Positions 1-64,000 of a DNA stretch of 64,000 nucleotides are shown here, piece after piece. Below the pieces are notes generated by a model. It saw only the letters and a program-made list of their open reading frames with translations, was not told where the DNA came from and ran no database searches. The translations under genes and the position numbers were made by a program. The stretch comes from Nitrospira defluvii. GTDB taxonomy: Bacteria; Nitrospirota; Nitrospiria; Nitrospirales; Nitrospiraceae. The stretch is from contig FP929003.1 of the NCBI GenBank assembly GCA_000196815.1, positions 930,001-994,000 on the forward strand. Reading direction: 5' to 3'. How positions within the stretch are numbered: position 1 is the first letter of the stretch; the number at the start of each line of letters is the position of its first letter.

Positions 1-746
1 GTACGGAATTCAAAGCAAAAGTCGTGGGCGCCGATCCGGATCACGATCTTGCGGTGCTGCAAATTCAGGCTTCCGAAGCCGCGCTCCAGCCGGTGATCAT
101 CGGCAATTCCCAGTCGCTGCGTGTCGGTCAGAAGGTGCTGGCCATCGGCAACCCTTTCGGGCTCGACCATACTCTGACCACGGGAGTCGTGAGCGCTCTT
201 GGCCGTACGATCAAGTCGATGAGCAACCGGACGATCGAAGGTGTGATTCAAACCGATGCGGCGATCAACCCGGGCAACTCCGGGGGACCGCTGCTGGACA
301 GCGGCGGCCGGTTGATCGGCGTGAATACCCAGATCATGAGTCCGAGCGGTGCGTTTGCCGGCATCGGGTTCGCGGTGCCCGTCGATACGGTCAACCGGAT
401 CGTGCCTGAATTGATCAAGCATGGAAAGCTGATCCGACCCGGACTGGGCATCTCGCTAGTGCCGGATGCCATGGCCCGGCGTTGGGGTGTCAAAGGCGTG
501 ATCATCGGAAAGGTCGGCCGGGGGAGTATTGCCGAACGGATCGGGCTGCATGGGGCGCGTGAGACCGGCGGCGGCCGGATCGAGCTGGGCGACATTATTG
601 TCGCGGTGGACGGCAAGCCGGTCGACACCATCGACGACCTGATGGATCTGATGGAACAGCACAAAGTCGGCGATGAGGTGACGATCGAGTACGTCCGGGG
701 CAAACGTCGGCTCCAAGTGATCGCGCCGCTGCAGGCGGTCAATTGA
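1..746 (+). CDS. HtrA/Deg-type serine protease, 3' part (5' end outside window)
   Basis: Periplasmic trypsin-like (S1C) protease of the HtrA/Deg family, which degrades or refolds damaged envelope proteins. The open frame runs in from the window edge (codons begin at base 3), so the signal sequence and catalytic His are not visible. The segment around DPDHDLAVL holds the catalytic Asp. GNSGGPL, about 90 residues into the visible part, holds the nucleophilic Ser. One PDZ domain fills the C-terminal 110 residues (RPGLGISL to the end). Only one PDZ is present, as in DegS or short HtrA proteins, whereas DegP has two. It ends 94 bases before the ATPase gene of the proteasome locus. Family assignment is firm; which paralogue cannot be decided. 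Confidence 0.93.
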   Translation, partial: TEFKAKVVGADPDHDLAVLQIQASEAALQPVIIGNSQSLRVGQKVLAIGNPFGLDHTLTTGVVSALGRTIKSMSNRTIEGVIQTDAAINPGNSGGPLLDSGGRLIGVNTQIMSPSGAFAGIGFAVPVDTVNRIVPELIKHGKLIRPGLGISLVPDAMARRWGVKGVIIGKVGRGSIAERIGLHGARETGGGRIELGDIIVAVDGKPVDTIDDLMDLMEQHKVGDEVTIEYVRGKRRLQVIAPLQAVN

Positions 747-840
747 TCTGCGGAGCCGCGGGAGCCGCAGAGGCTACCGCGACAGTGGAGTTGTGCTCTG
801 TGTTAGGATGACCGGAGTTGGACCAGCCGGAGGAATTGAT

Positions 841-2592
841 ATGAGCGACCATCGAAATCCGGATCAGCCAGAGTCGGGCGGGCAACAGTCGCCGCGCCGT
901 GAGGCCTCTGCCTCGTCTGATCCGATCGAACTGATAGAAGAATGTCTGGCGGCATTTCCGGACGGCGATCCGCGCCAGAAGCTGCTCTATAAATTGCGCC
1001 ATGTGGTGACGGCCCAGTCGGTTGCGAAGGACCGGCGCGACACCGAGTTGAAAAAACTCAACGAGGTGGTGGCCAAGTTGACGGCGCCCGCCAATCGAGT
1101 CGGTCTGCTGCTCGAAGTGCCAGCTGAAACTGTGGCTCGCATCGTCGTCGGAGGGGCGGAGTACTACGCCAACATCGACCCGCGTCTCCCGGTCGAGGAT
1201 CTGAAGATCGGCACGCAAATTCTGGTGAATGAGGCCTATACGGTGATCAAGGCCCTGGGATACGACCGCAACGGACCGGTGCTGAAGGTGGCCGAGGTGT
1301 TGCCGGATGGGCGCATTCGTTTCGAGCAGGATATGGGCCGGCAGGCGTTGATTCTGCAGCGGTCCAGCGATTTACTGGGGGTCGATCTCAAAGCCGGCGA
1401 CGAAGTCCGGATCGAGCCGACACACCGGATCGCCATCGAAAAGTTTGAAAATCGCCAGGCGAGGACGCACCTCCTCGATGAAGTGCCCAGTGTGACGTGG
1501 GAGCAAATCGGCGGGCAGCATCAGGCGATCGAAGCCATCCGGAAAGCCATCGAATATCCGCTGCTCCATGCCGACACGTTCACGAAATATCAATTCACGC
1601 AGCCGAAGGGCTTCCTGCTCTATGGACCGCCTGGTTGCGGTAAGACCTTGATCGGGCAGGCCGCAGCCGCCAGTCTGGCTCAGCTCGTCCGTGAATCACA
1701 GGGGCAGGCTGCTGCGGATGGCAAGTCGAAGAACCCGCCGGTCACGAGCGGCGCGTTCCTGCACATCAAGGGGCCGGAGATTTTGAACATGTGGCTGGGC
1801 GAATCCGAGCGGATCGTCCGCGACCTGTTTGCCAAGGCGCGCGCCAGACGGAAAGAGGGGGCCTTGCCGTTTATCTTCATCGACGAAGCCGAGTCCGTAT
1901 TGGGGACCAGGCGGTCGATGCGGTCGTTCAACATCAACAATACGCTGGTGCCGATGTTCTGCGCCGAAATGGACGGCATCGAGTCGCTGCAGGATGTGGT
2001 GATCATTCTGGCGTCCAACCGGCCGGATCTGATCGATCCGGCGGTCCTCAGGCCAGGTCGAATCGATCGAAAGATCAAGGTCGCGCGACCGAGTCGGGAG
2101 GCGGCCGTGGAGATTCTTGCGGTGTATCTCACGCCGTTGTTGCCGCTCGACCGCGAGTTGCTGGAGCGGAACGGACAGGACCATGAAGCCGCCCGCCGCG
2201 CCGTGATAGAGCAGGTGGTCGACAGTCTGTTCGCGCGGACCGATCAGAATCGCGTGTTATCCATTCGGCTTCGGAACGGCCAGAACAAGGTGCTGTATCG
2301 CGGCGATCTCGTCAGCGGTGCGATCCTCTCCTCGATCGTCCAGCGGGCGAAAGAGAAGGCGATCGAGCGGGTGGTGGCACAGGCCGGGGCGCCTGCCGGC
2401 GACGGGATCCGCGCGCAAGATCTGCTCGATGCCGTGCAGGAGGAGTATCGAGAAGGGGAAATGTTGCCGCCCGACGATGCGGCGGAAGAATGGTTGAAAC
2501 TGCTGGATCATCACCCGGAACAGGTCGTCGGCGTCTCGTCGTTTCGCCGCGGTCGGCCGACGGAAGAGCGATTGGTCAACCAGATCATCTGA
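841..2592 (+). CDS. arc: Proteasome-associated AAA+ ATPase ARC/Mpa
   Basis: Hexameric ring ATPase that recognises tagged proteins, unfolds them and feeds them into the 20S proteasome. The 583-residue product has an N-terminal stretch rich in charged residues that should form the tag-binding coiled coil (about 25-80), then OB-fold domains (about 80-215). The AAA+ domain follows, with Walker A GPPGCGKT near residue 262 and Walker B FIFIDEAES near 344. The ATG at 841 was chosen because GGAGG lies just upstream; an in-frame upstream start at 793 has no such site. The protein ends in VNQII, so it lacks the penultimate Tyr (GQYL in Mycobacterium) by which Mpa docks on the core. The dop gene starts 8 bases downstream. 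Confidence 0.95.
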   Translation: MSDHRNPDQPESGGQQSPRREASASSDPIELIEECLAAFPDGDPRQKLLYKLRHVVTAQSVAKDRRDTELKKLNEVVAKLTAPANRVGLLLEVPAETVARIVVGGAEYYANIDPRLPVEDLKIGTQILVNEAYTVIKALGYDRNGPVLKVAEVLPDGRIRFEQDMGRQALILQRSSDLLGVDLKAGDEVRIEPTHRIAIEKFENRQARTHLLDEVPSVTWEQIGGQHQAIEAIRKAIEYPLLHADTFTKYQFTQPKGFLLYGPPGCGKTLIGQAAAASLAQLVRESQGQAAADGKSKNPPVTSGAFLHIKGPEILNMWLGESERIVRDLFAKARARRKEGALPFIFIDEAESVLGTRRSMRSFNINNTLVPMFCAEMDGIESLQDVVIILASNRPDLIDPAVLRPGRIDRKIKVARPSREAAVEILAVYLTPLLPLDRELLERNGQDHEAARRAVIEQVVDSLFARTDQNRVLSIRLRNGQNKVLYRGDLVSGAILSSIVQRAKEKAIERVVAQAGAPAGDGIRAQDLLDAVQEEYREGEMLPPDDAAEEWLKLLDHHPEQVVGVSSFRRGRPTEERLVNQII

Positions 2593-2600
2593 CACGGCCT

Positions 2601-4121
2601 ATGCATCTCTTCGGCATTGAAACGGAATATGGCATCACCCGCGAGGATCTGGATGCCGTCGACCCCGTCGAGGAATCGATGGAACTGGTCCGTGCCCACT
2701 TGCCCGGCAAGTTTGAACGGCGCTGGGACTATCGAGGTGAAGATCCGCATGAGGACGCGCGCGGTTTCCGAGTCTCCGGTCTGCAACAGGACAAGGAGGA
2801 GGACGACTTCGCCAAGGTCGATGCGCATCGACCATTTTCGTTTCACGAGATGAAGAGCGATCTGGTCCTGCCGAACGGTGCGCGGTTTTACAACGACCAT
2901 ACGCATCCGGAATATTCCACTCCGGAATGTCGCACGCTCAAAGATGTGTTGGCGCATGATCGGGCCGGAGAGCGTATTGTGCAGAGGGCGGCGGATCGGC
3001 GGAATCAGCAACTCGGCGGCGCGCACGTCCAACTGTATAAAAATAACACCGACTTTCACGGCCACAGTTATGGCTGCCACGACAATTACCTGGTATCGCG
3101 TTCCCTGCCGTTTCCTCAGTTGGTCAGCGGCCTGTTGCCGTTTCTGGTGAGCCGGCAGTTGGTGGCCGGAGCCGGGAAGGTCGGGATGGAGGCGCAGGAG
3201 TCGGGTTACGTGCCGGGGCCATTTCAACTCTCACAACGGGCCGACTTCATGGAGGCTGAATTAGGCGTCGATACGATGCACAACCGGCCCATCCTGAATA
3301 CGCGAGATGAGCCCCATGCCGACCGAACTAAATACAGGCGCCTACATCTGATCCTCGGCGACGCGAACATGTGCGAATACGCGACTGCGCTCAAGGTCGG
3401 CACCACCAGGCTGGTGCTGGACATGCTCCAACGTGGGGCGGCTCCAAGCCTGGAATTGGAACAGCCGGTGGCCGCGATCAAGCAACTCTCCAGAGATCCT
3501 GACTTGAAGACAACGGTGCGATTGAAGGATGGCCGGACGATATCGGGACTGGCGATCCAAGAGGAATATTGGCACGCAGTGAGTCGATGCTGTGCGGGCA
3601 GTGATCCGGACGCCGACTGGGTGTTGCGGGAATGGCAGGAGACTCTCGGTGTGCTTCGTCAGGATCGCACGCAATTAGTCGGGAAGATCGACTGGGTGAC
3701 CAAGCAGTGGCTGCTTGAGACATTCGTGCGGGAAGAACGGCTGGCGTGGGAAGATCCATGGCTCGCCAGTTTGGACTTGGAATATCACAATGTGAACCCC
3801 GACCGTGGCCTGTATCTGGGGCTCGAAGCGGAAGGGAAGACCTGGCGCATGACGAGCGAGCGTGACATTGCGCAGGCCCTGGTGGCGGGCCCTTCCGATA
3901 CCAGGGGCGGGCTTCGCGGATTGTGTGTGAGACGGTTCCCGGAGCAGATCACGGGGATGCAATGGGAGCGGGTGCAGTTTGCCGGGGGGCTGCGTGCGCG
4001 GACGCTTGAGATGGGTGACCTCTTTGAGCCGGATGCGGTGCAGGCCTGCGCCGCGGTGTTGGAAGCTGCCGCGTCTCCAGCCGATGCGCTGGCGGCGTGG
4101 ACGAGACGAAAGGACGGGTAA
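2601..4121 (+). CDS. dop: Depupylase/deamidase Dop homologue
   Basis: Carboxylate-amine ligase-fold enzyme that in actinobacteria deamidates Pup-Gln and cleaves the isopeptide bond between tag and substrate. The 506-residue product starts MHLFGIETEYG, with the two Glu metal ligands of the family. It carries the longer N-terminal region typical of Dop (RWDY, DARGF) before NGARFYNDHTHPEYS, where the Asp of YNDH corresponds to the catalytic Asp. It also has YKNNTD, SQRAD, NTRDEPHAD and GDANM, all matching Dop better than PafA. The ATG at 2601 aligns with the family start; the upstream extension would run back into arc. No clear ribosome site is seen, so translation is probably coupled to arc. 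Its stop lies 2 bases before the tag gene. Confidence 0.93.
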   Translation: MHLFGIETEYGITREDLDAVDPVEESMELVRAHLPGKFERRWDYRGEDPHEDARGFRVSGLQQDKEEDDFAKVDAHRPFSFHEMKSDLVLPNGARFYNDHTHPEYSTPECRTLKDVLAHDRAGERIVQRAADRRNQQLGGAHVQLYKNNTDFHGHSYGCHDNYLVSRSLPFPQLVSGLLPFLVSRQLVAGAGKVGMEAQESGYVPGPFQLSQRADFMEAELGVDTMHNRPILNTRDEPHADRTKYRRLHLILGDANMCEYATALKVGTTRLVLDMLQRGAAPSLELEQPVAAIKQLSRDPDLKTTVRLKDGRTISGLAIQEEYWHAVSRCCAGSDPDADWVLREWQETLGVLRQDRTQLVGKIDWVTKQWLLETFVREERLAWEDPWLASLDLEYHNVNPDRGLYLGLEAEGKTWRMTSERDIAQALVAGPSDTRGGLRGLCVRRFPEQITGMQWERVQFAGGLRARTLEMGDLFEPDAVQACAAVLEAAASPADALAAWTRRKDG

Positions 4122-4123
4122 CC

Positions 4124-4318
4124 ATGCGATATATGTTGATGCCGGAACGTCGTGAGGCGCCGGGCGATCCCATGCCGAAACCGTCGGGGCCGTCGGAAGA
4201 AGGCGGAGGACCTCGGCGGCCTGAAACGGGCTCGCCGGACAAAGATAATTTGCTGAAGCGGATGCGGAAAGTCGATCCGAAGCAAGCGGAGCGCTATCGA
4301 CAACGAACAGGAGAGTAA
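4124..4318 (+). CDS. ubact: UBact-like ubiquitin-like protein modifier (Pup analogue)
   Basis: Small protein tag that would be ligated through its C-terminal Glu to substrate lysines and then recognised by the ARC ring. The 64-residue product is rich in Gly, Pro, Glu, Arg and Lys, and should be disordered in its N-terminal half. A short helix-prone stretch (DNLLKRMRKVDPKQAERY) follows, and the protein ends RYRQRTGE. Position between dop and prcB, size, disorder and the terminal Gly-Glu fit the UBact family described in Nitrospirae and other Gram-negatives; actinobacterial Pup ends GGQ or GGE. The ATG at 4124 follows an AGGACGGG site; a GTG at 4097 would overlap dop. A terminal Glu means no deamidation should be required. 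Assignment rests on context and the C-terminus. Confidence 0.88.
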   Translation: MRYMLMPERREAPGDPMPKPSGPSEEGGGPRRPETGSPDKDNLLKRMRKVDPKQAERYRQRTGE

Positions 4319-4375
4319 GGCGCGTTCGGGTACAGAGTCAGGCGTAAGGGGGTAGTTCATCGATCTGGCGGCCCG

Positions 4376-4401
4376 ACGCTTCACGTTTCACGCTTCACGA
4401 G
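4376..4401 (+). repeat. Short tandem TTCACG-type repeat upstream of prcB
   Basis: Three near-identical units (TTCACG, TTTCACGC, TTCACGA) lie in the 94-base gap between the tag gene and prcB, ending just before the prcB ribosome site. No function can be assigned. It could be a dispersed intergenic repeat or part of a leader structure. Confidence 0.45.
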
Positions 4402-4412
4402 GGGTTTGTGTA

Positions 4413-5186
4413 ATGGGGATGCAAGGGGACTTTTTTCAGCTCTTGAAGGAGCAGGGGTATCAGTTCGGGAATCCTGTTGCGGCGGCGGCCGGGATGGAAG
4501 TTCCCACTGCCACCACGATTCTGGCGTTGAAGTATCGCGACGGTGTGTTGGTCGCGGGCGATCGCCGGGCGACGGCAGGCAACATGGTGATGTACGACCG
4601 CACCGACAAGGTGCTGGAGATCGATCGCTACAGTGTGATGGCCATCGCAGGGGTGCCGGCGACGGCGTATGAAATGGTACGGGTGCTGGAGCATTCATTC
4701 AAATACTACCGGCGCACGCAATTGCAGGAGTTGAGTTTCGAGGGCAAACTGCGGGCGGTCTCCAAGTTGCTCAAAGAGAACGTGCCGGCGGCGTTGGCAG
4801 GGACCGGGGCCGTGGTTCCGGTCTTTGCCGGATATGACCACGAGCAGGAGTCTGCGAAGATTTATTTTTACGATATTCTGGGTGCGGAGTTTGAAGCCGT
4901 GGAGTATGCCGTGTCCGGTTCTGGCTCGCCGACGATTCGCGGTATCCTGCATTATGTAAACACATGGGGCCCGCAGCCCCTGGCGACCCTCCCTGAGGAG
5001 CAGGCCACGATCCAGGCGCTTCGGTTGCTGTCCAGTGCGGCGGAGTTCGATTCGGCCACGGGCGGGGTGAATCGGGAGCTGAATCTCTATCCGGTGGTAA
5101 AACTCATCAAGGCGTCCGGTGTGCAGACCATCCCGGATGCCGATTTGAAACGATTGCACGAGAGCGAAGTGCTGCGCGGACGCTGA
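4413..5186 (+). CDS. prcB: 20S proteasome beta subunit PrcB (catalytic)
   Basis: Forms the inner rings of the 20S core and carries the proteolytic sites. The 257-residue precursor has a propeptide of about 33 residues ending VPTA, then TTILALKY. The mature N-terminal Thr (Thr34) is the nucleophile. Counting from it, Asp17 (GDRRAT), Lys33 (RTDKV) and the later SGSGS segment keep the catalytic set of active beta subunits. The residue before the cleavage site is Ala, whereas Gly is usual. The ATG at 4413 is preceded by GAGGGG at good spacing. The gene lies 94 bases after the tag gene and 46 before prcA, the same order as in actinobacteria. Confidence 0.96.
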   Translation: MGMQGDFFQLLKEQGYQFGNPVAAAAGMEVPTATTILALKYRDGVLVAGDRRATAGNMVMYDRTDKVLEIDRYSVMAIAGVPATAYEMVRVLEHSFKYYRRTQLQELSFEGKLRAVSKLLKENVPAALAGTGAVVPVFAGYDHEQESAKIYFYDILGAEFEAVEYAVSGSGSPTIRGILHYVNTWGPQPLATLPEEQATIQALRLLSSAAEFDSATGGVNRELNLYPVVKLIKASGVQTIPDADLKRLHESEVLRGR

Positions 5187-5232
5187 CAGATAGACGGCTG
5201 GTTATTGACCCCTATGGTGAAGGTGGCACGTT

Positions 5233-6072
5233 ATGTATGAAGAACCCTATCGGTGGATCGAGGCGGTCGGCAATCGACGCCAGTATCTCGATGAACAGTT
5301 TGCGAAGGGCTCACCGGTCGTTGCGTTGGCCTATGCCGACGGGATACTGATGTTGACCGTCAGCCGCGGAACGCCCAAACTCTACGAGATTTACGATCGT
5401 ATTGCGCTGGGCGGAATGGGGCACCCGGCAGATCTGGAGAAGCTGCGTTTTTCCCTCCTGGAGATGGCCCATGTCGAGGGGTTCAACCGATCGCCCTCCG
5501 ATGTCACGGGCGCCAGGCTGATGAAGTATGGGCTGGCACCGACCATCAAGCAGGCCTTTGAAGAAATATATAAAGCGCCCTTCATCGCCAAAATTTTGCT
5601 TGCCGAATTGGGCGTGAAACCCGAGCGGGACCTGTTTCTGTCGATCAACTACGACGGAAATTTTGAGGAGAGCCTGGGCTGGGCGGCATTGGGGGCAACG
5701 TCTTCCGTGCAGGGCCGGATGCGACGCTATGTTGAATCGCAACCGGCGTTTGCGCAGGCCTCGCTGGCGCAGGCCGTGGAACTCGCCCTGTGCACCTGGG
5801 CAGTCGGCTCGTTGGCGCAAGCGGCGTCCGAGTCCCCGGCTGCGGAGTCTTCCTCACCCCGGGTATCGGACGAACAGACGGAAGGGGACGGGTCGAGTCT
5901 CCCTGACAAGGCGGCGCTGCTGGCGCATGTGCGTCAGACCGTTGCCGAGAAATCATTGGAATGTGTCCTACTGGAGCGCCGCGGGCCTGGATCGGCTAAA
6001 TATCGCGCGCTTCGTCCCGCTGAACTGGGCGGTCTGCTACCGCCGGCCGTCAGCGAACCGGCCGCCACATAA
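5233..6072 (+). CDS. prcA: 20S proteasome alpha subunit PrcA
   Basis: Forms the outer, non-catalytic rings that gate the proteasome core and receive the ATPase ring. The 279-residue product has SPVVALAYADGILML, the alpha-type equivalent of the beta N-terminal strand without a catalytic Thr, followed by KLYEIYDRIALGGMG and the DVTGARL segment, both typical of PrcA. It is longer than actinobacterial PrcA mainly because of a Ser/Glu-rich linker of about 40 residues (roughly 200-240) before the last strand. Start ATG at 5233 follows AAGGTGG. Its stop is one base before the pafA start, so the two are probably translationally coupled. Confidence 0.94.
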   Translation: MYEEPYRWIEAVGNRRQYLDEQFAKGSPVVALAYADGILMLTVSRGTPKLYEIYDRIALGGMGHPADLEKLRFSLLEMAHVEGFNRSPSDVTGARLMKYGLAPTIKQAFEEIYKAPFIAKILLAELGVKPERDLFLSINYDGNFEESLGWAALGATSSVQGRMRRYVESQPAFAQASLAQAVELALCTWAVGSLAQAASESPAAESSSPRVSDEQTEGDGSSLPDKAALLAHVRQTVAEKSLECVLLERRGPGSAKYRALRPAELGGLLPPAVSEPAAT

Positions 6073-6073
6073 C

Positions 6074-7564
6074 ATGCTGAACCGTATCTTCGGCCTTGAA
6101 ACGGAATACGGCCTCCTGGTGAACCAGGAGCGGCCCGACCATTCGCCCTCCTGGGTCGCGCAGCGGATTCGTGACCACATTTTTCAAGTCGAGCGGCAGG
6201 GAGTCCTCGACTTGCACCATCGTGGCCATGACGAGCCGCCCGGCAACGGGGGGTTTCTGACCAATGCGGGCCGCATCTACATCGACATGGGGCATCTGGA
6301 ATATGCGTCTCCGGAGTGCACGACCCTGGCGGATCTGGTGGCATCGGATCGTGCCGGAGATCGCATTATTCAAGATGCGGTGACGGCGCTGGGGCTCGAC
6401 GAGACGGTGTCGCTCATCAAGAACAATATCGATCACGAGACCGATGCGACATTCGGCTCGCATGAGAACTACCTCGTCACGCGACAATTTCCCTTTTCCC
6501 GTCGCGGCCTCGGTCCGCTGGTGACGTTTCTGGTCACCCGCCAGGTGTTCACAGGGTCCGGACGGATCGGCTGCGCGAGCGACCCCAACGAATGGGTGCA
6601 AGTCGGAGGACTCATCCTGCATCGGCCCGGCCTGCGGGATGCGCAGGATCGATCGATCGTGCCGTTCCAGATTTCTCAACGGGCCGACTACATCGTCAAC
6701 GACTTCTTCGAGTGGGTGCAACACAACCGTGCGATCGTCAATACACGCGACGAGCCGCTGGCCGATCCAAACCAATACCGCCGGATTCATCTCCTGTGCG
6801 GGGATTCGAATATGGCCGAATACGCCACGGCGCTCAAGATGGGGACTACCGGGCTGGTGCTGCAACTGATTGAGGCCGGTCAGGCCCCGCGCGGTCTGGG
6901 GATCCAGGAGCCGGTCGAGGCGCTGCAGGATATTTCTCGCGACCCGGATCGTCAATGGATCGTCCGCCTGGAGTCGGGACAGTCGATGTCTGCCGTCGAT
7001 ATTCAGGAGCAGTTTCTGGCCGCGGCCCAGCGCCATTGCAAGGGGCAGGACGAGGAGACGGATTGGGTGCTGGAGCAGTGGGAGTCTGTACTGACCGATT
7101 TGCGCGGCGGGTACGAGAAAGTGGTCGGACGGATCGATTGGGCCTCGAAGCTGTGGTTACTGGAGACCTATCGGGAGGCCGAGCGGTCTGCGTGGGACGA
7201 TCCCATGTTGAAGAGTCTCGACCTTGAGTATCACAACCTGCATCCTGAGCGGGGACTCTGCTACGGTCTCGAGGAGGAGGGGCGGGGGCCGCGCCTGACG
7301 ACCGATAAGATCGTTGCCCTCGCGCAGGTGCATCCGCCTCGCAACACACGGGCGTTCGGACGCGGTGAGTTGGTCAGGCATCTCCTCGAGAGCGGGGCGG
7401 CCGGAGTCGTGCCGGATGGGCCGCTCGATTTCGAGGAGCAGATGGCCTGTGAGTACATCATCAATTGGTCGAATTTTAAACTGCGTGGAACGGCGCCGTT
7501 TTTTATGGCGGACCCGTTCAAAACCTACGTGCAGGATGTGCGTAGCCACCTGGCCGCTCGATAG
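6074..7564 (+). CDS. pafA: Proteasome accessory factor PafA (tag ligase)
   Basis: ATP-dependent ligase that phosphorylates the C-terminal Glu of the tag and joins it to a substrate lysine. The 496-residue product begins MLNRIFGLETEYG with the Glu metal ligands. NAGRIYIDMGHLEYASPEC follows with the catalytic Asp, then IKNNID, SHENYLVTRQFPF, SQRADY, NTRDEPLAD and GDSNMAEYATALKMGTT. The shorter N-terminal region (no Dop-type insertion) and the C-terminal INWSNFKLRG...DPF block match PafA and separate it from the paralogous dop at 2601. Start ATG at 6074, one base after the prcA stop. It is the last gene of the locus; the next gene converges 8 bases away and no T-rich terminator is visible between them. 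Confidence 0.94.
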   Translation: MLNRIFGLETEYGLLVNQERPDHSPSWVAQRIRDHIFQVERQGVLDLHHRGHDEPPGNGGFLTNAGRIYIDMGHLEYASPECTTLADLVASDRAGDRIIQDAVTALGLDETVSLIKNNIDHETDATFGSHENYLVTRQFPFSRRGLGPLVTFLVTRQVFTGSGRIGCASDPNEWVQVGGLILHRPGLRDAQDRSIVPFQISQRADYIVNDFFEWVQHNRAIVNTRDEPLADPNQYRRIHLLCGDSNMAEYATALKMGTTGLVLQLIEAGQAPRGLGIQEPVEALQDISRDPDRQWIVRLESGQSMSAVDIQEQFLAAAQRHCKGQDEETDWVLEQWESVLTDLRGGYEKVVGRIDWASKLWLLETYREAERSAWDDPMLKSLDLEYHNLHPERGLCYGLEEEGRGPRLTTDKIVALAQVHPPRNTRAFGRGELVRHLLESGAAGVVPDGPLDFEEQMACEYIINWSNFKLRGTAPFFMADPFKTYVQDVRSHLAAR

Positions 7565-7572
7565 GCTCCCCC

Positions 7573-8493
7573 CTACCGCTTCAATCCCATCCGTTCCAGG
7601 GCCCCTTTCGACACGTCGAACGCGAAGCGCAATTGGACTGCGTAATACTTTTGAACCAAGCCGGACTGGTCCAGTGGCCGGTCTTCTTCGCGGTAGAAGG
7701 CCAGTTCCGTATCCTTCCATCGGACGGCGATGCCGACGATCCAATCGAGCTCGGAAGGGTTCAGGGTGTTGCTCGCTTCCCGGTCGGTGAAGAGATTCAT
7801 ATCTCCGTACAGGACGACCTTGTTTTTGTAGACGTCCAGGTCGGCATGGGCGACGTACCGGAACAGGGCGCGGCCGGTGTTGTTGGGGCGGGCGAAGTAT
7901 TGACTATTGTGGAAGAGCCATCCCGCGCCGGCGTAGGCCGTGAGATTCTGGTTCGGGAAGGTATGCCGCCACCAGCTGGAGTCCTGAATGGCTTGAAATC
8001 GGGCTGTGACGAGCGCATCGGCGTAGGCCTGTTTCAGCCCGCGACGGTCCAGCGGGGCATCTCGTTCGTACTGCAGCCGCCAATTGAAGCGATCGAGCAC
8101 GCCGGTGAAGGCAAAGGTGCCGTCCCATTCCGTCAATTTGATCCATCCGTCAGTGCGGTCCGAGAAAAAGTTCTGATCGGTGTAAAACGTGAGATATTGC
8201 TTATAGAGGTCCGTTTCCAAGTGCAGCATGTGGCGCATGCCGACGAGTCCGGTATTGTCAGGCCTGGCGGCGAAGGTCGGATTCTTTACAAAGGCACCGG
8301 TCAACAGATAGCCGCCGAACAGCGTTTCCTCTTCCTCGCGCGCTTCATGTTCCGGCTCATCCATGGAGGGGAGCGGGCGCCCGTATTTTTCCAGCCCGAA
8401 CGCCGGTTCCGGCCAGGGCACAATCAGCGCCAGTAAGCCGGTGAGCAGTACCAGCCAAGTTGGAGCAGAACTCCTGTATTGCCGGGATATCAT
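7573..8493 (-). CDS. Predicted outer-membrane or periplasmic protein of unknown function
   Basis: The family is not recognised. The 306-residue product starts with a signal peptide (hydrophobic core LVLLTGLLALIV, probable cleavage after PAFG). After an acidic stretch (EHEAREEEE), alternating polar and aromatic segments such as LTFYTDQNFF, VVLYGDMNLFTD and YYAVQLRFAFDVS suggest amphipathic beta strands, hence a small beta-barrel. Two FARPNNTG/AARPDNTG-like segments indicate an internal duplication. The start overlaps the stop of the upstream lipoprotein gene by four bases (ATGA type), so both are one transcription unit running towards pafA. Confidence 0.8.
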   Translation of the reverse strand: MISRQYRSSAPTWLVLLTGLLALIVPWPEPAFGLEKYGRPLPSMDEPEHEAREEEETLFGGYLLTGAFVKNPTFAARPDNTGLVGMRHMLHLETDLYKQYLTFYTDQNFFSDRTDGWIKLTEWDGTFAFTGVLDRFNWRLQYERDAPLDRRGLKQAYADALVTARFQAIQDSSWWRHTFPNQNLTAYAGAGWLFHNSQYFARPNNTGRALFRYVAHADLDVYKNKVVLYGDMNLFTDREASNTLNPSELDWIVGIAVRWKDTELAFYREEDRPLDQSGLVQKYYAVQLRFAFDVSKGALERMGLKR

Positions 8494-8888
8494 TCCGGGC
8501 AGTTGGCGAAGATCTCTTCGCAGTCGTTGGAGGCATCGACTGAACTCGGTACGAAGCGATACCGCACCTGGTCGACTCGTTGGTGCTGGATCACGACCGT
8601 TGCCCAGCAGCCGTGATGCACGGTGGGTCGGCTGCTCTTCGAGGACACCATGGATTCTTCCAGCAGGGGGGCTTCTCGATAGTACCGGAGCATGGTCACC
8701 GCTCCCTCTTCCCGTTCTTGGAGGGGGGGGCCGGCGCAGGCCAGCACCAGTTCCTTGGTGTGTCCTCGTAGTGCCTGCTGATGAGGATAGCCCTCGGTGA
8801 TAGGCGGCGTGCTCTGACAGCCGAGCAGGATTCCGGCCAGGAGGGTGATCAACATGCCGCTGTGAGCACGACTATGAGGTGGGCGCAT
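8490..8888 (-). CDS. Small putative lipoprotein of unknown function
   Basis: A 132-residue product with a short basic N-terminus, a hydrophobic segment and the lipobox LLGC near residue 24, so it should be lipidated and membrane-anchored in the periplasm. The rest (QALRGHTKELVLACAGPP, then a Ser-rich linker and QRVDQVRYRFVP) resembles small outer-membrane assembly or lipoprotein families only in overall form. Three further Cys residues near the C-terminus (HHGC, NDCEE, ANCPE) could form a disulfide. It overlaps the next gene by four bases. No function can be assigned. Confidence 0.78.
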   Translation of the reverse strand: MRPPHSRAHSGMLITLLAGILLGCQSTPPITEGYPHQQALRGHTKELVLACAGPPLQEREEGAVTMLRYYREAPLLEESMVSSKSSRPTVHHGCWATVVIQHQRVDQVRYRFVPSSVDASNDCEEIFANCPE

Positions 8889-9574
8889 CGTGAGTATTCA
8901 GCCTGACCTATCGGGGACTGTGAGTAGCATACCTGCGGGGTCAAAGCAACCAACTCGGACCGATTCTCCGATGCCTGCTTTCTCGTCGAGCCGGCTTGCG
9001 CTGGGCCGCGATGTCGGTCACTGAGAAGGGGCGGCTCGGCGAGCCGATGCCCGTGGGCATGGCAAATTCTGCCGCGTGAAATTCCTTAATGGCTGTGGCT
9101 GTGAGGCGGAGATGAGCGTCTCGCCGGATCTGTGCGGGGCCGTTGCGCGAAGTGAGGAATCGGCGTCAGGATCATGACGGTCGTCATCGTTCTGACTTGC
9201 TGTGGTGTCTTTCGTGCGCCGAAAGGCATGACGAAGCGAGTCGTTCGGCCTGTTGCTATCATCTAAGTTAATTTTTGTAGGTAACTGCATTTTTTTCATG
9301 CGGATGAGTTGACAATTATGTCTAATTCCCTAGAATAAGCTTCGAACATTGGGTTGTTATGACAGCCGCTGTGTGCCAACTCTGAGGCCGTGCGTGTCGT
9401 TAATCCTTCCCTTGTTAGGCCAGCCGACCCCCTCCCGCATCTTTGGAATCGTTCGTGCGCTTGCAAGAGTCCAGCCTCGCCCGGAGCGAGCTCTGTGAGC
9501 GGGCGACGACGTCCACACGTTATCCAATTCGATGCTGTGCAACACGCAGCACTCAATACGGCGGGAGGGAATGT
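8889..9574. other. Long intergenic region between divergent genes
   Basis: About 690 bases between the lipoprotein gene (-) and the PilZ fusion gene (+). It holds a good + strand promoter at 9309-9336 and a weak - strand candidate near 8926-8953. The segment 8955-9300 shows only small hairpins. The 230-base leader after 9343 has no recognised riboswitch. An open frame of 93 codons on - (9018-9299) is not supported. Confidence 0.6.
9309..9336 (+). promoter_or_regulatory. Sigma-70-type promoter for the PilZ fusion gene
   Basis: TTGACA (9309-9314), a 16-base spacer and TAGAAT (9331-9336). Transcription would begin near 9343, leaving a leader of about 230 bases before the ATG at 9575. Confidence 0.65.
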
Positions 9575-12307
9575 ATGTCGAAGCACATCGCTACGCGCAA
9601 TGAGAGTGAGTCTGTGATCGGCCTGCTTGGCCAGGAGACCGGGCGGCAATCTTCGGTGACGGACCGGAAGAAAACCAGCGATGCCTGGTCGCTCTCTGTG
9701 GCGGAACGGCGGGCTTCCCGGCGCCTCGATACTCGCATCTCGACCCTCCTTCACTTTCAGGATCATGCGTGGAGAGGTCAGACGAAAAGCCTGAGCGTAG
9801 GCGGGCTCTCGATGGAATTTGCCGAGGACATTCCCGCCATGTTGAATCAGCAGATTGTGTTCAGTCTGAAGCCCGGGACCGAGCAGCCGGACAGTGCGGG
9901 GATTGTGTGCGGGATCCGCGTCTCCGAAAGTGTTCTTGATTCAGGTCGGACCAAAAGAGGGGTGATACTCGCCGTTCAGTTTGTGCGGTTGAGTCCAGGC
10001 GATGAGCAGGTGGTCGCCATGTGGATGAGCGAAGGCCGCGCACGGCCGAAAGGGCTGCATCTCGTCGCCGCATTAATCGCCCAGGAGAGTGAGGAGGCCC
10101 TTATCGACACCGAGGCCCGGCAGCCGGTCGTTTCCCAGACCGCGCGCCCGCGCGTAGCCCGGGTGCCTGAGTGTCCGCGGCAGGAGCGGCGGCGTCATCA
10201 GCGGATCACGGTGGGATTGAGCACTGAGGTCAGCCTCCGGCTGGGAGGCGGTGGTCGGGTGTTGCCGGGGGCGTTGACGACGGATTTGACGTCAAACGGG
10301 GCTTGTGTGTGTCTGTCGGCCGAGGAGGATTTGCTGGGTTCAGAGTTGGAACTGAGATGGGTATCACCGAGTGTCGCCCAGCGAGTGTCTTCTGCTTCCA
10401 TGCCGTTTGTCGGCTGCTCCGTGGTGGGCGAAGTGGTATGGACAAGACCGGGAGAGGCCGGTGCTCTTTCCGGTTATCGGCAGGTTGGTGGGCGGACGGT
10501 GTTGGCGGGTGTGCGATTTCTCCCGGTTGCAAAAGAGGCAGAGGATATCATCGAGCACCTGCTCGGGCAGCAGCAGGGCGAGGGTGTCGCGGCCAGGGCG
10601 GAAGGGCCTTCCGTCATCAGTGAGTTCTCGGAGTGTGTCCGCCCGTCCGGTCACCGTATCGCGCTCTGTCACGATCGGCCTCGAACCGATCTGTCGGACG
10701 ATGCACCGATTGTGGTGTTGGCTCCAGGGTATGGGGAGAGCAAACGCGATTATGTGCCGTTGGCCTATTACCTGGCCGGTAATGGGTTTCATGTCGTGCG
10801 CTTCGACAATGTGAATCATGTCGGAGAGAGCGATGGATTGGTGACGCAGTTTCGCCTGGAGGATATGGAGACCGATCTGGAGACCGTGCTGGACTATGTG
10901 GCTGCTCAATGGCCGGGCCGATCCATCGGCCTTGTCGCGACCAGCCTGGCCGGTCGCGTCGCGCTCAAGGTTGCGGGGCGAGTTCCTCACTTGGGGCTGC
11001 TGGCGCTGATCAATGGAATCATGGATGTTCAGCATACGTTGCAGGCCGTCCATCAAGAGGATCTGATCGGCGAACATCTGGCCGGTGCGCGCAAAGGGGT
11101 GGTCAACATACTCGGCCTGACCATCGATGCGGATCGTTGGCTGGAGCATGCTGTTCAGGGAGGCTATGCCGACTTACGCAGCACCGAGCAGGACGCCGAG
11201 CGCCTCCATGCTCCCGTCGTGCTGTTTCATGCCGAGCAGGATGCATGGGTCGATCCGTCCTCCATCGAGGCCGTCGGCGCGGCGATGGGTGAGAATCTCC
11301 GCCACTCCTATGTGGTGCCGGGCGCTTTGCATCGACTGCAGGAGAGTCCCCGGAAAGCCCGCACCGTCTACCGCCAAATTGCCCTGTGCTGTCAGGAGGA
11401 GTTGTGGCCGGCAAGGTCGATGGCGCGGACGGTCGAACCATCGCATCGAGAAATCGGCGTACAGAACCGCGCGGAACGCGAACGCAGCAAGAAGCGTCGG
11501 CCGATGGGCAAGTCGGATCATGTGGCGTTCTGGCAGGAGTACTTACATAATTTCCAGACAATCCCGAATGTGGCCGATTTTTGGCGGCTCATGGATCATG
11601 TCTATCGCCTGATGGGCGACTGCCATCACGGGGAACGGATTCTGGATGCCGGGTGCGGCAACGGGAATCTCGGTGTGTTCCTGCAGCTCAATCAGGCGTT
11701 TCGCCAGCGCTATGCCCGGCGCGGAGATTTTCGCTCGCCCGACTATGTCGGGGTGGATTTTGTCCCGACGGCGCTGGCACAGGCCATGACCAACTTCGAA
11801 CAGGTGGGGGCGGCGCTACAGGGACAGTTTTATGAAGGGCTGCGAGCCTATGTGCCGATGTCGATGCGGGTCTGCCGGGCCGACCTGGAGTCGCCGCTGC
11901 CGTTTCCCGATCGTTCCTTCGACCGGGTCGTGTGCAATCTTGTGATCGGGTATGTGCGCGACCCGCTGTTCACGCTTCGGGAATATCTGCGTGTGTTGGC
12001 GCCCAATGGACGGTTGGTGATTTCCAACCTGAAGCCGTATGCCGATCTCTCGGCGATTTATCGCAGCTTCGTGGAGACGGCTCAGACGCCGGACCAAATC
12101 GAAGAAGGGCGTCGCCTCCTGGACAATTCTGGTAGAATCAAAGAGCGGGAAGGCGAAGGCATTTTTCATTTCCAGTACCAGGCGGAACTGGAAGGTCTGT
12201 TACGCGCCGCCGGCGTCACGCATCCGCGGGTCTATTCCACGTTCGGAAACCAAGCACTCATTGCCGTGGCCGATAAGGGCCTGGCGAACCTTACGGTGGC
12301 GGCATGA
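9575..12307 (+). CDS. PilZ-PilZ-alpha/beta hydrolase-methyltransferase fusion protein
   Basis: A 910-residue multidomain protein. Residues about 44-165 form a first PilZ-like domain (RRASR, then SLSVGG where the usual Asp is Ser). Residues about 205-330 form a second PilZ domain (RRRHQR, then DLTSNG), the family that binds cyclic di-GMP. Residues about 345-610 are an alpha/beta hydrolase of acyl-thioesterase type: LAPGYGESKRDY, nucleophile in ATSLAGR, acid in HAEQDAWVD, His in GALHR. Residues about 660-890 are a SAM-dependent methyltransferase with ILDAGCGNGNLGVF. No signal peptide is seen, so it is cytosolic. The ATG at 9575 was chosen because GGGAGG lies upstream; the open frame extends further but without a site. 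A sensor kinase gene follows after 33 bases. Domain calls are motif-based; substrate and product are unknown. Confidence 0.88.
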   Translation: MSKHIATRNESESVIGLLGQETGRQSSVTDRKKTSDAWSLSVAERRASRRLDTRISTLLHFQDHAWRGQTKSLSVGGLSMEFAEDIPAMLNQQIVFSLKPGTEQPDSAGIVCGIRVSESVLDSGRTKRGVILAVQFVRLSPGDEQVVAMWMSEGRARPKGLHLVAALIAQESEEALIDTEARQPVVSQTARPRVARVPECPRQERRRHQRITVGLSTEVSLRLGGGGRVLPGALTTDLTSNGACVCLSAEEDLLGSELELRWVSPSVAQRVSSASMPFVGCSVVGEVVWTRPGEAGALSGYRQVGGRTVLAGVRFLPVAKEAEDIIEHLLGQQQGEGVAARAEGPSVISEFSECVRPSGHRIALCHDRPRTDLSDDAPIVVLAPGYGESKRDYVPLAYYLAGNGFHVVRFDNVNHVGESDGLVTQFRLEDMETDLETVLDYVAAQWPGRSIGLVATSLAGRVALKVAGRVPHLGLLALINGIMDVQHTLQAVHQEDLIGEHLAGARKGVVNILGLTIDADRWLEHAVQGGYADLRSTEQDAERLHAPVVLFHAEQDAWVDPSSIEAVGAAMGENLRHSYVVPGALHRLQESPRKARTVYRQIALCCQEELWPARSMARTVEPSHREIGVQNRAERERSKKRRPMGKSDHVAFWQEYLHNFQTIPNVADFWRLMDHVYRLMGDCHHGERILDAGCGNGNLGVFLQLNQAFRQRYARRGDFRSPDYVGVDFVPTALAQAMTNFEQVGAALQGQFYEGLRAYVPMSMRVCRADLESPLPFPDRSFDRVVCNLVIGYVRDPLFTLREYLRVLAPNGRLVISNLKPYADLSAIYRSFVETAQTPDQIEEGRRLLDNSGRIKEREGEGIFHFQYQAELEGLLRAAGVTHPRVYSTFGNQALIAVADKGLANLTVAA

Positions 12308-12340
12308 TGACACGGCCTCGGCCCTACCAGAGTACCTGAG

Positions 12341-15300
12341 ATGAAAGTGCTCGCGTTCAGCGCCCTGGTGAATGCGTTGGCGGCGACAGGGCTCGGAATG
12401 TTCGTCTACTTCCGGGATCCTGCCGCCGCGCGCAACCGGATTTACGGGCTGTACTGTCTGAGCATTGCCTTTTGGAGCGTCTTCTACTGCGGCTGGCAGC
12501 TCACGGAATCCAAAGACCTTGCGCTGAGCCTGCTGCGCTTGGTGATGGCCGGCGCATCACTCATTCCGATTCTGTATTTTCACCACACCGTCACCTTTCT
12601 TGACATTACGGCGCGCCACGCCAAAGCCTTGAAGATCGGCTATGGTCTGGCGGCACTGTTTCTGCTGGCCGATACGACGCCCTGGTTCGTGGCTGGGGTG
12701 CACCCTGCGATGTCGTTCTCTTTTTGGCCGGTTCCCGGGCTCTTCTTCCATCCCTTCCTGCTGTATTTTCTCTGGTATGTCGTCTACGCGACCTCGCTCG
12801 TCGGGGTCGCCCTTCGGGATGCGAATGGCATCCGACGCCATCAATATGCGTACATGCTGGCCGCCAGCATCATCGGGTATGCGGGCGGGGCCACGAATTT
12901 CCCTCTCTGGTATGGCGTGCCGCTGTTGCCTTACGGCACGGTGCTCATCACGATGTATACGGCGTTGATGGCCTACACGATCGTTCGGTACCGGCTGATG
13001 AATATCAGTGTCGTCCTGAACAAGGGGCTCGGGTATGCCATCGTGCTGGCGATTATTGTCGTGGCGACGTCTATCGGTGCGGTGCTCAGTAATCGGGCGA
13101 CCGGACATTCCACCCCGCCGTTGCTGGCCGGAACGCTGTTTCTGATTTGCGCCTTATGGGTGCTCAGCAACAATCCCCGTTCCACGTCGAATACCATCTT
13201 CAGCGCCGTGTGTGGGGCCGCCTGCCTCTGGTTATTCGGCTGTTTCATGCTGTTTTCTGCGTCACGGGAGGATGAGGCGCTCTTTTGGGTTCAGGTGATT
13301 TACACCGGAGTGGTCTTTTTGCCTGCGTTGACCTATCACTTTGCGCAGAGTCTCTCCGGAGGGGCGGCGCATGACCGTCTGATTGTGTGGAACTATGCCG
13401 TCGGCGCGCTTTTTTGGAGCCTGTTGTTCACGCCGTATCTGGTTGATGGCCAGTATGTCTACTATTGGGGTCGATATCCCAAGGCCGGGGTGCTCCATCC
13501 CTGGCTGGTCGCATACGTGGTGGCGGGCGGGGGGGTGACGGTTTATCGGCTGTATCAAGGGTATCGGCTCCACCTCAGTTCCTCCCCGCTGCTTGGCGCC
13601 CAGCTGAAATACACGGTAGTGGCCCTCGCACTGGGATTCCTTGCCTCCCTCGATTTCCTCCAGAATTACGGCGTGGGATTCTATCCGGTCGGGTACTTGT
13701 TGGCCGGCCTCTCGGTCACCGTCGTGGCCTATGCCATCGCTCGATACGAGTTGATGGATGTCTCGTTCGTTCCGAGTCGGCCGAAGGTGATGTTGTCGAT
13801 CAAGTTGATGGGGCTGATTCCGGCCTACATGATGATTTTGTTGGTGATTCGGATCTTTACCGGGACGTTCCATTATCTTCTGGCCGGGGTGCTGTTCGGT
13901 TTATTTGTGATCGTGTCGAGCGGTTTGGCGAACCTTCAGAAGGGGGTTGAGCGGGCGATCGGGCAGACACTCTTTCGAGAGCGCTACGATGCCTACGATA
14001 CGTTGGTGCAGTTTTCGAAGTCCCTTGTGGCGATTCTTGAATTGAAATCCCTCACCAAAGAAATTGTGCAAACACTCGCGCGGGTGATGAACATTAAAAC
14101 GGCCTCCGTCTACGTGCTCGACAAGGAACAAGGGATCTACAGTTTGACCGCCTCTTACGGGTTCGTCACGCGTGAGGCCGTCGTGCCTCCGATTAAGATG
14201 GAGGGAGAGTTTCCCAAGACCTTGTTGCGAACAGAGACCGCCCTTGTCCGCGAGGAAATCGAATACGACAAGGCCGATACGGAACATCTGCGATTGCTCG
14301 ACACGCTGAAAGCGTTGGGGTCCGAGGTCTGCATTCCGCTGATCAGCAAGGATCGGCTGGTTGGTTTTTGCAACTTAGGGCGACGGGCCAATCATGGCAT
14401 GTATTCGACGGAAGAGTTGGCCCTCCTCAAGACGCTGGCGCAGCATGCGGCGATCGCAATCGACAACGCGCTCTTGTATGAAGATCTCCGCCGCTCACAA
14501 TTGTTGATGCGTCGTACCGACCGGTTACGATCGCTTGAAACTATGGCCGGCGGGTTTGCCCATGAGATTCGAAACCCGTTGACCTCCATCAAGACGTTCG
14601 TTCAGCTGGCCCCTGAACGCCGTGACGACGTCGAGTTTATGGAGCAGTTCAGCCAGGTGGTGTGTGAGGACGTTGAGCGGATTGAGCGGCTAGTGCACGA
14701 GATTCTGGACTACGCCCGTTATATGACGCCGAAGCTCACGCAGGAAAGCTTGAATGATGTGGTGTCTTCCTGCCTCTACTTTATCGAGGTGAAGGCGAGC
14801 AGCAAGGCCATCACGATTCAGAAAGAACTGGCGAGCGACCTGCCCTATGTGAGGCTGGACCGTCAGCAGATCAAGCAGGTGTTACTGAACTTATTTATCA
14901 ATGCGATGGAAGCCATCGGTGGCGACCAGGGCGGCCGCCTCTCCGTTCGCACCCGAAAACTTGTGAAGGCGGTGAATGAGCCGTGGGTTCAGATCGAAGT
15001 CGAAGATAGTGGGCCTGGAATCGACCCCCAGGATCTAGACCATATCTTCGATCCGTTCTATACCACGAAGCACGAAAGCGGGGAGCGTGAGGGGACCGGG
15101 CTCGGCTTGACCATCGCGCACCAGATCGTTCAGGAGCATGGGGGGTACGTTGAGGTAGCCAGTGAGGTGGGCCATGGTACGAGATTCATGGTTAACCTTC
15201 CCGTGAACCCACCTATCGCGGAGTGGCAGGCTGCGCAGCCTGCCTTCGATGACGGAAGAAAGCTTGCCGGAGCCTTTCTTGCCCGCCCTCACCTCGGGTT

Positions 15301-15349
15301 GGATGAACAGTTTGGCAAGCCGCCTGCGCCCATCAAAGCGACTCCCTGA
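12341..15349 (+). CDS. Sensor histidine kinase with two tandem 7TM-type modules and a GAF domain
   Basis: A 1002-residue membrane kinase. The N-terminal half contains two successive multi-helix modules of the seven-helix histidine-kinase sensor type (about 1-225 and 270-475). Both end in a similar motif, VRYRLMNISVV and ARYELMDVSFV, so the sensor has been duplicated. A GAF-like domain follows (about 545-705). The HisKA dimerisation domain has HEIRNPLTS with the phosphorylated His at about 741. A HATPase domain has the N-box LFINAMEAIG, DSGPGI and GTGLGL. No receiver domain is attached and no response regulator is adjacent. It lies 33 bases after the PilZ fusion gene, so the two are probably cotranscribed. 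The signal sensed is unknown. Confidence 0.9.
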   Translation: MKVLAFSALVNALAATGLGMFVYFRDPAAARNRIYGLYCLSIAFWSVFYCGWQLTESKDLALSLLRLVMAGASLIPILYFHHTVTFLDITARHAKALKIGYGLAALFLLADTTPWFVAGVHPAMSFSFWPVPGLFFHPFLLYFLWYVVYATSLVGVALRDANGIRRHQYAYMLAASIIGYAGGATNFPLWYGVPLLPYGTVLITMYTALMAYTIVRYRLMNISVVLNKGLGYAIVLAIIVVATSIGAVLSNRATGHSTPPLLAGTLFLICALWVLSNNPRSTSNTIFSAVCGAACLWLFGCFMLFSASREDEALFWVQVIYTGVVFLPALTYHFAQSLSGGAAHDRLIVWNYAVGALFWSLLFTPYLVDGQYVYYWGRYPKAGVLHPWLVAYVVAGGGVTVYRLYQGYRLHLSSSPLLGAQLKYTVVALALGFLASLDFLQNYGVGFYPVGYLLAGLSVTVVAYAIARYELMDVSFVPSRPKVMLSIKLMGLIPAYMMILLVIRIFTGTFHYLLAGVLFGLFVIVSSGLANLQKGVERAIGQTLFRERYDAYDTLVQFSKSLVAILELKSLTKEIVQTLARVMNIKTASVYVLDKEQGIYSLTASYGFVTREAVVPPIKMEGEFPKTLLRTETALVREEIEYDKADTEHLRLLDTLKALGSEVCIPLISKDRLVGFCNLGRRANHGMYSTEELALLKTLAQHAAIAIDNALLYEDLRRSQLLMRRTDRLRSLETMAGGFAHEIRNPLTSIKTFVQLAPERRDDVEFMEQFSQVVCEDVERIERLVHEILDYARYMTPKLTQESLNDVVSSCLYFIEVKASSKAITIQKELASDLPYVRLDRQQIKQVLLNLFINAMEAIGGDQGGRLSVRTRKLVKAVNEPWVQIEVEDSGPGIDPQDLDHIFDPFYTTKHESGEREGTGLGLTIAHQIVQEHGGYVEVASEVGHGTRFMVNLPVNPPIAEWQAAQPAFDDGRKLAGAFLARPHLGLDEQFGKPPAPIKATP

Positions 15350-15446
15350 CGCCGAAGCGTAGCTGGCGGTGGTCGCTATTCGACCAAATCTGCTCTCTCC
15401 CACATGGGTATGGAGGTATGCCGCAGATCTCGGAAGACGGCTATGT

Positions 15447-16481
15447 CTATGCCGTGACCATTCGAGTTACCCATTCGAGGATTCTATTTTCCGCCCAAAA
15501 CCGATCCTCCTGCGGGCACCGTCGCTGAAAAAATCCACAGTGTCCTCCGTAGCGTAGCAGCATCAGTGTGATATGGGAGTTGTGCCGGATCGCCGGCGTG
15601 TCGAACATGGTAGCGGGAATGAAGGGGTCGTCCTGCGCCGTGATGATCAGTGTGGGAACGGTGATCTGGTGGAGCACGTGACGGGCTCCTGCCCGGTCAT
15701 AGTAGTCGGCGACATCGCGATAGCCTCCGTCGCGGGCGGTGTAGGCTGCGTCAAACTGGGTGATCGTGTTCATTGAACCCAGCGACGACACATTCCATGT
15801 GTCGGGGAAGAGCGCTGCCTTTCTTCGCATTCTCGCCTTTAAGCTCGACAGAAAGTGCCAGTGGTAGAGCCAATTCCTGGGTTGCTCGAGGGCTGCCACA
15901 CATTGCGTGGGATCAATATTCGGACTGACGGCCACCACGCCGGCTAGTGCCGGATTCGATTGGCCCATCTCTCCTGCTGCTTTCAAGACGAGATTTCCGC
16001 CCATCGAGTATCCTACAAGCCATATCCGAGACAGGCGATCGCGTTCCCGCAATTCCTGGATGATTGTTCGATAATCGTTACTGAGCCCGCTGTTGTACAG
16101 AGTTGGAGTCAGGTGGTCGCTGCCGCCGCAGGTACGTTGGTTCATGCGGATGACGTTAAATCCAGCGCGGTAGGCTTTGATCGTCATCCCGCGCATGTAG
16201 TGGGAATCTGCGGAGCCCTCAAGCCCGTGGAGCAGGATGAGGGTCGGGGAGCTCTCGGGGTGAGACTGCCAGTGACAGAAGCCCTGCAACTGAGTTTCCG
16301 GTTCGGTGGTGAATCGACGTGTCACTTGAGGGAGGGGTGCTCCTATGGCCTCCCGAGGCCAGTAGCGAGGTACCAGGGTCATGAGATGCGGATTGCGGAG
16401 CAGGAGTGCGGGAATGAATCCATCCAGCGAAGTCATATCCGACTCATCATAAACAAATGGCCTTCCCCACGCACTTTTCAT
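15447..16481 (-). CDS. YheT-type alpha/beta hydrolase
   Basis: Serine hydrolase of the YheT/EMB8 family, presumed esterase, cytosolic, with no established physiological substrate. The 344-residue product has the family opening (FIPALLLRNPHLMTLVPRYW), oxyanion region LLHGLEGS, nucleophile elbow GYSMGG, acid in ITAQDDPFIP and the His in GGHCGF. The ATG at 16481 lacks a strong ribosome site. An in-frame ATG 15 codons downstream (MTSLDG) aligns better with the conserved region and may be the real start. It converges on the kinase gene (97 bases apart) and diverges from the aldolase gene. Confidence 0.88.
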   Translation of the reverse strand: MKSAWGRPFVYDESDMTSLDGFIPALLLRNPHLMTLVPRYWPREAIGAPLPQVTRRFTTEPETQLQGFCHWQSHPESSPTLILLHGLEGSADSHYMRGMTIKAYRAGFNVIRMNQRTCGGSDHLTPTLYNSGLSNDYRTIIQELRERDRLSRIWLVGYSMGGNLVLKAAGEMGQSNPALAGVVAVSPNIDPTQCVAALEQPRNWLYHWHFLSSLKARMRRKAALFPDTWNVSSLGSMNTITQFDAAYTARDGGYRDVADYYDRAGARHVLHQITVPTLIITAQDDPFIPATMFDTPAIRHNSHITLMLLRYGGHCGFFQRRCPQEDRFWAENRILEWVTRMVTA

Positions 16482-16573
16482 TTTCTGTAGGGTCGGTGCC
16501 TTCTCCTCTCAAGGGTTGCGGGTGAGGAACCGATAACAGAAGTTGGAAAGTTGGTTCTTCAAGGGAGGCGGGT

Positions 16574-17212
16574 ATGTTGACTGCAATCGGCGATGTGATG
16601 AGGCGAGTGTACGAACGAGGGTGGATTACGACGCGGGACGGTAACATCAGCATGCGGAAGCGGGCGGGCAAGTATCTATATATCACACCGTCCGGATGGC
16701 GCAAGACGATTGTCCACCCTGAACACATTGTGCGCTTGGAGGTTCTGACTGATCCAGTGACCGGCCAACTTGTACCAAAGGTACGTGACGGGCAACAGCC
16801 ATCCGGGGAGCTGTGGATGCACTGGAACCTTCAGCGAGACACGAAGAAGACGAGGACGGTCGTTCACGTCCATGCGACCCACATCGTGGCCGCGATCTAT
16901 GCCGGAATCGATTTGCAGGCGATGAGTGCAGAGTTTCCCGAGATCTCACGTTATACACGTGTAGGCCGCACGGTCCCTGCATTGCCGGCCTTGTCACGTG
17001 ATCTGGCCGATGTGACGGCAGAGTGCTTGGGGCTGAAGAAGGATGGGACACTGGAATTTGACATTGTGGGGCAGATGAATCACGGTGTGTGCGCCGTCGC
17101 GACGGACCCTTGGGCCGCCTACGAACACATTGAGCGACTCGACCATATCTGTGAGATCGTTTTGAAGAGTGGAGTTGTTTCGAAGCCTTTAGGGAAACAG
17201 TCGTCTCAGTGA
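16574..17212 (+). CDS. Class II aldolase/adducin family protein
   Basis: Metal-dependent sugar-phosphate aldolase, epimerase or dehydratase fold. The 212-residue product has RDGNIS (phosphate-binding loop), ITPSG, PSGELWMH with the catalytic acid, HVHATH with two zinc ligands and a third His in MNHGVCAV. This set matches fuculose-phosphate aldolase-like proteins and methylthioribulose-phosphate dehydratase; the substrate cannot be told from sequence alone. The ATG at 16574 follows GGAGGCGG. Transcription should end at the strong hairpin at 17244-17280. Confidence 0.87.
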   Translation: MLTAIGDVMRRVYERGWITTRDGNISMRKRAGKYLYITPSGWRKTIVHPEHIVRLEVLTDPVTGQLVPKVRDGQQPSGELWMHWNLQRDTKKTRTVVHVHATHIVAAIYAGIDLQAMSAEFPEISRYTRVGRTVPALPALSRDLADVTAECLGLKKDGTLEFDIVGQMNHGVCAVATDPWAAYEHIERLDHICEIVLKSGVVSKPLGKQSSQ

Positions 17213-17243
17213 AGAGGTAAGACAGACCAAGGAAAAAGAGAGA

Positions 17244-17280
17244 GGGGGCTGACGGTGTTGTCCGTCAGCCCCCTTTGTAT
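17244..17280. terminator. Intrinsic terminator between aldolase gene and tRNA-Asn (bidirectional)
   Basis: A 12-bp perfect GC-rich stem (17244-17255 with 17262-17273), a six-base loop and TTTGTATT on +. On - the stem is followed by CTCTCTCTTTTT, so it can also end the tRNA transcript. Confidence 0.85.
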
Positions 17281-17291
17281 TGTGTATATTG

Positions 17292-17367
17292 TGGCTCCCC
17301 GGGCAGGACTCGAACCTGCGACCAGCCGGTTAACAGCCGGCTGCTCTACCAACTGAGCTACCGGGGA
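17292..17367 (-). tRNA. tRNA-Asn (anticodon GTT)
   Basis: On the - strand the 76 bases fold as a complete cloverleaf: acceptor TCCCCGG/CCGGGGA, D-arm GCTC/GAGC, anticodon stem GCCGG/CCGGC around a loop with GTT, and T-arm GCAGG-TTCGAGT-CCTGC. The discriminator is G and CCA is encoded (17292-17294). Confidence 0.97.
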
Positions 17368-17431
17368 ACAAAGAGATTCAAGATGGTCGTCGGCATTCTA
17401 GCAAAACTAAAGAGAGAAGGGGGAGACTTTT

Positions 17432-17701
17432 TTAGATGCCGAAATCATCAGTTTCGTCTTCGTCTGATGAGGCGTCCGTATTTCCTTCCGCCAGCGCGGC
17501 AAAATGTTTTGCCCAGGTGAGGTAGAGATTGCCGCTATCCCGCATCGTATCGGCGGCTTTGATGAGCTTCTCGGCTAATTCAGGGTCTTTTCCTCCGGCG
17601 TGTATGGCCGCGGCTTGCCGCTCAATCGCCTTGGGATATTCGTTCAGCAGGCCGGCGATATCACGAAGCAGTTCATCGAGCACATTGTCTTCACGTTCCA
17701 T
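17432..17701 (-). CDS. Small acidic protein of unknown function
   Basis: An 89-residue product, predicted mainly helical (LDELLRDIAGLLNEYPKAIERQAAAIHAGG, then ELAEKLIKAADTMRDSGNLYLTWAKHFAALAEG) with a strongly acidic tail (SSDEDETDDFGI). There is no signal peptide, membrane segment or known motif. It lies downstream of the terminator of the oxidoreductase operon, so it should have its own promoter. Family not recognised; coding is supported by composition and a clean start and stop. Confidence 0.68.
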   Translation of the reverse strand: MEREDNVLDELLRDIAGLLNEYPKAIERQAAAIHAGGKDPELAEKLIKAADTMRDSGNLYLTWAKHFAALAEGNTDASSDEDETDDFGI

Positions 17702-17728
17702 GGGATCCTCTCAGTGCTCAGTTCAAGA

Positions 17729-17763
17729 AAAAGCCCCATAGCGTGGAACGCTATGGGGCCTTG
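17729..17763 (-). terminator. Intrinsic terminator of the oxidoreductase operon
   Basis: A perfect inverted repeat (GCCCCATAGCG with CGCTATGGGGC, short loop) lies 16 bases past the ferredoxin-subunit stop. Read on -, the stem is followed by CTTTTTC. Confidence 0.88.
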
Positions 17764-17778
17764 CGACAACGCGACTCG

Positions 17779-18057
17779 CTACCCTTGGTAGGCTTGGCCG
17801 AGGCCTGCAGACTCGCCCTTGTGGCTCATCAGCTGCCCAGTGGCGCTGACTGCCTGCATCTCAATCGCTTCGTGTTTGGCGGCGTTGCAGACAACGACGC
17901 AGAGTTCGCATCCCTTACAACGATCAATTGTGACTTCCGCCACCATTTTTGTCGAGTTAAGGTCCAAGCAGTTGGCTTCCGGGCAATACATGATGCAGAG
18001 GCGGCAGCCCTTCTTGGCCACGCACTTCTCGTCGATCACTTGCGCTACGTTATACAT
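17779..18057 (-). CDS. 2-oxoacid:ferredoxin oxidoreductase, ferredoxin-like delta subunit
   Basis: Electron-transfer subunit holding two [4Fe-4S] clusters that passes electrons from the catalytic subunits to ferredoxin. The 92-residue product has two cysteine groups: CVAKKGCRLCIMYCPE (the first with a one-residue-longer spacing) and CKGCELCVVVCN. It is the last gene of a five-gene operon and is followed by a perfect terminator. Whether the enzyme acts on pyruvate or 2-oxoglutarate cannot be told; both five-subunit types are known in bacteria with the reverse TCA cycle. Confidence 0.9.
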   Translation of the reverse strand: MYNVAQVIDEKCVAKKGCRLCIMYCPEANCLDLNSTKMVAEVTIDRCKGCELCVVVCNAAKHEAIEMQAVSATGQLMSHKGESAGLGQAYQG

Positions 18058-18080
18058 GCGACGTGGTTCCTTCTCTCTCG

Positions 18081-18788
18081 TTAAGCTGCAACGGCAGGAT
18101 TGCCAACCCGCAACTCGACCTTGTTCTTGTCAGCCCATTCGCTTGCGATTTCGTAGGCTCGCTTGACTGTTGCCAGGTTCTTCGCCAATAGCATTTCTTT
18201 TTTGGCGAACTTCTTCTTAATCGCTTCGTCCAGGGATGCGGTACCGCCGGATGCCACGAACTTCTTGCCGAATCGCTCTTGCAAGGCACCGTCGAGAGCT
18301 TCCATTGAGACGCATTTGGTAATACCTGCGACCGAACCAATCATCGACATATTCGTCGAGAGTTCGGTGCCGGCGACTTCGATCGCGAGCTCGGTTCCCG
18401 CAATGTAGAACAAGGCCACATTCAGGTCCTTGAGGCGATTGATATCTTCTTCTGATAGGAGAGGCTGGGCTGAGTTGATGATGACAACCCCCCCTTCTTT
18501 GACACCGGAGTAGAAGGGCATGGTGTAGCTCTTGCCCATCGTAATAACTTGAGGATGAAATACTTCGATCACATCGGGAAATACCAACTCACCCCGGTCA
18601 TAGATCCGCTCAATCCCGATCCGACAGTAACTTTCTGCGGGAGCCATTCGCTTTTCAGCGCCAAAAAAGGGATTCGAAATGGAAAATTTTCCGTCTCGGT
18701 TGGCGGCCATGGCCATTACGTGGGCTGCCGTCACGGCGCCTTGCCCACCCAGCCCGGACATGCGAATGTTGAGTCTCTTCTTGATCAT
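18081..18788 (-). CDS. 2-oxoacid:ferredoxin oxidoreductase, gamma subunit
   Basis: Gamma subunit of a pyruvate- or 2-oxoglutarate:ferredoxin oxidoreductase. The 235-residue product opens with MSGLGGQGAVTAAHVMAMAA, the glycine-rich motif of this subunit, followed by NPFFGAEKRMAPAESYCRIG. The C-terminal part (about 165-235) is an extra helical region (DEAIKKKFAKKEMLLAKN). It is 17 bases downstream of the beta subunit and 23 upstream of the ferredoxin subunit, in one operon. Confidence 0.92.
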   Translation of the reverse strand: MIKKRLNIRMSGLGGQGAVTAAHVMAMAANRDGKFSISNPFFGAEKRMAPAESYCRIGIERIYDRGELVFPDVIEVFHPQVITMGKSYTMPFYSGVKEGGVVIINSAQPLLSEEDINRLKDLNVALFYIAGTELAIEVAGTELSTNMSMIGSVAGITKCVSMEALDGALQERFGKKFVASGGTASLDEAIKKKFAKKEMLLAKNLATVKRAYEIASEWADKNKVELRVGNPAVAA

Positions 18789-18805
18789 GAGCGACCTCCG
18801 ATTTC

Positions 18806-19708
18806 TTAAGCTTTTCCCGCCAACTGTTTTGCGGCGGCTTTGCGTTCCTTGTCCTTAGCAGCCAGTTCAGCCAGGAACTGCTTCGCCGGCTCGCTGACAT
18901 ACTCTTTGTAAGCAAATCGCTCAGTTGGCTTTTCAGAGTCACGCATTTCCTGGAGGCCTTCCATGCTGTTCTTGCCGATTTCAAGGATGCACGGCGTGTA
19001 CAGCTGGATATACGTAGGTCCAATTTCGCGTGCGATGAGGACGGAATTCCGAATCACCTTTTCCACTAGTGACGGCTTGCTCACTGTGCAGTTAACGACG
19101 TAGTGACAGCCGGACTCTCGGGCAATTTCAGGCAAACGGACTTTGTCGAATAGTTTTCCAACCGGAGCCATCTTGGCTACGAAGCCTTTTTGCATCAGGC
19201 CACTTTCCTGGCCACCGGTATTGGCGTACAGCTCATTGTCAAAACAGATGGTTGTGAACTTTTCCTGTCGGAACCAGGCTTGCAGGGTCATGTCCAGGCC
19301 GATATCGACCGTCGCACCATCTCCTGCCAAGACGACTACGTCTTTCACGCGGTCGGGGAATCTCACGCTCAGGGCTCGCTTCAGCCCGGATGCAATGGCG
19401 TTTTGATTGCCAAAGAGGGAGTGAATGTTGTGTACCGCCACCATTGGGAATACGAGGCTGGTGCAGCCTGTGGAACCGACCATCACCGTATCCTCAGGGT
19501 TTGGGAGTGAGGCCAGGATATAGCGGAAGGCCATGGATTCAGGGCAACCGGCGCACAAGGAGTGCTGCTCAATCAGTTCTTTAGAGGTTCCAATATCTTT
19601 CCAGCCACGGTCCTCTTTCCCGTAAGTCGCGCTTTGAACGAGGTCCTGGTAGTCCGACGGCATGATGTCATATAGGTCCGGCGAAATTTTGATTCGCTCT
19701 TTGCTCAT
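18806..19708 (-). CDS. 2-oxoacid:ferredoxin oxidoreductase, beta subunit (TPP-binding)
   Basis: Binds thiamine diphosphate and, with the alpha subunit, cleaves or forms the 2-oxoacid. The 300-residue product has the cysteines CAGCPE and GSTGC that help hold a [4Fe-4S] cluster, and the TPP motif beginning LAGDGATVDIG and ending NELYANTGGQ. The Ala/Lys-rich C-terminal tail is probably flexible. It lies downstream of the alpha subunit. In carbon fixation this enzyme class runs in the reductive direction; that role here is inferred. Confidence 0.93.
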   Translation of the reverse strand: MSKERIKISPDLYDIMPSDYQDLVQSATYGKEDRGWKDIGTSKELIEQHSLCAGCPESMAFRYILASLPNPEDTVMVGSTGCTSLVFPMVAVHNIHSLFGNQNAIASGLKRALSVRFPDRVKDVVVLAGDGATVDIGLDMTLQAWFRQEKFTTICFDNELYANTGGQESGLMQKGFVAKMAPVGKLFDKVRLPEIARESGCHYVVNCTVSKPSLVEKVIRNSVLIAREIGPTYIQLYTPCILEIGKNSMEGLQEMRDSEKPTERFAYKEYVSEPAKQFLAELAAKDKERKAAAKQLAGKA

Positions 19709-19777
19709 GTATGCCTCCTTAAGGCTTGTCTATCATGTAATGATGGCTTAATTGATGGTTTCACAGCTCAGATACTA

Positions 19778-20989
19778 TCAGCTCCCTCTTCCAGCGAGTG
19801 ACTCGGAGCGCAGGCCTAGAGCCGTTTTGATCTCTGAAGCGATGATTTCTGGCGGCATCGTCATTCCGCCACACACGTGCGGGCCGGCATGAACACGCTC
19901 GCTGTTAGGGATGGTGGCTTTGATTTCTTTGGCTAACCAACCCGTCACGTTAAACTCCGGCACAAAAATGTGTTTTGCATTCTTTGTGGCCTCGCGAATT
20001 TCTTCTCCGGGCCAGGGGCGGAGTGACTTCACCTTCACCAGTCCGCAACGCACGCCCTCGTCTTCGAGCAGGCGGATAGCTTCTCGCCCCTGTGAGACCG
20101 CAGTGCCTGACGCAACAATCACGACTTCAGCATCAGTGTTTTCTGTATCGATCAGGCCATTGATCCACTTGATCGTGTGCTTGCGCGAGCGTTCAATCGC
20201 CGCCCAAATTTCTTGTTGCCAGGAAGCGTGGGTGGCATAGCTGATGTAGTTGCTCTTCATAATGAACGGGTCACGCATCATTCGGACCGGCGGACACTCC
20301 ATGTCCATGCAAGGCACGGGTGAGCGGTAGGGATCGTAAGGGGGCAGGCACATATCGGCTGGAGTGAGGTTCACGACGTCTTTCGTATGGGTCACAAAGA
20401 AGCCGTCACAGCATAACGCCAGAGGTAAATGCACTTCCGGTTCTTCCGATACCATGAAGCCTTTGAGGATCCAATCGAAGAAGTCCTGTGCCGTCTCTGC
20501 GTGCCAAACTAGCATGCCTGTATTTAACAGGTAGGAAATCTCAATCGTATCCGGCTGAATCGACAGCGGAGAGTTGATGCCTCGACATGTGACGATCATT
20601 TGAATCGGCAGACGCGCACCCGCCCACATAGGAAAGTTTTCCATCGCGCGCATCGTGCCAGGCCCGGCGGTCGTCGTGAACACCCGTGCGCCACCAAAGG
20701 CGGCGCCGGCACATTGGGACATAACGGCAAACTCGCTCTCGCCGCGGAAGTAGTCACCGATGTAGCCTTCGGCGAACAATTCACCGATGAGGGCTGCAGC
20801 CTCGCTTTGCGGCGTAATGGGGTAGGCAATCATGACGTCGCAGCTTGCCCGACGCAGGGCCTCCTTAATGACCTCGCTGCCGGTGTAAAAGGACGGGTTG
20901 CGAGGGGCCTCGTGCATCATCTTCCACGCATCTGTATATGTCTGGCCCTTTTTATTCTGTGTCCCGATGTGGGATTTTATTTCCGCCAT
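19778..20989 (-). CDS. 2-oxoacid:ferredoxin oxidoreductase, alpha subunit
   Basis: Catalytic alpha subunit carrying the pyrimidine-binding domain for thiamine diphosphate and the transketolase C-terminal domain. The 403-residue product has TGSEVIKEALRRASCDVMIAYPITPQSE, the FRGESEFAVMSQCAGAAFGGARVFTTTAGPG segment, and a C-terminal domain from about residue 265 (AEVVIVASGTAVSQ, SLRPWP). It follows the unusual fifth-subunit gene by 42 bases and precedes the beta subunit. Substrate specificity is not visible. Confidence 0.93.
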   Translation of the reverse strand: MAEIKSHIGTQNKKGQTYTDAWKMMHEAPRNPSFYTGSEVIKEALRRASCDVMIAYPITPQSEAAALIGELFAEGYIGDYFRGESEFAVMSQCAGAAFGGARVFTTTAGPGTMRAMENFPMWAGARLPIQMIVTCRGINSPLSIQPDTIEISYLLNTGMLVWHAETAQDFFDWILKGFMVSEEPEVHLPLALCCDGFFVTHTKDVVNLTPADMCLPPYDPYRSPVPCMDMECPPVRMMRDPFIMKSNYISYATHASWQQEIWAAIERSRKHTIKWINGLIDTENTDAEVVIVASGTAVSQGREAIRLLEDEGVRCGLVKVKSLRPWPGEEIREATKNAKHIFVPEFNVTGWLAKEIKATIPNSERVHAGPHVCGGMTMPPEIIASEIKTALGLRSESLAGRGS

Positions 20990-21031
20990 GGACTCGGCCT
21001 CCTTTTAATCGTTAGAAGTGCTTGAAGCCAC

Positions 21032-21667
21032 TTAGTTTGACGCGCTGGTCTTTGCTGTGGTCAGCCGCGGTTTGACCGTGCCCTTGAGTTTACGGATCCA
21101 TTCGCCCAGCTTGAGGATTTTCTCCACAGAAGCATCTCTAAAGGAGAGCATGGCATCTTCATGTCCTGCCTGGGCGCACATCGCAACGGTATAGCAGGAT
21201 GTTCCGCCCCGGATGATCTTAAGCGATAGATTCGCCTGGTGGCAGTGCACGCCGATGAACATACAGCAGTCAATCTTGTTATGCCAGATGGTCAGGTTCG
21301 GGTGGTTGGGATTGATTTCCACTTCGGGGTTGATTTTGGGATACTTAGGGCGATAGTCCGGCATAGGAATCAGCATCGGTTTCTGCCCGGGCTGAACGCA
21401 CTCCTTCAAAATTTCGTAGAGCTTTCTGACGGCAGCTGCCTTCTTGGCGGCCTTTTCGTTCCAGGCCCACAAGACTAAGGGGCCAGGGAAAATGGTCGGC
21501 ACCTGCGCCATCAGGAACTGGCGCGCCGCTTCTTCGTAGGCTTTTTCTTCTGGAACGATCACGCCGTTGATATGTGCCTCGCCTGGATTGGGGAGATAGA
21601 TCCCCATGGAGGCTGCTGCCGGTGGCAAGAAGTGCTCTGGGCCTGGTAACACGCGATACTGAGTCAT
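21032..21667 (-). CDS. Fifth (epsilon-type) subunit of the 2-oxoacid:ferredoxin oxidoreductase
   Basis: A 211-residue product of the small family sometimes labelled carbon monoxide dehydrogenase beta-subunit-like. It is found as the extra subunit of five-subunit pyruvate and 2-oxoglutarate oxidoreductases in Aquificae and Nitrospirae. It shows CCMFIGVHCHQANLSL and GTSCYTVAMCAQAGHEDAM, a Cys/His-rich core that could bind metal. The ATG at 21667 (MTQYRVLPGPEH) was chosen because AGCAGG lies upstream; a longer in-frame start at 21736 adds an unconserved-looking tail. It is the first gene after the promoter at 21876-21905. The role is inferred from context. Confidence 0.78.
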   Translation of the reverse strand: MTQYRVLPGPEHFLPPAAASMGIYLPNPGEAHINGVIVPEEKAYEEAARQFLMAQVPTIFPGPLVLWAWNEKAAKKAAAVRKLYEILKECVQPGQKPMLIPMPDYRPKYPKINPEVEINPNHPNLTIWHNKIDCCMFIGVHCHQANLSLKIIRGGTSCYTVAMCAQAGHEDAMLSFRDASVEKILKLGEWIRKLKGTVKPRLTTAKTSASN

Positions 21668-22011
21668 TCGAACCTGCTCTCTTTTTGGGGTTAACAACTT
21701 GGAGAAGGGACACCCTCGGTTAAAGCGTGGGGTCAAGTCACTCTATGCTTTCTCGATGTTTCTCTGCAACACGGCAGAAGGCCCACTTTGGGAAAATTTA
21801 GGGCCAGCGCTGGAGAAGGCTGTTAGGTCTTTTGAACTAGAGTGATTCGACCTTCACAAACGGCGCTAAGTGCGCATTATAGGTGGCGATCTTTCGGGTT
21901 GTCAATCTAAGGGATATGCGTGACGGTTAGGCGGTATTTAGGCGGTGTTAATGAGACGCAGATGCTTACTCCTGCTGGGAGCAACTGATCTGCGGTCTCG
22001 AAAGAACCTGA
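21668..22011. other. Promoter and leader region of the oxidoreductase operon
   Basis: A 344-base gap. It holds the - strand promoter at 21876-21905 and a leader of about 200 bases before the operon start at 21667. No riboswitch or terminator was recognised. The stretch 21906-22011 shows nothing identifiable. Confidence 0.6.
21876..21905 (-). promoter_or_regulatory. Sigma-70-type promoter of the oxidoreductase operon
   Basis: Read on -, TTGACA (21905-21900), an 18-base spacer and a consensus TATAAT (21881-21876). The start would be near 21869. Confidence 0.8.
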
Positions 22012-22299
22012 TTATGTGTGCGATTGTGAGGCGGGAAGTACCTGCAGGAAGGGATGAACTTCCACGCGTTCGAAGATTCCGTGCACTGTGTAGGGGTCTT
22101 CGTGGGCGATTTGCCTCGCCTCTTCGAGAGAATCTGCCTCTATGATAATCAGGCTCCCTGCCTGATCAGTGAACGGGCCAGCCAAAACCACTCTCCCTGC
22201 GCGGTTCAGTGGCTCCAGTCCGGCCAAATGCGCGGTGCGGTGGATTTTGCGTTTTGCTTGGCCGTCGGGCCCATCAAAGCCAAGGATAACGAATGTCAT
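22012..22299 (-). CDS. YciI-like (YCII) domain protein
   Basis: A 95-residue single-domain protein of the YCII family, a ferredoxin-like fold with a conserved His-Asp pair and no well-defined physiological role. Visible family features are FVILGFDGPDG at the start, HLAGLEPLNRAGRVVLAGPF, GSLIIIEADSLEEARQIAHEDPY and the C-terminal VEVHPF. The ATG at 22299 was chosen over an in-frame GTG at 22308 because the AGGA site is better spaced. It lies 22 bases downstream of the DUF2203 gene on the same strand, so the two are probably cotranscribed. Confidence 0.85.
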   Translation of the reverse strand: MTFVILGFDGPDGQAKRKIHRTAHLAGLEPLNRAGRVVLAGPFTDQAGSLIIIEADSLEEARQIAHEDPYTVHGIFERVEVHPFLQVLPASQSHT

Positions 22300-22321
22300 G
22301 GAGGGCACAGTCCTTTGCTAC

Positions 22322-22735
22322 CTACCTAGAGCTTTCGTCAAGCGGGTGGCGATCTTTGTATCCACAGGAGGTCTCGTGCCACCATCGAATTTCATCTTCA
22401 CCGAACTTCCAGCACAGATAGACTACACGACCCTCAAGCTTATATGGAAAGTCACATAGTCCGAGGTCGACGTCTTTGATGACCACGCCGAGTTCGTGAA
22501 CCGCCTGTAGGCTTCCGCTAATCTCGTGCAGGGCTCGAATGTAAAGCGCTCCAACGGGGCTTCCGCCCCCTGAGGCGGCCTGCGCGCTGGCCTTGCTGAC
22601 CTCTTCCTTGGTGCTCGCAATCACGGTCTTGGCTCGACGTACGGCGGCAAATCGCTGATTGAGTTGAGGAAGGAGTTCGTTGGCTTCGGCCAGCGTGAAT
22701 ATGCGATCCGGTGTGTCGTTGTCTGATTTGGCCAT
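22322..22735 (-). CDS. DUF2203 family protein
   Basis: A 137-residue cytosolic protein of uncharacterised family DUF2203. It opens with IFTLAEANELLPQLNQRF, continues with a helical segment, and ends with the conserved block VIKDVDLGLCDFPY...GRVVYLCWKFGEDEIRWWHE. No catalytic motif is apparent. It is transcribed away from rho, probably together with the YCII gene downstream. Confidence 0.85.
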   Translation of the reverse strand: MAKSDNDTPDRIFTLAEANELLPQLNQRFAAVRRAKTVIASTKEEVSKASAQAASGGGSPVGALYIRALHEISGSLQAVHELGVVIKDVDLGLCDFPYKLEGRVVYLCWKFGEDEIRWWHETSCGYKDRHPLDESSR

Positions 22736-23246
22736 GAATATTTTCCCGTGCGATCTTTAACATATCACTTCACGGCCTGCAACCGAAACGCCCAGCCACA
22801 CTTGGGTTTGACTTATGAGAAGACCTGTATGTGGCGATCGGTACGTTATGGAGTTAGCAAGAAGGTGTGTTGTGGTTCGAGGGACGACGGATCAGGCGTT
22901 AATGTGTTGACAATGTTCGATGTCGGCGCTAGAATCACTTCAACTTCGCGATTTGTACAAATTGCTTTACCTTCTGTGCATCAGCTTCCGAGACCCATCT
23001 CAATCATAAATTCCCAAGGGCAGTGCAGCATCAGTTCTGGAATAGCGGGTTGTTTCCATTTCCGCAAAATCTAAATCGACAACATCTTCATCGAACCATC
23101 CTGCCGTAGACAACCAGCAGGTCGACATCTAGACAATCACTTCCGTGAATTCGTTCATGACCATTAAATCGTTTTTCTCATTTTGGGGAGCTGTCGGGTT
23201 CAGAGCCCGATAGGGAAGAGGTATGACACAGGTTAAAGGGGAAGTT
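22736..23246. other. Long C-rich leader region upstream of rho
   Basis: A 510-base gap. After the promoter at 22907-22935, a leader of about 300 bases precedes rho. In 23061-23170 the coding strand has roughly 33 C against 15 G by hand count. Such C-rich, G-poor, weakly structured RNA is what Rho binds, so autoregulation is plausible. A small hairpin (TCGGGTTCAGAGCCCGA) lies just before the start. Confidence 0.5.
22907..22935 (+). promoter_or_regulatory. Sigma-70-type promoter for rho
   Basis: TTGACA (22907-22912), a 17-base spacer and TAGAAT (22930-22935). Transcription would begin near 22942. Confidence 0.72.
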
Positions 23247-24494
23247 ATGCATCTCGCGGAACTCAAGCAGAAGTCGATTGCCGACCTGAATGAGGTGGCG
23301 CGGGATCTGAAGATTGAGGGGGCGGCAAACCTGCGCAAGCAGGAGCTCATATTTGCCATTCTCCAAGCACAGACTGAGAAAAACGGTGTTGTGTTTGGTG
23401 AGGGAGTGCTGGAGACCTTGCCGGATGGTTTTGGGTTTCTCCGCGCACCTGACTCGAACTATCTCCCCGGGCCTGACGATATTTATATCTCCCCCTCGCA
23501 GATTCGGCGATTCAACCTCCGGACGGGCGATATTGTGTCGGGGCAAATACGTCCGCCCAAGGAGAGTGAGCGTTATTTTGCCTTGCTCAAGGTGGAGAAG
23601 GTTAACTATGAGGATCCTGAAGTCGCACGTGACAAGATCCTGTTTGATAACCTGACCCCCCTCTATCCTGAAGAGCGTCTCAATCTCGAATTTGACCGGG
23701 AAGAGTACTGCACGCGGGTGATGGATCTCACGACTCCGATTGGCAAGGGGCAGCGTGGCCTGATTGTCGCCGCGCCGCGCACCGGAAAAACCATGTTGCT
23801 GCAGGCGATCGCCCGCGCGATTCTGAAGAATCACAAGGAAGTCACGCTCATCGTCCTGTTAATTGATGAGCGACCTGAGGAAGTCACGGATTGGCAGCGG
23901 CAAGTAAAAGCCGAAGTTATCAGCTCCACCTTTGACGAGCCAGCACAGCGCCATGCTCAAGTTGCGGAAATGGTCTTGGAGAAGGCAAAGCGGCTCGTCG
24001 AGCACAAGAAGGATGTCGTGATCCTCCTCGATAGCATCACCCGATTGGCCAGGGCCTACAATACGATTGCCCCTCCCAGCGGGAAGGTTCTCTCGGGCGG
24101 GTTGGATTCGAACGCATTGCAGCGTCCGAAACGATTCTTCGGCGCCGCCAGAAACATTGAAAACGGCGGGAGCTTGACGATCATGGCGACCGCGCTGATC
24201 GATACCGGCAGCCGCATGGACGATGTGATCTTCGAAGAATTCAAGGGAACTGGTAACATGGAAGTACACTTGGATCGTCGTCTGGCCGACAAGCGTTTAT
24301 TCCCGGCGATCGATATCAGTCAGTCCGGGACCCGCAAGGAAGAGTTGCTGGTCGACCGCGATCGCTTGAACAAGATGTGGATCCTGCGGAAGGTGTTGAG
24401 CCCGTTGGGGACGATGGAAGCCATGGAGTTCTTAATGGATAAGATCGGCGGCACCAAAACCAATCAGGAATTTTTGCAATCCATGAATCGTTAG
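23247..24494 (+). CDS. rho: Transcription termination factor Rho
   Basis: Hexameric RNA helicase that binds C-rich RNA and releases RNA polymerase. The 415-residue product starts [21 protein letters not shown], the usual Rho N-terminal helical domain. It has the cold-shock-like RNA-binding domain (GFGFLR at about 62-67, then [16 protein letters not shown]). The ATPase core has Walker [38 protein letters not shown] and the C-terminal SGTRKEELL. The ATG at 23247 has AGGGGA upstream and matches the family start; an in-frame ATG at 23223 also has a site (GGAAGAGG) and could be used. It lies upstream of rpmE. Confidence 0.97.
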
Positions 24495-24503
24495 GTGTCG
24501 CGC

Positions 24504-24533
24504 TTGCCAGTGCGGGGCACTCCAGTGTAAAGT
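24504..24533 (+). promoter_or_regulatory. Candidate promoter for rpmE
   Basis: TTGCCA (24504-24509), an 18-base spacer and TAAAGT (24528-24533) lie between rho and rpmE. It is moderately close to consensus and in the expected place. Confidence 0.45.
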
Positions 24534-24595
24534 CATGCACCCTGGCGAGCAGGACCGGGCGAGTCAACGAATCAAGGGGTAGTAGAGGAGCTCGT

Positions 24596-24802
24596 ATGCA
24601 AAAGGGAATTCATCCAGTCTATCGTGAAGCTACAGTGCATTGTGCCTGCGGGAACACGTTCAAGACGCGATCCACCATCGGAAACATCAAGGTCGACATC
24701 TGTGCCGGGTGTCATCCCTTCTTTACGGGAACCCAGAAAATCGTCGATACCGAAGGACGGGTCGAGCGGTTCAAGAAGAAGTACGCCAAGAAAGATAAGT
24801 AG
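24596..24802 (+). CDS. rpmE: 50S ribosomal protein L31
   Basis: Small zinc-binding protein of the large ribosomal subunit. The 68-residue product begins [22 protein letters not shown] and has CAC plus CAGC, the four-cysteine zinc form (C+), so this is the zinc-requiring version. The basic C-terminus ([11 protein letters not shown]) is typical. A strong AGAGGAG site precedes the ATG. Transcription should end at the hairpin at 24823-24862. Confidence 0.97.
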
Positions 24803-24822
24803 GCCTCAGTCAGGACATCATG

Positions 24823-24862
24823 GAGACCCTGCTTCCTTTTGGGGCAGGGTCTCTTGTTTTTT
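24823..24862 (+). terminator. Intrinsic terminator after rpmE
   Basis: A 10-bp perfect stem (24823-24832 with 24844-24853) and an 11-base loop, followed by TTGTTTTTT. It lies inside the upstream extension of the prfA frame, which argues against a prfA start before 24862. Confidence 0.88.
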
Positions 24863-24897
24863 GGGGTAAAGCGGGCTACGGCCGGAATGGGCGGGAC

Positions 24898-25980
24898 ATG
24901 GAAGACGGGCTGATCAAGAAGTGGGAAGGCATGGCTGCGCGCTTCCAAGAGCTGACCAATCAGCTCATGGATCCGTCTGTCCTGAATCAGCCGGGAATGA
25001 TCCACAAGCTGAACAAGGAACGGACAGAGTTGGAAGAGCCGGCGCTGCAATTTATCGCCTACTGCGAGGCGAAGAAGCAGCTGGAAGACGTATCCGCCTT
25101 GCTCCAGGACGCCTCGACAGGGGCGGACATGAAGCAGCTGTTTGCGGAAGAAAGTGACCATCTCCAGCAGCAGGTGCTGGAGATTGAGCATCGCGCTAAA
25201 GACTTTCTCACTCCGAAGGATCCTCGCGATGAGAAGAACATGTTTTTGGAAATCCGGGCAGGAACGGGCGGGGACGAGGCAGCCCTGTTTGCCGGAGATC
25301 TGTTTCGGATGTATCTCAAATATGCCGAACGCAATCGACTCAAGTTAGAAGTCGTTGATGCGTCCGAGACCGGAATCGGTGGGTATCGAGAGGTAATTGC
25401 ACTACTCGAAGGGAAGGGCGCGTACGGGCGTCTCCGGTACGAAAGCGGAGTGCACCGTGTGCAGCGGGTACCGACCACGGAAGCCAGTGGAAGAATTCAC
25501 ACCTCGACGGTGACGGTGGCGGTCATGCCGGAGGTGGATGAAGTCGAAGTGCATATCGACCCGAAGGATTTGCGTATCGACACGTTCTGTTCGTCAGGTG
25601 CGGGCGGGCAGAGTGTCAATACGACCTACTCGGCGGTCCGTATTACCCACATCCCGACCGGCGTGGTCGTCAGCTGCCAGGATGAGCGGTCGCAGCTCAA
25701 GAATCGAACGAAAGCCATGCGGAATTTGCGGGCGCGTATTGTCGAAGCCGAGCGTGAAAAGCAGGAAGCGGAAATCGCACAAAACCGGAAATCGCAGGTG
25801 GGAACGGGCGACCGAAGCGAAAAGATCCGCACGTACAATTTTCCTCAAAACCGTGTGACGGATCATCGCATCGGACTGACGGTGCACAAACTCGATCAGG
25901 TCTTGGCCGGGGATTTGGAAGAGATTGTTCAGGCGCTCCGCGCACACTATGAACATTTGGCTTCCTTGGAAACGAAATGA
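24898..25980 (+). CDS. prfA: Peptide chain release factor 1
   Basis: Recognises UAA and UAG stop codons and triggers peptide release. The 360-residue product has the RF1 order: helical N-terminal domain, [20 protein letters not shown], the codon-recognition region with [17 protein letters not shown] (PxT type, so RF1 and not RF2), and [18 protein letters not shown] with the GGQ catalytic motif. The ATG at 24898 was chosen because it matches the family start and lies after the rpmE terminator; GGGCGGGAC precedes it. Its stop overlaps the prmC start by four bases. Confidence 0.97.
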
Positions 25981-26906
25981 GCACGGATCAACTCGGCATC
26001 GCCGATTGTCCCAGAGGAAGCATCGGTGCTGTGCTGGCTGAAGCTGAACGGAGTCTACGTGTGGCCGGTATCGAGGAGTCTGCATTGGAGGCAGCCTGGC
26101 TGTTGGAGCATGTGCTGCATGTTTCCCCGCTCATGCAAAGGGTGCAGGCCGAGCGTCCAGTGACTGCCGTGGACTATGCGAGCATGCAAGAGTTGGTCGC
26201 ACGGCGAGCCAACCGTGAACCGCTGCAGTATCTGCTGGGCACCCAGGAGTTTTGCGATCGTGAATTCCGTGTCACATCCGCTGTCCTTATTCCGCGGCCG
26301 GAGAGTGCCTTATTGGTTCAGGAAACGATCCGTCGATGCAGGCAGAATCCCTCCGCGATAGTGGTGGATGTGGGGACTGGGTCCGGTTGCCTGGCTGTGT
26401 CTGTGGCCTCGGCCCTTCCCGACGCGCGAGTGCTGGCGATCGATGCCTCTGCTGATGCATTGGCTGTGGCGCAGGCCAACATGGAGCAATTCGGATTCGG
26501 TGCGCGAATTGAATGTGTACAGGGAGATCTGCTGGCGCCGTTAGCCCAACGCGGGGAGACGAGTCAGGTGGACGTGATTGTGTCCAATCCTCCGTATATC
26601 GCCGATCTCGATCTGGTGACGCTCCAGCCGGAAGTGCGATGTTTCGAGCCGCATTTGGCCTTAGCCGGAGGGCCTGATGGCATGGATGTGCATCGCCGGC
26701 TTCTGCAGCAAGCTCCCGTCTATTTGAAGTCTAGGGGTGTGCTGCTGATGGAAGTGGGCCTCGGTCAGGCGGAGTTGGTCTGTCGCGAAGCCGAGAAAAG
26801 CGGATGGTTCCGCACCTACGATGTGCTGCGAGACGAAGGTGGCATTGACCGCGTGGTTTGTTTCGAGAAGACGGAGGAGAGGTCGAAGCCCTTGATCGTC
26901 AACTAG
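25977..26906 (+). CDS. prmC: Release factor glutamine methyltransferase PrmC
   Basis: Methylates the Gln of the GGQ motif in release factors, using SAM. The 309-residue product has an N-terminal helical domain that contacts the release factor ([30 protein letters not shown]). The methyltransferase domain has [16 protein letters not shown], and the [10 protein letters not shown] motif binds the target glutamine. It begins within the prfA stop (ATGA overlap), so enzyme and substrate are translated together, the common arrangement. It ends 40 bases before murA. Confidence 0.96.
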
Positions 26907-26946
26907 GCATGCTAGCGGCAACGAGCGGGTCATCTTCTTAATTCTC

Positions 26947-28203
26947 ATGGACCAGATCATTATCCAAGGCGGCAGGCCGCTACGAGGAGAAGTCCGCACC
27001 AGTGGGGCGAAAAACGCGGCCTTGCCCATTCTCGCATCGACCATTCTTGGAGGCGGCGAATGCGTGCTTTCGAACATGCCTCGGGTTGTCGATGTGCTCA
27101 CGATGGGGAAGTTGCTCGGCATGCTGGGCATTTCCGTCGCGCAAGAGGCGAATCATACGATCGTGGAGGCTCAGGCGGTTGCTTCTACGGAAGCGCCGTA
27201 CGATCTTGTGCGAACCATGCGGGCGTCCGTCTTGGTGCTGGGCCCCCTCGTGGCCCGGTTAGGTGAAGCGAAGGTGTCGCTCCCGGGCGGTTGTGCGATC
27301 GGGTCTCGACCTGTCAATTTCCACCTCGCCGGTTTGGAAAAAATGGGCGCGACCGTCGAGATCGAGCATGGCTACATCAAGGCGACGGCACGTCGATTGA
27401 AGGGGGCTCGCATCTACTTCGATACGCCCAGCGTGACCGGCACTGAGAACCTCATGATGGCAGCCGTACTGGCCGAGGGAACTACGGTGCTCGAAAATGC
27501 GGCGAAAGAGCCTGAAATTTCCGATCTCGCGGCGTTCCTCACCAAGCGCGGCGCGCGCATCACCGGGGCGGGCACGGACATGATTACGATTGAAGGTGTG
27601 ACGGGACTGCACGGCGCGGATCATGCCGTGATTCCCGACCGAATTGAGGCGGGTACCTATCTTGTCGCCGGAGCCATTACCGGCGGTGAGGTGGTGATTG
27701 ATGACTGTCGCCCCGAACACATGGAGCCGTTGTTGATGAAACTGCGGGAGAGCGGCGTGGAGTTGATCGAGGAAAAGGAACGGATTCGCCTCAAGGTTAC
27801 CGGTCGTTTGAAGGGGACGAATGTCCGGACCAGCCCGCATCCTGGGTTTCCCACTGATATGCAGGCGCAGTTTGTCGCGCTCATGTCGGTGGCTGAAGGG
27901 ACCAGCGTCGTGACGGAAACGATTTTTGAAAGCCGGTTCATGCATGTGGAGGAGTTGCGCCGCATGGGCGCGGATATTCGAGTCGAAGGAAACCGGGTAG
28001 TCATTACAGGGAAAGAGCGGTTGACGGGCGCACCGGTCATGGCTTCGGACCTTCGCGCCAGCGCCGGGCTGATCGTGGCCGGGCTCGCCGCCGAGGGTAC
28101 GACGGAAGTGTCGCGGGTGTATCACCTCGATCGAGGCTACGAGCGTCTCGAGGAGAAGTTCAGAGCATTAGGCGCCAGCGTGGAGCGGAGAAAGGGGAAG
28201 TGA
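26947..28203 (+). CDS. murA: UDP-N-acetylglucosamine 1-carboxyvinyltransferase MurA
   Basis: Catalyses the first committed step of peptidoglycan synthesis, adding enolpyruvate from PEP to UDP-GlcNAc in the cytosol. The 418-residue product has [16 protein letters not shown] near the start. The catalytic Cys116 lies in [16 protein letters not shown], so it should be sensitive to fosfomycin-type inhibition (Asp variants are not). [10 protein letters not shown] and [13 protein letters not shown] complete the family motifs. Length is normal. Its stop overlaps the hisG start (GTGA), linking cell-wall and histidine genes in one transcript. Confidence 0.97.
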
Positions 28204-28901
28204 CCGTGGGGGCGACGAAATCGCGCAACAAGAAGTCGCAGGGCCTGACCATTGCGCTGTCCAAGGGCAAGTTGCTTGGGCCCGTGCTGCATCTACTGAA
28301 GCAAGCCGGCTACCACAGTCCGGGCCTGTCGACGGAGAGTCGTAAGTTAGTATTTGCCTGTTCGTCCAACGATGCCACCTTCCTGATCGTCAGGCCAACC
28401 GATGTCCCCACCTACGTTGAGCATGGGGCGGCGGATGTCGGGGTGGTCGGTAAAGATGTGTTGCTGGAGCAGGGGAGCGACGTCTATGAGCCGTTGGATT
28501 TGAAGGTCGGAGCGTGTAGAATCTCCGTCGCCGCGCTCCAGGGGCTGCCTTCGCCGGACCGGTGGTCGTCGAAGATTCGGGTTGCGACGAAGTATCCCAA
28601 CGTTACCGAGCGGTATTTCAATCAGCGTGGGGTGCCGGTCGAAATTGTGAAATTGTATGGGTCTATCGAACTCGCGCCGATTGTCGGATTAGCCGATCGA
28701 ATCGTCGATCTGGTTGAAACGGGCAGCACGCTCAAGGCGCATGACCTGGCGGAGGTTGAGGTGATCACGCACTCGACCGCCAGGTTGATTGTGAACCGGG
28801 CAAGCCTCAAATTGAAACATGAGCCGCTCAAGGTGTTGATCGAGCGATTGCGCACCGCGGTGGCGGTGGAAGATGGGAATCGGGCCGCATCGCGCGCATA
28901 A
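28200..28901 (+). CDS. hisG: ATP phosphoribosyltransferase HisG, short form
   Basis: First enzyme of histidine synthesis, joining ATP and PRPP. The 233-residue product has [54 protein letters not shown] and the PRPP-binding region ending [14 protein letters not shown]. It lacks the C-terminal regulatory domain of the long form, so it is the short type that normally needs the partner HisZ. No HisZ is found in this window. The GTG at 28200 overlaps the murA stop; a second GTG at 28206 is possible. Confidence 0.95.
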
Positions 28902-28951
28902 GTGAAAGTCTCTGACTTCGTGACGGGTGTCGAAGCGGCGGAACGGATGAT

Positions 28952-30235
28952 ATGACCATTCTGACGAACACCGATCGGGCGTATGACAAGGCGTTGCGAA
29001 AAATCGTGACCCGCTCGCGCACGCAAGGCGCAGGCGTGGAGAAGAGCGTACGCACGATTCTGAAGGCCGTGGAGCGGGGCGGGGATCGTGCAGTCCTCCG
29101 GTACACGAAAAAGTTCGATCGGCTCGCCTTGAAGCTCGATCACATGCGTGTGACCCCTGAAGAAATCAAGGAGGCCTACTACCACATTCGCAAGGATGAG
29201 GGGGATTCCCTCCGCTACGCCGCGGAACGTGTGCGGCAATTCCATGAGCGCCAGCGCACCAAAACCTGGATGTATCAGGAGCAGAACGCCACACTCGGTC
29301 AGATGGTCACGCCGCTGGACGCCGTCGGCGTGTATGTGCCGGGCGGCAAGGCCGTGTATCCCTCGTCGGTGCTGATGTGCGCGATTCCTGCAAAAGTGGC
29401 GGGCGTTCGGCGTATCGTTATGTGTACCCCGACCCCGAAAGGGGAGATCAATCCCTATCTACTGGTGGCCGCGGACATTGCCGGTGTCGATGAAATCTAT
29501 CGCGTGGGTGGTGTGCAGGCAATCGGCGCGATGGCGTTCGGGACCAAGACCATCGCCAAGGTCGATAAAATTGTGGGGCCCGGCAACATTTTCGTCGCTA
29601 CGGCCAAGCGTCTGCTCTATGGCACCGTCGGTATCGACATGGTGGCCGGTCCCAGTGAGTTGCTCGTGGTGGCGGATGATGACGCCAAGCCGGCGCATGT
29701 GGCGGCGGATCTGCTCTGCGAGGCGGAGCATGACGAAGATGCGCAGGTCTATCTCGTGACAACCTCCGCATCATTGGCCAAAGAAGTGGTGCGTCTGATT
29801 CAGGTGCAGTTGAAGGGCTTGCAACGAGAGAAAATTGCGGCGAAGTCGATCGCCCGGCATTTTGCGGCATTCGTCGTTCCGACCATGGATGAAGCCATTG
29901 AGGTGGCGAATGCGATCGCGCCTGAGCATCTCACGCTCTCGGTTGACCGGCCGTTCGATTATTTGGAGCAGGTGCGGCACGCCGGAGCCCTGTTCCTGGG
30001 CCGCTACACGCCGCCCGCGGTCGCAGACTATGTCGCAGGTCCGAACCATGTCTTGCCGACCGGGGCGACCGCCCGCTTCTTTTCACCGTTGTCGGTCAAC
30101 GACTACGTGAAGGTGAGCAACATCGTGCACTACACCAAGGAAGAGTTGACGAAAGCCAAGGATCATATCGTCCGACTGGCGCATATCGAGGGCTTCGATG
30201 CGCACGCCAAATCAGCCCAAAGCAGGTTCGCATGA
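28952..30235 (+). CDS. hisD: Histidinol dehydrogenase
   Basis: Zinc enzyme that oxidises L-histidinol to histidine in two NAD-dependent steps. The 427-residue product shows [70 protein letters not shown] with the conserved Glu and His, and [18 protein letters not shown]. Length is normal. It starts 50 bases after hisG and overlaps hisB by four bases (ATGA). It belongs to the his operon. Confidence 0.97.
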
Positions 30236-30837
30236 AAAAGAACGGTCCTCCCAGGCAGGCCTCGCTTCACCGTGCCACCAAGGAAACGGATATTCGCGTT
30301 GACTGGAGCCTGGACGGCACCGGCCAGGGCAAGGTCGACACCTCCATCCGGTTCTTCGACCACATGCTGGATTTGCTTGCCAAGCATGGGTTCTTCGACC
30401 TGACGGTCCAGGCCAAGGGCGATATTGAAATCGACGAACACCACACGGTGGAGGATGTCGGGATTGTCATGGGGAAGGCCCTGCACCAGGCGTTGGGTGA
30501 AAAGGCGGGGATCAAACGATTCGGATTCGCCTCGGTACCGTTAGATGAAACCCTCGCGCAGGTGACGGTTGATCTGAGCGGGCGCCCCTATCTCGTGTAC
30601 AACGTCAATTTGCCGGATCGAAAGATTAAGACCTTCGATCTCGGCCTGTTCGAGGATTTTTTTCAGGCCTTTGTGACCCACGGTGGGTTGAATTTGCATG
30701 TGAATCTCCAATACGGACGCAATCCGCACCACATCATGGAAGCTATCTTCAAGGCGTTGGCCCGAGCGTTGGATCAAGCCACCACGCTGGAAGAGCGATT
30801 GTCAGGGGCAGTCCTCTCCACGAAGGGAAGCCTCTAG
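30232..30837 (+). CDS. hisB: Imidazoleglycerol-phosphate dehydratase
   Basis: Dehydrates imidazole glycerol phosphate to imidazole acetol phosphate in the histidine pathway. The 201-residue product has the metal-binding clusters [24 protein letters not shown] and [18 protein letters not shown]. It is monofunctional, without the phosphatase domain found in enterobacterial HisB. It overlaps the hisD stop by four bases. The next gene, hisH, starts 86 bases downstream. Confidence 0.97.
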
Positions 30838-30923
30838 GTAGAAACGGTGGCGCGAGAGGGGCAGTGTCTGCCGTCCTCTCCGTCGTCTTTCAAGTCCCCA
30901 GGGACCGTCTTCGAGCGCGATAT

Positions 30924-31532
30924 ATGATTGCCATCATCGATTACGGCATGGGTAATTTGCGGAGTGTCTCCAAGGCCTTCGAGGCGGTGGGGCATCAGGC
31001 GGTGGTCACACGCGAGGCTCGCGTCATTGCTGATGCCAGTCACGTGGTATTGCCCGGCGTGGGAGCCTTCGGGGATTGCATGGCGAATCTGGAGCGATAT
31101 GAATTGATCGCGCCGATTCACGCCGCCGTTCAATCCGGGAAACCGTTTCTGGGTATCTGTCTGGGACTGCAATTGCTGTTTACGGAAAGTGAAGAATTCG
31201 GGGTGCACAAAGGTCTCGGTATCATACCGGGTCGGGTAAAAAAATTTGTGCTGGACCCCCCGCTGAAAGTGCCGCATATGGGGTGGAACGAGATCCAAAT
31301 CGTGCACTGCGCCCCGCCGTTTGCAGGCATCGCGCCCCGCAGCTATTGTTATTTTGTGCACTCGTATTACGTCGAGCCCGTTGAGTCTTCGGTGGTTGCT
31401 ACCATGACCGAGTATGGGCGACCCTTTGCGTCTGCCGTGTGGAAGGACAATGTCGTCGCATGCCAGTTTCATCCTGAAAAAAGCCAAGCGGTCGGACTGC
31501 AGGTGATCAAGAACTTCGGGGCTTGGACGTGA
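30924..31532 (+). CDS. hisH: Imidazole glycerol phosphate synthase, glutaminase subunit HisH
   Basis: Class I glutamine amidotransferase that releases ammonia for HisF. The 202-residue product begins MIAIIDYGMGNLRSVSKAFE. The nucleophilic Cys lies in GICLGLQLLF and the His-Glu pair in CQFHPEKSQ. The ATG at 30924 matches the family start; an upstream in-frame GTG adds 20 residues not typical of HisH. Its partner HisF is encoded at 33086, two genes away. The lipoprotein gene that follows overlaps by four bases. Confidence 0.96.
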   Translation: MIAIIDYGMGNLRSVSKAFEAVGHQAVVTREARVIADASHVVLPGVGAFGDCMANLERYELIAPIHAAVQSGKPFLGICLGLQLLFTESEEFGVHKGLGIIPGRVKKFVLDPPLKVPHMGWNEIQIVHCAPPFAGIAPRSYCYFVHSYYVEPVESSVVATMTEYGRPFASAVWKDNVVACQFHPEKSQAVGLQVIKNFGAWT

Positions 31533-32263
31533 GAGACTGGTCTGTGCGGGTGCTATTGGTTCCGTTCGCGTTGCTCCTGCTGGCGGGCTGCAGCGGGACA
31601 AAAGTCACCTCCAAAGCTTCGTCGCAGTTGGGGAAGTATCCGGTCCGTACAATTGCCCTCATTCCGTTTGAAACCATAGCGACTCCCCAAGCGATCGAGG
31701 TGTCCGGACCTGCGTTTCCCGTCCCGTCCGGCGCAAGACGATCCGACATGACTGTTGGGGTTTCTCCGACGACCGATCAGTCCGTGCGCCAGACTCATCG
31801 CGTGCCGGCCTCCGCAGGGGAGAAAATCACGGATTTGATGTGGACAAAACTCAAGGCCCGATCGGGGTTGCGACTGCTTTCTCCCAACGAATCCGTAAGA
31901 GTTGCACGGGAAATTTCCGCGGGGACCGCGACGGAGCCGATATCTGCCCACACGATTGCGCAACGCCTCGGAGCCGATGCGGCCCTCAGCGGCAAGGTGC
32001 TTGTCTATCAGGAGCGTGTCGGTAGTCGGCTTGGCGCGGACCCACCGGCTGCCGTGGGATTCGAGGTGAAACTGGTCGCGCCGGACGGCACGATCCTGTG
32101 GGAGGGCAACTACTATGAGAAACAGCGGCCGATGACGGAAGACTTTTTAGGCTTTGTCCAGCGCTATGGCGTGTTTGTCACTGCCGAGGAGCTAGCCGCT
32201 TATGGAGCGACCGAATTGGCGGATGCGTTTCCCTATGGCGGCGCAGCGGGCGAGGCAAAATGA
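31529..32263 (+). CDS. Putative lipoprotein within the his operon
   Basis: A 244-residue product with a hydrophobic N-terminus and lipobox LLAGC near residue 21, so it is probably an outer-membrane lipoprotein. The rest resembles periplasmic lipoproteins with a GNA1162 or curli-assembly-like fold: VRTIALIPFE, ITDLMWTKLKARSGLRLLSP, AHTIAQRLGADAALSGKVLVYQER, VGFEVKLVAPDGTILWEGNYYE. That similarity is by general pattern only. The GTG at 31529 overlaps the hisH stop; a TTG at 31523 is possible. It sits between hisH and hisA with no obvious metabolic link. Confidence 0.82.
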   Translation: MRDWSVRVLLVPFALLLLAGCSGTKVTSKASSQLGKYPVRTIALIPFETIATPQAIEVSGPAFPVPSGARRSDMTVGVSPTTDQSVRQTHRVPASAGEKITDLMWTKLKARSGLRLLSPNESVRVAREISAGTATEPISAHTIAQRLGADAALSGKVLVYQERVGSRLGADPPAAVGFEVKLVAPDGTILWEGNYYEKQRPMTEDFLGFVQRYGVFVTAEELAAYGATELADAFPYGGAAGEAK

Positions 32264-32285
32264 ACGTGTGGCGACAGGTGGTGGT

Positions 32286-33011
32286 ATGCGTGTAATTCCG
32301 GCGATTGATCTTAAAGACGGTCGTTGCGTCCGATTGCGGCAGGGTGACATGGCCGCTGAAACGGTGTATTCCAACGACGTGCCCTCGGTGGCCGGCCGCT
32401 GGCAGCAACAAGGCGCCGATCTTATTCATGTCGTCGATCTGAACGGCGCCGTCGATGGAGTGCCGAAGAATCTTCCCCAGATCGAAGCCGTGATGAAGAC
32501 GGTCAGCGTGAAGGTGCAAGTGGGGGGCGGGATTCGGACCATTGAGACCGTGCGGCGATATCTCCATGCGGGCGTGGCGCGTGTGGTCCTGGGCACGGCC
32601 GCCCTCACGGATCGAACGTTTCTTGTGCAGGCCTGTCAGGAGTTCCCTCGGCGTATCTTGTTGGGACTCGACGCGCGAGACGGGAAGGTCGCGGTGAAGG
32701 GCTGGACTGCGGTGTCCGAAACGAAGGCCATCAATCTGCTTAAAGAACTGGCCGGTCTTGAACTGGGTGCCGTCATTTACACCGATATCGCCAGGGATGG
32801 AATGCTGAGTGGGCCGAACCTGGTTGCGTTGGGGGAAGTCGTCGAGTGTTCGTCGTTTCCCGTCATCGCGTCCGGGGGCATCACGCGCGTGGAAGATCTG
32901 CAGGCGGTGCACGCGCTCGGTCCTCGGGTGGAGGGGGCCATCGTCGGCAAGGCCCTCTACGACGGGAAATTGGACTATGCGGCCGCGGTTGCAGCAATCG
33001 GAACACGTTGA
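32286..33011 (+). CDS. hisA: ProFAR isomerase HisA
   Basis: Isomerises the aminoaldose intermediate of histidine synthesis to its ketose form; a TIM barrel. The 241-residue product begins [21 protein letters not shown] with the catalytic Asp. It has [39 protein letters not shown] with the second Asp, and [13 protein letters not shown]. The ATG at 32286 fits the family start and has AGGTGG upstream; the longer frame overlaps the preceding gene. It is not the dual-function PriA type as far as can be judged. Confidence 0.96.
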
Positions 33012-33085
33012 GGAGCTTGCATGAGGCTGTGCGCAACGAGAGGCGGCTCGCTTCAGATGATGCACCTCACGCGTCACGAACTTCT

Positions 33086-33856
33086 ATGCTGACCAAACGC
33101 ATCATTCCCTGCTTGGATGTGAAGGATGGTCGAGTCGTCAAAGGCGTGAGCTTTGTGAATTTGCGGGATGCCGGCGACCCGGTCGAGGTGGCGACCATCT
33201 ATGATCGTGAAGGCGCGGACGAATTGTGCTTTTTGGATATCACCGCCTCACACGAAAACCGCAAGACCATCATCGAGGTGGTGGAGCAAACCGCTGCCCG
33301 CGTGTTTATGCCGCTGACGGTCGGAGGCGGGGTGCGTACGTTGGACGACATTCGGACCTTGCTCAATGCCGGGGCCGATAAAGTCAGTATCAATACGACG
33401 GCGGTGCAGCAGCCGGAATTTGTTCGCGAGGCTGCCCAGCGATTCGGTACGCAGTGTATCGTGGTGGCGATCGACGCCAAACAGTCCGGTCAGGCGGATC
33501 GCTGGGAAGTGTTTACCCACGGGGGCCGAAAACCGACCGGCTTGGACGCAGTCGAGTGGGCGCGACGGATGGAAGGGTACGGGGCCGGAGAGATCCTCCT
33601 GACCAGCATGGACCAGGATGGCCGCCAGAACGGGTATGATCTGGCTCTGACTGCGGCGGTTTCGGAGCGTCTCTCGATTCCGGTGATTGCCTCAGGCGGG
33701 GTGGGGACCTTGGAGCATCTCTACGACGGGTTGGTGAAGGGGAAAGCGGACGCCGTCCTGGCCGCCTCGATTTTCCACTATCGAACTTATACCATTCAGC
33801 AGGCCAAGGCGTATCTGCGAGACCGCGAGGTACCGGTGCGACTGGACCCAGCCTAG
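33086..33856 (+). CDS. hisF: Imidazole glycerol phosphate synthase, cyclase subunit HisF
   Basis: TIM-barrel cyclase that uses ammonia from HisH to form imidazole glycerol phosphate and AICAR. The 256-residue product begins [23 protein letters not shown] with the catalytic Asp. It has [41 protein letters not shown] with the second Asp, and [13 protein letters not shown]. The ATG at 33086 is the family start; the frame is open 80 codons further upstream into hisA but this is not supported. The hisIE gene begins right after its stop. Confidence 0.97.
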
Positions 33857-33871
33857 ATGGAGCAGGATGTG

Positions 33872-34555
33872 ATGTCGAAAGAGAGTCGAACTATGACGTT
33901 TGACGGGCAGGGGTTGATCCCTGCTGTGATTCAAGATTGGCTGGATGGCACCGTGCTGATGGTCGGGTATATGAATCAAGACGCCATTGCCAAGACGCTT
34001 CAGACGAGGTCCGTTCACTTCTGGAGCCGGTCTCGCCGGAAGTTGTGGGAGAAGGGCGAGACATCCGGACATTTCCTCAAAGTGAAAGATCTGTTCGTCG
34101 ATTGTGATCGTGACACGATCCTCGTGAAGGCGGAACCCGTCGGACCGACCTGCCATACCGGTGAACGTGCCTGCTTTTTCGCCCGGATGACGGAAGAGGG
34201 GCAGGCCGGTGAGGAGAAGACCCAGGATGCCGGTGGGGGGATCCTGGATCGGGTGTATCAGACCATTTTGAGCCGGAAGGCCAGTCCGCAGCCCGACTCC
34301 TATGTGTCGAAATTATTGCAGGGCGGAGCCGATCGCATTCTCAAGAAGGTGGCTGAAGAGGCGGGAGAAGTGATTATTGCCGCAAAAAATCAGAAGCGGG
34401 AAGAGATCATCTACGAGACGGCCGATCTGCTCTTTCACGCCTTGCTGGTGCTGGGGTACCACGGTGTGACGCTGAACGAGGTGTATCGTGAACTCGGGAC
34501 CCGCTTCGGAAAGTCCGGGATCCGGCCCTCGGCTGAGGGGGGATCGCGTGGATAA
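33872..34555 (+). CDS. hisIE: Bifunctional phosphoribosyl-AMP cyclohydrolase/phosphoribosyl-ATP pyrophosphatase
   Basis: Carries out steps 2 and 3 of histidine synthesis. Residues about 1-115 are the cyclohydrolase domain (MVGYMNQDAIAKT, VHFWSRSRRKLWEKGETSGH, DCDRDTILVKAEPVGPTCHTG with the zinc ligands). Residues about 125-225 are the pyrophosphatase domain (KVAEEAGEVIIAAKN, ETADLLFHALLVL). The ATG at 33872 was chosen for the AGGA site just upstream; an in-frame ATG at 33857, directly after the hisF stop, is the alternative. Its end overlaps the HIT gene by 8 bases. Confidence 0.94.
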   Translation: MSKESRTMTFDGQGLIPAVIQDWLDGTVLMVGYMNQDAIAKTLQTRSVHFWSRSRRKLWEKGETSGHFLKVKDLFVDCDRDTILVKAEPVGPTCHTGERACFFARMTEEGQAGEEKTQDAGGGILDRVYQTILSRKASPQPDSYVSKLLQGGADRILKKVAEEAGEVIIAAKNQKREEIIYETADLLFHALLVLGYHGVTLNEVYRELGTRFGKSGIRPSAEGGSRG

Positions 34556-34892
34556 CTGTATTTTTTGTCGCATCGTCGAAGGCGGTATTCCTGCCAAAAT
34601 TGTGTATCAGGATGATCAGGTTCTGGCATTCGAGGATATTAATGCTCAGGCCCCGGTTCATATCTTGGTGATTCCGAAACGCCATGTGGCGGCTGTGCAG
34701 GACTGTCGAGAGGGAGACCAGGCGCTATTGGGGCATCTCCTGTTGACCTGCTCAAAAATCGCAGGCATGAAAAACCTGGCTGAATCAGGCTATCGGATTG
34801 TGACGAATACGGGAGCGGAGAGCGGGCAAACCGTGTTTCATCTCCATCTTCATGTGCTGGGCGGGAGACATATGACCTGGCCTCCAGGATAA
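34548..34892 (+). CDS. HIT family nucleotide-binding protein
   Basis: Histidine-triad protein, probably a purine nucleoside phosphoramidase or similar hydrolase of the HinT branch. The 114-residue product begins VDNCIFCRIVEGGIPAKIVYQDD with Cys residues for zinc, has FEDINAQAPVHILVIPKRH, and ends with the triad HLHLHVLGGRHMTWPPG. The GTG at 34548 was chosen because it gives the standard family start and follows a G-rich ribosome site (GAGGGGGG). It overlaps hisIE by 8 bases, so it is probably cotranscribed with the his operon. Confidence 0.95.
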   Translation: MDNCIFCRIVEGGIPAKIVYQDDQVLAFEDINAQAPVHILVIPKRHVAAVQDCREGDQALLGHLLLTCSKIAGMKNLAESGYRIVTNTGAESGQTVFHLHLHVLGGRHMTWPPG

Positions 34893-34909
34893 TCCGTTCC
34901 CCTCCTCGA

Positions 34910-34939
34910 TTGACACTTGTGCGAGCCGTTTGTTAGGGT
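34910..34939 (+). promoter_or_regulatory. Sigma-70-type promoter for dnaG-rpoD
   Basis: TTGACA (34910-34915), an 18-base spacer and TAGGGT (34934-34939). The start would be near 34946, about 80 bases before dnaG. Confidence 0.6.
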
Positions 34940-35023
34940 GAACGGTCAACTTTCATTCGCGTTCAATGCACTCCAGCCAGCTACAGTCTGGTTGGATCCC
35001 TGCGGGCACAAGCGAGGACCGCC

Positions 35024-36868
35024 GTGGGCCAAGGCCTGATTTCGGACGACGTCATTAACCAAATCAGAGACCGAGTGGACATCGCGGAGATCGTGGGTCA
35101 GCACGTGGCATTGACCCGAACCGGCCAGAATCTCAAGGGGCTCTGTCCGTTCCATCAAGAAAAGTCTCCCTCCTTTACGGTCAGCTCTTCACGACAGATT
35201 TTTCATTGCTTCGGCTGTGGCGCCGGCGGCAATGTGTATACGTTTCTCATGAAATTGACCGGGGCTGGCTTTCCTGAAATTGTCCGCGATCTGGGTCGCA
35301 AGGTAGGGGTGGATGTTCCGGAATCGGCCGGGGGATATTCCAGCGAGGCGCGCACGCAGCTCGGTCGGATTGAGCGGCTCAATGCTGCGGCCGGAGCCTA
35401 TTACCAGCGCATGTTACTGGATCACACCGCCGGTGCCCCTGCCCGTGCCTATCTCGACGGGCGCGGCATTCATCACAACACGATTGCCCAGTTTCAGATC
35501 GGCTATGCCCCGCAGGAATGGGATGGATTGACCAAAGCCATGTTGAAAGAGGGCTTCACCCCTGCGGATCTGGTTGCAGCGGGTCTGTCCATTCCGCGAG
35601 ATCAGAGCGGACAACAGAAAACCGCCGCGTCAGGCCACTACGATCGGTTCCGCTCCCGGGTCATGTTTCCCATCGTGGATTTGCGCAAGCGGGTGGTGGC
35701 GTTCGGCGGACGGATTCTCGGAGAGGGGATGCCCAAGTATTTGAACTCCCCTGAGACCCCGTTGTTTAAGAAGGGGCAGACGTTGTTTGCCCTGGAGGCA
35801 GCCCGCGAGGCGGCGGGGCAGCAGCACACCTTGATCATTGTCGAAGGGTATTTCGATGCCGTTGCGTTGCACCAGGCCGGCATCCGTCATGTGGCCGCCA
35901 CATTGGGCACAGCCCTGACCGCCGAGCACATTACTGTGATCAGGCGGTTTGCCTCCAATGTTGTGCTGTTGTTCGATCCTGACCAGGCCGGGGTACGGGC
36001 TGCACTGCGAACGTTGGATTTATTCGTCAATAGCGGGTTGAGCGTTACGGTTGTCTCACTGCCGGAGGGAGACGATCCCGATACATACGTGAGGAAATAC
36101 GGCGCCGATGGGTTTACAACCTTGCATCAAGCGGCCCCGAGCCTGCTGGATTTTGCCGTAGAACATAGTCTACGCACCGCCGAGTCCGGCACCGTGGAAG
36201 ACCGGATCCGCGCGGTGGATGCCGTGTTGCGCATTCTTCAGAAAAGCGCCCATCCGATCGAGCGGGAGGAGCGTATCCGTTTAGTCGCGGAACGGTTGGG
36301 ACTCAGTCAGCAACGATTGATCGATCGCTACCCGACGCTTGCATCCGAGGAGACGCGCCGCCCTTCTCCGCGGCCGGCGGTCACGCCCGCTGTCGCGTCG
36401 CCGAAGCCGAAAGCAAATCCGGAGGAGCGTGATTTGGCGCACCTCCTGGTGCAGGGAAGTTTGTCGGCCGAGGATCTGCGGAGGTTGTCGCCGGACGCTT
36501 TTTCCGCCTCGGCCTATCGCCGGCTCATTGAATGCGCACTTCAGCATCGTGAGCAAGACGGGCGGGTCTCTGTCCGGGGCCTGTTGGATACCCTGATCAA
36601 CGATCAGGAATGTGGTTCTTTGGTTTCAGAACTGTCGATGTCGGAACAGCATTATGATGATGTCCCGGCGCATATTGCTGGATGTTTGGACACGCTCGAG
36701 CGGAGAGGTCGTGAGCGGACCATGGGTGCGCTGATTCAGGAGTTGAAGGCCGCCGAACGGGAGCGGCGTGAAGCGGATGTGCACCGCCTGAACAGATTGA
36801 TTAACGAGATGCGGATTCGGAAGGCCGGCGTGATGCCGGCTGCGCTGACGTCTGCGGTGAAGGAGTAG
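35024..36868 (+). CDS. dnaG: DNA primase DnaG
   Basis: Makes RNA primers at the replication fork together with the DnaB helicase. The 614-residue product has the N-terminal CHC2 zinc finger (CPFH, then CFGCG), the RNA polymerase core with [22 protein letters not shown], and the TOPRIM motif [12 protein letters not shown] followed by LLFDPDQAG. After a Pro-rich linker (about 440-465) comes the helicase-binding C-terminal domain. The GTG at 35024 follows GAGGACC. The rpoD gene starts 2 bases after the stop, the classical primase-sigma arrangement without rpsU. Confidence 0.97.
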
Positions 36869-36870
36869 GT

Positions 36871-38676
36871 ATGCCGAAACAAGAATTACTCGGCGAGGTG
36901 AAGAAGCTCATCAATCTCGGCAAGGAGAAGGGCTTTCTCACCTACGACGATCTCAACAGCACGTTGCCGGCCGATGTGGTGTCATCGGACCAGTTCAGCA
37001 CGATCATGACGATGTTCGGTGAAATGGACATTGAGATTGTGGAGTCTGCTGAGACCGAGCGGGCCCCGAAGGCTGCGGAAGGCGAAGAGGCCATCGAGGA
37101 GAGCGAAGAATCCGAGGCGTCCGAGGACAACGAAAAAGAGATCGACCTGACACCTGGGGCCCTCAGCCGAACCGACGATCCTGTCAGGCTCTACCTGAAG
37201 GAGATGGGAAGCGTCGCGCTGCTGAGCCGCGAGGGTGAAATCGAGATTGCCAAGCGGATCGAAGAGGGCAAGAAAGATATCGCCACGGTCGTCTACGGCC
37301 TGCCGATGACCCTGGAGTTCGTGCTCAATCTGCGGGATCAGCTGAAGAACGGCAAGATCGATGTGCGGGAGATCGTGCCGGTGGTCGAGACGGAAGAAGA
37401 CTTTGAAGAAGAAGCCGTCGAGAAGGACTATGAAGAGCTGCGGGTCAAAACGCTGGATTCTCTCAATGCGGTCCGTAAGGTCTCGGCCTCGCTGAAAGAC
37501 TTGTACGACAAGGCCCGCCATGTGGGCGCCGACCCTGAGAAGCAGAAGAAACTGCGCAAGCAGATCGATACGGTGCGCGGCCAGGTCGTCGACAAGATGG
37601 AGTCGGTGAATCTGCACGGCGTGTTGAAAGACCGGATGACGCAGCGGGTCCGTGACCTCAATCTGTTGTTTCGCCAAGCCGAGCGCGAAGTTACGAGCTG
37701 CCAACGTCGTCTGGGTGTCGGCGGTGAAGCCGGTGCGGAGCTCTTGCGGCGGTTGTGCCGGACACACAAGGATCTTCTGGCGGTCAAACGGCGGACCAGC
37801 CTTTCCGAAGAGGTGCTGCAGGATATCAAGAAGCACTATCAGGCGGCCAAGGGCCGGATTCGCCAGCTTGAGACGGAAGAGGCCTTGATTTCTGCGGAAG
37901 AAATTAAGGACGCGGTCAAGCACCTTGATGTGGCCGAAGAAAAGGTCAAGCGAGGAAAGGCGGAGCTTGTCGAAGCCAACCTGCGGTTGGTTGTGAGTAT
38001 CGCCAAGAAGTACACGAACCGGGGCCTGCAGTTCCTGGATTTGATTCAAGAGGGCAATATCGGCCTCATGAAGGCGGTCGACAAGTTCGAGTACAAGCGC
38101 GGGTACAAATTCAGCACGTACGCCACCTGGTGGATCCGGCAGGCGATTACTCGGGCGATTGCCGACCAGGCCCGGACCATCCGCATCCCGGTCCACATGA
38201 TCGAAACGATCAACAAGCTGATCCGGACCTCGCGCCATCTGGTGCAGAAGCTCGGTCGCGAACCGACCCCGGAGGAGATCGCCGAGCGCATGGACTTGCC
38301 GCTCGACAAGGTGCGAAAAATTTTGAAAATCGCGCGCGAACCGATTTCTCTCGAAACCCCGATCGGCGAGGAAGAAGACAGTCACTTGGGGGACTTTATC
38401 GAGGACAAGAAAGCCGTCTCGCCGCTGGAAGCCGCGATCCGGTATGACTTGCAGCGCCAGATCAACGGCGCGCTGGAAACCCTCACCCCTCGAGAGGAAA
38501 AGGTCTTGCGCAAACGGTTCGGGATCGGCGAGGCCACAGATCATACTCTTGAGGAAGTGGGGCAGGACTTTGAAGTGACACGTGAGCGCATCCGGCAGAT
38601 CGAAGCGAAAGCGTTGCGCAAGCTTCGACACCCGAGTCGCAGCAAGAAGTTGCGCAGCTTTGTGGAGAGCCTCTAG
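36871..38676 (+). CDS. rpoD: RNA polymerase primary sigma factor RpoD
   Basis: Housekeeping sigma-70 that directs RNA polymerase to -35/-10 promoters. The 601-residue product has region 1.1 ([29 protein letters not shown]), an acidic stretch, region 1.2 ([21 protein letters not shown]), and a long non-conserved insert (about 135-340). Region 2 has [37 protein letters not shown] and [10 protein letters not shown], region 3 follows, and region 4 has [27 protein letters not shown]. The ATG at 36871 follows GAAGGAGTAGGT. It is translated directly after dnaG. The consensus-like promoters found here fit its specificity. Confidence 0.98.
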
Positions 38677-38694
38677 TCGCGCTGCCCGGCTGGT

Positions 38695-38723
38695 TTGACT
38701 CTGCCTGATCGGCAGCCTAGAAT
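38695..38723 (+). promoter_or_regulatory. Sigma-70-type promoter upstream of tRNA(CAT)
   Basis: TTGACT (38695-38700), a 17-base spacer and TAGAAT (38718-38723) directly after rpoD. The tRNA begins about 100 bases later; a 9-bp hairpin at 38777-38797 lies between and has no T-run. Confidence 0.62.
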
Positions 38724-38829
38724 CGAGCCCGCTCGAATCAGGTGCCGGCGGCGTGTGTATGCCTGATGACCGGCCGGCATGAGGGATGCCCTCATGCAAT
38801 CTGTGTCCAGGCGACTGGCTCGTAGGGCT

Positions 38830-38906
38830 GGGCCCATAGCTCAGGTGGTTAGAGCGGCTGACTCATAATCAGCTGGTCCTAGGTTCAAGTCCTAGTGGGC
38901 CCACCA
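38830..38906 (+). tRNA. tRNA with CAT anticodon, probably tRNA-Ile2 (alternative: elongator Met)
   Basis: A 77-base cloverleaf with acceptor GGGCCCA/TGGGCCC, D-arm GCTC/GAGC, anticodon stem GCTGA/TCAGC around CTCATAA, T-arm CTAGG-TTCAAGT-CCTAG, and encoded CCA. The anticodon CAT is shared by Met and lysidine-modified Ile2 tRNAs. C4:G69 and C5:G68 in the acceptor stem, known recognition pairs for the lysidine synthase TilS, favour Ile2. It is not an initiator, because the first acceptor pair is a normal G:C and the anticodon stem lacks the three G:C pairs. Confidence 0.9.
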
Positions 38907-38983
38907 ACCTGAGTGCCTCACGATGAATTCCGTGCGAACGGTGTCCGGTCGACATCGGTATCGCATAACCCACAAGGAGCCCG

Positions 38984-39760
38984 TTGAACCTACAGCTTTC
39001 CCCCCTCATTGAATTGCAGAAGCTCGATCTTCGAATCGCCGATCTCAAGGAGCAGCGGCGGAAAATCCCTGAGCGGCTTGAGGAAAATGAGGCGCCGCTT
39101 CGCGAGGCGAAGCGGTTGTTTCAGGAGGCGTCCGCGTCCGTCGAGTCGCTCGTGAAGGATCGCCGGGGGCACGAGAAGGATCTCGAGGCGCACGAAGACC
39201 GTATCGGTAAGATGAAGGACCGCGCCGCCCAGTTAAAAACGAACCAGGAATATCAGGCGCACCTTTTCGAGGTGGAACTTGCCAACAAGAAGAGGGGCGA
39301 AATTGAGGAGAAAATTCTGCTGGCCATGGAGCAGATCGAGCAGACGCAGCGAACCATTGTCGAGGTGCAGGCAAAGCTGAAGGAATCCGAAGCCCTCTTC
39401 GTCAAAGAGAAGGCAAAGTTGGACGAGAAGGATCAGGTGCTTGCAAGCGAGCTGGCAGAATTAGAGGTCAAGCAGAAGCAGCTCTCGGGACAAGTCGACA
39501 AATCACTCCTGGCTCGATACAACAAGCTCAAAACCACGAGGAAAGAGCAGGCGCTGGCTCTGATCAAGGACGGCATTTGCGTAGGGTGCCGTCTCCAATT
39601 GCCGCCGCAGCTGGTCTCTCAGGTTAAGCGCGGGGACGATGTCCATACCTGCCCCTATTGCTATCGGATGCTGTATTGGGAAGGTGATCCGGCCACTGAG
39701 GTGAAGGGGGCCGTGGAGCACGATCAGGCCAAGAACCTGGAAGTCGGTGAATCCTTCTAG
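38984..39760 (+). CDS. Zinc-ribbon coiled-coil protein (DUF164/C4-type)
   Basis: A 258-residue cytosolic protein with a long antiparallel coiled coil (about 5-185, rich in Glu, Lys, Arg and Leu) and a C-terminal C4 zinc ribbon (CVGCRLQLPPQ, then CPYCYRMLYW). This architecture is the DUF164 family, found next to RNase H-like genes or NIF3 genes in many bacteria and thought to bind nucleic acid or act as an adaptor; its role is not established. The TTG at 38984 was chosen because AAGGAG lies upstream and the conserved LSPLIELQKLDLRI follows at once. Its end overlaps the convergent RNase HIII-like gene by four bases. Confidence 0.9.
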   Translation: MNLQLSPLIELQKLDLRIADLKEQRRKIPERLEENEAPLREAKRLFQEASASVESLVKDRRGHEKDLEAHEDRIGKMKDRAAQLKTNQEYQAHLFEVELANKKRGEIEEKILLAMEQIEQTQRTIVEVQAKLKESEALFVKEKAKLDEKDQVLASELAELEVKQKQLSGQVDKSLLARYNKLKTTRKEQALALIKDGICVGCRLQLPPQLVSQVKRGDDVHTCPYCYRMLYWEGDPATEVKGAVEHDQAKNLEVGESF

Positions 39761-40416
39761 GCTTCTCCCAAGACCTGCTTCGTTGTCTTGAAGTGCAGCT
39801 TGGCGACGCTCCCCAACCGGTCACGTCCATATTTCTTGACCACCATTCGCCCGGCCAGTTCCACGGCAGCCGACGCGCCCTTGGGCAGCGTGGTGCTCAG
39901 TTCTTGAGAGAGTCGATCGAGACGCTGAAGAAAATCCGCCCGAGCCAGGATTGAGGCCGCTGCCACAGCCAGGTCGGATTCCGCTTTCGTACGTTGAACC
40001 AGCCGGATCTGTTTTCCCTTTTCTTGCAGTGCATTCAAGATCAATCGCTCGTCCCCGAACTGGTCCGCGATGGCCAGGTCACAGTCGACTTGCTGGAGCA
40101 GATTTTCAAGCGCACGGGCATGTCCCCAGGCCAGGAGGCGATTCAAATTTTTGATCTTGGCATAGAGCTCGTTGTATCGCTGCGGCCCGATGGCCACGAG
40201 ACTATGGGGGCAGAGCAGGCGGATGTCTGGCGCCATCTCAAGGATTCGCCCATCGGAGATTTTCTTGCTGTCCCGGACTTGCATCAGGGCAAGGTCTTGC
40301 TCCAGTGCCGGCGTGACGAACACCGCGGCGATGACCAGCGGACCGAAGTAGTCCCCCTTGCCTGACTCGTCGATTCCGATGCGATTGAGCGATGAGAGGT
40401 TGGTGGCGGCAGGCAC
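39757..40416 (-). CDS. rnhC: Ribonuclease HIII-like protein without N-terminal domain
   Basis: Removes RNA from RNA/DNA hybrids. The 219-residue product has IGIDESGKGDYFGPLVIAAV, the HIII-type signature (HII has DEAGRG). LLAWGHARALENLL, then AIADQFGDE and KAESDLAVAAASILARADFL, complete the DEDE catalytic set. Typical RNase HIII is about 300 residues and begins with a substrate-binding TBP-like domain; that domain is absent here, leaving only the catalytic part. The start is a GTG with GGGAG upstream. It could be classed as HII by length, but the motif is of HIII type. Confidence 0.88.
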   Translation of the reverse strand: MPAATNLSSLNRIGIDESGKGDYFGPLVIAAVFVTPALEQDLALMQVRDSKKISDGRILEMAPDIRLLCPHSLVAIGPQRYNELYAKIKNLNRLLAWGHARALENLLQQVDCDLAIADQFGDERLILNALQEKGKQIRLVQRTKAESDLAVAAASILARADFLQRLDRLSQELSTTLPKGASAAVELAGRMVVKKYGRDRLGSVAKLHFKTTKQVLGEA

Positions 40417-40500
40417 TCGGTGAAACTCCCATGTAGCAACTGGCCGGGCGGCGCGGTAATCTAACAGAGCTCACCGGACTGGTCAATTTGCGGAGGTGCG

Positions 40501-41391
40501 ATGGAGGGTCAACGGAAGATGGTCAGGATACGGACGTTCATGATGCGATCGAACATGCTGTGCCTGGCAGGGGCTGTGCTCGGGATGCTGGTGACCACAG
40601 GTTGCCAGACCAACCCTTACACTGGGCGCTGGCAGTTGATGATGATGCCGATGTCTCAGGAAACGCAGATGGGCGTCCAGGCCTATGCCGAGGTGAAGAA
40701 TGATCCGAAGATGAAGCAGTCGACCGATCCGCGGGAGATTGAACCGGTCAAGCGAGTAGCCGCGCGTGTGATCGAGGCCGCCAAGCGGTCCAAGTACAGT
40801 GAGATGGCGAATCAATTCGAGTGGGAAGTGACCGTCATCAAGGATGACAAGACGATGAACGCATTTGCGTTGCCGGGCGGAAAGATCGCCGTCTACACCG
40901 GTATTTTTCCGGTGGCCAGGACCGAGGCCGGACTTGCGGCCGTGATGGGCCATGAGGTCGTGCATGCGTTGGCACGGCATGGTGGTGAACGGATGAGTCA
41001 AAATACCTTGGCGCAGACGACGCTGCAGGCAATTGGAATCGCGCTGGGCGTCAGCGGCGCCAATCCGGTGGTCTCGCAAGGAGCGATGGCGGCATTGGGT
41101 GTCGGTGCACAAGTCGGGGTGTTGCTTCCATTCAGCCGGAAACATGAGTCCGAGGCCGACTATGTCGGCGTGTTGCTCGCGGCAGATGCCGGATATGACC
41201 CACGGGAATCGATTCAGCTTTGGACGCGAATGGGCGAACTCTCCGGCGGCAAATCGGCGTCTGAATTCATGTCGACCCACCCCAGCCACGAGACTAGAAT
41301 CGAGCAGCTGGAGGAATGGATGGCGGAGGCCATGCCGATTTATCAGTCGAAGCCACCTGCACCGAATAGCGAGTTGCCTCAATTGCACTGA
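40501..41391 (+). CDS. M48 family zinc metalloprotease, lipoprotein
   Basis: Periplasmic metalloprotease related to BepA/LoiP, likely involved in outer-membrane quality control. The 296-residue product has a hydrophobic N-terminus and lipobox VTTGC near residue 35. VIKDDKTMNAFALPGGKIAVYTG follows, then the zinc motif HEVVH with its helix (about 151-155), the third ligand Glu in ESEADYVGV, and the C-terminal STHPSHETRIEQL. Downstream in-frame ATGs (for example at 40519 and 40540) would give a shorter, more usual signal peptide. No TPR domain is present, unlike BepA. Confidence 0.93.
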   Translation: MEGQRKMVRIRTFMMRSNMLCLAGAVLGMLVTTGCQTNPYTGRWQLMMMPMSQETQMGVQAYAEVKNDPKMKQSTDPREIEPVKRVAARVIEAAKRSKYSEMANQFEWEVTVIKDDKTMNAFALPGGKIAVYTGIFPVARTEAGLAAVMGHEVVHALARHGGERMSQNTLAQTTLQAIGIALGVSGANPVVSQGAMAALGVGAQVGVLLPFSRKHESEADYVGVLLAADAGYDPRESIQLWTRMGELSGGKSASEFMSTHPSHETRIEQLEEWMAEAMPIYQSKPPAPNSELPQLH

Positions 41392-41403
41392 TCGAGTGAT
41401 TGG

Positions 41404-41433
41404 AAGGGGCCTACGCGTCGGGGTAGGCCCCTT
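41404..41433. terminator. Hairpin between convergent M48 and porin genes
   Basis: An 11-bp perfect stem (41404-41414 with 41423-41433) with an 8-base loop, 12 bases past the protease stop and just before the porin stop on the other strand. The position suits a shared terminator, but neither side has a T-run. Confidence 0.5.
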
Positions 41434-41438
41434 CCCGG

Positions 41439-42911
41439 CTAAAAGTATGTTGCGGCAGAGAGGACCAGCGCATTGTCGTGAATGCGTTGATTCGTGTTCG
41501 GATTGAATGCCCGTGTCCCGAATTGATAGGAGACTTTGAATACGGTGTCCTCAATAGGGCGGAAGTTCAATCCAAGGCTGAGCTGCTCAAGGTCACCGAA
41601 TCCCCCTGCTGCATCTCGATTCGTGTTGATCTTGTCCCACCGGACTACTGCGGTCATTGTGGATCCTTCCGAAAAGCGTTGAGGCAGCCAGTGCCGTAAG
41701 ACTTCCGGCATAAAATGATAGTTCCCCTGAATGTAGTAACCGTTCATTCGCTGCGGGCGCAGGCGTCCGGTATCAGGATCGATGGCAGGGGTACCGTCCA
41801 GATTGCGGGAATTATTCTTCATGTAAGCCCAGGCGGCTTCACCGATCAATTCGAACGGGCCTCGTTGGAGAGTCCAGTCCAGGACCACGATTGAAAGGGA
41901 TCGTTTGCTTTCCGGATCATAGGTGCCGTGATAGCCCGACCCCGCAATTTCGACCCCCAAAACAGGGCTGTAGGCCACCCGTCCCACGACAGCTTTTCCT
42001 CGGTTGTTGTCGAATCCATCGTCGGTTAAAGACTTGCGCTGACGAGAATTCTTGAGGCCACTCGCCTCACCGATTCTGGCGGTCCCATCGGGCTGATATC
42101 CGTTGGGTCCCTGGGTCACATAGAATTCATAGTCCATCTTGGCCTGGCGTCCCGGGTAGAAGGTTCCGTAGAAGCCGGCACCCGCTTCAGATAATGTGGT
42201 GGGAATGATGTACTGGTTGACCAGTGGACGGTCGGTCAGGTCGTTTAAGGGGGAATCGTGGAGGAGATTAAATTTGCCGACCGGTAGAAGGATAATACCT
42301 GCTCGAAGGTTGACCGGCTCGCTGAACAGGTAGTCGACGTGAGCGAACTCCAGGCTGACCTCCGTCTCGGTCCCTTCACGGATGCCGTGCTCGATTTCGA
42401 GTTCGGATGCGAATTTCACATGCTCCGTGATGTCGGCGTAAATAAACGGGACGAATCGCTGTTGATCGAAAGAGCTATTCGTCGAACCGATGCCGGGGTG
42501 GCTTCCGGGTGATCCGGCGCCATTGTCGATGACATCTTTTCTATGGTTTCGATATTGGAGGTCAAAGTAGCCACCGACAAAGGCCTTCGGGGCCGAGACG
42601 AACGGCTTGGCATAAATCATGGTGCCCGAACCGCCGGTGCTGAAAGAAAGAGGCGCCTGCTTGGGGCGACGCAAATCCTTTCCAATATCCGGGAGGGCTG
42701 TCCCCCCGGATGTGGGCGATGACTCAGCCCCCTCGGTCGCGGGTGACGCAGTTCCCTGTGGCTGGCGATGTTCCTGCTCGATGTCGCGCAGTTTTTGCTC
42801 CAGCTTTCGTATGCGTTCTTCGAACTCCATATCGTCGGCCATAGCCGGGGTCGCGATCGCCGAACAAAGACACAATATCCAGAGAAACGGCTGAGCCCTC
42901 CTCATCATCAT
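41439..42911 (-). CDS. Outer-membrane porin (OprO/OprP-like beta-barrel)
   Basis: A 490-residue outer-membrane channel protein. It starts with a signal peptide ending ATPAMA, followed by a short coiled coil (MEFEERIRKLEQKLRDIEQEHRQ) that would form a periplasmic trimer stem. After a Ser/Thr/Pro-rich linker comes a beta-barrel of about 380 residues with alternating strands (FVGGYFDLQYRN, FVPFIYADI, VRAGIILLPVG) and a C-terminal Phe (LSAATYF), as required for barrel assembly. It resembles phosphate-selective or related porins by pattern; selectivity is unknown. AGGAG lies upstream of the ATG. It is monocistronic. Confidence 0.88.
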   Translation of the reverse strand: MMMRRAQPFLWILCLCSAIATPAMADDMEFEERIRKLEQKLRDIEQEHRQPQGTASPATEGAESSPTSGGTALPDIGKDLRRPKQAPLSFSTGGSGTMIYAKPFVSAPKAFVGGYFDLQYRNHRKDVIDNGAGSPGSHPGIGSTNSSFDQQRFVPFIYADITEHVKFASELEIEHGIREGTETEVSLEFAHVDYLFSEPVNLRAGIILLPVGKFNLLHDSPLNDLTDRPLVNQYIIPTTLSEAGAGFYGTFYPGRQAKMDYEFYVTQGPNGYQPDGTARIGEASGLKNSRQRKSLTDDGFDNNRGKAVVGRVAYSPVLGVEIAGSGYHGTYDPESKRSLSIVVLDWTLQRGPFELIGEAAWAYMKNNSRNLDGTPAIDPDTGRLRPQRMNGYYIQGNYHFMPEVLRHWLPQRFSEGSTMTAVVRWDKINTNRDAAGGFGDLEQLSLGLNFRPIEDTVFKVSYQFGTRAFNPNTNQRIHDNALVLSAATYF

Positions 42912-43244
42912 TCTCCTAGGTCAAAATGTGAATGGAATGGTGTGACTCGGGACTCTAGTGGTCTCTGGTCTGGACACGTGTGGAGCAAGTGGTCTGCGAG
43001 TGGCGCACCTCCTGTAGTGAGAGTCTTCGGGCAAGGCCCGCGGAGTCGTTGGTGCAATGCAAGAATCGAGCAGGTTCGTTTCTCGGCGACATGGTCGGAT
43101 CTGTCAGGCTTGGCGCGATGTCGACCGACGACGGAGAGGAGCAGGTGTTGCTAAGTGTTGGAGCAGAACATGATGGTGCGATTCTGATCGGTGCGCATTG
43201 TGCGATATCGCCCGCGATGGAGGGTGGATGATCCTGACGCTATC
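42912..43244. other. Intergenic region between porin and rnpB
   Basis: About 330 bases with no supported gene. No clear porin promoter was found on -. The right end runs into the rnpB promoter at 43245. Several small inverted repeats (for example GGGCAAGGCCC) are present without clear function. Confidence 0.5.
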
Positions 43245-43273
43245 TTGAAACAGGCGTGCTTCGACCGTATACT
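43245..43273 (+). promoter_or_regulatory. Sigma-70-type promoter for rnpB
   Basis: TTGAAA (43245-43250), a 17-base spacer and TATACT (43268-43273). The predicted start, 43280, coincides with the first base of the RNA's P1 stem. Confidence 0.82.
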
Positions 43274-43279
43274 TTCATT

Positions 43280-43714
43280 GCGCGCTGGGGGGACACGGGT
43301 GCTCGCCCGTTGAGCTTGCTCGACGGGAGGAAAGTCCGGACTCCAAGGGCAAGGACGCTGGATAACGTCCAGGCGGAGCGATCCGACACCAGCACCACAG
43401 AGAACAAACCGCCGATGGCCGGTACGGGAGACTTCGGTCGAGTGCGCCGGCTCAGGTAAGGGTGAAACGGTGGGGTAAGAGCCCACCGCGGTGATGGCGA
43501 CATCAACGGCACGGTAAGCGTCGTCCGGAGCAAGACCAAATAGGGGAACGCCTGTGGGCTCGCGAGAGCTCGGCAGAAAGGCCGGCCCGGCCGAGGTTCC
43601 CGGGTAGGTTGCTTGAGGCTCGAGGTAACTCGAGTCCCAGAGAAATGATCACCCCCGCGTGAGCGCAAGTTTCACGCGGGACAGAATCCGGCTTATAGGG
43701 TTTCTCCAACGCGC
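43280..43714 (+). ncRNA. rnpB: RNase P RNA (bacterial class A)
   Basis: Catalytic RNA that removes 5' leaders from pre-tRNAs. The core is clear: GAGGAAAGTCCGGACTCC near 43328, ACAGAGAACAAACCGCC, GGTAAGGGTGAAACGGTG, GGTAAGAGCCCACCGC and the 3' CCCAGAGAAATGATC plus GACAGAATCCGGCTTATAG. The ends pair as P1 (GCGCGCTGG at 43280 with CCAACGCGC ending at 43714), giving about 435 nucleotides. The 3' end is followed by six T residues, which could serve as terminator. The last 66 bases lie opposite the C-terminal codons of the glutaredoxin-like gene. Confidence 0.96.
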
Positions 43715-43954
43715 TTTTTTAATCGCTTCGCGCAGCTCTCCACCGGTCACCTTGCCGGAGAACATTTCCCGATCATTGATCAACAGCACCGGCACGCGGT
43801 CGCTGTATTGCTGGCGGAGGTGTTCGTTACTCTCGATATCGACTGTGATGAGCTCAAAGGGCAGGTCTTGTTGCACCTGCCTGGCCAGCCGAGTGACCAC
43901 CCGGCAAAGGTGGCATTCATGTCGGGACATGATCGTGACGCGTAGGGAATTCAT
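43649..43954 (-). CDS. Glutaredoxin-like thioredoxin-fold protein
   Basis: A 101-residue protein of the small glutaredoxin/DUF836 type. It has the redox motif CHLC (SRHECHLC) after the first strand, VDIESNEHLRQQYSDRVPVLLINDREMFSGKV with the cis-Pro, and an Arg/Lys-rich C-terminal extension. The ATG at 43954 is preferred to a TTG at 43969. The last 22 or so codons (ARWRNPISRILSRV...) are read from the strand opposite the 3' end of rnpB, so this tail may be constrained by the RNA more than by protein function. Partner and substrate are unknown. Confidence 0.8.
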   Translation of the reverse strand: MNSLRVTIMSRHECHLCRVVTRLARQVQQDLPFELITVDIESNEHLRQQYSDRVPVLLINDREMFSGKVTGGELREAIKKARWRNPISRILSRVKLALTRG

Positions 43955-44045
43955 AGGCAACGGGATCAATGGGTCGCGAAACTCCTATACCACGTGACAG
44001 GAGCCGACACCAGTCTGCTCGGCGAAGGGGCGCACTTCGACTCTC

Positions 44046-44075
44046 TTGACCTCGCTTGAGAGCTGGTGATACGAT
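44046..44075 (+). promoter_or_regulatory. Candidate promoter for the ilv operon
   Basis: TTGACC (44046-44051), an 18-base spacer and TACGAT (44070-44075). The start would be near 44082, giving a leader of about 120 bases with no T-box or leader peptide recognised. Confidence 0.55.
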
Positions 44076-44204
44076 CCGCCATCTTACCCGTTGATTTTCC
44101 AGAAAGATTGTATCAATCTGTGTCGCGTGTGTGACGCAGAGAGCCGAGTGTTTCGCAGTTAAGGCATCGTGTCCTTCGTCACGACGTGCGAAGGGGAGGG
44201 TGAT

Positions 44205-45983
44205 ATGAAGTTGACAGGGTCGGAAATCCTGATCGAATGCTTAAAAGCCGAAGGCGTGAAAACGATTTTCGCCTTGCCGGGCGGTGTGGTGTTGAAGATT
44301 TTCGACATGCTGCACCAGCAAAAAGATATCGAAGTTGTCTTGACCCGGCACGAGCAGGGCGCAGGGCATATGGCCGAAGGCTATGCCAAGGCTACCGGCA
44401 AGGCCGGTGTATGTTTGGTGACGTCCGGGCCTGGTATGACGAACGTGATCACGGCTCTGGCCGATGCCTACATGGATTCCGTGCCGTTGGTGTGTATCAG
44501 CGGACAGGTCTCGACGAGTTTAATCGGCAACGACGCCTTTCAGGAAGCCGACAACATCGGCCTCAGCCGGCCTTGCACAAAATATAATTTCCTCGTGAAA
44601 GATGTGAACGACCTGGCGACGACCATTAAGGAAGCGTTCTATATCGCCACGACCGGACGTCCCGGACCGGTCTTAGTGGATATTCCTAAAGACGTGTCCA
44701 TGGCCAAGACAGAGTTCACCTATCCCAGCTCAGTCTCAATCCGCGGATACAATCCGACCTACGAGGGGAATAAGTGGCAGATCAAGCAGGCGGCCGAAGC
44801 CATCATGAAGGCGAAGAAGCCGATTCTGTATGTCGGCGGGGGCGTCGTTTTCTCGCAGGCCTCCAAAGAATTGCTCGAATTGGCCGAGATGACCCAGATT
44901 CCGGTGGACATGACGCTGATGGGGCTTGGGGCGTTCCCTGGGGAGCATCCGCTGTCGTTGGGGATGCTGGGCATGCACGGCACCTATTCTGCCAATATGG
45001 CCGTCCATTACTCCGACTTGGTCATCGCGGTGGGGGCACGCTTCGATGATCGTGTGACGGGGAAGGTGTCGGAGTTCTGCCCCTTCGCGAAGGTCATTCA
45101 CATCGATATCGATCCGACCTCTATCCGGAAGAATATCCACGTCGATATTCCCATCGTGGGCGATTGTAAGGCCGTCTTGCGAGAGTTGAATCAAATTCTC
45201 CGGGCCACCGTGAACGGGAACCAAAAGGATCTGCGTAAGCCCTGGTGGGATCAACTCCGCGAATGGCAGCAGGCGCATCCGTTGGTCTACCAGCAGGAGC
45301 CCGATGGGGCGATTAAACCGCAACATGTCGTCAAGCGGTTGTATGAACTGACGAAGGATCGTGATCCGATCGTGGCGACCGATGTGGGCCAGCACCAGAT
45401 GTGGACGGCGCAGTACTTCAAGCTTGCCCGCCCGAATCGCTGGTTGACCTCAGGCGGTTTGGGCACCATGGGGTTCGGGTTTCCGGCTGCCATGGGGGCG
45501 CAGGCTGCGTTCAGAGATCGATTGGTGCTCTGTGTGGCCGGCGACGGCAGCATCCAGATGAATATGCAGGAAATGGCCGCCGCGGTGGTGTCGAAGCTGC
45601 CGGTGAAGATCATTATTCTGAACAATCGTTTCCACGGCATGGTTCGGCAGTGGCAGGATCTGTTTTACGAAGGGCGGTATGCGTCGAGCTACCTCGACAC
45701 CACGCCGGATTTCGTGAAGCTGGCCGAAGCCTATGGGGCGGTCGGCTTGCGCGCAAGCAAGGTGGAGGATCTGGATGCCGTGTTGAAGGAAGCCATCGCG
45801 ACCGACAAGCCCGTCGTCGTCGATGTGCCGACTTATCCCTATGAGAATTGTTATCCGATGATTCCGGCGGGCGGGTGCAATCACGAAATGATTCTCGAAG
45901 ATCCGCCTGAACTGAAGCGACGAATGGCCGGCGCGCCCAGCACCGGGTCCGACGAAGACAAGGACACGATCTTAACCGCCTAA
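44205..45983 (+). CDS. ilvB: Acetolactate synthase, large (catalytic) subunit
   Basis: Thiamine diphosphate and FAD enzyme that condenses two pyruvates (valine and leucine branch) or pyruvate with 2-oxobutyrate (isoleucine). The 592-residue product has ILIECLKAEGVKTIFALPGG, the catalytic Glu in TRHEQGAGHMAEGYA, GPGMTNVITALADAYMDS, and the TPP motif beginning VAGDGSIQMNMQE with NNRFHGMVRQWQ. The ATG at 44205 was chosen because AGGGGAGGG precedes it and the family start follows. The regulatory subunit gene begins 41 bases after the stop. Confidence 0.97.
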   Translation: MKLTGSEILIECLKAEGVKTIFALPGGVVLKIFDMLHQQKDIEVVLTRHEQGAGHMAEGYAKATGKAGVCLVTSGPGMTNVITALADAYMDSVPLVCISGQVSTSLIGNDAFQEADNIGLSRPCTKYNFLVKDVNDLATTIKEAFYIATTGRPGPVLVDIPKDVSMAKTEFTYPSSVSIRGYNPTYEGNKWQIKQAAEAIMKAKKPILYVGGGVVFSQASKELLELAEMTQIPVDMTLMGLGAFPGEHPLSLGMLGMHGTYSANMAVHYSDLVIAVGARFDDRVTGKVSEFCPFAKVIHIDIDPTSIRKNIHVDIPIVGDCKAVLRELNQILRATVNGNQKDLRKPWWDQLREWQQAHPLVYQQEPDGAIKPQHVVKRLYELTKDRDPIVATDVGQHQMWTAQYFKLARPNRWLTSGGLGTMGFGFPAAMGAQAAFRDRLVLCVAGDGSIQMNMQEMAAAVVSKLPVKIIILNNRFHGMVRQWQDLFYEGRYASSYLDTTPDFVKLAEAYGAVGLRASKVEDLDAVLKEAIATDKPVVVDVPTYPYENCYPMIPAGGCNHEMILEDPPELKRRMAGAPSTGSDEDKDTILTA

Positions 45984-46024
45984 ATCACGCTGTCAGCCGA
46001 CAGCTATCAGGATAGAGTTTTCCG

Positions 46025-46543
46025 ATGGAACATATCATTTCGGTCACGGTAGAAAATAAGTTCGGCGTGTTATCCCGCGTGGCCGGGCTGTTCAGCGGCC
46101 GCGGCTTCAATATCGAAAGTTTGTCGGTCGCCCCCACGCTGGATCCCTCGATGTCGCAGATGACCATCGTCACGTCGGGGGACGAACGGATCGTGGAACA
46201 AATCGTCAAGCAGCTGAATAAGCTGATCGATGTCATCAAGGTCGTGGATCTCAATGAGAGTGAATTCGTTTCGCGGGAGACGGCGCTCATCAAGGTTCAT
46301 ACCAAGGCAGAAGACCGAGCCGAGGCGCTTCGGATCGCGGACATTTTCAGAGCCAACGTGATTGACTCGACGCCCTCGACCTACACCATCGAGGTGACGG
46401 GTGATCCAAAGAAGCTTGAGGCCATCATCAATCTGCTCCAGCCGCTCGGCATCAAGGAACTGATTCGAACGGGGCGAGTGGCGATTGCGCGTGAGGCGAT
46501 CCGGCCGGCCCTCAGCCAACCCAAAAAGATCGCCCGGGAATAA
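46025..46543 (+). CDS. ilvH: Acetolactate synthase, small (regulatory) subunit
   Basis: Regulatory partner of IlvB that confers valine feedback control and raises activity. The 172-residue product has an N-terminal ACT domain (HIISVTVENKFGVLSRVAGLFSGRGFNIESLSV) and a C-terminal ACT-like domain (ADIFRANVIDSTPSTYTIEVTGDPKKLEAIINLLQPLGIKELIRTGRVAI). The length matches the long small-subunit form. It is encoded between the large subunit and ilvC. Confidence 0.96.
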   Translation: MEHIISVTVENKFGVLSRVAGLFSGRGFNIESLSVAPTLDPSMSQMTIVTSGDERIVEQIVKQLNKLIDVIKVVDLNESEFVSRETALIKVHTKAEDRAEALRIADIFRANVIDSTPSTYTIEVTGDPKKLEAIINLLQPLGIKELIRTGRVAIAREAIRPALSQPKKIARE

Positions 46544-46607
46544 TTCGCTCATCCCCTGTGTGCAACGGTCGTTTCCACCCATGTGCCCTATGAACCTTCA
46601 GGAGTGA

Positions 46608-47624
<1,017 letters not shown>

Positions 47625-47674
47625 CCCTGCGACCGGGCTCTTCGTGATAGCATAATAAAAGGGCCTGGAGGTAT

Positions 47675-48325
47675 ATGGCTGATCGAGCCGTCGGGATACC
47701 GATCGTAAAAGAAGGCCTGCCGTTTGTCGGTGGTCTTGTAGGCGCGACGCTGCTGTTCGGGGCGGCTGGTTGGATGATTCCTGCCGGGCTAGCGGGCGGG
47801 TTCACGCTGTTTACGGCGTGGTTCTTTCGAAACCCCAGTCGGACGATTCCACAGCAGCCGAATGTGGTGGTGTCGTCAGGGGATGGCAAAGTCATTGCCA
47901 TCGAGGAAGAGTTCGAGCCACGCTACCTGAAGGAAAAGAGCATTCGGGTGACGGTATTCTTGAACGTCTTCGATGTGCATGTGAACCGGATGCCCTGCAC
48001 TGGAACGGTTGAGGGTGTGAGTTACCAGCCCGGCCAGTTTCTGGTGGCGAGTAAGCCGGAGGCCACGCTCCGCAACGAGCAAAACGCGGTGATGTTGAAG
48101 ACGGAGTCAGGGGCGAAAGTGCTGTGCGTGCAGGTTGCCGGGCTGATTGCCCGCCGGATTGTTTGCTGGGTCGGGCAGGGTGATCGTGTACAGCGGGGGG
48201 AGCGGTTTGGACTGATTCGATTTGGGTCGCGGATGGATACGTTTCTTCCGCTGGGGTCCAAGATTTGTGTCTCCTTGGGCGACCGCGTCAAGGGAGGCGA
48301 AACCATCGTGGGGGAACTCCGATGA
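47675..48325 (+). CDS. psd: Phosphatidylserine decarboxylase proenzyme
   Basis: Pyruvoyl enzyme that makes phosphatidylethanolamine at the inner membrane. The 216-residue product is the short archaeal/Gram-positive-like type. It has N-terminal hydrophobic segments, AWFFRNPSRTIP, VFLNVFDVHVNRMPCTGTV, ASKPEATLRNEQNAV, and the cleavage motif in RFGSRMDTFLP, where the Ser after Gly becomes the pyruvoyl group. It overlaps the pssA start by four bases, so the two steps of the pathway are coded together. Confidence 0.95.
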   Translation: MADRAVGIPIVKEGLPFVGGLVGATLLFGAAGWMIPAGLAGGFTLFTAWFFRNPSRTIPQQPNVVVSSGDGKVIAIEEEFEPRYLKEKSIRVTVFLNVFDVHVNRMPCTGTVEGVSYQPGQFLVASKPEATLRNEQNAVMLKTESGAKVLCVQVAGLIARRIVCWVGQGDRVQRGERFGLIRFGSRMDTFLPLGSKICVSLGDRVKGGETIVGELR

Positions 48326-49122
48326 AATCACCGGCCATGCGAGCTCCGTTTGCGAAGGGCAATCGAAAGCGACAGGCGATGTACCTGATCCCGAACCTCT
48401 GCACGACCGGAAATCTGTTCTGCGGCGTGTTTGCGATCCTGTCGGTCTTTAACGGTCAGCATCTGGTGGCCGCGATCGCTATCCTGGTCGGCATGATTTT
48501 CGACATGCTGGACGGAAAATTGGCCCGGTTGACGAATAGTACCGGTCAGTTCGGCATCGAGTATGATTCTCTTTCCGATGTGGTGTCGTTCGGGGTCGCG
48601 CCCGGTGTCTTGATTTATTCATACGCGTTGAGTGGGCAGGGGATGTTCGGAGTTGCCGTGATGTTTGCCTATGTGGCCATGGGAGCTGTTCGGTTGGCAA
48701 GGTTCAATGCGACCGTGAGCAGCTCCGACAGTAAATACTTCACGGGTCTGGCTATCCCCGCTGCTGCCGGTGTCATCGCGTCGTTGGTGATTTTTGATCT
48801 CCACATCACCCAGATGGGCTCGGAAGTGAAGCCGTTGTTGATTCTGGTGATCACGTTCGCGCTGGCGTTCTTGATGGTCAGCACGATCAAGTATCGCAGT
48901 TTCAAGGACATGAAGTTCCGGCGTGGGGATCATTTCACCTATCTCGTGTGGGGAATTCTCGCCTTGATGTTGATTGTCGCCTGGCCGCAGGCGATGTTGT
49001 TCGTGACGTTCACCGGGTACGCCGCGTCGGGTCCTTTGGCGCGTCTCTGGACGATGGTTTCTAAGGGGGCAGGGAAGCCGGTGACCAAGACGGACGCACC
49101 GGTACTCGATTCGAGAGAATAA
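48322..49122 (+). CDS. pssA: CDP-diacylglycerol-serine O-phosphatidyltransferase
   Basis: Integral membrane enzyme that forms phosphatidylserine, the substrate of psd. The 266-residue product has the CDP-alcohol phosphotransferase motif DMLDGKLARL followed by GIEYDSLSDVVSFGVAPG. It also has six to eight hydrophobic helices and the opening YLIPNLCTTGNLFCGVFAI, typical of the type II PssA subclass. The ATG at 48322 lies in the psd stop (ATGA). The gene ends just before the T-box leader of leuA. Confidence 0.95.
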   Translation: MKSPAMRAPFAKGNRKRQAMYLIPNLCTTGNLFCGVFAILSVFNGQHLVAAIAILVGMIFDMLDGKLARLTNSTGQFGIEYDSLSDVVSFGVAPGVLIYSYALSGQGMFGVAVMFAYVAMGAVRLARFNATVSSSDSKYFTGLAIPAAAGVIASLVIFDLHITQMGSEVKPLLILVITFALAFLMVSTIKYRSFKDMKFRRGDHFTYLVWGILALMLIVAWPQAMLFVTFTGYAASGPLARLWTMVSKGAGKPVTKTDAPVLDSRE

Positions 49123-49395
49123 CAACAGCGACGACGAGGAGTAGTAGGCAGCGTTGGCCGAACTGAGAGAGCTGGTGGATGGTGCGAACCAGCCGGTGAT
49201 CTGCCGAACTCGCCTCTGAGCTGGACTTGTGAAACCCTTCGGGGTGGTAATAGGTCCCGGATGATCCGCGTAACGGATTGAATGAAGGGCGGTTGGATGA
49301 AGGACATGCTTCATCCGTCGCTGAATCAGGGTGGTACCACGAAGCTCGCAAGGCCTTCGTCCCTGTCCCGGGGCGGAGGCTTTTCTATTTTCAGG
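49123..49395 (+). promoter_or_regulatory. Leucine T-box riboswitch with transcription attenuator, upstream of leuA
   Basis: Stem I features are readable: an AGTAGTAGGCAG segment, and AGAGAGCTGGTGGATGGTGCG with AACCAGC, the conserved distal stem-loop. The likely specifier is CTC (Leu) at 49209-49211, within GAACTCGCC before TCTGAGC. The T-box core AGGGTGGTACCACG (49328-49341) holds TGGT, complementary to an ACCA tRNA end. An 11-bp terminator stem (49353-49363 with 49370-49380) follows, with TTTTCTATTTT. Uncharged tRNA-Leu should favour the antiterminator and switch on leuA. The exact 5' end is uncertain. Confidence 0.9.
49353..49391 (+). terminator. Attenuator terminator of the leuA T-box
   Basis: An 11-bp GC-rich stem with two G:T wobbles, a six-base loop and T-run TTTTCTATTTT. 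It lies directly after the T-box core, so the two structures are mutually exclusive. Confidence 0.82.
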
Positions 49396-49549
49396 ATGCT
49401 GAAACAGGTGTCCGGCGGCGTTCTCGGCGAGGAATCGTCCTCGACGTATCTCAGAGGGTACGCCTCCGGTGCTTCCTTCGCCTGCGGCCTCGCCGGCCGA
49501 CCTGTTTGAGCATTCTGTGCAGTGTTGTTAACCGAAGGAGAGGTGCGCC

Positions 49550-51097
49550 ATGACTAGGATGATCAGAATATTCGACACGACGTTGCGGGATGGTGAGCAA
49601 TCGCCGGGGGCGAGCATGAACGTCGAAGAGAAACTTATGATTGCCAAGCAGCTGGCGCGCCTCGGCGTGGATATCATCGAAGCCGGCTTCGCCTATAGTT
49701 CGCCCGGTGATTTCGAAGCAGTCCGGCGGATCGCCTTGGAAGTTGAAGGCCCAGTGGTATGCAGTCTGGCGCGGGCCAGGCCGGAAGACATCACGAGGGC
49801 GTCGGAAGCGTTGAAGGGCGCGCCACGGGTGCGGATTCATACGTTTCTCTCAACGTCGGACATCCACCTCAAGCACCAGTTCCGGATGACCCGAGAAGAA
49901 GCGAAGAAGCGCGCCGTGGAGATGGTGCAGTTGGCGCGCACCTATGTGGATGACGTCGAATTTTCACCCATGGATGCGAGCCGATCGGATCCGGCGTATC
50001 TGTGCGAAGTGATCGAGGCGGTGATCGCGGCCGGGGCGGGAACGATCAACATTCCCGACACGGTGGGCTATGCCGTTCCCCAGGAGTTCGGTGGCCTGAT
50101 CAAGCGGATTAAAGACAGCGTCCCGAATAGCGGGCAAGCCGTCATTTCCGTCCATTGCCACAACGATTTGGGGTTGGCGGTCGCCAACAGTCTGGCGGCG
50201 GTGGTGGCAGGGGCCGGGCAGGTGGAGTGCACGATCAACGGGATCGGTGAGCGGGCCGGCAACACCTCGCTGGAGGAGATCGTCATGGGGCTCCGCACGC
50301 GCAGAGACTGGTACGGGGCCGATACCAAAGTCGTGACGGAGGAGTTATCCAAGACCAGTCGCCTGGTGAGCAAGATTACCGGTATGGTCATTCAACCGAA
50401 CAAGGCTATTGTCGGGGCGAATGCGTTCGCCCATACGTCGGGCATCCATCAGGATGGGTTACTGAAAGATAAGACGACGTACGAGATCATGCGGCCAGAA
50501 TCCGTCGGTCTTGAGCAGGTCAAGCTGGTCATGGGGAAGTTGTCCGGGCGCCATGCCTTTCGTCAGCGGCTGGAGGAGTTGGGCTACAAGTTGACCGAAG
50601 ACGAAACGAATCATGCGTTCGAACGATTCAAGCGCTTGGCGGATCAAAAGAAAGAGATTTACGAGGAAGACCTCGAAGTCATCGTGTCCGAAGAAGTCGC
50701 GAAAATGTCCGAACGGGTGGTCTTGAAATCCTTTCAGGTCGAAAGCGGAACCAACAAGACTCCGAAGGCAACGGTGGAATTGGAAATCGACGGGAAGCTG
50801 GTCTCGCATAGCGGAACGGGCGACGGCCCGGTAGATGCGGTCTATCGGACCATTGCCGCCATGACCCAAACGAAGAGCAAGTTACTGATGTTCGGGGTCA
50901 ATGCCATCACCGGCGGAACCGATGCGCAAGGGGAAGTGTCTGTGCGGCTCGAAGAAGATGGCCGAACCGTTTCAGGCCATGGCGCCGATACCGACATCAT
51001 CACGGCGGCTGCACGGGCCTATCTGAACGCGCTCAATAAATTGGCGTACTTCGCTGCAAAGCAAGCGGAAGGGATTCAGAAGGTCAGCTTGATTTGA
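49550..51097 (+). CDS. leuA: 2-isopropylmalate synthase
   Basis: First committed enzyme of leucine synthesis, condensing acetyl-CoA with 2-oxoisovalerate. The 515-residue product has [37 protein letters not shown] with the metal-binding His pair, [17 protein letters not shown] and [13 protein letters not shown]. The C-terminal regulatory domain (about 390-510) should bind leucine for feedback inhibition. A GGAGAGG site precedes the ATG. Expression is under the T-box leader upstream, so there is control at both RNA and enzyme level. Confidence 0.97.
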
Positions 51098-51119
51098 GCC
51101 CAACCTGCGGGGTAGATTC

Positions 51120-51159
51120 CTCCGTCCGGTCCGATGCGTTCGTGTCGGACTGGACGGAG
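51120..51159 (+). other. 15-bp RNA hairpin between leuA and the cupin gene
   Basis: Arms at 51120-51134 and 51145-51159 are complementary over 15 bases with one G:T pair and a 10-base loop. There is no T-run after it, so it is not a standard terminator. It may protect or tune the mRNA between leuA and the downstream genes. Confidence 0.6.
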
Positions 51160-51199
51160 CGACAGCGGCTGTCATTCCTACTACGCATGTCGGTGTACG

Positions 51200-51562
51200 A
51201 TGGTAAACACGCATCTTCAGCGATGCCCGGAGTTCTTGGCTGGCGATCACACCAGGTTGCGGGAATTGCTGCACCCGGCAAAGGCATCGCTCGCGCTTGG
51301 ATATAGCCTGGCGCACGGACTGCTCGATCCGGGGCAGCAGAGCCTCTGGCATCGCTTACAGTCCTCCGAAGTGTATTACTTCATTGGCGGCCGCGGCATA
51401 ATGAAGGTGGAGGAAGAATCGGTGGTTGTTGAGGCGGGTTCCGTGATCTATGTGCCCCCGGGGGCCAAGCAATCGTTAGTGAACAATGGAACAGACCCGA
51501 TTGAGTTTCTTTGCCTGGTCGATCCGGCCTGGAGGGCCGAGGACGAGGCGGTTGGTGAATAG
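51200..51562 (+). CDS. Small cupin-domain protein
   Basis: A 120-residue single cupin barrel of unknown substrate. Visible motifs are SLAHGLLDPGQQSLWHRLQSSEVYYFIGG (first cupin motif: His, then Glu) and AGSVIYVPPGAKQSLVNNG (second motif, where the usual His is Gln). The metal site may therefore be incomplete. The ATG at 51200 was chosen because it precedes the conserved region; the longer frame overlaps the hairpin after leuA. It lies between leuA and leuB in the leucine operon, though no leucine-pathway step is assigned to it. Confidence 0.82.
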   Translation: MVNTHLQRCPEFLAGDHTRLRELLHPAKASLALGYSLAHGLLDPGQQSLWHRLQSSEVYYFIGGRGIMKVEEESVVVEAGSVIYVPPGAKQSLVNNGTDPIEFLCLVDPAWRAEDEAVGE

Positions 51563-51580
51563 TCGAGAGGAGATCCGTAC

Positions 51581-52657
51581 GTGAATGCGAAAATCGCAGT
51601 CCTGGCCGGTGATGGAGTCGGCCGTGAAATTGTCCCGGAAGCGGTGAAGGTGTTGAAGGTCGTTGCAGAACGCCACGGGCATACATTTGAATTTATCCCG
51701 GGCAATGTCGGGGGCCATGCGATCGATAAAGTCGGGGTGCCGCTTCCGGCTGAGACGCTCGCTATCGCTAAGCACAGCGATGCCGTGCTGCTCGGCGCCG
51801 TCGGTGGCCCCAAATGGGAAGGTTTGGAATATAGTCTTCGCCCCGAGCGGGCGCTGCTGGGACTGCGGGAGCAACTCGGGCTCTATGCGAACCTGCGACC
51901 GGCCAAGCTCTATCCCATGCTGGCCGATGCGTCTACCTTACGACGCGATGTGATCGAAGGCATCGATATGCTGGTGATCCGGGAGCTGACCGGAGGCATT
52001 TATTTCGGCAAACCGAAGGGCATCGAGCCATTGCCCGGCGGCGGAGAGCGTGGCTTCAATACCGAAGTCTACACGACCGAAGAAATTCGTCGCATTGCCG
52101 TGGTGGCGTTCGACGCGGCCCGCAAGCGCCGCAAAAAGGTCACGTCTGTGGATAAGGCCAATGTGTTGGAGTCCTCGGAATTGTGGCGGCGGGTGGTTAC
52201 GGACGTCCATAGAGGGTATCCCGATGTGGCGTTGAGTCACATCTATGTCGACAATTGCGCGATGCAGCTGGTGCGTAATCCGCGGCAGTTCGATGTGTTG
52301 CTGTGTAACAACATCTTCGGCGATATTCTCAGCGACGAAGCCGCGATGCTGACCGGGTCGATCGGCATGTTGCCGTCCGCCAGTGTCGGCGCCAAGGTGG
52401 GGTTGTTCGAGCCGATCCACGGCAGTGCGCCGGATATTGCCGGCAAAAACATCGCCAATCCGATTGCAACGATCGCTTCTGCCGCGATGATGTTGTCCTA
52501 TGCGTTTCAGCTCGACAAAGAAGCGGCGGCGATCGAGCAGGCCATCGTCAAGACGCTCGAACTCGGGTTCCGCACCAAGGATATCCATGCCGAAGGCATG
52601 CAGCTGGTCGGCACCGTGGAGATGGGCGATGCGATTGTGCGCAACCTTCCCTCGTAA
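51581..52657 (+). CDS. leuB: 3-isopropylmalate dehydrogenase
   Basis: NAD-dependent oxidative decarboxylase of leucine synthesis. The 358-residue product has [71 protein letters not shown] (the LeuB-specific loop), [36 protein letters not shown] with metal-binding Asp residues, and [19 protein letters not shown]. The GTG at 51581 follows GAGGAG. The leuC and leuD genes are not in this cluster. The NHL propeller gene starts 3 bases after its stop. Confidence 0.97.
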
Positions 52658-52660
52658 GTC

Positions 52661-53875
52661 ATGACGACACGCACGACACAATCCGGAATCATCGAGACCC
52701 TGGCAGGCAACGGCGAGCCGGGTTATGCCGGTGACGGCGGGCCTGCCGGTGCCGCCTCACTCAACGAGCCGAAAGGCTTGTGCGTTGATCGGAAGGGCAA
52801 CCTCTATATTGCCGATTCCGAAAACCATGTCGTGCGCCGTGTTGATCGGGCCACAGGCATCATTACGACCGTGGCCGGAGTCTGTCCGTCAGGAACGACC
52901 GGGCCGGCAGTGCCTGAACCGCCTGCGGCGGAGGAGACTAATGACGACGAGGATCCCTTTGCCGACCATTCCGGTGACAGCACCAAGGCCTACACGCAAG
53001 TGACCGATCTGAGCGGCACCGTCCGGTATGTGACCGGAGGGCGTTTGACGGTCGAGCACGATTCGGGTGACGGCGGCCCTGCCAGGCGAGCGCGACTCAA
53101 TTTCCCCAGCGCCGTGGCGGTCGATCGTGCAGGTAACCTGTATATCGCCGATACGATGAACCATCGGGTGCGAAAGGTCGATGGGGCGACCGGGATCATT
53201 ACCAACGTGGCCGGCACAGGCCAGGCGCGGTATTCGGGCGATGGCGGACCGGCGGTGTCGGCCGCGATCAATGAACCGACCGGGTTGGCCGTCAGCGACG
53301 AGGCGTTGTACATCGCAGATCAAAGCAACAATCGTGTGCGTCGAGTCGACCTGGCGACCGGGGTCATTACCACGGTGGCCGGAGATGGAACGGCGGCCTA
53401 TAGCGGAGACCAGGTGTCGGCCGTTCAAGCGAGTCTGGCCGGACCCAGCGGCGTGGCGTTAGGCGGGGATGGCGTCGTCTATGTGGCCGATACGTTTAAC
53501 AGTCGGATACGGTCGGTCGATCCGGCAACCGGACAGATTACGACGATAGCGGGAGACGGCGGGACTTATCGATACCAGGGACCGGCTGAGCCCAGTTCGC
53601 CGAGCCTCTCCAGGCCTGCGGGTATTTCTGTCGGGTCCGATGGAAACGTATACATGACGGATTCGGACAGCCACTTAATTCGGGTGTGGAACGGGCAGAC
53701 CAAGACGATTTCTCGTCTGTCCGGTACCGGTGTCGCGCAGTTCGGGGGTGATGGCGGCGATGCCTTGGCAGGAAGTCTCAGTTATCCATTCGGTGTAGCG
53801 GTGGACGCGTCCGGGACCGTCTATGTTGCGGATACATTCAATCACCGCATCAGGGTTCTGACCGTGACTGCGTAA
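52661..53875 (+). CDS. NHL-repeat beta-propeller protein
   Basis: A 404-residue protein made of NHL repeats forming a six- or seven-bladed propeller. Units follow the pattern AG(D/N)G...GYxGDGGPA...ASLNxPxGLAVDxxGNLYIADSxNHxVRRVD, seen at about 15, 120, 175, 230, 290 and 360. An acidic low-complexity loop (EPPAAEETNDDEDPF) interrupts the region near 90. No signal peptide is seen, so it may be cytosolic. NHL propellers usually bind protein or RNA, or have lyase activity; no catalytic residues are evident. It starts 3 bases after leuB without its own ribosome site and ends 10 bases before asd. Confidence 0.9.
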   Translation: MTTRTTQSGIIETLAGNGEPGYAGDGGPAGAASLNEPKGLCVDRKGNLYIADSENHVVRRVDRATGIITTVAGVCPSGTTGPAVPEPPAAEETNDDEDPFADHSGDSTKAYTQVTDLSGTVRYVTGGRLTVEHDSGDGGPARRARLNFPSAVAVDRAGNLYIADTMNHRVRKVDGATGIITNVAGTGQARYSGDGGPAVSAAINEPTGLAVSDEALYIADQSNNRVRRVDLATGVITTVAGDGTAAYSGDQVSAVQASLAGPSGVALGGDGVVYVADTFNSRIRSVDPATGQITTIAGDGGTYRYQGPAEPSSPSLSRPAGISVGSDGNVYMTDSDSHLIRVWNGQTKTISRLSGTGVAQFGGDGGDALAGSLSYPFGVAVDASGTVYVADTFNHRIRVLTVTA

Positions 53876-53885
53876 GGACAGCATC

Positions 53886-54905
53886 ATGTTGAAGAAGAAA
53901 CAGGCCTATACGGTGGCGATTCTCGGTGCGACCGGGGCCGTGGGAAAAGAAAGTCTGGAGATCCTGGAAGAGCGCAACTTTCCGATCGAGACGTTGCGCC
54001 TGTTCTCCTCCAAGCGGTCGGCCGGCGACGTGTTGTCCTGCCAAGGCAAGGAGTACAAGGTCGAGGAGTTGACGGAGGCCTCTTCCTTTGCCGGAGTCGA
54101 CATTGCGTTCGTATCCGCGACCGATACCATCAGTCGGGACTACGGGGCACGGTTGGGTGCGACCGGGGTCGTCGTCATCGATGACAGCGCGGTCTTCCGG
54201 ATGGATCCCGATGTGCCGCTGGTCGTCCCGGAGGTGAATGCGGCAGCGTTGCGCTCGATGAAGCGCGGGATCGTGGCCATTCCGAACTGCACCACAACTC
54301 CCTTGGTCATGGCACTCAAGCCGCTTCGGGATATTGCTGGCATCAAGCGGGTGGTGGTGACCACCTTTCAGTCGGTATCGGGCACCGGCTCTGCGGCCAT
54401 GGACGAGTTGGTCGATCAGACCAAGGCCTTAATGGCCTTCCAGGATGTGAAGGTACAGGTCTATCCCTATCAGATCGCATTCAACCTGTTGCCGCAGGTC
54501 GGTTCATTCGGTGACGGCGGTGACTGTTCGGAAGAGGTCAAGATCGTTCAGGAGACCAGGAAGATTCTGGAGATGCCGTCGTTGCGGGTCACGGCGACTA
54601 CGGTGCGGGTGCCGGTGTTGCGCTGTCATTCCGAGGCGATCAACGTTGAACTGGATCGTCCGTTGAAGGCGAACGATGCGCGGGCGGCGCTGGCGGAGAT
54701 GCCTGGCGTGATTGTGTACGACGATCCCGTCAAGAAACTGTATCCGATGCCGTTTGATGTGTCGGGCAAGGACGAAGTCTATGTCGGGCGGGTTCGTGTG
54801 GACGAGTCGATCACCAACGGGTTGAATCTCTGGGTTGTGAGCGACAACCTTCGGAAGGGCGCCGCCCTCAACGCCGTGCAGATCGCCGAATGTCTGATAC
54901 AATGA
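53886..54905 (+). CDS. asd: Aspartate-semialdehyde dehydrogenase
   Basis: NADPH enzyme that makes aspartate semialdehyde for lysine, methionine, threonine and diaminopimelate. The 339-residue product has VAILGATGAVGKESLEILEER, the catalytic Cys in GIVAIPNCTTTPLVMALKPL, VVVTTFQSVSGTGSAAMDEL and VRVPVLRCHSEAINVE with the active-site His. Length and motifs are those of the common bacterial form. It lies in the leucine cluster after the NHL gene; AAGGA precedes its ATG. Confidence 0.96.
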   Translation: MLKKKQAYTVAILGATGAVGKESLEILEERNFPIETLRLFSSKRSAGDVLSCQGKEYKVEELTEASSFAGVDIAFVSATDTISRDYGARLGATGVVVIDDSAVFRMDPDVPLVVPEVNAAALRSMKRGIVAIPNCTTTPLVMALKPLRDIAGIKRVVVTTFQSVSGTGSAAMDELVDQTKALMAFQDVKVQVYPYQIAFNLLPQVGSFGDGGDCSEEVKIVQETRKILEMPSLRVTATTVRVPVLRCHSEAINVELDRPLKANDARAALAEMPGVIVYDDPVKKLYPMPFDVSGKDEVYVGRVRVDESITNGLNLWVVSDNLRKGAALNAVQIAECLIQ

Positions 54906-54908
54906 ACG

Positions 54909-55163
54909 ATGGCAGCGTGGACTGGTATCGGTCGATCGTTGATTGTGGCGGGCCTGGTGTTGGTCGCCGTCGGGCTGCTGCTGACGCTGGCGGAAAAATG
55001 GCCAAGCCTTGGCTCTGCGTTCGGGTGGATCGGTAGACTGCCCGGTGATCTCTCGGTCACGCGAGAGCGATTCAGTCTGTATGTTCCGATCGCAACCAGT
55101 CTCGTGTTCAGCATCCTGCTGAGCCTGGTGTTCTACTTCCTTTCATGGCTCTTTCGCCGCTGA
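54909..55163 (+). CDS. Small membrane protein, DUF2905 family
   Basis: An 84-residue inner-membrane protein with two hydrophobic helices (SLIVAGLVLVAVGLLLTLA and a C-terminal one rich in Leu and Phe) separated by FGWIGRLPGDLSVTRERFSLYVPI, the conserved DUF2905 segment. Function is unknown. It starts 3 bases after asd and overlaps the SpoIID-like gene by 19 bases, as commonly seen in related genomes where it lies next to SpoIID and queA. Confidence 0.9.
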   Translation: MAAWTGIGRSLIVAGLVLVAVGLLLTLAEKWPSLGSAFGWIGRLPGDLSVTRERFSLYVPIATSLVFSILLSLVFYFLSWLFRR

Positions 55164-56356
55164 CTCGACATCAGTCATCCAGCTTGGCCGCAGCGGGGGG
55201 CATGCTGCTGCTGTCGCTGTTTTGCGCACCAGCCGTCTTGGCCGAATCCATTCGCGTCCTATTGGCCCAAGAGGCGCCGCTGGTGGAGGTGCGCTCAGAA
55301 GGCGCTCTCGCCCTGGTGACGGAGACGGGCGATACGAAGATTTTGCATGCCCCGATCCATCTCAGGGCCCGGGGAGACGGCGTGCATGTCGATGGCCAGC
55401 GCGCGATGGGCGGACAGGTCCTCATCCGTCCGCTTCGAGGGAACCTCTCGTTGGTGATTGGCAGAGAGGGGGGCGCGACCACAGGAGCTCCGTTGGCGCT
55501 CAGCGGGGTTGTGCGTCTGTCGCGCAAAGGGCATGGACTCTCGGTCGTCAATCAGGTCGATTTGGAGGAGTATGTGAAGGGGGTGGTGCCGTCGGAGGTC
55601 AGTTCGGCCTGGCACCCGGAAATGTTGAAGGTGCAGGCGGTGGCGGCACGGACCTATGCGTTGTATAACAAGATGCTCAGTTCGGCACGAGACTATGATG
55701 TCGTCGCGACCATTCAAGATCAGGTGTATCGGGGCCGTACAGGGGTGGACCGCCGAGTCGAAGACGCCGTCGAATCGACGCGAGGCATTGTCGTCACCCA
55801 CCAACAGGCGCCGATCTATGCCGCGTTCTCATCCACCGCGGCTGGCCCGACGGAAGATGCCGTGAATGTCTGGGCGAACAAAGACCTGCCCTATCTCAAG
55901 GGGGTGGAATGCCCATTCGATCTCGAGTCGCCCTATTATCAATGGCGGGCCAGTGTGAAGATCGATCAACTTGAGCACAATCTGCGGCATCAGGGTTTCT
56001 CTGTGGGAACGATTGCCACGATCACTCCGATTGCCTACAGCCGGGCCGGACGGGTCTCGCGCCTGCGGATTTTGCACTCCGGCGGAGAGACGGTATTGCG
56101 TGGCGAGGATCTTCGGAAGGCCGTAGGGTACACCGTCATTCCCAGCACCCAGTTCGAGGTGGAATCGATCGGTGCCGAGGTGGTGTTTGCCGGCTATGGA
56201 GCAGGTCATGCCGTGGGGCTCTGCCAATGGGGCGCGAAAGAGTTGGCCGAGCTGGGCTATTCGTACAGCAGTATTCTGCAGTATTACTATCCTGGAACCG
56301 GGTTGCACAACGCGGCCCTCTCGCAGTTGATGATGCCGGTGATACCGACCCCCTGA
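55145..56356 (+). CDS. SpoIID/LytB domain protein (peptidoglycan-acting, secreted)
   Basis: A 403-residue exported protein with an N-terminal signal segment (AAAGGMLLLSLFCAPAVLA) and a SpoIID domain (about 130-395). SpoIID proteins cleave peptidoglycan stripped of stem peptides (lytic transglycosylase). Visible family motifs are VNQVDLEEYVKGVVPSEVSSAWHPEMLKVQAVAARTYAL, with the catalytic Glu of VPSE, and GAGHAVGLCQWGAKELAELGYSYSSILQYYYPGT. There is no sporulation context, so it probably acts in cell-wall turnover. Its stop overlaps the queA start by one base. Confidence 0.93.
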   Translation: MALSPLTRHQSSSLAAAGGMLLLSLFCAPAVLAESIRVLLAQEAPLVEVRSEGALALVTETGDTKILHAPIHLRARGDGVHVDGQRAMGGQVLIRPLRGNLSLVIGREGGATTGAPLALSGVVRLSRKGHGLSVVNQVDLEEYVKGVVPSEVSSAWHPEMLKVQAVAARTYALYNKMLSSARDYDVVATIQDQVYRGRTGVDRRVEDAVESTRGIVVTHQQAPIYAAFSSTAAGPTEDAVNVWANKDLPYLKGVECPFDLESPYYQWRASVKIDQLEHNLRHQGFSVGTIATITPIAYSRAGRVSRLRILHSGGETVLRGEDLRKAVGYTVIPSTQFEVESIGAEVVFAGYGAGHAVGLCQWGAKELAELGYSYSSILQYYYPGTGLHNAALSQLMMPVIPTP

Positions 56357-57396
56357 TGTTACTCAGCGAGTTCGATTTCCCCTTCGATCCAGTGCTTGTG
56401 GCCGATCACCCGGTGATCCCGCGTGATCGTGCGCGGTTGCTTGTGCTGGATCGGCAGGGAGGAGAACGCTTACACCGGCAGGTGGCAGACCTTCCGTCAT
56501 TGCTGCAGTCGGGGGATCTCGTGGTGGTAAATAACACCAAGGTGATGCCCGCCCGTGTGCCTGCGCAGGTCCGGTCGAACGGAAGACTCCTCGACTTGCT
56601 GTTTGTGGAAGATCTCGGTCAGGGGCTATGGGAGGTGCTGATCAAGGGACGCTTTCGGCCGGGCGCGGTGATCGAGTTTCCTGGCGGCGGTACCGGAGAA
56701 ATTGTGGAACGCAGCCGGCTGCGAACGACGGTACGGGTGTGGGGAGTGACGAGCGTCTACGAACTCATGCAGGCCACGGGCACGATGCCGCTTCCTCCGT
56801 ATATCAAGCGGGAGCCGTCAGCGGACGATCAGGAATGGTACCAGACCATGTTTGCCCAACATGAAGGGGCTATTGCGGCGCCCACAGCCGGACTACATTT
56901 TACGCGCGAGTTGGTGCAGGCCCTGACGGGAAAGGGAATCGAGCTGGCAGAGGTAACGCTACACGTCGGTCCCGGCACATTTCGCAGTGTGAAGACCGAG
57001 CGAATCGAAGACCATCGCATGCTGGCCGAACGAATCGAGGTATCGGCGCAGACGGTGGAACAAATTCGACGGGTGCGGGAGCGGGGACATCGTGTGGTGG
57101 CAGTGGGCACAACGGTCGTACGCGCCCTGGAGACCGCGGGGCGAGGCGGGCGCGGGATTGAGCCTTTCCAGGGACAGGCCGAACTGTTTATCACCCCGGG
57201 GTTTGAATTTCAGGTGATCGACGCGATGGTGACAAACTTTCACTTGCCGCGAACCACCCTGCTGATGCTGGTGTCCGCCTTTGTGGGGGTGCAACCGCTC
57301 CGCGCCGCCTATGAAGAAGCGGTAGCGGAACGGTATCGATTCTACAGTTATGGGGATGCGATGCTGATCGGGAGCGGCTGGGCGACCGTTACATAA
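56356..57396 (+). CDS. queA: tRNA preQ1 ribosyltransferase-isomerase QueA
   Basis: Transfers the ribosyl part of SAM to preQ1 in tRNA to make epoxyqueuosine. The 346-residue product opens FDFPFDPVLVADHPVIPRDRARLLVLDR and has DLVVVNNTKVMPARV, PLPPYIKREPSADDQEWYQTMFA and GAIAAPTAGLHFT. It also has TLHVGPGTFRSVKTERIEDHRMLAE and VTNFHLPRTTLLMLVSAFVG. The ATG at 56356 shares its A with the upstream stop (TGATG) and gives the family start. It converges on the SurA_N gene with an eight-base overlap. Confidence 0.96.
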   Translation: MLLSEFDFPFDPVLVADHPVIPRDRARLLVLDRQGGERLHRQVADLPSLLQSGDLVVVNNTKVMPARVPAQVRSNGRLLDLLFVEDLGQGLWEVLIKGRFRPGAVIEFPGGGTGEIVERSRLRTTVRVWGVTSVYELMQATGTMPLPPYIKREPSADDQEWYQTMFAQHEGAIAAPTAGLHFTRELVQALTGKGIELAEVTLHVGPGTFRSVKTERIEDHRMLAERIEVSAQTVEQIRRVRERGHRVVAVGTTVVRALETAGRGGRGIEPFQGQAELFITPGFEFQVIDAMVTNFHLPRTTLLMLVSAFVGVQPLRAAYEEAVAERYRFYSYGDAMLIGSGWATVT

Positions 57397-58087
57397 GCTC
57401 TTTGTGAATCTTCACGGGAACTTTGCTCTTCATCGACTCCGCGTAGGCCATCAACGCCCGTTGCTGTTTCTGAAACAGAAGGCTCTGGAAAACCCGTTCC
57501 TTGGCCGCAGCAGCCTTGGCCGGATCGGCGTCCCCTTCGCGAGCCGCGAGTGTCTGCGCTTCCGTATATTCAGCCGGCGTGAGCGCGACGGCATCCATGA
57601 TGACCAGCCGTGCTTTGTTGGTGAGAATATCCTTGGCTTCCATGGCCTCGAATGAGGCCGGGGTCAAGCGATTCGCCGACAGCAATCTCTTGTACGCGTC
57701 GGGATCGAAGCTCCCGTTCTTCTGAAATTCCGTGCGTTGCATGATCGCTTTGCGCAAGTCTTCGTCGGAGACCGTCAGGCCCATCTCCTTCGCCACATGC
57801 AGCCACATGCGATTGTCGATGAGTTGCTCCAACACAAATTGTTTCAGAAACTCATCCTTGATGTCGTTCTGACCCTTGTCCTTGTAAAAGCGATACGTAT
57901 TTTCATAAGCCCGGCGGTATTCATCCAGGGGAACGACCTGGTCCCCGACGGAGGCGACGACATTGCCGCTGCTCTGGCCGAAGCCCCACCAGCCCATCGT
58001 AATGACGAACGCGAGGGCGAGCAGGCCCATGATGGATTTGAGGAACCACGGATAGTCGTGAGCAGCTTCGCGTAACAGTTTGATCAT
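57389..58087 (-). CDS. SurA N-terminal domain protein, membrane-anchored
   Basis: A 232-residue periplasmic chaperone-like protein. It has one transmembrane segment (about 15-37, IMGLLALAFVITMGWWGFG), then a SurA/PpiD-like N-terminal region (VASVGDQVVPLDEYRRAYENTY, EQLIDNRMWLHVAKEMGLTVSDEDLRKAIM, FQKNGSFDPDAYKRLLSANRLTPASFE). The PPIase (rotamase) domains of SurA or PpiD are missing. It is therefore a chaperone-only form, or a partner of another protein. The start overlaps the RDD frame on + only in its unused upstream part. Confidence 0.88.
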   Translation of the reverse strand: MIKLLREAAHDYPWFLKSIMGLLALAFVITMGWWGFGQSSGNVVASVGDQVVPLDEYRRAYENTYRFYKDKGQNDIKDEFLKQFVLEQLIDNRMWLHVAKEMGLTVSDEDLRKAIMQRTEFQKNGSFDPDAYKRLLSANRLTPASFEAMEAKDILTNKARLVIMDAVALTPAEYTEAQTLAAREGDADPAKAAAAKERVFQSLLFQKQQRALMAYAESMKSKVPVKIHKELM

Positions 58088-58160
58088 TGAGCGCGCCTCT
58101 TGTCGGCAAAGTTTCGCGGATTCTACTCAGGCGACGAGGATAAAGGCAAGAGGAAGACGC

Positions 58161-58706
58161 ATGGATGGCGCGTGTGGAGAGATTGCGACTTTGTTTGTGC
58201 AGGTGAAAGAGATTTGCTATAGTGTCGAAGAATTGGAGAGATCTCCGGTGGTGGAGGAGGCAATCGGGCACAGCCCGCTCGAACTGGGCGTCTATCCCAA
58301 GGCCCAGGTGCTGAATCGCTTCATTGCCAAAATGATCGATCTCCTGATCGTCGCAGCGGTGAGTAAGTTGGTTCCCCCGATCGGTGTCCTGGCCGGACTT
58401 GCCTATCTCTTGCTGGCCGACGGATTCGGCGGCGGTCGCAGTGTCGGGAAGCGGCTCATCGGGCTCCAGACCATCGTGCCCCGTACCAGGGACCCGGCAG
58501 GGTTCCGAGAATCGATCATCCGTAATCTGCCTTGCGGCCTTGCCCAGTTGGCGTTTGAAATACCGTATGTCGGATGGATCGGATGGGGCGCGGTGCTCTC
58601 GTTGGAAGGGTTGCTGGTCATCGGGAATGAGCAAGGGCGGCGGCTGGGCGATGAGATCGCCAAAACCCAAGTGCTGGAGAGTGGACAGCTGGATGTCTCG
58701 GATTGA
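58161..58706 (+). CDS. RDD family membrane protein
   Basis: A 181-residue inner-membrane protein of the RDD family, named for Arg-Asp-Asp residues in its first helix. Here the corresponding segment is NRFIAKMIDLLIVAAVS, with two further hydrophobic regions (GVLAGLAYLLLADGFGG and a C-terminal one), GRSVGKRLIGLQTIV and DEIAKTQVL. Function is unknown; some RDD proteins act in transport or Na+ tolerance. The ATG at 58161 has a GAGGAAGA site upstream; a later GTG near 58249 would trim the unusual N-terminus. It lies just before mreB. Confidence 0.82.
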   Translation: MDGACGEIATLFVQVKEICYSVEELERSPVVEEAIGHSPLELGVYPKAQVLNRFIAKMIDLLIVAAVSKLVPPIGVLAGLAYLLLADGFGGGRSVGKRLIGLQTIVPRTRDPAGFRESIIRNLPCGLAQLAFEIPYVGWIGWGAVLSLEGLLVIGNEQGRRLGDEIAKTQVLESGQLDVSD

Positions 58707-58724
58707 GCGGGACGGTGTGGCTGA

Positions 58725-59804
<1,080 letters not shown>

Positions 59805-59816
59805 TCTCCATCCCGA

Positions 59817-60704
59817 GTGTGGATGGCTATATCGCGCTCAACATACGGCACTAGACGTCTTGCCATCGTGCTGTTCGCGTGCTTGCTCGTCGCCCTCTTC
59901 CTTCTTCCTAGTCAAAGCCAGAGGCTGCTTCAGTATGTCGGCGGACCGCTCGGTCAGATCCTCAGTGTCCCCCTCGCCGCGTTTTCTTCTGTCGATCACG
60001 GCATTTCAGAAACCTGGAATGCCTATCTTGCCCTGCAGAGTGTCCACGAAGAGAACCGACAGCTTCATCGCGACCTCGAGTTGCTCAAGGGACAGAACAA
60101 TCAGCTTCGCGAATCCGTGGCGGCCACGCAACGGTACGAGACGTTGCTGAATTTTAAGCAGCAATCGCCGTCCCAGACTCTGGCGGCGCAGGTGATCGGC
60201 CGAGACGCCACGAATTGGTACGGCGGGATGATTCTCAACAAGGGCGAAGGCGACGGAGTTCGCGTGGAGATGGGGGTAGTGACTCCCGCAGGTGTGGTGG
60301 GACGAATCGTGAAGACCAATTCCACATCCTCGGTGGTCCTCCTGGTGACCGATCCCAATAACGCGATTGCGGGCGTGGTGCAACGGACTCGCGATGAAGG
60401 CATCGTGGAGGGCACCAGCCATGGCCGGGCGCGGCTCAAGTATATTCCCCTGTTGTCGCGGGTTCAGGCGGGCGACCGGGTCGTCACCTCAGGATTGACG
60501 GGCACCTTTCCGCGCGGTCTGGCGATCGGGGGGCTGACTCAGGTTGAGAAGTCGGAGGGTGATCTGTTTCAGTCGGCCGAAATCGAGCCGGAAGTGGACC
60601 TCTCCAAGCTGGATGAAGTCCTCATTATCACGGCTCCATATGAGGATGCCGACTCAGCGCAAAAACTGCTGCAGGAGATTCGCGGGGACCGAAAAAAGCC
60701 ATGA
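59817..60704 (+). CDS. mreC: Rod shape-determining protein MreC
   Basis: Periplasmic bitopic protein that links MreB to PBP2 and activates it. The 295-residue product has one N-terminal transmembrane helix (LAIVLFACLLVALFLLP) and a coiled coil (about 62-100, VHEENRQLHRDLELLKGQNNQLRESV). The MreC beta domains have VIGRDATNWYGGMILNKGEGDGVRVEMGV and GDRVVTSGLTGTFPRGLAIG. The start is the GTG at 59817 with an ATG at 59823 as alternative. It overlaps mreD by four bases (ATGA). Confidence 0.95.
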   Translation: MWMAISRSTYGTRRLAIVLFACLLVALFLLPSQSQRLLQYVGGPLGQILSVPLAAFSSVDHGISETWNAYLALQSVHEENRQLHRDLELLKGQNNQLRESVAATQRYETLLNFKQQSPSQTLAAQVIGRDATNWYGGMILNKGEGDGVRVEMGVVTPAGVVGRIVKTNSTSSVVLLVTDPNNAIAGVVQRTRDEGIVEGTSHGRARLKYIPLLSRVQAGDRVVTSGLTGTFPRGLAIGGLTQVEKSEGDLFQSAEIEPEVDLSKLDEVLIITAPYEDADSAQKLLQEIRGDRKKP

Positions 60705-61201
60705 AGTTTCTCCTGTATCTGCTCCTGGCGCTGGTGGTCGTCCCCTTTCAAACCACGTTGTTGCACTACTTCAGCATCTTCGGTGTGCGTCCTGACCTCG
60801 GTCTGGTGGCGGCCTGTCTCGTCGGGTTTCTCGGCGGCGAGTTGGACGGATTGATTCTGGGGCTCCTGCTGGGGTGCTTTCAGGATATGTTGTCCGCGGG
60901 AGATCTCTGGATCAATGTCGTGACCAAAGGCGGGGGCGGGTTTCTGGCCGGGCTGGCGGGCCGCCATATGGCCCATATTACTCCGGCCGTGCTGACTGCC
61001 GGATTAGCGATCATCTCCTGCCTGTCCAGTGCCGTGTTTCTCTACTCGATGAATCCGGCGGGTATCGATGAGGTCTGGATGGGTGTGCGTTCGACGGTGC
61101 TTGTGCAGGCCGGGTTCGACGCCCTGGTCGGGGCCGGCTTGTATCTGTTGTTTCGTCAGCGTTGGTCCGACGATCGAATGGTGACGGAGGGGGCGTTGTA
61201 A
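60701..61201 (+). CDS. mreD: Rod shape-determining protein MreD
   Basis: Small inner-membrane protein of the elongasome. The 166-residue product has five to six hydrophobic helices, with the family features FGVRPDLGLVAACLVGFLGG, GLILGLLLGCFQDMLSAGDLWINVV and GGGGFLAGLAG. Sequence is poorly conserved in this family, but position between mreC and PBP2 makes the call secure. It is translationally coupled to mreC. Confidence 0.93.
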   Translation: MKFLLYLLLALVVVPFQTTLLHYFSIFGVRPDLGLVAACLVGFLGGELDGLILGLLLGCFQDMLSAGDLWINVVTKGGGGFLAGLAGRHMAHITPAVLTAGLAIISCLSSAVFLYSMNPAGIDEVWMGVRSTVLVQAGFDALVGAGLYLLFRQRWSDDRMVTEGAL

Positions 61202-61246
61202 TCGCGTGGGGGTATCCCGGCAACCATCGGAAACATCCTGGCGACC

Positions 61247-63118
61247 ATGGCTTCGATAGGGTTTAACGATTCGGACCTCCTCGATCTCCAGCGGAGACTG
61301 GTCATTCTACGTGTGGGCCTGCTGCTGGTCGTGGCGTTGCTCGCCTTGCGTCTGTGGCATCTTCAGATTCGGGAAGGCCCCTATTACCGGGACTTGTCTG
61401 AAAACAACCGGACGCGCTCGGTGGTGTTGGAACCGGCCCGCGGTCTCATCTTCGACCGGAACGGTGTGTTGCTGGCGAACAATGTGCCGAGTTTTGCCCT
61501 CTACGTCACGCTGGAAGATGTGAAGGATCGGCCGGCCTTGGTTGCGCAATTGGCCTCGTTGCTCAACCTTGAGCCGGAGGTGATTCAAAAGAAACTGTCG
61601 ACCGGCAAGGGCAGCAAGCTGCAGCCTCGTAAGGTAAAAGATCGATTGACGTTGCGCGAGGCGACGTTGATTGAGTCTCATCGGTTGGATCTCCCCGGTG
61701 TGATGATTCAGGTAGAGTCGCAACGGAACTACCCGGGTGGGCCGGTTGCGGCCCATTTGCTGGGGTATGTGGGAGAAGTATCGGCGGATCAACTTGAGAA
61801 GGCGGACTTTGCCGACCTCCATCAAGGCAGCGTGGTCGGGCAGTATGGAGTGGAGAAGTGGTTCGACCGGCAGGTGCGCGGGCGGGCGGGGCAGAAGAGC
61901 GTCGAAGTCGATGCACTCGGCCACGAAAAGCGCGCCGTGGTGTCGGATAAGCCGGTTGCCGGAGACGATCTGTATCTCACCATCGACGCCCGGCTTCAGA
62001 AAACCGCCGAAGATCTTCTTGGGGAGGAGTCGGGCGCCATCGTCGCGCTGGATCCGACCAACGGGGATATTCTGGCGATGGCCAGCCGTCCGGGATTCGA
62101 TCCGAACATGTTGTCGAAAGAACTCACGAACAAACAGTGGGTGGAGATCGTTCAGAACGAGCGGCGTCCCCTGAATAATCGGGCCACGCAAGGGCAATAC
62201 CCTCCAGGCTCGACGTTCAAAGTCGTTATGGCGGCGGCGGCGCTTGAATCGAACACCGTGACTCCCTCGACCATGGTTCGGTGTAACGGCGGATATCAAT
62301 TCGGGAATCGACTGTTTCACGACTGGAAGCAGGGTGGTCATGGATCAGTCGATATGAACGAGGCGCTGATCCACTCGTGCGACGTCTATTTCTATACCGT
62401 CGGACAGCGAATGGGGATCGATACGATCGCCGAGTATGCGAAGCAGTTCGGACTCGGGCAGGAGACTGGAGTCGAACTCCCGTCCGAACGTGTCGGAATC
62501 GTGCCTTCCACAGCCTGGAAGCAGAAAGCCCGCAACCAACCCTGGTATCCCGGTGAAACCATTTCCGCGGCGATCGGGCAAGGATATGTCACGGTGACAC
62601 CCTTGCAGATGGCCAGTGTCATCGGCACGGTGGCCAACGACGGCCTGTCGATCAAACCGCGTCTGGTGCAGGCGGTGATGAATCGGGCGACGGGAGAACG
62701 GGCCGAATTCCCTCCGACCGTGCGCGGCAAGGTGGCGGTGAAGCCGGCCACCATTGCTTTGATCAAGGAGGCGCTGGCCGATGTGGTGACCAAAGGAACC
62801 GCGACACGAGCGAAGTCGTCCCTCGTGACGATCGGAGGAAAAACCGGGACCGCTCAAACGGCGGCGCTCCGCACCGGTCCGGAGAAGGATATCCCGAAAA
62901 AGCTTAGAGACCATGCTTGGTTCGTCGCCTTTGCGCCCGTGGAGGCTCCGCGCATTGCCGTGGCAGTCCTGGCTGAGCACATGGGGCATGGCGGATCCGC
63001 CGCGGCCCCCTTGGCGAAAGATGTGATTGAAGCCTACGTGAAGGCCTATCCCGAGGTCCTGAATGGAGTGCCTACGGGTGGGCGATCGAAATCCGCTGAC
63101 GCGCGACCGAAGACGTGA
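61247..63118 (+). CDS. mrdA: Penicillin-binding protein 2 (elongasome transpeptidase)
   Basis: Cross-links peptidoglycan during cell elongation; partner of RodA and MreC. The 623-residue product has a single N-terminal transmembrane helix (VGLLLVVALLALRLWHLQI), the pedestal domain with NNRTRSVVLEPARGLIFDRNGVLLANN, and the transpeptidase domain. The nucleophilic Ser322 lies in PPGSTFKVV, the SxN motif in HSCDVYFYTVG, and KTGTAQ near residue 535. The stop overlaps the rodA start by one base. Confidence 0.97.
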   Translation: MASIGFNDSDLLDLQRRLVILRVGLLLVVALLALRLWHLQIREGPYYRDLSENNRTRSVVLEPARGLIFDRNGVLLANNVPSFALYVTLEDVKDRPALVAQLASLLNLEPEVIQKKLSTGKGSKLQPRKVKDRLTLREATLIESHRLDLPGVMIQVESQRNYPGGPVAAHLLGYVGEVSADQLEKADFADLHQGSVVGQYGVEKWFDRQVRGRAGQKSVEVDALGHEKRAVVSDKPVAGDDLYLTIDARLQKTAEDLLGEESGAIVALDPTNGDILAMASRPGFDPNMLSKELTNKQWVEIVQNERRPLNNRATQGQYPPGSTFKVVMAAAALESNTVTPSTMVRCNGGYQFGNRLFHDWKQGGHGSVDMNEALIHSCDVYFYTVGQRMGIDTIAEYAKQFGLGQETGVELPSERVGIVPSTAWKQKARNQPWYPGETISAAIGQGYVTVTPLQMASVIGTVANDGLSIKPRLVQAVMNRATGERAEFPPTVRGKVAVKPATIALIKEALADVVTKGTATRAKSSLVTIGGKTGTAQTAALRTGPEKDIPKKLRDHAWFVAFAPVEAPRIAVAVLAEHMGHGGSAAAPLAKDVIEAYVKAYPEVLNGVPTGGRSKSADARPKT

Positions 63119-64000
63119 TGATTGATCGGGTGATCGACAGTCGAGGGCTGGATAGTTTCGACCTCCGCTTCATGGGGTTGATCGCGGTCATCCTATCGGT
63201 CGGGGTGCTGTCGATCTACAGCGTCACGCATTCTCAGGACTCCGCCTTTCCTTTTTATCTCAAACAGCTCGTGTGGATTCTGTTGGGCACGATCGCGTTC
63301 CTGGTGATGTACCTGTCCGACTATCACAAGATTGCGCGCCTGGCCTATCCGACCTATGCGGTGATTCTGATCATGTTGGCGGTCGTGTTGGTCATGGGTA
63401 AGTCCAGCCGTGGTGCCCAACGGTGGATTCCGATCGGCCCCTTCGCCTTTCAACCGTCTGAATTTGCCAAACTGGTCCTGGTGTTGGTGCTGGCGAACTA
63501 TTATTCCCGGGTGTCGCGGGCGGGGTGGCTGCATCGGGTGGTCCTGCCGGGGTTGATTGTGTTACCCGGTCTGCTGTTGATCCTCAAGCAACCGGATTTG
63601 GGGAGCGGGTTGAGTTTTCTGGCCGTCTACGCGGCTATGTTATTGATGGTCGGTGTGCGCTCGAAGACCTTGGGTGTGATTTTGTTGCTCTCCGTCATGC
63701 TCTTCCCGTTTGTGTGGGAAATGGTCTGGGCGTCCCTGCATGACTATCAGCGGGAGCGTGTCATGGCTTTTGTCGATCCCGATTACGATCCGGGAGGAAA
63801 AGGCTATCATGCGCTCCAGTCCAGAATTGCCATCGGTTCCGGAGAATTGTCGGGAAAGGGGCTGTACGGCGGCACACAAAGCCAGCTGAAGTTCCTTCCC
63901 GAAGGCCACACCGACTTCGTGTTTGCGGTGTATGCGGAGGAATGGGGCTTTGTCGGTGTGCTGGTGCTCTTGGCCCTCTTTATCGCGCTGATATGGGTGT
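63118..64000 (+). CDS. rodA: Peptidoglycan glycosyltransferase RodA (3' end beyond window)
   Basis: SEDS-family membrane enzyme that polymerises glycan strands with PBP2. The 294 codons present begin MIDRVIDSRGLDSFDLRFMGL and show repeated transmembrane helices. Family motifs include SSRGAQRWIPIGPFAFQPSEFAKL, KQPDLGSGLSF, the loop with YQRERVMAFVDPDYDPGGKGYHALQSRIAIGSG, and GTQSQLKFLPEGHTDFVFAVYAEEWGFVG, which includes the catalytic Asp region. The ATG at 63118 overlaps the mrdA stop (TGATG). The gene is cut by the window edge; the missing part should be about 80-90 residues. Confidence 0.95.
   Translation, partial: MIDRVIDSRGLDSFDLRFMGLIAVILSVGVLSIYSVTHSQDSAFPFYLKQLVWILLGTIAFLVMYLSDYHKIARLAYPTYAVILIMLAVVLVMGKSSRGAQRWIPIGPFAFQPSEFAKLVLVLVLANYYSRVSRAGWLHRVVLPGLIVLPGLLLILKQPDLGSGLSFLAVYAAMLLMVGVRSKTLGVILLLSVMLFPFVWEMVWASLHDYQRERVMAFVDPDYDPGGKGYHALQSRIAIGSGELSGKGLYGGTQSQLKFLPEGHTDFVFAVYAEEWGFVGVLVLLALFIALIWV

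Follow-up and report, generated by a model that had tools for sequence, protein, structure and literature searches.

A PilZ-LuxD-type hydrolase-methyltransferase protein and its adjacent 7TM histidine kinase: a possible two-gene acyl-signalling unit in Nitrospira

Gene and domain organization of the locus

The window, i.e., the whole 64,000-nucleotide stretch of Nitrospira defluvii DNA that we analysed, encodes on its forward strand a 910-aa protein (9575..12307) combining two PilZ domains, a LuxD-type alpha/beta hydrolase and a SAM methyltransferase. Its ATG start codon lies five bases downstream of a ribosome-binding site (GGGAGGG, 9563-9569) and the frame remains open to the stop codon at 12307, with no intervening stop or frameshift. 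The single four-domain chain proposed in a preliminary description of this DNA was thus confirmed, as the Pfam matches to PilZ, to the LuxD hydrolase family and to class I SAM methyltransferases each exceeded the curated cut-off. The structure models were poor, with PilZ1 alone fairly well modelled: the full chain reached a mean pLDDT of only 41.7 and the methyltransferase alone 38.8, both probably because the alignment used was shallow.

The hydrolase (residues 362-603; 10658..11383, forward strand) matched the LuxD family profile Acyl_transf_2 (PF02273; 3.2e-23, 82.9 bits against a cut-off of 20.3) and, with 5.5e-17, the Pfam profile Hydrolase_4. When aligned with the solved LuxD thioesterase structure 1THT (E 4e-17), all three residues of the catalytic triad found their counterparts: Ser457 (10943-10945) in the nucleophile region (IGLVATSLAGRVA in the window protein, IGLIAASLSARVA in 1THT), Asp556 (11240-11242) in the acid region (FHAEQDAWV and FTANNDDWV, respectively) and His586 (11330-11332) in the histidine region (GALHRLQES and GSSHDLGEN). 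The domain missed the cut-off of the LuxD equivalog NF052253 (83.8 against 420 bits), being a homologue and not LuxD itself. The methyltransferase (residues 684-834, within a conserved region spanning 646-905; 11624..12076, forward strand) bears the SAM-binding motif LDAGCGNG. It was detected by Methyltransf_31 (2.8e-14) and Methyltransf_11 (2.5e-13), and these two together with Methyltransf_23, 25 and 12 all exceeded their Pfam cut-offs. Its best named NCBIfam matches, the DVU_1556-type, ArsM and BioC, fell far under cut-off, and such profile matches do not tell whether this class I enzyme is a carboxyl methyltransferase. Both the triad and LDAGCGNG are unvarying across the genus alignment. 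The serine nucleophile elbow and GCGNG motif noticed initially are right.

In an operon-like linkage, only 34 bp separate the stop codon of this gene from the start of the next one (12341..15349, forward strand), which encodes a 1002-aa histidine kinase composed of two HisKA_7TM regions, a GAF domain, a HisKA domain (3.2e-12; phospho-acceptor motif FAHEIRNP) and HATPase_c (1e-27). It is the only HisKA_7TM protein of its own genome and its identity across aligned orthologues is 91-99%. The preliminary description had overlooked this linked 7TM kinase, which provides the decisive context. On the other side, the upstream region (2490-7564) contains genes resembling a proteasome cluster (Dop/PafA-like genes and proteasome subunits), as judged by eye only.

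Upstream of the four-domain gene we found a sigma-70-like promoter on the same strand (TTGACA-16-TAGAAT, 9309..9336) matching 11 of the 12 consensus positions and almost invariant in Nitrospira, according to an upstream alignment of eight loci. It would precede a leader of about 230 nt in which two non-coding blocks are strongly conserved (at about 9372-9404 and 9445-9488, within 9372..9490 of the forward strand). Both blocks are near-invariant in Nitrospira while the rest of the leader varies with indels, and the second is unique within the genome. They are possibly an operator or a small regulatory element. We rejected a structured RNA or riboswitch, as the leader had no Rfam match and no covariation and its folding was not clearly above that of shuffled sequences. 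The more distant relatives appear to use another type of promoter. A sigma-54 site with conserved -24/-12 elements (TGGCAT-N5-(T/A)TGC) occurs at -209 to -273 in all seven order-level relatives (L058, L059 and L085-L089) and in none of 23 control genes from the order-level loci. Two further loci have one closer to the gene (L047, perfect, at -31; L046, with one mismatch, at -87). No such site was found upstream of the window gene or in the other Nitrospira upstream regions.

Conservation of the enzyme core and variability of the PilZ domains

A relative with both hydrolase and methyltransferase was present in all 16 Nitrospira genomes sampled, most of them with an ORF identity of 74-94%. The enzyme half is the best-conserved part of the protein: mean identity to the window protein over 12 orthologues was 91.5% for the methyltransferase and 87.6% for the hydrolase, and 73% for PilZ2, 66% for PilZ1 and 48% for the linker between the two PilZ domains. 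One orthologue in a MAG contig (S0bin1_add; L042:5869-8732) is split into two ORFs, likely by an assembly frameshift. Relatives with an intact triad occur both within the genus and in further families of the phylum. The class-level relatives (L052-L054) show 27-29% identity and contain the methyltransferase, a second RxxxR-bearing region and a hydrolase-like region in which Ser and Asp align and His lies beside the expected column; the two of them scanned with Pfam both had a PilZ match. Beyond Nitrospirota, our search covered viral and plasmid collections and one genome-contig scan detecting close relatives only. A viral or plasmid origin was discarded, since no relative was found in the viral contigs and no plasmid match covered more than 39% of the hydrolase-methyltransferase query.

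The PilZ domains are more variable. In the window protein, the Pfam profile matched two stretches with a total of 60.7 bits (1.9e-16; cut-off 22.5), which singly reached 37.2 and 32.4 bits in a genome scan: PilZ1 at residues 44-148 (9704..10018, forward strand; E 1.1e-8) and PilZ2 at about residues 204-330 (10184..10564, forward strand; E 2.9e-7). The cyclic-di-GMP-binding motifs initially attributed to them are only partly canonical. RxxxR is present in both (RRRxxR in PilZ2) but, in place of (D/N)xSxxG, PilZ1 has SLSVGG, with Ser instead of Asp/Asn, and PilZ2 has DLTSNG, with Thr instead of Ser. It appears quite possible that these domains are structural, folding against the enzyme or aiding oligomerization without binding cyclic-di-GMP, a role compatible with any of the models discussed below. 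The defective second motif of PilZ1 would agree with this, as would the fact that, among the folded parts of the protein, conservation is lowest in the PilZ regions, that most of PilZ2 is absent in two species (G245 and G139; loci L044/L045), and that Pfam detected no PilZ domain in the seven order-level relatives (family f2). However, most orthologues retain the RxxxR arginines and a D-x-S/T-x-x-G motif in PilZ2 (DLSxNG in several of them), PilZ1 motifs are canonical in remoter relatives (DVSLSG in L017, NLSLGG in L019), and the genome encodes GGDEF proteins. The cyclic-di-GMP control proposed in the preliminary description is weakened by PilZ1 and by the order-level relatives, PilZ2 being near-canonical; these motifs hint at such a control, and binding by the window protein is uncertain. 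In the single-contig 4.3 Mb genome, 31 PilZ profile matches contrast with seven for GGDEF, so that possible readers of cyclic-di-GMP would largely outnumber its writers. PilZ copy number also varies among relatives, with three in L060 and one in family f17. Since the order-level relatives have no detectable PilZ, we consider these domains accessory: the constant core is the hydrolase-methyltransferase, and PilZ is a recurrent, variable add-on.

Catalytic state of the hydrolase and type of the adjacent kinase

We surveyed the downstream genes in more than 60 rows of relatives from the phylum, which include a few duplicates of one genome, and estimated hydrophobic segments by a simple hydropathy scan. 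Among the 36 rows with an intact triad (33 of them different in the tree), the next gene encodes a same-strand kinase with hydrophobic segments in all except L085, L046 and L047. The clear exception is L085, which has no kinase within 2.4 kb. In L046 the contig ends 297 bp downstream of the enzyme gene, but the enzyme stop codon overlaps a start codon as ATGA and the frame opened there resembles the start of the 7TM kinase. In L047 (genome G293), enzyme and kinase form a single 1641-aa ORF. We dropped this fusion as functional proof because the join follows a C9 run that shifts the frame with respect to the close relative L046, with its stop/start overlap, and is probably a frameshift. The gaps between the two genes are short and regular: most Nitrospira have 34 bp, four species have 25 bp, and L060 and family f17 have 4-5 bp, with 158-429 bp in family f2. 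Enzyme and kinase distances were strongly correlated (Mantel r 0.88, a value that none of 2000 permutations reached), which is expected when genes travel together.

A second set of copies has lost the nucleophile, and the kinase differs accordingly in type. In 26 copies with a kinase, Ser is replaced by Asp and the next gene encodes a soluble GAF kinase of 420-449 aa with no or one hydrophobic segment. Most of these proteins have about 1390-1490 aa (one has 1217 aa) and those that were scanned carry REC and PAS domains in front. Another locus, L062, also lacks the Ser; no adjacent kinase was found there. All the Ser-less copies form one group on the methyltransferase tree, so the loss of the triad and the soluble kinase amount to about one evolutionary event and not 26. 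That triad and membrane sensor were lost together is thus suggestive and does not constitute statistical proof. The genome of the window itself has one such 1400-aa paralogue (L043:8750-12952, reverse strand), with REC, PAS, two PilZ, a Ser-to-Asp hydrolase and a methyltransferase, followed by genes for a soluble GAF kinase, an NtrC-type regulator and a REC-HD protein; it looks like a pseudo-enzyme kept across Nitrospiraceae.

Other neighbouring genes complete this picture. Genes for an NtrC-type regulator and REC-HD proteins lie downstream in L060 and in the 1400-aa loci; the two REC-HD proteins that we read have the HD motif and a degenerate GYP motif (GNP and GHP). A separate REC-PAS-PilZ gene precedes the enzyme gene in L060, and the 1400-aa form consequently looks like a fusion of these two genes. 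L051 has no hydrolase: between its REC-PAS-PilZ-methyltransferase and its 7TM kinase sits a fusion of PilZ with a KASIII-type 3-oxoacyl-ACP synthase (L051:3933-5498, reverse strand) in which the catalytic Cys, His and Asn are apparent. In the three class-level loci (L052-L054) an acyl-CoA dehydrogenase gene lies upstream. Downstream of the enzyme gene of L052 come an HK-REC-HK gene and a REC-HK gene, and the second of these has the architecture that PhcR is reported to have (PMC8578825).

A possible acyl-signal synthase and its receptor

Nearly all triad-intact relatives are accompanied by a 7TM kinase, which points to signalling more than to plain metabolism, and this near-constant pairing with a membrane kinase, together with the acyl enzymes that substitute for the hydrolase or neighbour it, fits a synthase-receptor pair for an acyl signal. 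Our preferred reading, held tentatively and with a confidence somewhat short of even, is that the two genes form a signalling unit, in which one protein synthesizes an acyl signal (probably the methyl ester of a fatty acid) and the other is its membrane receptor kinase. The preliminary description proposed acyl release followed by methylation, which is reasonable; that the product is a methyl ester is more conjectural. We infer that the LuxD-type domain would act on acyl-ACP or acyl-CoA to free a medium or long acyl group. The methyltransferase domain would then use SAM to methylate the free carboxylate, and the resulting acyl signal would be small and hydrophobic, a fatty-acid methyl ester being the likeliest. 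This product may be detected by the adjacent kinase through its duplicated 7TM region, and the kinase would phosphorylate a response regulator, which would be of the NtrC type, plus REC-HD, where these are encoded alongside, and an unlinked one in the genome of the window. The PilZ domains would probably tune the synthesis by cyclic-di-GMP, that is, by the surface or biofilm state.

The main rival explanation is a cytosolic sensor module: by binding cyclic-di-GMP, acyl groups and SAM, its domains would regulate the kinase through direct contact, and no diffusible product would be needed. We judge it rather unlikely; nevertheless, it is serious because triad-less copies have been retained. Beside their kinase, the 1400-aa paralogues keep the full architecture with a dead triad, which indicates a non-catalytic role, at least there, and the tight coupling of enzyme and kinase genes would also be expected. 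However, in the window clade neither the triad nor the SAM motif varies and conservation is highest in the enzyme domains, and intact copies pair with membrane-embedded sensors that a purely cytosolic module would not need. An enzyme of metabolism or membrane lipids, which would make or recycle a methylated lipid under cyclic-di-GMP adjustment, with a merely co-regulated kinase sensing the membrane state, seems to us improbable. LuxD family enzymes do supply fatty acids, lipid enzymes (acyl-CoA dehydrogenase and KASIII) are found as neighbours, and HisKA_7TM kinases are also found elsewhere in the phylum without the enzyme (95 of 292 genomes, versus 63), but no lipid-synthesis operon surrounds the window gene and the near-constant kinase pairing and the NtrC and REC-HD genes of the relatives fit regulation better. 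Finally, a Lux-type aldehyde pathway and a defence system were discarded, the former having only a marginal LuxC-profile match elsewhere in the genome and the latter a sole PADLOC match, to the methyltransferase part of mads_2.

The synthase-receptor reading suggests an undescribed fatty-acid-ester signalling system. Its boldest version, a new Nitrospirota family of cell-cell signalling in which a PilZ-gated thioesterase-methyltransferase makes a fatty-acid methyl ester received by a dedicated double-7TM kinase, we regard as distinctly doubtful. In the open-licence literature we found no paper pairing PilZ with LuxD, nor PilZ, methyltransferase, hydrolase and histidine kinase in Nitrospira. 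Nitrospira species are major nitrite oxidizers, some of them complete ammonia oxidizers, and live in flocs and biofilms. If the preferred reading is true, the pair could let these cells sense one another, and a conserved synthase and receptor would offer a direct handle on their aggregation. A PilZ-gated synthase would likewise be a one-protein link from cyclic-di-GMP to an acyl signal, the biofilm state gating a population signal at the synthase itself. Because one phylum contains intact, dead and swapped versions, the link between enzyme and kinase can be tested.

Comparison with known systems

Several known systems share some of these features. LuxD, the myristoyl-ACP thioesterase of luminous bacteria, has a homologous domain with the same Ser-Asp-His triad, whereas the window domain is fused to PilZ and methyltransferase and has no LuxC or LuxE neighbours. 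BioC, the malonyl-ACP O-methyltransferase, is also a class I SAM enzyme, one that esterifies a carboxylate, but the match of the window methyltransferase to it is weak (3e-7; 30.5 bits against a cut-off of 185) and it is not a member of that family. In the DSF system (RpfF/RpfC/RpfG), a single cluster encodes a fatty-acid signal enzyme together with its sensor kinase and a regulator of the REC-HD type, and REC-HD genes also occur in the 1400-aa loci and L060. However, RpfF is a crotonase-fold enzyme, and the GYP motif of the HD proteins read here is degenerate.

Autoinducer synthase and sensor genes usually adjoin, as in CqsA/CqsS and LqsA/LqsS, where the synthase of an acyl-derived autoinducer is encoded beside a membrane histidine kinase receptor (PMC3376566). 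The synthases of those two systems are aminotransferase-related PLP enzymes and not hydrolase-methyltransferases. In Ralstonia, the methyltransferase PhcB produces methyl 3-hydroxymyristate, which is sensed by PhcS, a kinase encoded in the same operon (PMC8578825, PMC11960443). The resemblance extends to gene order: in the PhcB/PhcS/PhcR/PhcQ system a SAM methyltransferase gene lies directly 5' of a sensor kinase gene, with receiver-domain regulators next, and a methyltransferase gene beside a sensor histidine kinase gene is likewise found in the window and in nearly all the triad-intact relatives. There are also differences, since the window methyltransferase shares one chain with a LuxD-type hydrolase and PilZ domains, its kinase has HisKA_7TM and GAF regions, and the regulators in most of the relatives are NtrC and REC-HD proteins. 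Compared in this way, by description and with no claim of Phc family membership, PhcB/PhcS would be the nearest published analogue for the mode of action that we propose.

Follow-up and report, generated by a model that had tools for sequence, protein, structure and literature searches.

A leucine T-box between pssA and leuA in Nitrospira, and changes at the same junction in related bacteria

INTRODUCTION

T-box leaders with the same target gene as the one studied here stand in front of leuA in Geobacter and Pelobacter, the two Proteobacteria that join the Firmicutes, Actinobacteria, Chloroflexi and Deinococcus/Thermus in the survey of Wels et al. (2008, PMC2494555), where the distribution as tabulated has no Nitrospirae row. 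A second account limits T-boxes to four groups plus Geobacter (PMC3766115), and the word 'nitrospir' does not occur in the available text of the TBDB paper (PMC7778990). A paper that pairs 'T-box riboswitch' with 'Nitrospira' concerns, in its available text, RNase P (PMC10941002). In the literature that we searched we found neither T-boxes in Nitrospira nor the leader variants described below.

In this work, we have analysed a stretch of 64,000 nucleotides (the window) in which a first-pass annotation had proposed a leucine T-box attenuator at 49123–49395, in front of leuA and in a Nitrospirota-like genome, to be read either as an extension of the known range or as a transfer. The LeuA encoded in the window is 99% identical to that of a Nitrospiraceae contig and 97% identical to that of a Nitrospira contig (L002 and L003), both of the host group proposed, and judged from this protein the host is a Nitrospira. 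The locus places tRNA-sensing control in nitrifying Nitrospira. Its interest lies in its place inside a probable operon, and in what has happened at the same junction in the relatives.

RESULTS

Identity and anatomy of the T-box

The Rfam T-box model, RF00230, matches the plus strand of the window end to end at 49122–49367 (model positions 1–219, all positions), scoring 97.3 bits where the gathering score is 93 (E 3.7e-20; cmscan, 64-kb window), an assignment that alignment and covariation also support. In the whole genome (one contig, 4,317,083 bases) an RF00230 search gave a single T-box. The limits first proposed are correct within a few bases, and the parts that had been named (Stem I, a CTC specifier, the core AGGGTGGTACCACG and a terminator with T-run) can all be read in the sequence.

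All elements lie on the plus strand. Stem I, with its specifier loop and an AGAGA bulge (49166–49170), extends over 49128–49221, its helices being followed from I-base to I-top by per-helix pair counts; the AGAGA and GATGGTG motifs of the AG bulge/distal loop region are present and largely conserved among the aligned leaders. The specifier loop reads GAA-CTC-G, and its leucine codon CTC (49209–49211), assigned from the sequence and the aligned leaders, has tRNA-Leu(GAG) as its predicted partner. The base 3' of the specifier is G in the window and in most relatives, a position described as usually A (PMC5794164). Stem II and the Stem IIA/B region follow at 49223–49278 (helices 6 and 7, with 96.7% and 77.6% of cells paired; IIA/B was counted as one helix, the latter), then the variable Stem III hairpin at 49295–49316 (67.0% of cells paired, both-side changes in 8 of 8 pairs), IIA/B and Stem III being the weak parts of the structure. 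The antiterminator, AGGGTGGTACCACG...TTCGTCCCT at 49328–49364, consists of the helices AGGG/CCCT and ACGAAG/CTTCGT (helices 9 and 10, 100% and 98.3% paired) around the bulge TGGTACC, with the T-box TGGT at 49332–49335.

An intrinsic terminator, seen by folding and by a terminator scan, occupies 49350–49391 and excludes the antiterminator, whose 3' strand is also part of the terminator stem (49350–49383, 14 pairs and a loop of 6, with the T-run TTTTCTATTTTC overlapping the stem end). The terminator form, GGCCTTCGTCCC...GGAGGC with the T-run, folds at -22.3 kcal/mol (z -4.15 against shuffles), whereas the antiterminator alone reaches -10.1 kcal/mol and does no better than shuffles (z -0.30). Facing so stable a terminator, the weak lone antiterminator implies that the switch needs a stabiliser from outside, as other T-boxes do. 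Stem I alone (the first 114 bases) also folds no better than its shuffles (z -0.40). A translational (class II) T-box was ruled out, since a terminator is present, its T-run ending some 160 bases upstream of where leuA starts.

The genome has 44 tRNA matches, all of them read by ARAGORN. Five are tRNA-Leu, with the anticodons TAA, TAG, CAA, GAG and CAG in one copy each across the whole genome. The single tRNA-Leu(GAG), at C1:212256–212339 on the minus strand, ends in ...TTCGGC-A-CCA, so that its ACCA end is able to pair with the UGGU bulge.

Distribution, conservation and covariation

Among 395 genomes of the phylum Nitrospirota, the search matched 125 at E <= 0.01, spread over 24 of 169 genera; 58 of them score above the Rfam cut-off and 67 below it. 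One T-box is split across two contig ends (G316), giving 126 matches. The gene leuA follows in 122 of these, at a distance of 34 to 1161 bases, and the other four have 5–236 bases of sequence behind the match. In the window's family (f1) the T-box stands in the leuA leader of 108 of 110 genomes among those listed, the total of 110 being taken from a listing assumed to be ordered by kinship. In one of the two genomes without a match leuA starts at a contig end (G388), and in the other, which is 89% complete, LeuA was not found (G336); the T-box is absent from both because the leader is missing from the assemblies. A further 6 genomes match in families f6/f9, and 11 in f15/f16/f19. The same leader thus precedes leuA in related genomes, and the idea of an extension holds in that the T-box, not peculiar to one genome, is supported by these comparisons as a fixed trait of f1.

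All 125 genomes share the leucine specificity read from the window: 122 have CTC as specifier (120 leaders by script and two f6 leaders by eye; one fragment has no Stem I) and 3 have CTG, also leucine (G163, G236 and G362; loci L097, L102 and L218). That tRNA-Leu(GAG) had been lost was ruled out as the reason for CTG, as all three genomes have both GAG and CAG tRNAs; the reading covered the 28 longest matches out of 124 for tRNA. A terminator stem that re-uses the antiterminator 3' strand and is followed by a T-run occurs in 120 of the 124 leaders for which 60 bases or more of downstream sequence are available, and in 51 of 2480 shuffled tails. By eye, the four misses are also terminator-like, their arm being longer or less well matched.

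For covariation, 30 of the 126 leaders were picked for variety from f1, f6, f9, f15 and f19 (f16 is absent), and the structure tested combined the Rfam anatomy with the sequence of the window. Paired cells amount to 89.7%, against 77.2% in shuffles and 32.8–49.6% in slid versions of the structure; both sides change in 34 of 49 pairs; and the covariation score is 0.390, against 0.166 for shuffles and 0.048–0.149 for slid structures. These data bear on whether the leader could be a relic, a sequence kept by descent while the switch itself is dead. The score close to the Rfam cut-off and the repeats that have entered the leader region would suit a relic; the compensatory changes in those 34 of 49 pairs, the invariant core, the exclusive terminator in 120 of 124 leaders and a sole specifier change that is to a synonymous leucine codon all speak for a working switch, and a dead one seems to us extremely improbable.

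Position of the T-box relative to the pssA and leuA genes

The T-box adjoins the upstream gene. The gene pssA, coding for CDP-diacylglycerol-serine O-phosphatidyltransferase (48319–49122, plus strand, start inferred; TIGR00473, 127 bits, cut-off 107), has its TAA stop codon at 49120–49122, ending on the first base of the T-box. Downstream, as first annotated, lies leuA for 2-isopropylmalate synthase (49550–51097, plus strand; TIGR00973, leuA_bact, 728.9 bits; PRK00915, 797.2 bits). The next leucine gene, leuB for 3-isopropylmalate dehydrogenase (51581–52657, plus strand; TIGR00169, 514.4 bits), is probably controlled together with leuA. On the same strand the upstream order is RNase P RNA, ilvB, ilvN, ilvC, psd, pssA, with the RNase P RNA gene (43287–43711, plus strand; RF00010, 279.7 bits) immediately preceding the ilvB operon, and the downstream order is leuA, an unnamed 142-aa ORF, leuB, a gene for an NHL-repeat-like protein, asd.

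Measured from the T-box start (the Stem I anchor), the pssA stop lies at +1 in 18 and at +4 in 3 of the 21 genus genomes. Of the other 88 f1 loci, 78 have a readable pssA, with the stop within -86 to +5 in each; of the remaining 10, nine, with a long Stem I insert, have too little upstream sequence and one is a fragment. Because the T-box begins at the pssA stop codon, we favour, with some confidence, the reading in which it acts as an operon-internal switch in an ilvB-ilvN-ilvC-psd-pssA-leuA transcript. In a pattern scan, the sole plus-strand sigma-70-like site of 43700–49125 is at 44046–44075, before ilvB. Terminator-like patterns that the scan placed within the upstream genes may limit how much read-through arrives at the T-box.

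The main rival to an operon-internal switch is that the same T-box is transcribed from its own, unrecognised promoter in the pssA 3' end, as an ordinary 5' leader. Promoters within genes are common, and part of f1 would have room for one, with the pssA stop at -27 to -57. The pattern scan, which covered sites of the sigma-70 type, found none in 48900–49600, and in all 21 genus genomes the leader shares bases with the pssA stop codon. Third-position conservation in pssA, computed on the 18 of 21 genus genomes with the stop at +1, can be read both ways: it is 0.74 in the last 8 codons, slightly higher than in the four blocks before (0.63–0.69), but it does not exceed that of the codons further upstream (0.74–0.81). 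We consider a promoter inside pssA possible, although rather unlikely. Under the operon-internal arrangement, the T-box would uncouple the leucine branch from the branched-chain and phospholipid genes that share the operon.

A dispersed repeat behind the terminator and inside Stem I

Between the terminator and leuA, outside the T-box, lies a copy of a dispersed palindromic repeat (49392–49518, plus strand) with 44 matches in the genome including itself. It folds into a hairpin of -65.1 kcal/mol (z -4.51). The copy is an imperfect palindrome of about 125 bp with ends like CAGGATGCTGAAAA...TTTTGAGCATCCTG, and the other matches are 69–88% identical over the matched parts; by its sequence it looks like a REP/MITE-type element. 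A BLAST search with the window copy found the family between the terminator and leuA in many relatives too. When 20 of the 44 copies were read by eye, many stood directly after stop codons, and the idea that the repeat targets sites behind terminators was dropped on this reading. At one locus (L196, genome G195) the 1161 bases between T-box and leuA hold a coding-looking stretch, by eye with BNR-like repeats and partly a run of N, flanked on both sides by repeat pieces.

In sister species, copies of this repeat family also lie within Stem I. Its left arm, from the specifier loop to the AG bulge, measures 15–21 nt in 87 of 126 leaders, including that of the window, 36–38 nt in 20, 77–95 nt in 4 and 143–146 nt in 9; the exceptions are one f6 leader whose 117 nt are of a different sequence, four f9 leaders without the distal half and one fragment. 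The inserts of 143–146 nt (L222, L223, L232, L236, L237, L238, L239, L242, L244) are copies of a dispersed palindromic repeat, for which searches of four whole genomes gave 43, 29, 17 and 40 matches, the best one being the T-box copy itself in G202 and G274. The insert folds as a long hairpin of its own beside an intact terminal stem. In four loci it is partly deleted (L240, L243, L248, L251), and the 36–38 nt forms, in which the outer arms persist (for example CAGAATG...CATTCTG), look like copies that have been eroded, a course of events deduced from comparing the sequences. Across the sister species the series is graded, from the full insert to a short hairpin.

Of six leaders scanned, five fall below the Rfam cut-off, namely three with full inserts (L239, L237, L222), one of f9 (L215) and one remnant form (L234), and another remnant form exceeds it (L168, 95.5 bits). 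Since the inserts push the T-box under the cut-off, annotation would miss it. The inserts amount to a natural experiment on the quantity of additional RNA tolerated at the end that binds the tRNA elbow. On the combination of repeats and riboswitches, the literature searched gave no title describing a repeat within a T-box, which is a weak negative. The four f9 loci (L215, L226, L235, L241) have leuA T-boxes without the elbow-binding part: Stem I ends just above the specifier loop in an apex of 12–17 nt, and the 3' end is of the terminator type.

A candidate peptide attenuator in the sister family

In the sister family f2, an RF00230 search found a T-box in none of the 18 genomes listed, and the best score there with R1, a model built in this analysis, is 20.9 bits, in G135 and away from the leuA locus. 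LeuA was recovered in 17 of the 18 genomes. Directly behind pssA, 9 of the 17 LeuA loci have an ORF of 28–35 codons upstream of leuA (L280, L286, L287, L289, L290, L291, L292, L295, L296), for example MDQWQGKGRAPLLLGDATLTLASLLKIAVTP. It contains 4–7 leucine codons in seven of the nine, 10 in L286 and 2 in L296, and a strong terminator follows its stop at exactly 20 bases in 6 loci and at 28–29 bases in 3. The nine ORFs were read via start motifs picked by eye, and the leader-peptide score missed some conserved ones. The best leucine score of the 17 f2 leaders is matched by 2–6 of 200 shuffles in 6 leaders, by 20–33 in 3 and by at least 94 in 8, and in L290 it comes from an ORF other than the one read. 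The case for a peptide therefore rests as much on the conservation of position and spacing as on leucine content. An alternative hairpin can form in L280 from the sequence preceding the terminator (-18.1 kcal/mol, against -28.1 for the terminator form). We regard the ORF and its terminator, from these sequence features, as a candidate ribosome-mediated leucine attenuator. In two of the loci (L291, L287) a small inserted palindrome, CAGGACnGGCACAGGGGCCTGTCCCTACACCA, alters the C-terminal half of the ORF.

The terminators of L285, L278 and L294 begin with AGCCTTCGTCCC, a strand typical of T-box leaders, and that of L288 differs from it by one change; at all four loci this arm stands about 50 bases before leuA, with no T-box there. 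From this short, 12-base match we infer that in f2 the T-box may have been lost and partly replaced while its terminator was kept.

Origin of the T-box

Run on 80 named LeuA loci, R1 found 16 leuA T-boxes, 12 of Nitrospira type and 4 of Geobacter type (L065, L068, L078, L079; 131–172 bits); a seventeenth match, in Halanaerobacter (L067), does not adjoin leuA, and three loci with under 210 bases before leuA (L036, L062, L081) could not be judged. The first-pass annotation offered a transfer as one reading, and a recent arrival of the T-box together with leuA, from Geobacter-type bacteria or from Firmicutes, would account for the close T-boxes at those 4 of 80 loci, for pssA lying upstream in two of the four and for the patchy occurrence in the phylum (24 of 169 genera). 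The LeuA tree (80 rows; 29 distant ones and some of those of f1 were left out) places the LeuA of T-box-bearing Nitrospirota with other Nitrospirota and the Geobacter-type rows in a separate clade with support of 100/100, and does not support a recent import from Geobacter-type bacteria; the T-box is, besides, uniformly present within f1. As a recent event, then, transfer is very improbable.

On the same tree the T-box-bearing Nitrospirota rows are scattered among T-box-free Nitrospirota rows. The T-box label needs 9 changes, at least 6 of them forced by starred branches, in a labelling that counts L036 as 'none' with 165 bases before leuA. Both an old presence with several losses and several gains would fit these LeuA sequences, and the RNA alone may have been transferred long ago.

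DISCUSSION

Our results support a leucine T-box through the Rfam match, covariation, the leucine specifiers, the presence of tRNA-Leu(GAG), the exclusive terminator and conservation. We are highly confident that the leader is a class I (transcriptional) T-box acting on leuA, with tRNA-Leu(GAG) as the molecule sensed, and its mechanism belongs to a known class. When leucine is sufficient, tRNA-Leu would be charged, the terminator at 49350–49391 would form and the polymerase would stop before leuA. When leucine is short, uncharged tRNA-Leu would bind, its anticodon GAG pairing with CUC in the specifier loop and its ACCA end with the UGGU bulge; the bound tRNA would hold the antiterminator, and leuA would be transcribed. 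Binding of the tRNA, the direction of the response and read-through of the operon are those expected from the predicted structure and gene order.

What might have happened at this junction in the wider group? The pssA-leuA junction, with a T-box in f1, a candidate peptide attenuator in part of f2 and a shared terminator sequence, is a locus at which riboswitch evolution can be followed. In the history that we propose, to which we give an even chance, the operon-internal leucine T-box would be ancestral at the pssA-leuA junction in the host's order; one sublineage would have acquired a self-folding dispersed repeat in Stem I, next to the end that binds the elbow, kept the switch and whittled the repeat down to a hairpin; and f2 would have lost tRNA sensing and evolved a leucine leader-peptide attenuator on the T-box's own terminator. 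If this were true, two unrelated leucine sensors would have used one inherited terminator at the same junction. A distant parallel to a mobile element in a leuA leader is the LEU element before actinobacterial leuA, described in its source as proposed to derive from a transposase gene (PMC1262725). A second parallel is found in Staphylococcus aureus, where the Leu-rich attenuator peptide reported for ilv-leu (PMC5794164) represents a comparable exchange of T-box and peptide and resembles part of f2; this feature does not occur in the window, and some f2 terminators, unlike the S. aureus attenuator, still carry the T-box strand AGCCTTCGTCCC.

Compared with described T-boxes, the leader in the window has the parts of class I (RF00230): Stem I with its specifier, Stem II, Stem III, a UGGN antiterminator and a terminator. 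It shares leucine specificity with the Bacillus subtilis ilv-leu T-box as described in PMC5794164, and differs from it, and from class I in general, in its Nitrospirota host, in starting at a stop codon inside a probable operon, in controlling the leuA side only and in having G, not A, after the specifier. With the T-boxes listed for Geobacter sulfurreducens and Pelobacter carbinolicus (PMC2494555) it has the target gene in common. The Geobacter-type loci among our named LeuA loci share the CTC specifier (RF00230 scores of 125.1 bits in L068 and 117.4 bits in L078), but their LeuA forms a separate clade, and of the four loci two have a pssA match that stops some 610 bases short of leuA, the other two having none within 1500 bases of it. 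The leader described here follows the textbook form of a leucine T-box, in a phylum that is under-described.
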